From: Chondrilla cf. caribensis
Lineage: Eukaryota; Porifera; Demospongiae; Chondrillida; Chondrillidae
Length of the DNA: 64,000 nt
Assembly (NCBI GenBank): GCA_964020155.1
Contig: OZ026556.1
Location: forward strand, 2,044,001-2,108,000
Direction: 5' to 3'
This document shows positions 1 through 64,000 of this stretch, piece after piece (the first letter of the stretch is position 1; each line of letters opens with the position of its first letter). The translations under genes and the position numbers were made by a program. The notes under the pieces were generated by a model. That model did no database searches and was not told the origin of the DNA. It saw only the letters and a program-made list of their open reading frames with translations.

Positions 1-605
1 CAGGGACAATAGCAGTTGATGTATGCGTTTCGACAACGTTACTTCGCGTTTCTATGTGTGAGAACATACAGCCTTAACATGTATTTCGAGATTCCTTGTT
101 CCCCAAGAGAACGATTCAGACACAAAAGGTTGAAAAGCATGAATACGTGGTCTAACGAACCATATAACAGTTTTAAAATGGTCAAAACAACGAGAGATGA
201 TGTTTTAACACGTAAGATATAACGCCCGACTGGGCGAAGAAGGACCCTGCTCCCCCCGTCGTTTCATGCCTTTCAGAAGATGTCCCGAGTGTCCCAGCGC
301 CTTTCTAGCTCTAGAAGAATGTTTCTTGTGCTTGTAGAACGGTTCGAAGGGGATCAATTCCGCCAGTACCGGAATTGGCAGTCGATCAAATTGGCACGGC
401 GTCCCAAAGAAAGAAACGTCAGCGTGTTTGAAAAATCGCCTCGATCGTCTCGAAAAGGGCATTTACGTCTTTCCCCGATCGTCCCTGACGTCTCGAAAAG
501 AGTTTCCGTCCTTCAAAGGGTCGCACGATCGCGCCAGACATCGAAAACGTTGGCCAAATTGTTGGCCTAAATATAGGAAACAAACAAATATATATATATC
601 CACAC
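1..605. repeat. Unclassified dispersed repeat, copy 1 (cut by window edge)
   Basis: The first ~60 bases recur almost unchanged from position 914, and the block around 300-575 matches 1045-1300 (shared tctagaagaatgttt and ggcacggcgtcccaaagaaa). Copy 1 has extra sequence at about 130-300. Short ORFs occur, but both copies carry indels relative to each other and no protein family is recognisable, so I treat it as non-coding repeat. It is cut by the left edge. Confidence 0.7.
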
Positions 606-913
606 CGGAAGCGTAGGCGGGCAGACGGCCGACTCGCAAGTGTGGGGCTCGCTTAGGCTCGCCCCAATTAACCCTAACCATACCCTAACCCAACCTTAAT
701 TTACTCCCTACTCCAAACGTATTATATGAAGAAATCCCAAATGTTGATAAGTGTGTACATCAAAATGCATTCAGATGTCATCCCATTGTGTTCTGTATAC
801 CATGTATTGCTGTAGAACAAGTTGATAATGTATGCATAAATTTCAATTGCATATGTCAGCACCTGCACATAGTGTCTGTCCCATTTAGCAGCAGATGTGC
901 CTAAGTTGAAGTA
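606..913. other. Spacer between repeat copies, no gene seen
   Basis: It starts GC-rich, passes a few degenerate CCCTAA-like units (about 668-690) and becomes AT-rich. Nothing coding or structured was recognised. Confidence 0.5.
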
Positions 914-1316
914 CAGGGACAATAGCAGTTGATGTATGCGTTTCGACAACGTTACTTTGCGTTTCTATGTGTGAGACCATACGCCTTAACATGTATTTCA
1001 AGATTCCTTGTTCCACAAGAGAATCATTCAGACACAGCTCTAGAAGAATGTTTCATGTGTTTGTCGAACTGTTCGAAGGGAATCCATCTCGCCAGTACCA
1101 GAATTGGCAGCCGATCGAAATGGCACGGCGTCCCAAAGAAAGAAACGTCAGCGTGTTTGAAAAATCGCCTCTATCGTCTCAAAAAGGGCATCCTCGTCTT
1201 TCTCCAAACGTCCCTGACGTCTCGAAAAAAGTTTCCGACCTCCAAAGGGTCGGACGATCGCACCAGACGTCGAAAACGTTGGCCAAATTGTTGGCCTAAA
1301 TATAGAAAACATACAT
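914..1316. repeat. Unclassified dispersed repeat, copy 2
   Basis: Second copy of the repeat at 1-605, starting with the same cagggacaatagcag. It ends where the (ATT)n tail of the neighbouring LINE begins, so the LINE may have inserted at or next to this repeat. Confidence 0.7.
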
Positions 1317-2443
1317 ATTATTATTATTATTATTATTAGATATTACAGTGCTTTGATAGGGTTTCCCCAAAACAGCACTACACATATATAAGTAAATGTA
1401 CATACACAGATAACAACTCACTGACAGATGAAAATAAAATTAATTAACGAGGACAAACTCCAAGGGAGTGACATAAGAAAGTAGCAGGTACATCGAAATC
1501 TACAGTTAAAGGATGGCTAAACTAACAAATCTTCCCGCAATCTCCACATAGCAATCACTCACTTGACCACTTCATTATCCTTGATTGAATTCAACACTTT
1601 TATTGCAAAGTTCTCATCTGCGACATCCTTTAGGGTAGTTCTCAAAGCCTTTCTCTCCACATCCAATGCCTCACACTCACTGAGGAAGTGGCTAACGTCT
1701 CCTACTGCCTTGTGGCACAACGAACACAACCTTTTCCCTCTCTTCTTCTTTTGCCATCTTCCTGTCTCCACCTCTAACTTGGGGCAACCACTTCTAAGCT
1801 CTGCCATCAATTGCCTTTGGTTTTTATTCAAAATATTAACAACTCCTCCATCCTGCCATTCCTTATTACCTAAATCACCACACATCCCAGCCCAATACTG
1901 TAATTTAGATGACCTATTGCACCCCACTACCCATTCTAATCTAAGCTTTCTCCATATACTATCATTTACCATCTCTTCAATTTGCCTATCTGATAACCCC
2001 CTAAAGAATTCCCTACATCCTCTTCCCAAATTCTCCCACCCCAACATCTGGGTCACTTTTCTAATTCCGTCCTCCCAGTCATTCCTACCTTTTGCCCATA
2101 CCAAAATCTTGGAGAGTAATCTATTTTCCCTTAATCTATGCACTTTCACCCAATATCTAATTGCCCGTCTTCTAGCCTCCCATCTCAAGGGGGTCAGGCC
2201 TGCCTCCAACTCAAGCCCAAGTAAAGGGAAACGGGAATGAACTCCTAAAAAACTTCTTATTGCAGCCCTCTGCACTCTCTCCAATTTTGCATCGTTGCCA
2301 CTCAAAACTCCCCATATTTCACAACTATATAATAGCGTGCTTCTCACCATTGAGACGTACAACTTCGAAAAGGTTGCCCATCCTACATTTCCCAGACTCC
2401 TTACCAGCCTCGTGACACCATATAAAGCTTTTCTATCGTTTTT

Positions 2444-2445
<2 letters not shown>
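1317..2445 (-). mobile_element. 5'-truncated non-LTR retrotransposon (LINE copy A)
   Basis: Read on minus, the segment enters the 3' part of a LINE ORF2 at about 2440, runs through the post-RT region and ends in a 3' UTR with aaagcactgtaatatctaat followed by an (AAT)n tail (about 1317-1345). The same 3' end occurs in LINE copy B at about 37400-37470, and the first bases (gatagaaaagctttatatg) are also found in copy B near 36963. Truncation at the 5' end with an A/T-rich simple tail is typical of target-primed reverse transcription. The 5' junction lies in a TRMT1 exon. Confidence 0.85.
1559..2362 (-). CDS. LINE ORF2 C-terminal fragment
   Basis: An open frame of about 267 codons, the C-terminal end of a LINE reverse transcriptase protein. 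Visible landmarks are LYSCEIWG, ERVQRAAIRSFLGVH and LELEAGLTPLRWEARRRAI (the connector that follows many RT domains), then CSLCHKAVGDVSHFLSEC, a Cys/His cluster. The RT catalytic core is missing because the element is truncated. The first ATG is internal to the original ORF, so this is a fragment and not a gene. The exact clade cannot be assigned by eye. Confidence 0.8.
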   Translation of the reverse strand: MYVSMVRSTLLYSCEIWGVLSGNDAKLERVQRAAIRSFLGVHSRFPLLGLELEAGLTPLRWEARRRAIRYWVKVHRLRENRLLSKILVWAKGRNDWEDGIRKVTQMLGWENLGRGCREFFRGLSDRQIEEMVNDSIWRKLRLEWVVGCNRSSKLQYWAGMCGDLGNKEWQDGGVVNILNKNQRQLMAELRSGCPKLEVETGRWQKKKRGKRLCSLCHKAVGDVSHFLSECEALDVERKALRTTLKDVADENFAIKVLNSIKDNEVVK

Positions 2446-7138
<4,693 letters not shown>

Positions 7139-7984
7139 TTCTACAATTTCGAATTTGAACTCAGTGTCTGGTCAGGAGATAGAAAAGTCAAAGTCTATAA
7201 TTGGCAGTTATGGGCGGTCAGCTGTAGCTGAAATATGCCTTCGTTTATCATAGTTCAACTATACGTATACCTGGTATATAGCCTTTAAAGAAGTGTGTGT
7301 GTGGTGTGCATCTTGCGAGTGTGTTGCATTGTGTATTGCTTGAGTGTGTGTTTGCGTGTGCGTGCGTGCGTGTGTGTGTGTGTAATGTGTGCATCCTGCA
7401 ACATTTTAAGTTCAAGACACCTTATTTATAACATCTATGTTTACATGATATGTTCTAAACACCAGTGACTTATCATATTATTGCCCTTAGGAAATGAAGT
7501 CACCCTTAACAGCTCTACATTCTGTCATGCAACAGAATAAGTGTCAGAATCCAACACATGACCATCTATTGTTATATTACGTACTTATAGTAATGAATGT
7601 AGAAGTGGGTGATTCCAAGCAGAAGGACTACCATTGATAAATTTATACTCAAAACATTGTTGTACAGCTTAATGTCATAACGATCAATCACTTAATGCAA
7701 TTCAATAGTACAAGCAACCAGCAAATTATAACTAATACTGAGTTGTAGGAAGAAAAATAATGAAGTAAACATAATAGCATAATATTTGTGTTAATTTTTG
7801 TTTAGTCTCATTCAGACTGAATGTGACTGTTATTAAGTCATAATATCAGCAGCTAGACTAAGATATGGTTGCATGAATTGCACTTAATCTCCTCAGCACT
7901 TCATCCTAGGGTCGAACTGAATTAAATGGAGATGATACGAGTTATGATAAGCATTATTGATGATTAGTGTAGCTGAATGTAAAT
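7139..7984. other. Intergenic DNA between TRMT1 and the vWA-EGF gene
   Basis: Contains short TG-rich stretches near 7290-7385 and AT-rich DNA. The TRMT1 promoter should be here, but no TATA-like element stands out. I looked for further EGF exons of the upstream gene and found none. Confidence 0.5.
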
Positions 7985-7999
7985 GTGTGTGTGTGTGTG

Positions 8000-8051
<52 letters not shown>
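7985..8051. repeat. (TG)n microsatellite
   Basis: Near-pure TG tract just downstream of the single EGF exon of the vWA-EGF gene. Confidence 0.95.
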
Positions 8052-8052
<1 letters not shown>

Positions 8053-8060
8053 ATGTGCGT

Positions 8061-10644
8061 TCACATTAGTAGTAATCTTAAGAACTTACAGATTTCACAG
8101 AGACCTCCATAATAACCTGGTGGGCAAACACATGAAGTCCTCAATCGTCCAAAACGACGTACAGTCACACATCTTCCACCATTCCTACATTGACAACCAG
8201 GCGCCGGTGTCTAGAAAAAAAAAAATAAAAAAAATATATATATATATATATACATACATATTCATGCTGGAAAATGTGTATGCAGTTTACCCATGCATAA
8301 ATATAAGACATTGTTGTATGTACAATACAATTGCATGTCCACTGATAAATAAAAGCAAATTAAGAGATCAACTCACCCCAATTCCAATTGCCACTGTTTC
8401 ATTTTTCAAATTTCGACCAGTTGTATCAGCAAAACTGAGGTTCATTGTACCTCGTCCAGTGGGAGATGTTCCACTAGGTGCCACGGTTACTCGGAAGGAC
8501 ACCGGGCTGCCACTTAGGACAACCGTGGATGGGTTAACTGACAGACCAACTCCACTGATAGCTGTGGTGGCGGTTATCTTCACAGACAAAGAACAAGATG
8601 GCCACAGCTTGGCAGTGCTGAGGGTGAATACATAATCCTTGCTGCTGCCCTTGGAGATCTGCTTAGGAGCAGTGACAGTAGACAGGACCAGAGACCATGG
8701 AGAGGGGACATTTTTGGTCAGTTGAGTGCTTTCGAAGGCATAACCTCTGGTGGAGATGCCCTGGAACCGAAAGTAGAAGGCTTCCTTGGGAACTGTAATC
8801 AGTCCACGTAGATATCCACCACAACTGGTCAGCTTCACTTGCTGGAGAGTTTTACCGTTTGAGCTGATGAGATCCACACGCTGTGAAGCAGAGGATGACA
8901 GACTGCCCAACTGAGCAGACAGGATCAAAATGGAAATCGGACATCCTGGAGATGGTATGGCATCAACAGGTTTACTGTCACCCTCGATGAAGTCGACGCT
9001 GAAACGAAAGCTATTTTTGATGTTGATATCAATGTCAAGCGATCCATTTGAACATACAGACCAGCTACCACTAACAGGATTATTGAAACTGTAGATGCTC
9101 AAACTGCTTAGTGTAGGTATGTTCTTTACAACTGTAGCTGAAGAATCCTGGATGGTAATGGATGTAGTTCCATGGGGATGGATAACTACACTCAGGTGGT
9201 AGGCAAATTCAGATACAACAAAGTTACGGCATCCTAAAGGGGCTGATCTCTTTTTAGAAGTGCAACTGGTAGCAGGAAGATAGCTACCAAAACCTCCAGT
9301 GTAGGCATTAACAAATGTATCGAATCCTGCATTACTAATAGAGTTCACTAATATACCACCTACAGAATTAACTACTTCCATGTATGGCCGGCCTGTATTT
9401 TTGATGCAGTTCTCATATGCTACTGGTGTAGCATAGCAACTGGATGGTAGAGGACTGTAATCAACAAGATTGTGGAGAAAACCATGCAAAATCAAATCTG
9501 GAAGATTGGGATTAGGGTTTTTGGTCTCCAGTTTAGTTTTTATAAAGTTCCTATTGGAATAATCTCTAGCCGGAGCATCTGTAAATAGAATAATATGACT
9601 GAACTCATCGTTACCTGTTTCAGGGTAGCGGATGGATTTGTCAATGGCTCTGCTGATACCACCCATCCCATACTCTGGCCAATCACCTCCACAGTAGCAT
9701 CCAGTCACACCTGCATCACAACAGGCTTTGATGCTTGCAAGATCACCCAACATGGTGGTCATTTGTGATATGTCAGAGCTGTCATACTCTTTGGGATCGT
9801 AGAACCATGTGTTTGGCTCTGCAAAACAAATAAGAGTGAAAAGGGGATACATTACAGTACAATGACTAAAATTTGACTGAGAAAGTACAGTGTATATCCA
9901 GAGTATATTTTACCTGGGTCATTGAATGTTCCAAGAATGTACTTTTCCGGGCCATTTAAACCAGATGCCAAAAAAGATCGAACCAAGCACTTAACAATTT
10001 CAATGTGTGGTCCCATACTGCCAGTATCATCTAATACGAAGGCTACAGAATATTTACCACCTGTTAAGGGTTCGAAAAATAATCTTCCTACATGATTTGC
10101 ATTCTGAATTGTACAGTAAAAGTTTATGATTGCTGCATTAGGTGTGCCTGGAGCAACTGTTGGTGTACGTTTAGCTCTTGTGCTGACTTTCTTCATCAGA
10201 CAGACCAGAGACCCATATGCTTTACGAAGTTCTGTTATGTTTTTCTTCGTGTAGGCCGTTTCATACTTTGCCTTGATAGCTGCGAAATCACCAATGCCAA
10301 TGCGGTCCGATCCGTAGCATGCCTTGTACGTGGACTTTGAGATATCACCAACAGCCTCATAAAATGTTGCACTTTTTTCGGGGGGTGCTGGTTACTCCAG
10401 CTGCACATAGGAGACGTCTATACGCTGAGTCATAAGTAGCGACCCCATGTCCACAAGCCCGACTTCCAGGAATACTTTCAGCTAGCTCTGCAATTTCACT
10501 TAAGGTTTCTCGTTCTGCCGTCTTCCTCAGTCTAACATAGGGCACAGTAGAAGCAAGGCATCGACTTCCTACTGGCTCCAAAATGGCCGACTCAGCAAAT
10601 ATTGACAGAAAGGATACCAGGATAAGATTCACTGCTAGGTTCAT
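8061..10644 (-). CDS. vWA-EGF secreted protein, short tandem paralogue with frameshift
   Basis: Exons: 10644-9914, 9818-8377, 8210-8090 (or read-through to a TGA at 8061-8063). A signal peptide follows the chosen Met (MNLAVNLILVSFLSIF), and that Met is preferred because a TATA box lies 51-58 bp upstream. Exon 1 holds an N-terminal region, KAYGSLVCL, and the MIDAS start VAFVLDDTGSMG; exon 2 continues the vWA fold (MGGISRAIDKSIR, FTDAPARD) and a long beta-rich extracellular region; exon 3 is one EGF-like domain. It is collinear with the giant gene at 18-39 kb, with the same intron phases. Exon 1 carries one surplus base in a homopolymer (10373-10385). No further EGF exon or IgGFc domain is found downstream, so it is either a short paralogue or a decaying copy. 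Confidence 0.85.
8090..8210 (-). CDS. vWA-EGF paralogue exon 3, EGF-like domain
   Basis: Encodes TPAPGCQCRNGGRCVTVRR, then FGRLRTSCVCPPGYYGGLC: six cysteines in EGF spacing. Its equivalent in the giant gene is 28623-28737. The donor GTAAGT is good but no next exon was seen; if not used, a stop follows after about 10 codons. Confidence 0.9.
8377..9818 (-). CDS. vWA-EGF paralogue exon 2
   Basis: Acceptor tttgttttgcag, donor GTGAGT, phase 1 to 0, 480 codons open. Begins EPNTWFYDPKEYDSSDIS, contains the second half of a hemicentin/VWA7-like vWA domain with FTDAPARD, then a Ser/Thr-rich beta-strand region with paired cysteines, ending NETVAIGIG. Closely parallel to 28819-30257. Confidence 0.9.
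9914..10644 (-). pseudogene. vWA-EGF paralogue exon 1, one-base frameshift
   Basis: Two overlapping frames cover this exon. The upstream frame ends just after TSTPRK; the downstream frame continues with SATFYEAVGDISK. The paralogue at 38330-39071 is uninterrupted here (DTPTRAASFRQAVADISK). Length is 731 nt; removing one base gives 730 nt and the phase-1 end (DDTGSM...GTFNDPG) that exon 2 needs. The surplus base lies in T6 (10373-10378) or G6 (10380-10385). Confidence 0.85.
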
Positions 10645-10694
10645 GACTGATTGTAGCCAGGACTGGAGTGGGTGCTGCATGAACTCTCTGTTCA

Positions 10695-10702
10695 TTTATA
10701 TA
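10695..10702 (-). promoter_or_regulatory. TATA box of the vWA-EGF paralogue
   Basis: TATATAAA on minus, 51-58 bp upstream of the Met that opens the signal peptide. A start site about 30 bp downstream would exclude the earlier in-frame ATG at 10695. Confidence 0.55.
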
Positions 10703-11619
10703 GAGTTGGAAATTGAGATTCACAAAAAATGTACACAAAACCCTCATATTTCCTATAATATAATATCTGTAATAGTCAAAGATTATTATGAGACACTGTA
10801 ATTATAACTATACTAAAGCATAGTCCTCTATTGTCGTCATTGATCAAAGTGACTTTGGTTTATTAAATAGTAATTGAATTCCCAGCCATAGATGAGACAA
10901 TCATATGCCTTGAAGCAAACTTTAATATATGGCTCTTAGAACCATGTCTTTAATTGAATATTAAGTCATTTTGCCACAGAATGTGACAGCTAGTGATTAC
11001 AGTGCGACCTTGTGGGTGCTTTGAGAATTACTATGGCCAGCTAAACTTACGGTGTCTGAACTTGTGTTAGCTCATAATGCATTGCCAACTGTCCTGATTA
11101 AACTCCAATCACATAGACTAAAACATGCCATGAGGATTTGGATCCTTCAGTGCCCATGTTGTTCGGTACATATGATGTGCAGATACTGGGAAGTCCTATT
11201 ATTATCACAATGGAGCATTGAAGACATGCTGTAGAACAGCAAATAAAGAATTCAATGAAGATTAAGTGATGTTAATATATATGTTATTGTGTTTCTCTCT
11301 ACATAGATTATATATAGTACACAGTTTTGTTGTTCAAGAGCTTTCTTACTACAAGTACTAGTGATTCGGAAGCAAGATTGACAATCATATTATCAGACTT
11401 GGAGGCATAAAATTGCATTGATTATCCAGAGAAAGGTATCATTGTACCAATGTCCCAAAGCCTTACCAAATGGTATGGTTTGTTTGAAGAAAATCTGAGG
11501 CTAACTAGCACAATAGCACAATATATACGTACATATCACACTGGATGCATAGGTTGAAGTGTCGGGCAAGCCTAACTGAGTGCCTATAATAATACAGGTG
11601 CACATGGTAATCTCTCTTT

Positions 11620-11626
11620 CTCTTTC

Positions 11627-11702
<76 letters not shown>
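11620..11702. repeat. Compound (CT)n(GT)n microsatellite
   Basis: A CT-rich run passing directly into a GT run. Confidence 0.95.
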
Positions 11703-11706
<4 letters not shown>

Positions 11707-12781
11707 TTGTACACGCATATATGTGCACATGTATGTGTACAACAGCAATTAACTGTATATGTATGGGCTGGGTTACAGGATCGGGTGTCTTGTTCATACT
11801 CCACAATTATAAACTGGATTTACCTCTATGTATGTCAGCCACCTTAATTAAACAAGGCTAGTAATGAGACTAGGGTTAGGTTACCATACACACAGGGGAG
11901 ATGATGTACCTGCTTTCTATGCATTGATATGACGTGTTTATTGCATTTGCTAAGATACCTTGGACAATATGTATGTTACATAATCGAGGGCTGGAGAAAA
12001 TTGATTGAATATACTATTATGTCATTTGACCACTGAATCTGACAGCTAGTGATTACAGTACAACTCTTCGGGTTCCAGTAAGACATGGAGGTGTTTTGAG
12101 AACTGCTGTGGTCAGCTGAATCAGTAGACAGTTGTATTAGCTCATAGTGCATTTCCATGCCAACCCTTTTGATTATATACACTCCAGTCACTTAGACTAA
12201 GTATAGTTAAAAGTTGCCATGGGTTTCTGGAAGTTCAGTGAAATCTTGACCAGCCATGCAGGAACTCTGGTCATACCTTTTGGGGTTTCAAGAACAGACT
12301 GTGTAACATGCTATTAATAGATGACGTAAGTACAATGTGTACTGTAGTGTAGTGTGTAGTGTACTATTATTATACCCTATAGCTATGTTTATTGCTTTAT
12401 AGTAAGAAATCTGCAGAGCACAAACCTATGCATACTTACAGTAACTGTCCTATATATCTTTTCAAACAGAAATGTCCGAAACTTCAGTAGGTTGGAAATA
12501 TTTGCTACTATAGAAGTTACTTTAAAAAATCCAGCATTTATAATGTTTAGGACATCAAATGAATGTACAGCGCTGTACATACATGTAATATAACTCATCC
12601 ACTTGTTATTTCATTGATATTATATTATATAGCATGTCTCAGGATTTTGTTCTTGCAATACTGAAATTTTTGACCATGGTATAATACCCTGCTGTTCAAG
12701 ACTTACTGAACTGCAATCACTATATAGGGGTCATAGAAGCATTGGTTGATATTAGGGAGTCTACAAACAATGCATGCATGT

Positions 12782-12962
12782 ACAGTGCAGTGGCGGTTGA
12801 ACATAAAAATCTTAGGGGGCGGGGGCGGTGGTCCAGTGCATGTGCACATTGTATAATATGTGTAATAGATTCCTGTGTCCTATGTAACATTACATGTCTC
12901 CTTAAAAAGTACGGAGGGCAATGCCCCCCCTGCCCCCCCCGGTTCCACCGCCTATGCAGTGT
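12782..12962. mobile_element. Short MITE-like element with G-rich/C-rich ends
   Basis: The left end (cagtgcagtggcggttgaac then ggggcgggggcgg) is the inverted complement of the right end (gccccccccggttccaccgc ctatgcagtg). About 180 bp with no ORF. The G-rich ends resemble a short repeat I associate with marine invertebrate genomes. Confidence 0.6.
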
Positions 12963-14364
12963 ATTTATTCCATTGTTACAGTAATACTAATGGTACTTCC
13001 TATAGTGTGTGTGCATATGTGCTAGACCCTCATGATAGCTAGCCTAAGTGATTAGAGTGTAATTACAGCAGTTGGCATGGGAATATGTACACTGTGAGCT
13101 AATACAAGTATAGACACTCAGCTGACCTTAGCAGTTCTCAAAGTACCCACAGGTCTTATTGTAGCAAAGAGTTGTACTGTAACCACCAGCTGTCACATTT
13201 AGTGGTCAAATGACATTATACATTTAATCAATTTCTCCAGGCTTCAAATGTGTAGTGTCGTTACATTATTATGACCTTGTTTGTGGGAATAGTTACCAGC
13301 CTGAGGGTGCATTCAGTGTTGAACTTCATGAAGGACATCAAGTAAAATATACCGCTGTACTTTCATTGTGAGTTGGTCACATATATACCTTCTGTCAGTG
13401 CAGTTTACTGCAAACTATTTACTACACAGAATCCTACACAGTATACCCTTAGATGTATGGCCTCATGCAAAATATAAGGTACTTATCAATAATATAATAG
13501 GGCTTAAGTTTATATTTTACAAAGGAATAGGTTTGTCTTATTCTCACTCCACATTCATCACTAGATACATGTACGTACATGTATGTCAGCCATCTTATAG
13601 TTGAACATGACTGGTAGAGTAGGATTGGGTTAGTACATGCATGCGCAGGGGAGATGGGGTACCTGCTTCCTATGCATTTAATCATGTGTTCTTAGGTGTG
13701 TATGCTCTCATGCATTTCACAATGATTACATAATTGAAGCTACAAGTACCTGTATTATTATGAATGCATGCTTTACATGTATTTTGAATGATCTTCAAAA
13801 TTCACATCTTGATATTCAGAGTCACCGTGCACAGATTTTTAATTGGAAATTATCCATATTGATCTGTTTATACCGAACAGAGTTCCTTTGTTCTATATTC
13901 TTGATCACTGTAATAACATGTACAAACTTATGGAAATAGTAATTGAAAATAACTTAATTATATTAGTAAGTTGGAATGATGATATGCACAAAATACAAAA
14001 TAAAAATAAATCGTTGCTAGTAGCAATCCTAACCATAGACAAGGATCTAGGAAATCCAATCATGTCCTACCTTGGCACTAAAAGTAGGTTTATTTCATGG
14101 ATACATTTCTATATATTCACAATGCCCGCATCAATGATCTATAATAACTCAGATGAAATAATATGACCATTGGGACCTTACAAAGCAGTCTATAATTGAA
14201 TAACAAACATACTTCTTGAACTTCCACATTATGTCATAGAAAAAGTTACTTTTATCCTTTTCCTCAAAGGATCAACCCTTTGCATGTGTACTGCACTTGA
14301 ACTCTGAAATCACCAATTACTTCCTCTAATGAGTTCAATTACAAGCTTCAATGAGATGGTGGTA

Positions 14365-14402
14365 CACACACACACACGCACGCATGCACGCACACACACA
14401 CG

Positions 14403-14448
<46 letters not shown>

Positions 14449-15517
14449 TATCATTTTTGAATTATATAGCTTAGTCAGTATATTGACATATTATACAATG
14501 CAACTTGCTTAGTAACTATCTGTGTTAGTACATATTGGTTATGGTGAGTAAACCCTGTCCCTATCTCACGTACACTATGTCAACCAGTATAAGTACCTCT
14601 GATAAGTAGTTCCATTTAAGGGTGCTTTCTTAGTAAGTTGGACTGTATTGTACTAGGTGAAATAGTGAGGAAACCACTGCAGTTAATTTATCTATTTCGT
14701 TTACTGGTCTAAGATGACACTTTCAAAACCTTCCACAAAATCCTTCTCTTCATTCTATAATATGTCGAAGATTAGATTGCATTATGAACCAGAGATGGAA
14801 CTAATTAAATAAATATAAATTGAAGACTTAATACTGCTACACCCATGTACGCAGTATTAATACAGAACATAGACGGTTACCATAGCGATAGCATCAACAG
14901 GCATACGGGCAGTTGACCGAAATTTTGACGTGATAGCTACCATTCGCAATCCAGTATTGTTATTCCGATACAGAACAACTAATTACTGCAATTTTTTTTC
15001 CATCTACGAACACTGTAGTTGCTTGAGCATGAACAACGAAACCTGTAAATACCTGCCTGCGGTTCGGATTACGTATACGCGTACCTACGAGTGGTCCGTG
15101 GCGGCAGCATCTTTCCGCCAATAAATTTCAAATTGCCAACCTAGAAAATGTAGCCCGATTCCAACTTCAAATTGATGGTGAATTGGGAAATGTTCTGTTT
15201 TTTCGAGTTCTCGTTTTCTCGCCTTAAGCATGGACCCTAGATGCCTTAAACTTGTAGTAATTTGTGCTTCTTCTAACGTTCGAAAAGTGCCGAAGCGTTT
15301 GCACTCTTCCATAACCGCCCTGCTGACGATAGGCTCTCGTCCCAAGACTAAGTTTACGGCTAGGTTTTAGTGGACGTTTCGAAAGGGATAGCTATGCTTC
15401 AAGACTAAAGAATAAGTTAACGTGTAAAACTCCTAGACTCAAGGGTAATGGTTTTGAACATGATCTGATCAATTAGCAACTTTGTTCATATACCCCTTCC
15501 CGTGAGTTGTGGTGCGT

Positions 15518-15583
<66 letters not shown>

Positions 15584-16176
15584 TTTTGTTCAGTGCATGT
15601 GTTTGTTCGTGTTTTCCATTTGAGTGTTGGGATGGATGGATTATTTGCGTGTATGCATGAATGCCTGTGTTTGGTTAATTGGTTGTTTTTATGAGTAGTA
15701 TGTCTGTATTATGTGTCCTTGTCAATATGATAGACTAAGTGTATTAAGTATGCTTTCTAATCCAAAATTAACTTTCAACAATATTTTTATGTATATGCTA
15801 ACTGGGAATTCCTCCTATATTCACCATGTATGCGAATAAGTAACTGGTTAAATTCTGTCTAAATACACGTTAGGTCCATTTGAACATGCCTGTGTGCACT
15901 CTATTATTTGTTCCTTGCTTGTTTGAAATAGTGCTGTGTTATTCAATACCAACAACCCTTATCAGTATTGGTACACTGCACTGATGATGGCCCAATTAGG
16001 CCGAAACAGTGTTACATTCATGTATGACTGGTACGTACGTACCTTCTATATGATTCCACAGATATTAGTACATACGTGCCTGCTATGCATGTTTGTTACA
16101 CTGTCTGCAGTTCCTCAATTTGTGGGTTAGATCATATTAAATTTATTGTGTGTGTGTGTGTGTGTGTGTGTGTGAC

Positions 16177-16224
<48 letters not shown>

Positions 16225-16698
16225 TTATCATGTCAAAATTTCGGTCAACTCCTCGTATGCCTGTTGAGGATATCTCTATAGTAACCATCTACGTTCTGTA
16301 TTATTATAATGCTATGTACATTGGTGTAGCAGTAATACGTCTTCAATTTATATTTATTTAAATAGTTCCATCTCAGGTTCATAATGCAATCCAATCTTCG
16401 ACATATTATAGAATGAAGAGAAGGATTTTGTGGAAGGTTTTTGAAAGTGTCATCTTAGACCAGTAAACATAATAAATAAATTAACTGCAGTGGTTTCCTC
16501 AAGTAAGCACTTTTAAAGGGAACTACTTATCAGAGGTACTTATACTGGTTGACATAGTGCACATGAGATAGGGACAAGGTTTGCTCACTAACCAATATGA
16601 CATTGTACTAACACAGGTAGTTACTAAGCAAGTTGTATTGACTATACTGACTAAGCTATATAATATACAAATGATATGTATATATTACGTATGTGTGT

Positions 16699-16741
<43 letters not shown>

Positions 16742-16750
16742 TGTGTGTGC
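14365..16750. mobile_element. 2.4-kb element with ~470-bp terminal inverted repeats
   Basis: Left arm about 14450-14930 is the reverse complement of right arm about 16230-16695 (for example gacactttcaaaaccttcca versus tggaaggtttttgaaagtgt). The arms end in mirror-image microsatellites, (CA)n at 14365-14442 and (TG)n at 16700-16745. The 1.3-kb centre holds a segment shared with 45050-45880 and an 86-codon minus ORF of unknown nature. No transposase is seen; it could be non-autonomous or two inverted copies. Confidence 0.75.
15300..16130. repeat. Dispersed repeat, copy shared with 45050-45880
   Basis: Shared blocks include ccctgctgacgataggct, gtgttattcaatacca and ctgatgatggcccaattagg. This copy has a (TG)n tract at about 15520-15580. 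It contains the hairpin motif at 15971-16015 described separately. Confidence 0.8.
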
Positions 16751-18118
16751 ATGCAAACATGTCCACAACAGTACTCTGCCTATTATTCTCCTCAAAGTTG
16801 ACAATAATCACAGACACCTAACCACTGTATGTACATTATATTTTATGCCATGTTTATTGTCTCATGATGGCTTCCACTCCATCCACTATGACATTGACAT
16901 AGATCATGGCATAATTTTTTTCTTGATGGAATAAATAATATAATGATCAATCAGTATATTACATGACTTGACGGGTATTGGCTGCACATATATGCAGCAT
17001 AGTCTTAAACCTAAGCAGCATAATTGAAATATATTACAACAGAATGGAGTTAAATCACAAAGTGACGTATGCTTATAACATCAATCAATGACCTTTCCTG
17101 TGGATTCTGAAGTGTGTTAAGTGTCCAATACTTCAACTTCTGCTGCAACAGCTAGTGCAGACTTGAATTGTTGGCAAAACTCAACTCGACAAATAACATT
17201 ACTCGTATTCGTGTCTGGTAGCTTACAGTGTTTAATATATAGCCCTTTTGGCTGGCATTGTAGGGTTGATATACTCTAATGATGGGTTCATATAATGTAT
17301 GACTAAATATTATTATAATATAATAATTATATGAACCCTACAAACCACACAGTTATGGCAGTTCCACTTATGCTGGACTGAGGCTTTGAAATATGTATAA
17401 ATCAACAGCTATTATATTCTGAATTATACAGTTACTGTAATTTATATCTATGTAACCTATGGAGTTATAATGAACTCAGAACTGCATGCCTCAAGTCAAG
17501 ATTAAGCTCAGCACTGCAATTAATAATGCTAACAGTTACTGTTCATCATATGGGATACAATCAATATAATATAATGATAATGATCCTTATAGAATGCAGC
17601 AAAAATTAATAGTAAATTCAGCAGTTGATCAGCAGTTACTACTGTAAGATTAATGTATCTAGTATAATGTGAAGTTCAGTTGATTGAACAGGTGCACTTC
17701 TTTCAAGGGCAGAATTTGCTGTGAAATCAGACAAACGTATACATAAAAGTACAGCAATTTCATGGCAAATCATGATAAATTGCATAATTTGACTAATGAC
17801 ACAATATTAAAATTTAATACATATGAATATGGGCTAAGAATACCCTTTAAGCAATTACACAAGAACAAGCTGGTAATTTCACTTGGAAAAAGTGACAATT
17901 TTAATGTATTCTTACCTCACATATAGTTGATGTCGTGTGTACTAGTTAGTTTCGTAAACATGTAAAAGAATGTAGTATTAATGTGTACACACGTACAGTT
18001 ACTTGGATAATATGCACACATGTGAAATATTTCTATTAGTACACACATATATTCAGACTAAATGTGATTGTCCAAATGTAATTATATATATAAATGTGTA
18101 TATTATGTAGTTACTCAC
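16751..18118. other. AT-rich region downstream of the IgGFc exon
   Basis: No clear exon. A 26-nt candidate mini-exon with tag| acceptor and |GTAAGAA donor lies at about 17917-17942 on minus and could follow the IgGFc exon, but it is too short to support. The 3' end of the giant gene is therefore unresolved. Confidence 0.4.
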
Positions 18119-39071
<20,953 letters not shown>

Positions 39072-39110
39072 GTCTTCGTCACTGTGCAACTACATGTGAC
39101 AGATTACACC

Positions 39111-39116
39111 TTTATA
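39111..39116 (-). promoter_or_regulatory. TATA box of the giant gene
   Basis: TATAAA on minus, 40 bp upstream of the chosen Met. The same arrangement is seen in the paralogue at 10695-10702. Confidence 0.5.
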
Positions 39117-39199
39117 ATTGTATTAATTGGATTTGTATGGATTCCAAGCACTCCTACATATTATGCATGGTTTAATGGGACTCCTAAAATATATGCTTT

Positions 39200-42100
39200 T
39201 GACCACACTATTTTAAATGTCATGTCTTATCTTTACGTTTAACATATTAGTGCTCTTGCACATAGCAACAGAGGAACCTATAAAGAAATCTGGGCAGGAT
39301 GCCACATTGTAGCAAATGAGAAACACCAGTGAGATGAGCATGATCAGCGACAATAACTTGACTGCAGAAGCTATAAGTAGAAAATTCAGTCAAGTGCAAT
39401 TAGTGAGGAACTTGGTTAATTGAAGGTCAGTAGCATACAGGAGTGTTTATGCATTGAGCTAACATTGTGTACCTTATTCAGAGTGTTAGGGGTGAAAGGG
39501 AGCAACTTGTGGTTTATTTTGACAAAATAAAGCCCTGTGTTCCTGTCACCAGATTTGACAATCATGGGCGCAACTGTCCGGATATGAAGACAGTTATTTA
39601 CCTTGCTCCTCAAAATTTAATATAGCAGTCACACATGTGATATTTGGAAGACAGTTACATCTAGAAAAGTCAAAGACAACATCTCAGATTCACCAGGTCA
39701 GATTATGAAATATCCTGAATGTCAATACCCACATTCAGACCATTACCAAAATCAGTGTGTGTACCCATGTACACTACGTCAATACAATATTCATAGGCAT
39801 GCATAATATATACATATTTATTCTATAGTGTGTAGCAAATCTATAGTTTAGCATTGGTATTAGTTCCTTGCATAAATCATGTGATCTCATTTATAGTATT
39901 CTGTATCTTAGTATGTGCATGCATGTGGAGCTAAATAGAGCAAAGAATAATGATTATGGAGTTGCATCAGTAACCAAGCATAATAGTGTCAGACTACGCT
40001 AATTAATAGGTTGCTGATAATTTACACCTGTTGAAGCCAGTTGTAGTTGTTGACATCTTAACTAAATTAATAGGTTTCAGTGTTATGACTGAATATATAA
40101 ATTACTCCTTATCACCAGATAAGACATTGTACATTCTCTATACTATACTATGTAGTATAGAGTGTCTATGCTCTGATCGACTTTTTTAAGCTCTTTGGAA
40201 GATGTACGTGGGTTCTTTGTCGTATATTCATCAATCCAACGAGGTGAAAACTCACAATCACTTTTCTATGGTGCATAACATCGCACTATCCCTCAAAAAT
40301 CAGCTTTTAGATTCATCTGAGCGTTTGACAGCCATTGCAATATGACGTCATAAACTGGCTGATTATGCTCATCATACAAATCTACTTTACACACAGAATA
40401 CACTATATATAATTTAGCAAGGTTCTAGACTACTGTTACAGCTATTTTTTAAGCACAATCAATAATATTAAACCTGCATATAGTAGTTGAGCCATTTTGG
40501 CTGCAGCACATAGGTGTAGAGACACAAGTGTCCCTGGTCAAGGGTTGGCAACTATGCCAGTGCTCTTGCATAATATAGCAACATAGGGATCTATAGCAAA
40601 GTCCAGGAAGGAAGCCACACTGGAGCAAAAAAGAAAGACCAGTGAAATTAGCATGGTTTATGATAAACATTGTCTTGACTGCACACAGGTGTAGGGTAGG
40701 AGTTAAGTGGATATTTTTGTCAAGTCCAATTAGTGAGGAACTCACTTGATAGAAGGTCAGTAAGCATATGGGGATGTTCATGCATAGAGTCAACACTTTG
40801 TACCGTGTTCAGTTTAGGTGTGTGAGGGAGTGATTAGTGGTCAATTAGGATAAAATGAAGCCTTGTGTTCCCATGCACCAGATTTGACAAACACAGGAAC
40901 ACACCATTCAGAGAGGAAGATAAGTATTCTCCTTGTCTCCCAACTATAAAAGTCCCACATGTGAGATATACTTAGTTAGTTGGCAGACAGTTGGACCTGG
41001 TTGAAGACAGCATCTCAGATTCACTAAGATAGATTGTGAGATATCCTGAATGTCATTGCCCACATTCAGACTGCTAGGGAGTTTAATATGTATATGTGTT
41101 TGTATATTATGTATATGTTCCCTTTCTTACAGTATTTAAAGGTATGTGTAATATACACATTTATGTATTCTACATCGGCAAATCTGTAGATAAAGCATTG
41201 ATATTAGTTTCCTATATGAATCATATTATGGTCTCAGTTACAGTATCCAGTATCTTGTTGTGTGCATGCACATGAAGCTAACTAGAGCAGAGTAGGAGAC
41301 ATTGATTATGGAGTTGCATCAATAGCCAAAACATATGCAATGTTAGACTTCACTAATTAATAGGTTACCTATAATTAACACTTGTTGAAACCAATTGTAG
41401 TTGTTGACATCTTAACGAATGAATATTTTTCAGTGTTATGATTGATTCAGAAATATATCAATTACTCCGTATCACCAGCCAAAGATACAGAGTTCACTAA
41501 TTTAATAACTTGCTAATAGTTTACAGCAGTTGAAACCAGTGTAGGCAAGGTCATAATATTTTGATACCTTCTGAATCACTTCTGTTACGACTGTATTCTA
41601 TTGGGTCAAACAGTATGTGAGCTGGTTTATGTCCACCACAATAACAAATTCCATAAGGGAGGACCCATTTACTGAAGTGCAGGAGTTGGTACTGTCAGAT
41701 CAAATCTGTTCAAAATGATAAGCCAAACCAAACAGTTAGATTCTGATTCACATGTTGATATTATAGTGCTTTTAAGTTTTCCTATACTACTATGGGCATA
41801 TACCTTCCATCACACATTATGTAACTGCATGTGAATGTATTAATTACGAGTACCCAGCAGTTTGTAGTATAGTATATGTAGCAGTTTATTTGTGATAAAT
41901 ATAAATTTGTAATTTACACACTTTGTACTGTAAACATGCACCTGTATAGCACACTACAGTGAAACCACTCTAATCCGCCCCCCTATTATCCGCCAAACCC
42001 GCTATTCTGCCCTAGTTTAAAAGAACGAATTAAAATGTACACGTTTAATATACATCTAATCCGCCATCCGCCACAATTTTTGATGACAGAATAGTAGTAT

Positions 42101-44140
42101 TAACTGATAATTTCCCGCGGAAATCCGCCACATGCATGATAGACCTGTATATGGTTTATGTCCACCACAATAATATAATATATCAATATAGCATCCGTTA
42201 CCATAGAAACAGTACTATTATACAGCAATTTTATAATGTATAAAGCGCTAGCAACAGTATAAAGCCTTAGCAACGGATGCTATACTGGTTAAGACATGGA
42301 CACTCTGGCATTATGACATATAAAATACACTCGCCCTCGGGACTCGGTATTTATATGTCATAATGCCCTTGTGCCCATGTCTTAACCACTAAATATGCAT
42401 TCACCTATATCGCGTGAAGAAGATGGCCGATTTCGAAACGCCGACAATTATAAATTGGGCTGGAATTCGAGTGCAACAGCTTCGCTGAAAGTTGTATCTT
42501 CAGAGAAGGTTCTTATAAACTTAAAATAGACGCCCAAGTAATTTGAACACGGCAACCCTGTGATTGTTAGCTCGAATTTCAGACTACTTGCTCTGTTTAC
42601 GTGAGTATTCAACCATCAAAGAGAGTGAAGAAACCCAAATTCGACAAATTAGAGCGGGCTATTATTATTGTTACATTATTGTTGCCATGATCCATCACAT
42701 TCTGAGATGTTTTGTGCACATACCAGTGTGTAGTAGACTCAAACCTCGTTAACCCACCAACCCCGCTAATCCGCATGTATTCATGTATTCTACATTGGCA
42801 CATCTGTAGATGAGGCATTGATATTAATTAGTTTGCTGCATGAATCATATGGTCTCTGTTATTGTATCCCGTATCTTGGTGCATGTGGAACTAACTAGAG
42901 CAGAGTAAGGAACATTGATTATGGAGTTGCATCAATTGGCAAAACATATGCAGTGTTGGACTTCACTAATTAATAGGTTGCTGATAATTCACACTTGTTG
43001 AAACCAGTTGTAGTTGTTGACATCTTAACGAATGAATAATTTTCAGTGTTATGATTGATTCAGAAATATATCAATTACTCTGTATCACCAGCCAAAGATA
43101 CAGAGTTCACTAATTTAATAACTTGCTAATAGTTTACAGCAGTTGAAACCAGTGTAGACAAGGTCATAATATTTTGATACCTTCTGAATCACTTCTGTTA
43201 CGACTGTATGCTATTGGGTCAAACAGTACATGAGCTGGTTTATGTCCACCACAATAACAAATTCCATAAGGGAGGACCCATTTACTGAAGTGCAGGAGTT
43301 GGTACTGTCAGATCAATTCTGTTCAAAATGATAAGCCAAACCAAACAGTTAGATTCTGATTCACATGTTGATATTATAGTGCTTTTAAGTTTTCCTATAC
43401 TAATATGGGCATATACCTTCCATCACCCATTATGTAACTGCATGTGAATGTATTAATTACGAGTACCCAGCAGTTTGTAGTATATTATACAAGTATGTAG
43501 CAGTTTTTTTGATAAAATTAATGTGAATTTGTAATATACACACTTATAGACGTGTAGATGGCATAATTATTGTTATTATATTTATAGTACTCAAAAGTAT
43601 GTATAATAATATATGCATGTGTACAGTATTCAGAGGTATTTATAATATACACATTTATGTATTCTAAATTGGCAAATCTGTAGATGAAGTATTGATATTA
43701 GTTTCCTATATGAATCATATAATCTCTGTTATTGTATTCCGTATCTCGGTGTGTGCATGCATGTGGAGCTAACTAGAGCAGGGTAGGGAACGTCAATTAT
43801 GGAGTTGTACAATAGTCAAAACATATGCAGTGTTAGACTTCACTAATTAATAGGTTGCCAATAATTCACACTTGTTGAAACCAATTGTAGTTGTTGACAT
43901 CTTAACAAATGGATAATTTTCAGTGTAACAGTTATGATTGAAATACATCAATTACTCCATATCACCACATCAGACATTGCACTGTAAACATGCACCTGCA
44001 TAGCACACTATACTGAGGACCCAAGATACGGAGTTCACTAGATTGATAACTTGCTAATAGTTTACAGCAGTTGAAACCAGTGTAGGCAAGGTCATGATAC
44101 TGTGACACCTTCACTAATATTTCTGTTATGACTGTAGGGG
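39200..44140. repeat. Four diverged copies of a non-coding segment
   Basis: Copies at about 39240-40130, 40560-41950, 42770-43540 and 43640-44130 share blocks such as gagctaactagagcag, cactaattaataggttgc, tgttgacatcttaac and agtttacagcagttgaaacc. Copies 2 and 3 are the most alike (tgagctggtttatgtccacc, ataagccaaaccaaacagtt). No coding potential. Confidence 0.75.
42185..42392. repeat. Double foldback hairpin
   Basis: First hairpin: tatagcatccgttacca (about 42187) pairs with tagcaacggatgctata (about 42268-42284). Second: gttaagacatgg...gcattatgacatata (42289-42323) pairs with tatatgtcataatgc...ccatgtcttaac (to 42387) around a loop ctcgccctcgggactcgg. Confidence 0.75.
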
Positions 44141-44690
44141 TCCATACAGTAACTACAAACAGCATAGCAGAGAGTATAACCAATATTGAGGGACACAATA
44201 TTCATTCATAGTTCATTCAAATGTATACTAGTCCTCAATCCATCTAATGTAATGCGATACGTAGGTAGCCATAGTACCACAGAACGTAACTGGATTTGGT
44301 ACTCAGTTTTCCATGCAGGGCCTTTGTAGGCATGCAGTTTCACGTTTATTGAAAGGATCCACAAACGTTCAATATCATGAATTAATGATATGAGATCAGA
44401 CATTATACTGTACACATCACGTAAGAGTTGTATAGTACAATACTAGAGGCCACAACATATATACAAGGTCCACTAATTAATAGTTTGTTGACAACTTAAG
44501 CCTACATGTTAAAACCAGTTGTAGACAAGTTCATGCACTCGTTTGGGCAATGTTAAATGTCGTTTTCTCAAATTTCTATATACATGGAGCCCAAATTATA
44601 CCTCGTTATACTCTTGACTATTGCATCTCCTGCTGTGACACATTGTTGATGCGGGGACATCAAGTCTCCAGTCAGCATTGCATTCCCCCT
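44141..44690. other. No feature recognised
   Basis: AT-rich spacer between the duplicated segments and the 205-bp repeat; nothing supported. Confidence 0.4.
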
Positions 44691-44699
44691 TCAGTATTA

Positions 44700-45010
44700 G
44701 AGTGAGAGTCGGGTGGTGGGGTGGAGCGTCTAGTCTTCACACTGAAGGTAAGGAATCTCTTCAAAAATTGACCTAGACCGTCCGAATTCAACATATCGCA
44801 GGGGCGTAAAACAATTTTCAGTGTTATGACTTAATATATCAATTACTCCGTGTCAGCAGATCACACTGTAAACAGTGTCCCTATAGAGTACACTTAATTG
44901 AGGACCCAAGGGTCGGGTGGTGGGTTGGAGCGTCGAGTCTTCACACTGAAGGTCGGGAATCTCTTCAAGTTGACCTAGATCGTCCGAATTTAACATATCG
45001 CAGGGGGGGA
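44700..45010. repeat. Direct repeat of ~95 bp, 204 bp apart
   Basis: gtcgggtggtggggtggagcg at 44708 recurs at 44912 (gtcgggtggtgggttggagcg); both continue through cttcacactgaaggt to aacatatcgcagggg. Confidence 0.8.
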
Positions 45011-45049
45011 TAGAGTAAGATATCAATTTCCGGACGCCAAACTCAGCTC

Positions 45050-45880
45050 TTTGTCGAAAACTCCCTGCTGAAGATAGGCTTTCGTGCCAGACTAGGGTAT
45101 CGCATAGGCTAGGGTTGGCCGAGGGATCGAAATATGGAACGCCAAATGCGACAAAAATAGAGCAGGTCGTGTATGTCCAAGACTAATTTAAAGGATAACG
45201 GATTTGATCCTGGTCCGATCTATAGCAACTTTGTTTCTATCCCTTTCCGTCAGTTGTGGGCGTGGGTGTTTGTATGTGTTGGGTGTATGTGTTTGTTTGT
45301 GTTTTTTTCTTTATTCATTAATTTTGTGTGTTGGGATGGGTAGATTAGTTGTATACATGACTGCCTGTGTGCATACATATACAATATATGTGTGGGGTGG
45401 TTAGTTGGTTGTGTGTATAGTGTCCTTGTCAATAAAACATATTCCTCCAAATCCATAAATGTGATTATCAACAATGTTATATTCCTTAGGTTTGCTTTGT
45501 GTATTTTTGTATATTATTATGCTACCAGTGAATTTCCTCTATATTAGCCATTTGCATGCATGCATAAGTAGCTGCCTGGTTACATTCTATGTACATGTTA
45601 GGTCCATCTGAACTTGCCTGTGTACACTGCATTATTTGTTCCTTGCTTGCTTTTGGAAATTAGTACTGTGTTATTCAATACCATCCATTCTATCAATATT
45701 GGTACACTACACTGATGATGGCCCAATTAGGCTGAACCAGTTTTACATTCATGTATGACTGGTATGTATTTTCTATCATTTGCAATTAGATTCCACAGTC
45801 ATTAGTACATACGTGCCTGCTATGCATGTTTGTAACACTGTCTGCAGTTCCTCAATTTGAGGGTTAGAGCACTTCTATGT
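45050..45880. repeat. Dispersed repeat, second copy of 15300-16130
   Basis: Collinear with 15300-16130, including the ctgatgatggcccaattagg hairpin, here with a changed 3' strand (gctgaacc). It lacks the TG tract. Confidence 0.8.
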
Positions 45881-46477
45881 GTGTAATTGTATGAGTATAA
45901 TATTAAGTGTGTTTAAGTATGTGTGTGTGTTTGTGTGTGTATTTGTCCATGTGTTTTATTTGTATATGTGTGTATTTGTATGAGTATAATATAAGTGCAT
46001 GTAAAAGTATGTGGGTGGGTTAGTTGGTTGTGTGTATAATAATTGTGTGTGTTTGGGGTGTGTGTTCTTGATGATACCTTTTCTGCATCTACGTCTGTAG
46101 CACTGTCCGCAATCCCCAAATTTGTCAGAGCGTTGGTTACGATATTACGCATGTACTTGTGTGTGTTATAGTATGTGGTGTGTGTACTTGTGTGAACATT
46201 TGTGTGTAACTACAATACTTCTTTATGTCAATCAATGATCTTTCATGCATGCCATTCATTCCGCCATCCCTGCATGCCATGCTTAACCATTGTGAAGCAC
46301 ACACTTATTAATTTGATTATTAGGATAACATGATACTGTTAATAAACAGAATTCAGGTTACTATTATTATCCTATAGCTATAGACTAGGAGTATGAATTA
46401 GTAAGGCCTAATACGTGGATCATTCTTATACCTAACTAGTAGTTGTTGTAGGCCTGAATCATAATTATTCTCAGGAG
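45881..46477. other. TG-rich spacer downstream of the M8 gene
   Basis: Interrupted TG-rich stretches (45885-46045) and AT-rich DNA. The M8 gene 3' UTR must lie here; I did not find a clear AATAAA on minus. Confidence 0.4.
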
Positions 46478-47040
46478 TCATTTGATCAATGCAGCAACAC
46501 TGCTGATGACTCCCATCAACTGTTTGGCTTTCTTCACATGAAACACTCTGGATGGAGACCCGGTAATTTTTTTCAGGAATTTTGGGTTCTTCTGTCCAAA
46601 CCCGATAGCAATTCTCGCTATACCGTTGGTCTCCAGCTCTTCAATTGCTCTCTTCAAGGCACGCTTTCCGATACCTTCTCTATTCCGTCCATCAGTCAAC
46701 AAAATGAGAGTTGGAGTTGCGTGAGACAATCCCCTTCCAGAATTGGCAAAGAGATTGGTTGCGGTATCCAAACCACGTATAGTATTTCTCGCCCCTGTTT
46801 GCCCGAGTCTCATCATGTTAGTCACCCTTCTTTTAATCACATTCAAATCATGGAAAGCATTAAAGTTGAACTCAATTTCAACATCATCAGTATACTTGAT
46901 GACGGCAACATGTGTTTGATTTTCACAAATCTCTAAGCTATCCAGTAAATTTACTGCAAGCCTTTTTTCCAATTCAAATGAATTGTTACTAAGATAGTTG
47001 GAGGAATCGATCATAAACAATAGGTCTTTTTTCTGGTGAG
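46478..47040 (-). CDS. M8 gene exon 20, C-terminal vWA domain
   Basis: Acceptor gatcag gives phase 1 and DLLFMIDSSNYLSNNSFE, the first vWA strand. The MIDAS motif DxSxS reads DSSNY (second Ser replaced by Tyr); the MIDAS Thr (GQTGARNT) and Asp (LLTDGRNREG) are present. It continues IARIAIGFGQKNP to the natural stop. Integrin/matrilin-like vWA. Confidence 0.92.
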
Positions 47041-47122
47041 CTGATCATGAATTAGAGAAGAAAATTGAAATAGAATGATGTATTAATTTGGTATCAGAGT
47101 TATATACTCACTCACTCACTCA

Positions 47123-47195
<73 letters not shown>

Positions 47196-48076
47196 TCAAA
47201 CATACACACTCACACACACACACATTGAAACACACACTCACACACACTTGCTCTTATGATACATGTATGCATGTATGAAGCACATGCAAGCACACATACA
47301 AGCCTACATTTAATGATTTACTGAATAAAAAGCTATGTAGCAAATGTACATGTGGATGTTATCAATCCAACTACCCTTAACCATATAAAGTGAACCTTTA
47401 ACACAGAATCATTGTAAAGTATATTGAAGCAAGCAAATATATGCTTCGATTATTCATTAGGTATACCTATATAAATCTGTTGAGAATATTATTGAAAGAT
47501 CTATTGTATACAGTCTGTAGTGGGTGATGGAACAAACATGCATGGTGTGGAAATGCACATACGTACGCATTTCGCAGTATTGTCCTTTCCATCCACAGCG
47601 ACAGCAGCACTTGTCCACACCACAGCATGTTCCACCATTCAGACATGCAAGAGAACATCGACGCTATGTTGGTGGATCCAGAATACAATATTCATAAAAA
47701 ATGTTCATAATATATTTTGGTTCTTTTCTAGTGTAGTTAAATAGCAGAGCATGTTCCAAGTACAAGATCAGCCACTTACCCAACACATGTCTTGATATGG
47801 AGGACACTTGAGATACATGACATTAGAGAAATTCGAACTTGTTTGTGTTTGATCAACAAGTATCTACATATACGGATGAATGAACATGAAGATACACATA
47901 ACCACACATGCTCCATAGATACTTGCACATGCATACTATACCTAAGGACACAACATAGTGCACATAGGTATAAGTTGACATACTACACAAACATACACAC
48001 ACCTGGTCCAATACATGCCTACTGCAGAGACTGACACACATTTATGTACACACACAAGCAAACTGTACAAACACAT

Positions 48077-48151
<75 letters not shown>

Positions 48152-51100
48152 GACACATTCACACATATACACATGTACACGCGCACACACACCGAAAGAT
48201 ACAGTCACACATATTATGCTTGAGCATACACGCAATATATACAGCCAAAACACACATATACAATGTATTGAACATAACAGAATTCACACACATGAACATA
48301 CCCTCTGACCAGGCATCAAACAGGTATGATTCTTTCCTTGGATAGTTATCACTACATGACTATCTGTACAGTAATGCTGTAGATGAAAACAGAGTCTGTA
48401 TCATTCCGCTGTAGTGAACATTGTACAGTAGTAGTTGTGTATTACGGAGGTAAATAATCCATGTACATATCGCACACATACCATACTATAAATATTACTA
48501 CTTAAGCATGTTCTGGTGTGCGTGTGTGCGTGTGTGTATGCGTGCACGTATGTGTGTGTGCATGCATGTGTGTGTTGTGCGCAGTCAGATGAACTGCATT
48601 TGTACTTGAGCTATAGTAGTAGGGTAATAATTAATCTAGGTACGGTATCACTCTATCACTACAGAAGGACGATGTACATATGTATAGGAAGGTATTGTGT
48701 ACTCAATCGAGTAATATGATCGAGGAATGAAAAATTCTAATCATACCAACAAAGTATACAATAAATAGCAACTGAAGGTACAAACATTTGAAACAAGATA
48801 CGTTACACTCAGTTTTCCTGCCCACCTGATAACAGCCACTACCCTTGGCTGGCTGCATCTGGGCTCCTTGGTACATCCAATTTTTTAGGATCTCCCACTC
48901 AATGCAACCAGATTGATAACTAAACGTCTCCGCAAACACATTAGTGGCTAGCAGTAGAGTGTGCAAAGAGCATTACAAGTGTTGGACTATTTGTATCGAA
49001 TTCAAACTTGTACAGAGAGATTAGAGACACATGCAGTAGGCTAACCTGAACTGGGTTGATTCAGAGGAGATAGACACCATCTGAAACCCTGTGGACAAGT
49101 ACCACTTTTGATATAAATATACCACACATTATTATGAGTATACACATAGATGGGGATACATAATACAGATTTATACATACAACTCAGCACATTTGTATAT
49201 TAAGCACATAAACTTAAGTATACATGACATATATCAACAGATACATAATTATTCTTCAGGACCTGGTATAATGGAACTCACAGTACGTAAGGGACAGTAG
49301 TCTGTAGTTTGATATCGGCCTCCTTCATAGGGGTTTAAAAAGTACTGTTGGCACAAGTGTAAACATCAGAAACATGGTAATTTTACATTAAAATTTAGCA
49401 TGCATACATAATACAATTACACTAACATTCCAATAGACCATAGACCAATATAGGTATGTATTATACCTGGTATTGAGATGGAACTGGTGTTGTGTGTTGA
49501 ATCAGATCACATATGGCAAGGCTTGTCCTATCGTATGTACATTTTGTATCGTATCCACTAAAATGAGGTAGGTTTCGTGGTTTAGCCGATGACACCATCT
49601 CGGAGCAGTAGGGATCATTGGAGAGTCTGAATGAGTGTTCAAAAGACAACATTATATAATTCAACATTATAGAAAGTAACTGTTTATATCACCATATTAA
49701 TAGAAGAAAAACACTGTCACACTATGCTGTTTTCATTTTCAACAGTTACGAATATACAAGACTATAGTGCATATGAGTGTGTACCCAAACGAATAGCAAC
49801 TTTTCTGAGCAAAGTCGCATCCTAGGTTCAGGACACATCGTAGAGGATCAGCGCAGGAGAAGTCAACATCATACCACCTGTAGGGAGATTGATCAAAGTC
49901 AGCAATTGAACATGCGTGGGAGATATACAATTCCAACCATTAAACAGAATATATCTGTAACACAGTAATTATGCCTACCATGAGGTATTAGACTGAGTAC
50001 TACATTATCCTATCCAAGCTCACCCTGTATCTTTTAGAAGTGCAAGAGTTAACCTGGAGAAGGCTGCATTCACGTGAATTGACCCAGTCATACCTTCTTC
50101 CTAAATGGGTGTAGAATTCTAATGATAGGACACCTGACATTGATTATTATAACTATGTAATGATATTATACTTAGTCTATTAATATAGAATAAATTTCTG
50201 TGAAATGAATATCTATCATAATATGATGTGCATATGAATATGATATATCATAGTCATATAAGTATGCTAGTGCTTTCAACACATACAGCTACAATTAAAA
50301 AGGGGAGATAAGCAAATGTAAAGACTTAGTCTAATTACTGGACATTGTGCTATTGGTGTAAGACACAGTGAGAAAGGAGTAACATGCACAGTCATGCATG
50401 GCAAAATCAATCTGACTAAATTTCATTGGCATACATGGAAAATCCTGCGTTTCCAATGACTAAATGAAGTTACAATAGACCCTTTATCCTCCAGTTCCAA
50501 TCCTTTCAATGTAGAACAATTAAAGTGCCTTCTTGCTTCCATCTAGGTTGGTGAGAAGTACCATTAATTATGTATATTCAGTAAGTGACAATGAAATAAA
50601 TGAATTGCCAAGCTGTTGGCCAAGGCTAATGATACTCTGACTTACATCCAGCCTTGATGCTATCACATACCTGTACGGTGGGTGTTACCATGTAGGTGAC
50701 ATTGAACATGTGTCGTCCTGTGATACTTCTTTTCTCAACAGTCTCAGTGAGAATGGTATTGTTACTTGGAATATAACTGAGGTGAGATATTATAATTATA
50801 ACATTTTTATGACACAATTATCTTTTCCATTGTATTATGATATGAAGTCAATTGGCAGACTGATAAAACTATCTTTATAATATCTGATTCATCATGCAAT
50901 TAATTTTGGTATGTATGTATTTAATTTAATTAATGAACAATGTAAAGACTGTTCAAATTAAACTATTCTAAGTTCAATCTATTTATTGAATTCTATGAAA
51001 ACTATGAATATGTTATGTGAGAAATTGCCTATATAATTCCAGTATAGCAGTAAGCAAAAAGTATGTATAATACAGGGTAGTCTCGAATGTACAACACATG

Positions 51101-54100
51101 AATGCAAGAAATGAAATAATGATGTCAGGTGATTGTCTGCATGTTCTGTATGTAGCTATGTTTACAACTCAGTAGTTGACCTCCAGTTGGACGAGAGAAT
51201 TTTTAATATTAGTCCCTAAGTGCAAGTGTCCATAGTGTAAGTACCTAACTACAGTACCCAGGTAAAGTCACACATACTAAATCACAATTATTCTCACTAA
51301 TTGCACATACATTCTTTTGGCTCGGTCAATGCCCAGGATTGGTAGGTTGGTGATTGGGTGACGAGGTGTGAGGGGATTTCCATTGTGATCACGGAAGAAA
51401 GCATAGTTAGGAGGAATAAAACCCTATATAGAAACAAGTGATTGAAATTAAAACACTGGTAGAACTGCCAACATACCCCGCATTATAACTTGCATTATTC
51501 GGGAATTTCTCTCAGGTTTAAAAGAACATTCACTGTATATATATGTTGCTTAAAGCTGTTACTTTCAAGTTCCAGCCAAATTTCGAATTATGGGAATTAA
51601 AATCAGCCATCATTTTTCATGCATCATTATTATAATATATATTCCCTGATTGCAATTATGCATTGGAATCCACATTAAAACACTATGCATAATGCAGAAT
51701 ATTTATCATAATATACTGGATTGTAACATACAGGAAGTTGAAATTCAATCCAACATTTAATTTGACCATTTTAAATAGCATTAAATTTTTATGGCTCATG
51801 CGACCCAGTCGAGCAAATTAAACTATACGAAGCTAAACATTGTATGACAAATTCCTGCAGAGATGTCAGGATTATTGTAAATACCGCAATAAACATTTGT
51901 TCCAGCTAAGAAATCCAGAGGATTAATAAGAATTCACTATGCACGTCCACTTTTATCGATGATAATCGTTAGAGTATAACTGATTAATTTCCGAACAAAT
52001 CTCACAGGCTAGTTATGACGGACATCCGTACTCCGATTTTGGGCATCTGTGGAATGGAATGTCGAATATTTATTGCCAACGTAACAACTCACAAAGATTT
52101 GATTGCACTGTGAGTTCCTTCAGGCAACAAATTCACAAGAAATGGTCATGAATAATAATATGTTAATGGCCTTTTTAAGTTGTATATACCAAATCTAGTA
52201 TAGCAGAAACACTCACCAGTAAGTGCACCATCTCATGTTTAGCCAGTGACCTCCAGATTTCAAGTGGATATCTTCGAAGGTTTTTCATGCAAAAATTTAT
52301 GGCTCCTGCCACAGGTCTGTATGTGAAATAAAATTAGCACGTTTATAATACTTCATAATCAATAAACTTTGAATCAATACTAATAATGATGTTATGTTAT
52401 CTCTATAGCATAGGTGACCATGATCCCATCAAACTAATCAAGCAAACTTGAGATTTATCTCTAATGGTGTGAGGTATGGTCTCATCTTCAGTGGAGAGCA
52501 TTAATTATAAATTATTCTTGGCATCAATTAATCATTATTAATCTGACCTATCCAATCCCCTTTCGCGGTAGCAATTGTGGCTAAATCCAAGAAAACTTCC
52601 AGTACATCCGATGGATTCATTGGCTGAGATGTAAACGGCATAGTCAGCATCAGGAACACCAGGGCCACTGGGTATTGCAATTGCGCAATTTTGACCAGTC
52701 GAATCACTGCACACAATGCATGCCTACATGATTTTGATATCATCAAAATAATCATAATAAGATTAAGATTTTAAAACATTCAACAAACAGTATTAATTCC
52801 ACAGATATATAAATGTAATTTCAAGTGACACGTGGCTATGTTATGAAAAGCGACCAGATAATCAATAACAAATGTATATTCAATACTATAATCATATTGA
52901 TGTGTGGATATTCACATATATGTAACATGATTATGGCTCCATAGAAAATATTATATTACATATATATTCAAAACTATAATCATACTATACATGTGTACAT
53001 TGCCTACACTTACTGCAAAGTGGCTCTCAGGCAAATCTGCCCATCCACACTTTGGACGTGGACAAAGAACAGGGTCTTGAGGTGTGCAGTATCTCCTAGA
53101 ACCACATCCTCCTCTAAATATAGTGTATAGGTGAACAATTTTCGGGAAAACATATAATGATTCAGAAAATGCCCTGTATGTATGTTGCATGAGCAACGTA
53201 CCTGCTGTATATAATAGGCTCCAGTGTACTCCGAGCCATCAGTGTTTTCTTGAAGTATTCTGTGGCATAATTTACCACGCCCTGCAACATATTATGTACA
53301 TCTGAAGTAAAACAACAGTTACTGCTAATGCTACCGTGTTATTATAATAATTGACTTCATATTCTATTGTGTGCATGTGTAATAAATTGAGCGTTTGATA
53401 ATTATTTATTACATCTTTCTTAATAATAATAATGAGCATTCATGATCTCAGGACACTTCTTACAAATAAGCATTTACACTGTATTGAAAAGGCATGACTA
53501 GTGACAAGAATCCTCTGAAAAAACAGAAAAAATAAATCTTAAAGACATACGTACCTTGAGTACATTTCTGATTTGATCACCAAGCCTAATAAACAGCATT
53601 GAAATGGAGGTAATTACACAGTAACTGTAACAGCACTGGTTTTTAGATTAATCTTACTAGCAATTAAATGCACACGCAATACACAGTGTGAAGTGAAAAC
53701 TTAGATGCAAGTTGTACATGTGGACACACTGCATGTATTCTGATGAAGTTAGCCAGAACATCATATAGGTACAGGAGAGGTAATTTCAATCAATAAGCAA
53801 CACATGCTTGTTGACGGTGACCTTTCCTGTGCCCACAAATAAGGTCTTCATCCCAGGACCTCCATACCTGCACACCCTTTGCTTCTTTTACACTAAAGTA
53901 ATCTTAAAGCAATTCGATTCAATCGCTTTTGTAAATGGTTTAACCAAACTGGTTTGGCATGTTCACACACTTGCAAGTTAAAGCACTTCGAGTTTAAAGC
54001 ACCTACTTTAGCCTAAGCACTCTAGTAACATGTTCTAAACTACATGGTTAAATTCTGATTTAGCCTCAACTCAATTCAGCTGTTTCATCACATTCATCAG

Positions 54101-56532
54101 GTTTTAACAGTAAACATAACTGTTTACTGTTGAAATCTGTCAATTCTCAGGGCATTAATCCAAACAATCCCTTAAAACAGCAGAAACTTAGAGAAGTGAC
54201 AATTATGTCCAGGCCTGTTTTGAATAAATTCCAGTTGCTAGCTATCTGAATAACAACCTGTTTATAAACAAAGTAAGCTTGGGTCCCACATAATCCCAGA
54301 GAATCTTCTAATCTTACATAAATGTTATGTCTGTAACAATAGCCCAAATTTGGGTTTTTGTTACCTCCCAAAATTGGGTTTTTATGCATACTCAAGAGTT
54401 GTATGCGTACTGTTAATGTTCAAAACAGCTTACATAAAATTACAGTGAAACAGTAAATAGTTGAGGACTGTTAAAACAGAATTCAACGACATACTTCAGA
54501 ACATGTTTAGTGTAAAAGGAGCTGTTGACTAGGAGGAGTTTAACCAGATCAACTAATTAAAATTGACCCACTTAAAATTTCACTAATTGAATTTGTGACT
54601 ACATGAGCATTGCAATAATACTGGTGGAAATATACCATTATTTTGGTGGATTTGAAGAAGTGTATTCTCCAGTAAGCACCCATGGTCACCTTCATGCCCA
54701 TTCAAGCATGAAAAAACATGTTTACGCACTTGAGCAGACTACTGTGGTTTCCTGAACTCCAATCATAATTGGACACCAGTATTGTGATAATGGTAATCGG
54801 TAATTGCAATCGGCTGTTTTTAATTGCACACTTCTAAGCAATCGTAATTTAATTGTAATCGACATTCCTTTAGTTGCAGTAATAGTAATGGTAGTTGATA
54901 ACATTCAAATGTCTTGTGCACTGTGCTAATCAGTGGTGGTTAGCACCCACCGATTTTGGTGGGTTTGCCTTGTCCCTGATAACCCACCATTATTTGGTGG
55001 GTATTAACCACCATAAGCTATTGGTGGGTGCTATCCACCAGCCAAAATTATATTGGTGGGTTTATAACACACCATTGTGAAATGGACATGGAATGACAGC
55101 TAATTATATTCATTGACACTTTTAATATTATTCATAGATTCTCATATATTGAGTATATTATCATTCACTAATGGATATCTATAATGCTATAATAATTATG
55201 TTGCATCCAATATATCGGTATAATGAACATAATTTACAGACATGCATACAGGCATGTGGTTGGACAGCAATTACACAAGACACACATTTACATTACACAA
55301 TTGCATATTACATGCAATTTCATTCACCAGCTCTCACTCAAACAACACACACCCTCTAAAAGGGATACTTTATGTATAATATGCTATGCCTGTGCTTGGA
55401 TAACCACTCAGCAATAAGTACACTGCATGGTATTCATATTCCAAATTTTCTAATTGTATGTATCCATTAGTATCTACTTTGTACATGTTATTTAATTAAT
55501 AATCCTTGGAGGCAACTGCTAATTATGGATTTGCAGCTTATAGTGTAATCTACAAATATTTTAGTATTACAGTTAATTTGCAATGACTTACTGATCAATT
55601 GTAGCATCATAAAACGGCCGAATGCGCAATCCTTTAGCAGACTGACGTTTTTGTCTAACGTGTACTTCAGCTGCACCAGCAGCATAGTGGATCTAATTGT
55701 TGATGGGACAGAAATAGCTGTAACCATGGATAATGTCAGTATAATGTATCAGGCTAGCAAATATGTTGTAACTTGACAATGTGGAAAAACGTAGAAAAAT
55801 GTTAGTGGTATTTATGTACCATTACAAAAACATAGGCATTGAGCCTGTTATTGATTTCTACTGTGATATAGGACTTTGAGATTGTAGACATGTAGATTTA
55901 TCATTCCTGATGTATTCCGGGTTCTTCGCTGTTCTTTCACTCTGTAGTCAAGTCCGTCCGAAAGCTCATCCCTTTGTCCGGCGGATATATATCGATTACT
56001 AATCGGACGCTATTTTGTGATCGTCTCTAGCAGAGCGATACGATAGGCTACGAGGATCTTACCGAGTGGAGAACAACTACATGTAATGGCCTATTCAAAC
56101 AAAGTTTTTGGGAGTCGGTAGGTTTAAATTAATTTTATACTTTTCGAGAAATAGCGATTTTTATGTGTCCGAATATAGGTGGTGTTCGATATAATTTGAT
56201 ACTTACTCTACTTCAAGCGCGTGTTTTAGGTTTTCAGACCCCTTTAAAGGTGACAGTTCCTTGTGTTTCACCCAGAACCACGTTTACAATAACAATTTTC
56301 TGGTGTAAGCTTTACAAGAACCACGTTCTTCAATAGATTCCTACGGTTAGCAACCGCTGCCGTCCAGACCGCACAGACGTACCTCTGGTCCATCCCGGTA
56401 TTGATCCAAGTATTCATGAGCGCATTCAGGTTCTTCCGCTCCAGAATGGCCATTGATGTCAATGCCAGCTGACAGCAGCACGGCAAAACTAAAACTCAGT
56501 GCCACAAGCCAAAACACACGTTCCAGTGCCAT
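46478..56532 (-). CDS. Leishmanolysin-like M8 metallopeptidase with EGF-like and C-terminal vWA domains
   Basis: Zinc endopeptidase of family M8 (leishmanolysin/invadolysin), predicted secreted. Twenty exons: 56532-56383, 55692-55592, 53585-53555, 53281-53202, 53113-53014, 52723-52548, 52316-52217, 51423-51311, 50776-50671, 50542-50435, 50100-50024, 49877-49785, 49626-49467, 49344-49282, 49088-49046, 48947-48826, 48376-48302, 47863-47780, 47663-47567, 47040-46478; total 2442 nt, all phases consistent. Signal peptide (MALERVFWLVALSFSF); propeptide with ECAHEYL (candidate Cys switch) and basic HVRQKR; GVPDADYAVYISA; zinc site HEMVH with third His in SFSHWKRR; MTGSIHVNAAFSRLTLALL; GWYDVDFSCAD; C-terminal Cys-rich region to KCPPYQDMCW. 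Then one Cys-rich EGF-like exon and a vWA domain ending at TGA (46478-46480). LMLN proteins normally stop after the M8 region, so the EGF-vWA tail is unusual. Confidence 0.92.
47115..47197. repeat. (CA)n microsatellite
   Basis: CACT repeats passing into pure CA in the intron before the vWA exon. Confidence 0.95.
47567..47663 (-). CDS. M8 gene exon 19, Cys-rich EGF-like module
   Basis: Encodes RRCSLACLNGGTCCGVDKC, then CCRCGWKGQYC. EGF spacing with three extra cysteines. Phase 0 to 1. Confidence 0.88.
48078..48147. repeat. (CA)n microsatellite
   Basis: Pure CA tract in the intron between exons 17 and 18 of the M8 gene. Confidence 0.95.
50435..50542 (-). CDS. M8 gene exon 10, third zinc ligand
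   Basis: A small exon in an otherwise AT-rich stretch: MEARRHFNCSTLKGLELED then SFSHWKRR. The His of SHW is the expected third zinc ligand of M8 peptidases. Phase 0-0, donor GTATGC. Confidence 0.92.
51424..52216. other. M8 gene intron, no feature recognised
   Basis: Splits the HEMVHLL and GF residues of the zinc motif; no repeat recognised. Confidence 0.5.
52217..52316 (-). CDS. M8 gene exon 7, catalytic HEMVH
   Basis: Encodes RPVAGAINFCMKNLRRYPLE, then SLAKHEMVHLL: first two zinc ligands (His) and the catalytic Glu of the HExxH motif. The next exon continues GFIPPNYAFFRD, giving HEMVHLLGF as expected for M8. Confidence 0.95.
53880..54530. mobile_element. Candidate MITE with CTTTTACACTAAA ends
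   Basis: Left end gcttcttttacactaaag (about 53881-53898) matches the complement of the right end tttagtgtaaaaggagc (about 54509-54525). It contains a 10-bp perfect hairpin acagtaaaca / tgtttactgt (about 54107-54130). No ORF or clear TSD. In intron 2 of the M8 gene. Confidence 0.55.
54925..55085. repeat. Cluster of alternating tggtgggt / acccacca motifs
   Basis: At least eight short direct and inverted copies of the GGTGGGT motif in 160 bp, able to form several alternative hairpins. In intron 2 of the M8 gene. Confidence 0.75.
55900..56240. repeat. Segmental duplication, unoccupied copy
   Basis: Collinear with 57400-57622 plus 61719-61830 (gtattccgggttcttc, gtccgtccgaaag, ctctagcagagc, gctacgaggat, gactacatgtaatggcct). 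It serves as the empty site for the LTR element. Confidence 0.8.
56383..56532 (-). CDS. M8 gene exon 1, signal peptide
   Basis: The Met at 56532 opens directly into a hydrophobic signal sequence; an in-frame ATG at 56568 is less suitable. Donor CAGAG|GTACGT gives phase 0, matching exon 2 (IHYAAGAAEVHVRQKR). Confidence 0.85.
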
Positions 56533-56611
56533 CACTGGATACTCGCGCGCGTACGTTGATGGGATCACTTGCTCTCGCTACCTACAGGTATCGGATTGGC
56601 TCCGTCTCTAC

Positions 56612-56618
56612 TTATAAG
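56612..56618 (-). promoter_or_regulatory. Possible TATA box of the M8 gene
   Basis: TTATAAG on minus, about 80 bp upstream of the chosen start codon. Confidence 0.4.
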
Positions 56619-56639
56619 ATGGAACGAAACCTGCATGAG

Positions 56640-57120
56640 CCTAGCGTGGGTTAGCCTGTGACCACGAACATGACATGGTTTTGCAGGAGGCCATAGACTT
56701 CAGCCGTATACGTTACGAAAGTCCGAAACGTGCATGAGCCTCCGTGGGAAGGTTCAAGTTGTAATTAATGTAATTCTTAATGTCAAGAACATCTGAGTGA
56801 AGCTAAGATGGTCTAGCCAGCTAACCCATTACAACTTGCATGAAATCTCACATTATTGACGTGCACGTTTTCCGTTAAAGGTCACGTTCGGGTTGTGAAC
56901 AAATTGCTATGGACCGGCTTTAATTCGTGTTCCCCAGCAGTACAGTCGTGTATTGCGATCTAAATATAACAGTATATGACAGGCATCCTGGATCCTTCCC
57001 GAACTACATAATATCTCGATAATTACAATGCGAGCGATCACGCCGATGCTGCCTTCGTTGACATTGGATTGGGTCCGTATAATATTGCGGCAAATTTGAA
57101 TCGACAGTAGAGTAAAGAAT
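56640..57120. other. Upstream region of the M8 gene
   Basis: gtgcatgagcct-like phrases recur at 56630 and 56730 (cgaaacctgcatgagcct, cgaaacgtgcatgagcct). No coding sequence. Confidence 0.45.
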
Positions 57121-57125
57121 CAGTA

Positions 57126-57382
57126 ATGTGAAAGTTGGGGGTGGATATGTATCACTGTGAGGAAATCCAAAGTTATCTATAACCCTCTGTGAAAGACCAA
57201 ATTTCGGACGAATTGATACTAGGTCTATTTTGAGAATTTATATAGGCTGAATGGCGTTATTCGTCAATATAAATTTCTCTCTGCAATATAAATTTGTTCG
57301 AAATTTGGTCTTTCACAGAGGGTTAGATAACTTGTTCGGATTTCCTCACAGTGACACATATCCACCTCTAACTTTCACATTT
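57126..57382. mobile_element. Foldback element with ~93-bp arms
   Basis: Left arm 57126-57218 (tgtgaaagtt...ggtggatatgt...ctctgtgaaagaccaaattt) is the inverted complement of right arm about 57290-57382 (aaatttggtctttcacagag...acatatccacc...aactttcaca). The loop is about 70 bp; no ORF. Confidence 0.85.
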
Positions 57383-57622
57383 TGAATTAGGCATGTAGAA
57401 CTATAATTTCTGATGTTTTCCGGGTTCTTCATCGTTTTCCCACTCTGTAGTGAGGTCCGTCCGAAAGTTCATTCCTTTGTACGAATATCCAAATTGAATG
57501 TTATCGGGCGATTTTTTCCATCGACTCTAGCAGAGCCATGCGATAAGCTACGAGGATTTTATTGATTAGAGAGCGACTACATGTAATGGCCTATAAAACG
57601 AAGTTGATTTGGAGTCGTTAGG

Positions 57623-57853
57623 TGTCGTATGATGGTCATTGGTCGGTTAGTATCATATTCGAGTCACTCAAGAAGATGACATTGTGTACAAAGATCAGCA
57701 TGCACTTCATATAGAGTTAGATACATGAGGTAATAAGACACAAAGGAATAAAGGTCATGAAAATCACTTATAGCTATAGACAGACAGATAAATCAGGCCT
57801 AAACACTTATGCAGTTGAATAGATATTGTTACTAGCTACACTAAGTTATGCCA
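57623..57853 (-). repeat. 3' LTR
   Basis: 231 bp, clearly similar to the 5' LTR but with several substitutions and indels (for example gacattgtgtac versus gtgtac), so the insertion is not very recent. Confidence 0.9.
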
Positions 57854-58221
57854 CATCTCCCTTCCTCCGGTAGGTCAGTCTCTCTGGAGGTCTGATAGCT
57901 GCACCGGAACGTAGCCACGTCATCACGTTAGATTGTGGGGTTGGGGTGATTGGTAGTTGGTGGTACAGTAGTTTCTGGTATGCTGGTGCTAGATGAAGTT
58001 GGTTCCTACGTACTTGACCAGAGGGTGTTGACACAATGTAGGCCGGACCTCGGTGTACTTGAGGCAGATGTGATACGTCCTGGAATTTGGTTGTTGTTGG
58101 TACGAACCCAGACTTGGGCATCATCCGGGAACTGGGGTAGTGACTTGGTTTGGTGGCGTCTGTCATATATATAGTTGAACTTCTGCTGAGCTTTGAACTC
58201 TTTATCTTTGTTGGCAAATAA

Positions 58222-58905
58222 TTACAGATATGGCCACTGGGGTACAAAATTCTTGCTGACTTGTGGTACATCTGTACAGATGCGTCTACCCATCAGTAAT
58301 TCTGCTGGACTAAATCCACACCAGGGGAGTGGGGTTGATCTGTAGGTGAGCATGGCCATGTAGGGATCAGTTGATCGGTTAAGTAGTTGTTTCACTGCCT
58401 TCACAGTTGATTCGACTTGTCCATTACTTTGAGGGTAATGGGGGCTGCTGGTGGTGTGAGTGAAGGAATATTCCGAAGCGAATGCTTCCATAGCTGTTGA
58501 ATCAAATTGAGGGCCATTGTCACTTATCATCACTGCCAGGATTCCGTATCTTGAAAATATTGCTATCAGAGCATTGATAATGCTCTTCGATGTGATGGAT
58601 ATTAGCTTCACTGCTTCTGGAAACCTTGAAAAGTAATCCACTACGAGAAGGTATGTGGATCCATTCAACTCAAAGAGGTCTTCACCCACCTTACTCCCAT
58701 GGATGATTGGGTAATGGAGAGGGGATCAAGGGTTCTCTGTGTTGAGGATGATTCTTGGTGCATTCTGGACATCTGTTCACATACTCTTCTATTTCACAGG
58801 ATACCCTGGGCCACCACACAGCTCTGGGAATGCATTCTCCACATCATTGGATGCCTTGATGTCCCCGATGAATCTTCTGTAGAGTTTGCCTTTGGAGACA
58901 TTTGA
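58222..58905 (-). pseudogene. gypsy integrase core
   Basis: Contains VVDYFSRFPEAV, ISDNGPQFDS and SNGQVESTVK, the D,D(35)E residues of the integrase core, preceded at 58844-59161 by a zinc-finger part (HRGHQGIQ). A stop lies between the two parts. Confidence 0.85.
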
Positions 58906-59182
58906 CGATGACGATTCTGTCCCTGAAAAGTAACAGACGATCATGAATTGTTAACGCACTCTTAGCGAACCAGTAGGGGACTAGATCTCCCTTCAAAGTG
59001 TTGTGTTGAGGCCATCCTTCACAGCAATATGTGAGGAAAGTGGAGCAAGTAGGATCTGTTGCTTGTGCAGAACGATATGACTCGAGACAATCCTTGTTTA
59101 CTGGAAGTTGTGATGAAGTGTGAGAAGTGATCTCTTCCAAGTGTTTTGTTGTGTGAGGCAAAGGGGCTCTTGAAAGGGTATA

Positions 59183-59583
59183 TCAGCAGTGTACAGAAAT
59201 TTCCCTGGAACATGGGCGATGGCATAATGAAATCTCATCGGTCGTAGGTGAAAGTGGAAGTTGATCCAAACTCTTGGTGGAAAGGATAGGGACAAGGGGC
59301 TTGTGATCTGTTTCAATGTGGAACTGCTTCCCAATCAGATACTTAGAAAATTTCTCAGATGCCCAGGTGGCTGCTAATGCTTCTATCTCGATCTGAGCAT
59401 ACCGAGTCTCGAGCTCCATCTCCGACATTGACCTTGAGGCATAGGGACTGGTTTCCAACCTTCATCTGGTGTTGTAGTACTGCTCCCAAGCCATAGGCTG
59501 ACGTAGGCTAAAACTTTGGTTTCACGGGTGGGGTCGTAGTGGGCTAGAACTGTTGGCTGGGAGAGAACCTCTTTGATCTTCAC
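59183..59583 (-). pseudogene. gypsy RNase H region, broken
   Basis: Two overlapping frames: VLAHYDPTRETKV, then EIEALAATWASEKFSKYL and HIETDHKPLVPIL. The TDHKPL block is characteristic of gypsy RNase H. Confidence 0.8.
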
Positions 59584-59845
59584 AAAGGCTTCCTCCTGTC
59601 AGGGTCCCCACAACCAGGCTCTCTTGGCATTGAGTAGCTCTCTCAGGGGCTTCGATACCTCTGCTACTTGAGGAGAAACTTTGCTGAGCTGGTTGACCGT
59701 TCCCATGAAACGGTGCAACTCTGATACTGTTGAGGGTGCCTTCATCTGGCAGATTGCTGTGGTCTTCTTAGGGTCTGGTGCGATACCTTCCTTGCTGATG
59801 ACATGGCCAAGGAATGTAAGCTTCTCCTTGTTGAATTTGCACTTG

Positions 59846-60847
59846 TCAGGATTCAGTGTGACTCCACTTGACTGGATTCAGTGTGACTCCACTTGACTGG
59901 ATTCTTTTGAGGGCAACAACGAGTCTGCGGTCATGCTCTTCTTGGCTGCATCTATGACTCAGAATATCATCCATCTGACAAAGAACACCATCGAGACCTG
60001 ACAAGATTTTGCTCATTCTCTTCTGAAAGTGTTCTGGAGCGCTGGAGATAACATAAGGCATTTTATTGAAACAGTATCTTCCGAACGAGATAATGAAGGT
60101 CGTCAAATGGCCAGAGGTCTTTGCTAATGGAATTTGCCAAAATCGGCTATTTGCATCATGTAGCTTGGAAAAGACGACTGCGCCAGCTAATTGAGCAAGG
60201 GTGTCATCCACTTTCGGAAGGGGGTGTACCTCCCTGAGTACACTCTCATTCAGTGGCTTGAGATCAACACAAATGTGGATGTCTCCTGACCTCTTTGGTA
60301 ACAGCTTCAATGCTACAATTGCTGTGAGTCCGAGGAGATTGGATTTCAGCTTTTCGAGAACGTAGATGTGTTGCTTGCATGATGCTTTCCCTATACTGAG
60401 TTTGACTTCATTTGTGCCTAAAACTTTCAGTGGCTTGCGATCTAGGCCACAAAGGGTCTTGTTGGGTTGGCTAAGCTTTCTGCCATGGATGGATTGAAAG
60501 GTTTCCAGCGAAATAGCTGTTACCTCCGATCCTGTGTCAAGTTTGAAAGGCTTCGTCTGTCCGTTGATTTTTACATGCGATGTCCAGGATTTGTCTCCAG
60601 CGGTGTAGACAGTATTGAGATAACAAGTGTCGGGCTCCTCTTCCACTGTCCCTACAGACTTCGATTGGCAAACCGAACTAAAAAGGCCTTTCTTTTTGCA
60701 TTTGTGGCACACTGCTTGGCTGGCTGGGCATTCTGCTCGGGGGTGGGGACTTCTCCCACATTGAAAACACTTTCTATTACTCTTTTGTGGTGTGGACCCA
60801 TGGCGAGATGTCTGTGGTTTAGCATTTGGTCGGGATGAAGGTTGCAT
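59846..60847 (-). pseudogene. gypsy zinc knuckle, protease and RT
   Basis: One 333-codon frame: CFQCGRSPHPRAEC and CHKCKKKGLF (the first knuckle is intact in spacing; the second lacks its His), LDTGSEVTA (aspartic protease), ICVDLKPLNESV and the RT core. The usual Y-x-D-D active site reads QMDD. It ends at a 24-bp tandem duplication (about 59851-59900). Confidence 0.85.
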
Positions 60848-60858
60848 GGTTCCTTCGT

Positions 60859-61440
60859 TTAAAATTCGATTTGTACTTCATCGCGATAATGAGCTTGGCT
60901 CTTGTTTGATTCCGGATTCGAGGATTTCATGTTGCTCCTGAACTGCTTCCCGCTGGCGAATAGACTTCTTGGCTTGGTTAAATCGGCGTCCATTTGGAGT
61001 CGTTCAGACAAGGACTTGTCGCGGATTCCCACTACAAGACGATCACGGATCATTTTGTCCGTAAGATCACCATAGGCGCAGTTTTCTACGAGGCGGTATA
61101 CAATACTGTGATGTACTGTTCTGACGTTTCGTCCGGCAATTGGTTCCTGCGACTAAATCGTTCAAAGATAACGTTCTTTCTCACTTAGAAAAGCCCGTCA
61201 AATTTGGCTAGAACGGTCGTACTTCTTTCTTTCGTCGACGTCGATGTGCGTGGACCTCGAAACGTCCTCTGCCGCTTCGCCGGTCTCTTCTAGGCAATAA
61301 AATAATGTGCTGACCTGACGTTGCTCGGGATAGTCGGATAAACCTGACGCTGATCGGAACTGTTCAAACCTCCTTTCCATCGCGGTCACTCGTCGGAGTT
61401 CTTGAAGTTGAAGGGATCTGGCGGCTGTAATCATAACTGT
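60859..61440 (-). pseudogene. gypsy gag region, broken
   Basis: Starts near SLQLQELRRVTAMERRFEQF and continues in other frames (DRLVVGIRDKSLSERLQMD is a typical gag helix). At least one frame change separates the parts. Confidence 0.75.
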
Positions 61441-61488
61441 ACCGTTAATTGTCTTAGCCTGACTAGAGGGATTCCACTTCTGACACCA

Positions 61489-61718
61489 TGTCGTATAATG
61501 GTCACTGGTCATACCGTATTATTCGAGTCACTCAAGAAGATGTGTACAAAAATCAGCATGCACTTAATATAGAGTTAGATACATGAGGTAATAAGACACA
61601 AAGGAATAAAGGTCATGAGAATCCCTTATATAGCTATAGACAGAGAGATAAATCAGGCCTAAACACTTAAGATGCAGTAATAGATATCATTGTTACTAGC
61701 TAGACTTAAGTTATGCCA
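61489..61718 (-). repeat. 5' LTR
   Basis: 230 bp. Followed on minus by tggtgtcagaagtgg, a primer-binding-region sequence I associate with metazoan gypsy-group elements. Confidence 0.9.
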
Positions 61719-61899
61719 CGGTAGGTTTTATAGTTTTCAAGAAATAGCCAATTTTATGTGTCCGATTATAGGTGGCATCCGATCATTGATTCTTTACTCT
61801 ATATGTATAATAATTTTGCAACTGAGCATGTTATGTACACTGCCTAGATGAGGCCCTATATATTGATTCTGTTTAACTATAATAGGGACATATAGTAAT

Positions 61900-62800
61900 A
61901 TGTACACACTGGGAATGTGGGTGGCAAGGCCAATGACTTATGCAACTTTTAGTGTGGGTGGTATTATTATTGGTATTGCTATCCGATTAAACTTATCACA
62001 CAACAATCACTTGCAATCGAATCCCATGTACAAACAATATCTGTCCAGAGCTCTATTTTGGACCTCTTTCCTTGAACAAGAGGACAATCTATGGAAAAAA
62101 AATAGGAGCACTCCCTATGGGCCAACTGTCATTTATCCTGTGTGCCTGCACAGATTGACTTCCAACTCCTACTTCTTTGGTTCGTTGGGACTATAAACTC
62201 CATCCCAAGTGCCCACTATGCAATGCTCCTTACTACAATGTTAAGCACATACTCAACTGCTGCCCTGAAGCACTAGCCGGTGGTAGATATGGTTGGCGCC
62301 ACAAAAACGTGCTCCTAAACATGGTACAGTTTCTCCAGAAGTCTCAATAGGTCCACCATCTAGTATGCAGACCTCCCAGAGAAGAGAGCCACAGAGTCCC
62401 CACCTAACACCATCCCTCCTACTCTGATCAGCACTTCCGCCAGGCCAGACATAGTCATCTTTGGAGAGGACAAATCAATTAACATGGCTGAATTAACAAT
62501 CCCTTGGAATAATGTAACCAGCCTACAAAATGTGAGACGACTCAAGCAGCAGAAACCAAATTACCAACTACTACTATCCAATCTAGTATCTCGTGGATTC
62601 AATGCTACCTACCTTGAAATTGGTTGTCTGGGGCATCTCACCCTTGAAGCAATTAAAACATTGAAAACTGAAAAAGCCACCTGAAAGAAGAGCAGCCTTA
62701 GTTGAAGCTGCAAAAACTGCCGTTGCTGCAAGTTACGCGATCTTTAATGGTAGATCTCAGCAAGTATGGACTCTCAATACCTAGCAATCTTAACTGTGTA
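61900..62800 (+). pseudogene. Mobile-element REase-like ORF remnant
   Basis: Several frames with RLNLSHNNHLQSNPMYKQYL, then ARPDIVIFGEDK, MAELTIPWNNV, YLEIGCLGHL and AAKTAVAASYAIFNG. The D...E-x-T core resembles a PD-(D/E)XK nuclease found in transposon-encoded proteins of invertebrates. Stops and shifts show decay. Confidence 0.5.
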
Positions 62801-64000
62801 TACACTAGAATGTGTTCTATATTATACAATCCTAGTACATATAAGTGTTTTATTGCTGTAACTTTAATCTTTTTGATTTAGTAAATATACTTCAGACCTT
62901 CAGTTACATCAACCACCTTTCATGTTAGCTTTGGCCTTGCCATGGTGCATCAATCAATTCGATTTTTGTGTCAACTTTATCCCCCTGTGTCCTAGGCCCT
63001 AAATCAATTTTCTTTTGTATCACATTGTCAACCCGATTGAATAATAATAATATGGTTAAACCCCCCCAATGGGCCCCATCATAAAACTAGGTGTGAACGT
63101 GGTTCAGGACCTCGCTACGTGAAGTAGAATATGTCTGTATTTTGCCGCATTACTGAATATAACATTTTTGTTTTTGAAACTGAGATTACATGGATAGATT
63201 GAATCATAACAGGAATAAAAAGAATTAGATCAACTTGAATGAAAACACAACAGGCAAAGTAGCTATGCCTGTTGTGTGTATTATAAGATAATAGTTTAAT
63301 TTCATGATACACTCCAATTAGTGTACTTCTGTATGTCAAGGTGAATGGCTCAGATAGAAGTAAAGATTCCTGTGTTATATTTCATGTGGGAGGTCAGCAA
63401 TGGTAGAATGATGGAGACTCCTGGCCAAAAATTTAAGTGGTGCTGGCAGGTTTGAGCATTTAATGAGAATCTTAATTGGCTATAACGATGATTTCATACT
63501 GGTGGATTCTTTGAAGAGTTTCATGCTATTTTCAAATTGGTGTTTGTTGCAAAAATATAGAATATATGGGTAAATTATTTATGTTTGGTGGTATAGTTTA
63601 TCAAGTATAGTGACTGCACATCAAGTGATAACTATACATGACCTTCATATCCACATTGATCACATTGCTTTTGGTAATTGTACATATTAAGTGGTAATGC
63701 TCAGGCTATTAACATTCTCCAATTTGTGAGTCAAGTCGTGTACTCATTCTAGTTCTGATTCAGGTTCATATTGTTTCTTTGGGAGTACTATTTTGTAGAA
63801 CCTTTGTCACAGTTACATCTTTTGCATGTTTTGTAACGTGATGCATAGCCACATTTCTTGACAACTTATGCAAAAATTGTTCCACTGGTTGGTTATGGAA
63901 CATACTTATTACAGTATGTTTGCACAACTTCCACTTGTGTTCACTCGTGCATGATGTGTGGATGCATGCATGATTCCGTTTGTAATTGTTCTGAGGCAGA
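62801..64000. other. No gene recognised to window end
   Basis: AT-rich, with a short C7 run near 63061. A hairpin gcctgttgtg / cacaacaggc is present (about 63246-63278). No coding block supported. Confidence 0.5.

Follow-up and report, generated by a model that had tools for sequence, protein, structure and literature searches.

An M8 metallopeptidase gene model that continues into an EGF-like module and a vWA domain in the sponge Chondrilla cf. caribensis: a candidate exchange of an anchor for an adhesion module

Introduction

M8 proteases are membrane-tethered or free secreted enzymes. The window analyzed here, a 64,000-nucleotide stretch of the Chondrilla cf. caribensis genome, contains an M8 protease with an EGF-like module and a von Willebrand factor A (vWA) domain behind it, which raises the question of whether all three belong to one gene and what a vWA domain would do at the end of a protease; according to the original prediction, it could direct the protease to a partner in the matrix or at the cell surface. 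We consider it probable that the gene encodes a secreted, zinc-dependent M8 protease of the leishmanolysin/invadolysin type in which an anchor-encoding gene end was replaced by EGF-like and vWA exons, with the vWA domain addressing the enzyme. If so, the trading of an anchor for an adhesive module would illustrate cleanly how exon shuffling can change a protease’s site of action, and would provide an example of an adhesive vWA domain in an unexpected enzyme family.

Gene structure

The window copy (copy B) comprises 20 exons, with the following features:

46478..56532, minus strand: whole gene, copy B; M8 protease, EGF-like module and vWA domain in 20 exons, 813 codons plus stop
56383..56532, minus strand: exon 1; ATG, hydrophobic signal sequence and start of the prodomain with C37-x-H39 (cysteine-switch position)
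55592..55692, minus strand: exon 2; end of the prodomain, with RQKR (residues 63-66) as a furin-like site
52217..52316, minus strand: exon 7; HEMVH (residues 240-244) at 52223-52237
50435..50542, minus strand: exon 10; SHW (residues 347-349) at 50453-50461, with the third zinc ligand H348
50024..50100, minus strand: exon 11; EEGMTG, with the Met-turn M359 at 50089-50091
47780..49877, minus strand: exons 12-18; C-terminal, Cys-rich portion of the M8 unit, with PPYQDMCW as its last residues before a phase-0 intron
47567..47663, minus strand: exon 19; phase 0 to 1, EGF-like module CSLACLNGGTCCGVDKCCCRCGWKGQYC
47041..47566, minus strand: intron 19; GT-AG, contains a (TG)n run
46478..47040, minus strand: exon 20; one complete vWA domain, from a phase-1 acceptor to the TGA stop
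46994..47008, minus strand: first MIDAS motif, degenerate, D638-S-S640-N-Y642 (Ser to Tyr), by column comparison of 18 rows
46787..46789, minus strand: second MIDAS position, R711 replacing Thr, by column comparison of 18 rows
46691..46693, minus strand: third MIDAS position, D743 retained, by column comparison

The spliced model of copy B has 2442 nt (813 codons and TGA), no internal stops, AG at 19/19 acceptors and GT at 19/19 donors, which reproduces the proposed joining of twenty exons to a natural stop without a phase conflict. The signal peptide of the original prediction corresponds to a hydrophobic N-terminal sequence, putatively residues 1 to about 22 (hydrophobicity judged by eye from the sequence). 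Beyond copy B, the contig carries three copies (A, C, and D) in which the full set of 20 exons is retained and the vWA frame is open; these keep the AG/GT sites and open frames, so the chain is more than a product of chance. As a gene model, the order M8, EGF-like, vWA is thus supported as common to four copies.

The M8 protease unit

The search for domains in the 813-codon product that the original prediction had proposed returned Pfam matches to Peptidase_M8 and VWA. Peptidase_M8 (PF01457) scores 185 bits against a cut-off of 21, and its match extends to residue 594, in keeping with the Cys-rich M8 end read in exons 12-18. The predicted zinc ligands are likewise in place: HEMVH supplies ligands 1 and 2 and the catalytic Glu, SHW the third, and H240, H244, H348, and M359 are invariant in an alignment with M8 relatives. 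Given its Pfam score and its HExxH, distant third His and Met-turn, the product belongs by sequence to the M8 family, as a predicted protein-cutting enzyme. In the prodomain, C37-x-H39 aligns with C-x-H in five of seven M8 relatives; a furin-type enzyme would remove the prodomain at RQKR and thereby free the active site.

The EGF-like module and the vWA domain

The EGF-like module of the original prediction stands on its cysteine pattern and on similarity to neighboring EGFs, and lacks a Pfam match: a 50-residue piece around exon 19 matched no Pfam family at E<=10. Classical EGF cysteine patterns include the six-Cys CxCxxGWxGxxC, and exon 19 fits both classical patterns (pattern search, match at residue 613). 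The module is 55% identical to an EGF at window positions 28337-28423 (tblastn E 1.7e-7), which itself matches Pfam EGF and EGF_2 at E 3e-4 and, with 21.4 bits, falls just short of the cut-offs of 21.5 and 22.1; another EGF in that stretch (26439-26525) lies above both.

Exon 20 encodes a full vWA domain up to the stop, as originally proposed: PF00092 matches at 104.8 bits (cut-off 23.8; E 7.7e-30), and the predicted model has a vWA fold (pLDDT 86.1, pTM 0.88) that superimposes on collagen VI alpha3 N2 with a TM of 0.84. A complete metal-binding MIDAS motif reads DxSxS...T...D. The vWA exon is without two of these five residues, since it reads DSSNY with R for T and keeps the last D, and a functional MIDAS is therefore not predicted. 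Both changes, Y642 and R711, occur in all three M8 rows of the comparison, with S/T and T in all 15 other genomic vWA rows. The 18 rows represent 20 vWA loci from searches with 36 and 88 matches; copy A (identical) and L039 (which has a stop) were left out, and the window copy stands for L027. With two MIDAS residues changed, binding by the vWA domain would likely be metal-independent. PMC3919171 describes collagen VI vWA domains as mostly without a conserved MIDAS.

In nine of the 16 other vWA loci compared, a phase-1 acceptor is the sole candidate no more than 15 nt from where the domain begins; two have only phase-2 candidates, two are ambiguous, and three have none. A donor of the vWA exon was sought among its non-M8 relatives in the genome (23-34% identity) and none was identified.

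These features suggest how the protein might work. Lacking an anchor, the enzyme would leave the cell, the vWA domain would tether it to a partner located in the matrix or at another surface, with no metal ion at the MIDAS, and cutting would occur there. A partly overlapping alternative, which we regard as unlikely but worth weighing, is that the vWA domain is real and instead serves self-assembly, masking of the active site, or recognition of symbiont or microbe surfaces within a diversifying defense family. The degenerate MIDAS is compatible with this, as are the extensive amino-acid change among the copies (B-D dN 0.088, dS 0.111) and the tandem expansion to four copies alongside the sister genes E and F on C11; nothing speaks directly against it.

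Conservation among the four copies

Following the replacement of its end, the gene would have been multiplied to give the four copies, and further M8 copies may exist elsewhere in the genome. A and B are not independent of each other, being 99.5% identical over 27.8 kb; in the vWA exon, amino-acid identity to B is 92% for C and 84% for D. Of the three copy pairs, only B-C shows significant selection on the vWA exon, with an excess of silent changes (dS 0.148, dN 0.037, Fisher p 0.0003); neither B-D (omega 0.78, p 0.47) nor C-D (omega 0.63, p 0.09) reaches significance. An omega of 1.06 was obtained both for the M8 part (C-D) and for the EGF exon (B-D). Many single introns are as alike between B and C (0.94-0.98 per aligned base) as the exons are (0.954).

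It is improbable that the copies are decaying duplicates under relaxed constraint that yield little or no functional product. Recent duplication would fit such decay, as would the comparisons with D, in which omega for the whole protein is about 0.8 and does not differ significantly from neutral (p 0.14 and 0.23). Nevertheless, each of the four frames stays open for 812-813 codons and retains the zinc ligands and Met-turn; exon lengths in A, C, and D equal those of B except for one 3-nt deletion in exon 1 of C, and their 20 exons carry no out-of-frame indel, while intron lengths vary. Constraint between B and C is also evident over the whole gene (Fisher p 9e-5), in addition to that on the vWA exon.

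Sister genes and the origin of the gene end

The two sister genes E and F encode no EGF or vWA domain within the fetched stretches. After the same exon 18, a phase-0 exon in E and F can encode a 42-residue tail with a hydrophobic, GPI-signal-like end (possible sequence SYSISSKPPTT...VAMVTIIITVILGTVAQYH); this exon is one of several phase-0 choices, and the stretches fetched for these genes lie outside their catalytic exons. A search with the tail across the window and 20 fetched stretches matched E and F themselves (E 4e-24 and 6e-24), with a best value elsewhere of 0.27. By this comparison, the position of the anchor-like tail after exon 18 would be taken in A-D by the EGF-like and vWA exons. 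A paralogue on chromosome 3 (C3), g3, has a hydrophobic last exon, and reading by eye gives it matching phases (0, then 1). At the C3:5.77 Mb gene, the tail stretch is mostly N.

Such ends are common in the family: among M8 database matches, fragments included, 56 of 96 have a hydrophobic 17-residue stretch within their last 40 residues (mean Kyte-Doolittle >= 1.9 over 17 residues), a threshold that the tail of copy B, at 0.89, does not reach. A predicted anchor need not be used, since PMC6899020 gives invadolysin a predicted GPI site but reports that the plasma form is not GPI-linked.

The claim that leishmanolysin-like proteins usually lack a vWA tail agrees with our searches. The full-length search scored 7994 candidates, and PF00092 was found in none of the 96 proteins with PF01457 among the 100 listed; a five-sequence profile listed 28 proteins, all M8, of which 21 were new and none had PF00092. 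Pfam VWA is therefore present in 0/117 distinct M8 proteins among the matches listed, where candidates had to share 5-residue words within limited lengths and Pfam assignments were precomputed. Rescanning 10 retrieved proteins revealed VWA in none, and a search with the EGF-vWA region (1231 candidates) gave no match at E<=1e-5. Viral contigs scanned with the vWA exon gave no match either. In the titles and abstract openings of the papers listed by the literature searches, no description of an M8-EGF-vWA protein was found.

The simplest history would be that an anchor exon was replaced by the EGF-like and vWA exons. The reverse, in which an ancestor had EGF and vWA and these were lost in E, F, and the C3 genes, would be favored by the small number of family genes compared, none of them from named close relatives. 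We consider such losses rather improbable: one gain is simpler, because E/F and C3 g3 can end hydrophobically, as do 56/96 M8 proteins elsewhere, and because VWA is absent from the 117. Under the replacement history, the array consists of two genes with an anchor-like tail and four (two of them near-identical) with EGF and vWA. On balance, we lean toward this six-gene M8 array keeping both states of the swap on one contig, a cell-tethered protease having become soluble and vWA-addressed, with its vWA metal site lost. Because both the earlier and the later state would be present in one array, the change could be tested by comparing proteins of the E/F and A-D types.

The join between exons 19 and 20

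The preferred reading requires that exon 20 belong to the gene. Ahead of the vWA domain, exon 20 has just the residues S-A in frame before a stop is met, and its first in-frame Met falls within the first strand of the predicted vWA model; exon 20 therefore cannot start a gene on its own, and the proposed fusion holds against a separate start codon. All four copies use the same acceptor (gatcag, then CTCACC), in the same phase and with the same stop position, and intron 19 measures 526 nt in B, 486 in C, 418 in D, and 518 in A. An ending before the vWA domain, which the original prediction had named as a refuting result, was not seen in the stretches scanned: no hydrophobic phase-1 tail lies in intron 19 or in the few kilobases that follow B, C, and D, and no homologue of the E/F anchor tail was found in A-D (tblastn and blastn; window and 20 fetched stretches), the scans having covered phase-1 hydrophobic and E/F-type tails. 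That the vWA exon is a separate gene or rare isoform and the 20-exon chain a paper chimera is thus very improbable: although the join rests on splice consensus and phase, there is no in-frame start ahead of the domain, the copies share acceptor, phase, stop, and a similar spacing of exons 19 and 20, skipping of exon 19 would shift the frame because it is 97 nt long, and no alternative tail emerged from the scans made.

Relation to known proteins

Animal invadolysin, or leishmanolysin-like peptidase (LMLN; MEROPS M8; PF01457), shares the HExxH...H...Met-turn arrangement, the Cys-rich C-terminal part and, in most cases, the prodomain C-x-H, and the top fifty matches are about 30-35% identical to the copy B product. 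Unlike copy B, which continues into the EGF-like module and vWA domain and has no GPI-signal-like tail, the LMLN group ends after the M8 unit, with a hydrophobic tail in the 56/96 noted above. Leishmania gp63 (PDB 1LML), which is GPI-anchored, shares the M8 catalytic unit (E 5e-24, residues 304-599 aligned) but has neither EGF nor vWA. M8 units with EGF-type modules, as here, occur in Halichondria panicea (P0087), Diadema antillarum (P0088), and a pedinophyte alga (P0121); these have no VWA, P0087 and P0088 carry several EGFs, and P0087 has HQLIH where HExxH is expected. The vWA domains of collagen VI alpha3 and the alpha I domains of integrins have the same fold as exon 20 (TM 0.81-0.85 on the query), but at about 20% identity and in proteins with no protease. 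Within the same genome, vWA-EGF genes (C6:5.777-5.788 Mb, and C11:2010063-2012041 with EGF then vWA) have no M8 unit in the stretches read and a vWA 27-29% identical to that of exon 20, yet likewise set an EGF and a vWA next to each other.

Gene Model and M8 Catalytic Unit

Read spliced along the minus strand, the 20 exons of the M8 gene (copy B, window 56532..46478) join into 2442 nt, which encode 813 amino acids before a stop codon; all 19 acceptors are AG and all 19 donors GT. This reproduces the original prediction of twenty in-phase exons running to a natural stop. Pfam assigns to the 813-codon product both Peptidase_M8 (185 bits against a cut-off of 21; two matching stretches, of which 301-594 scores highest) and VWA (104.8 bits, residues 632-801), and leishmanolysin (1LML) is the sole solved M8 structure matching (E 5e-24). 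The predicted zinc ligands were found as HEMVH at residues 240-244 and H348 within SHW, together with the Met-turn methionine M359. Across an alignment of eight M8 proteins the three histidines and the methionine are invariant (8/8); E241 is not, because an M8-EGF protein of Halichondria panicea (P0087) has HQLIH where HExxH is expected, unlike the HEMVH of copy B. With this replacement, P0087 is probably not an active protease. The gene in the window very probably codes for an M8-EGF-vWA protein. Immediately upstream of it, gag/pol-like LTR retrotransposon fragments were recognized by eye in the open reading frame list (window 57846-60877, minus strand).

Copies and Selection

The window corresponds to C11:2044001-2108000 in a genome of 137 Mb and 37 contigs. 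Contig C11 carries three further copies:

C11:2032407..2022351, same strand as copy B, copy A
C11:2165551..2155019, same strand as copy B, copy C
C11:2179317..2168485, same strand as copy B, copy D

Each has 20 exons of the same lengths as in copy B (exon 1 of C alone differs, by a 3-nt deletion), AG/GT at each intron, and a frame open through the end of the vWA; judged on these sequences, the 20 exons do not appear to be a chance chain. Copies A and B lie within a 27.8-kb duplication of 99.46% identity (C11:2018956-2046770 and 2087091-2114896, 68 kb apart), which is either a recent segmental duplication or an unpurged haplotype, and the two are tallied as one copy. The vWA is 92% (C) and 84% (D) identical to that of B.

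Pairwise dN/dS, with p for the excess of silent changes in brackets
Pair; vWA exon; whole protein
B-C; 0.25 (0.0003); 0.44 (9e-5)
B-D; 0.78 (0.47); 0.79 (0.14)
C-D; 0.63 (0.09); 0.84 (0.23)

The excess is significant for B-C and not for B-D or C-D; constraint is thus demonstrated in one pair only. Introns differ from those of B by large indels: counted over all columns, identity to B is 0.69 in C and 0.56 in D, against 0.95 and 0.91 in the exons. When only aligned bases are counted, however, many B-C introns (0.94-0.98) reach exon-level identity. That a secreted M8 protease had its anchor-encoding end replaced by EGF-like and vWA exons is, overall, quite likely, a confidence set slightly lower because the C-D test gave no significant constraint.

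Precedent

The predicted copy B protein would be an M8 protease carrying a new tail. Protein searches required shared words and restricted lengths, and the full-length search scored part of the candidates; among the matches listed, PF00092 occurred in none of 117 distinct M8 proteins retrieved (96 from the full-length search, 21 new from a profile search). The EGF and vWA region retrieved nothing as a database query. The architecture was not known to have been described, and no paper on an M8-vWA protein was found among the literature matches listed (titles and abstract openings). The combination of M8 and EGF modules is already recorded for predicted proteins of Halichondria panicea, Diadema antillarum, and a pedinophyte alga (P0121).

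The vWA Domain

The whole vWA domain lies inside one 563-nt exon, from a phase-1 acceptor to TGA. An AlphaFold2 model built from 18 aligned sequences of the same genome (mean pLDDT 86.1, pTM 0.88) had as its top Foldseek match the collagen VI alpha3 N2 domain (E 6e-14, TM 0.84), ahead of integrin I domains, collagen VI N5, and VWF A1; the modelled fold and the Pfam score bear out the claim of a full domain up to the stop. Two of the five residues in the MIDAS motif are altered: residue 642 is Tyr where Ser is expected, and residue 711 is Arg where Thr is expected. Both changes occur in all three M8 rows of the 18-row vWA alignment (copy A has an identical vWA exon), and Ser/Thr and Thr are kept at those positions in 15/15 other rows. 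Most collagen VI vWA domains likewise have no conserved MIDAS, and binding outside MIDAS is known for some vWA domains, according to an excerpt of PMC3919171. We slightly favor the view that the tail directs the enzyme to a partner in the matrix or on a surface; the full mechanism is inferred. On contig C9, four equal-score vWA matches ~11-12 kb apart (C9:891391-927294; family search) suggest a recent tandem vWA array.

Origin of the Tail

Two sister M8 genes, E and F, were located via exon 18 (C11:1959011 and 1970512). Within the stretches retrieved, exons 12, 13, and 15-18 were matched in both and exon 14 also in E, at 42-93% identity per aligned piece, with some pieces extending into introns. 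No EGF or vWA match was found in the 4.5-5 kb downstream of exon 18 in either gene, and the family search listed no VWA between these stretches and C11:2010057. After exon 18 (DMCW, phase 0), a possible phase-0 acceptor splice leads in both to SYSISSKPPTTMRPTSKGTSCVRVAMVTIIITVILGTVAQYH and a stop, with one residue differing between E and F. This end is hydrophobic and resembles a GPI signal, and it is one possible among several short phase-0 ends; a search for homologues of it in A-D came back negative. In g3, a paralogue in the more distant M8 family on contig C3 (exons by eye), a small phase 0-to-1 exon precedes a last exon ending VDSLLLAATILFILILCLV, with phases equal to those of exons 19 and 20 in copy B; among the matches listed in the family search, the VWA closest to the C3 M8 genes is >0.8 Mb away. 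A hydrophobic stretch lies within the last 40 residues of 56/96 M8 database proteins, fragments included. For invadolysin, a GPI site is predicted and the plasma form is not GPI-linked, as stated in an excerpt of PMC6899020. The simplest reading is a gain of EGF and vWA in place of an anchor end, and it is likely that the tail replaced an anchor. At 16 other vWA loci, acceptors at most 15 nt from the domain start gave phase 1 as sole candidate in 9, an ambiguous result in 2, phase 2 only in 2, and none in 3, a pattern that is compatible with exon shuffling but is not proof of it.

The EGF-like Exon and Neighboring EGF Genes

The predicted EGF-like module stands on its cysteine patterns and its similarity to a neighboring EGF, but the exon-19 module itself is not recognized by Pfam. 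Residues 597-625 fit both of the classical cysteine patterns for EGF, and the module shares 55% identity (E 1.7e-7) with an EGF module of the window's adjoining multi-EGF stretch. Against the Pfam models EGF and EGF_2 this neighboring module reaches E 3e-4, slightly under both cut-offs, and a second module of the stretch exceeds both. Exon 19 has nine cysteine codons, which would allow for an additional disulfide. The multi-EGF gene adjoining the M8 gene comprises 21 EGF-like matches (window 19470-28423, minus strand), and a similar stretch lies at C11:2132940-2143826. The stretch C11:2008501-2013500, ~10 kb downstream of copy A, holds EGF modules and then a vWA exon, with module types and order as in the M8 gene and a vWA 27.5% identical to the M8 vWA.
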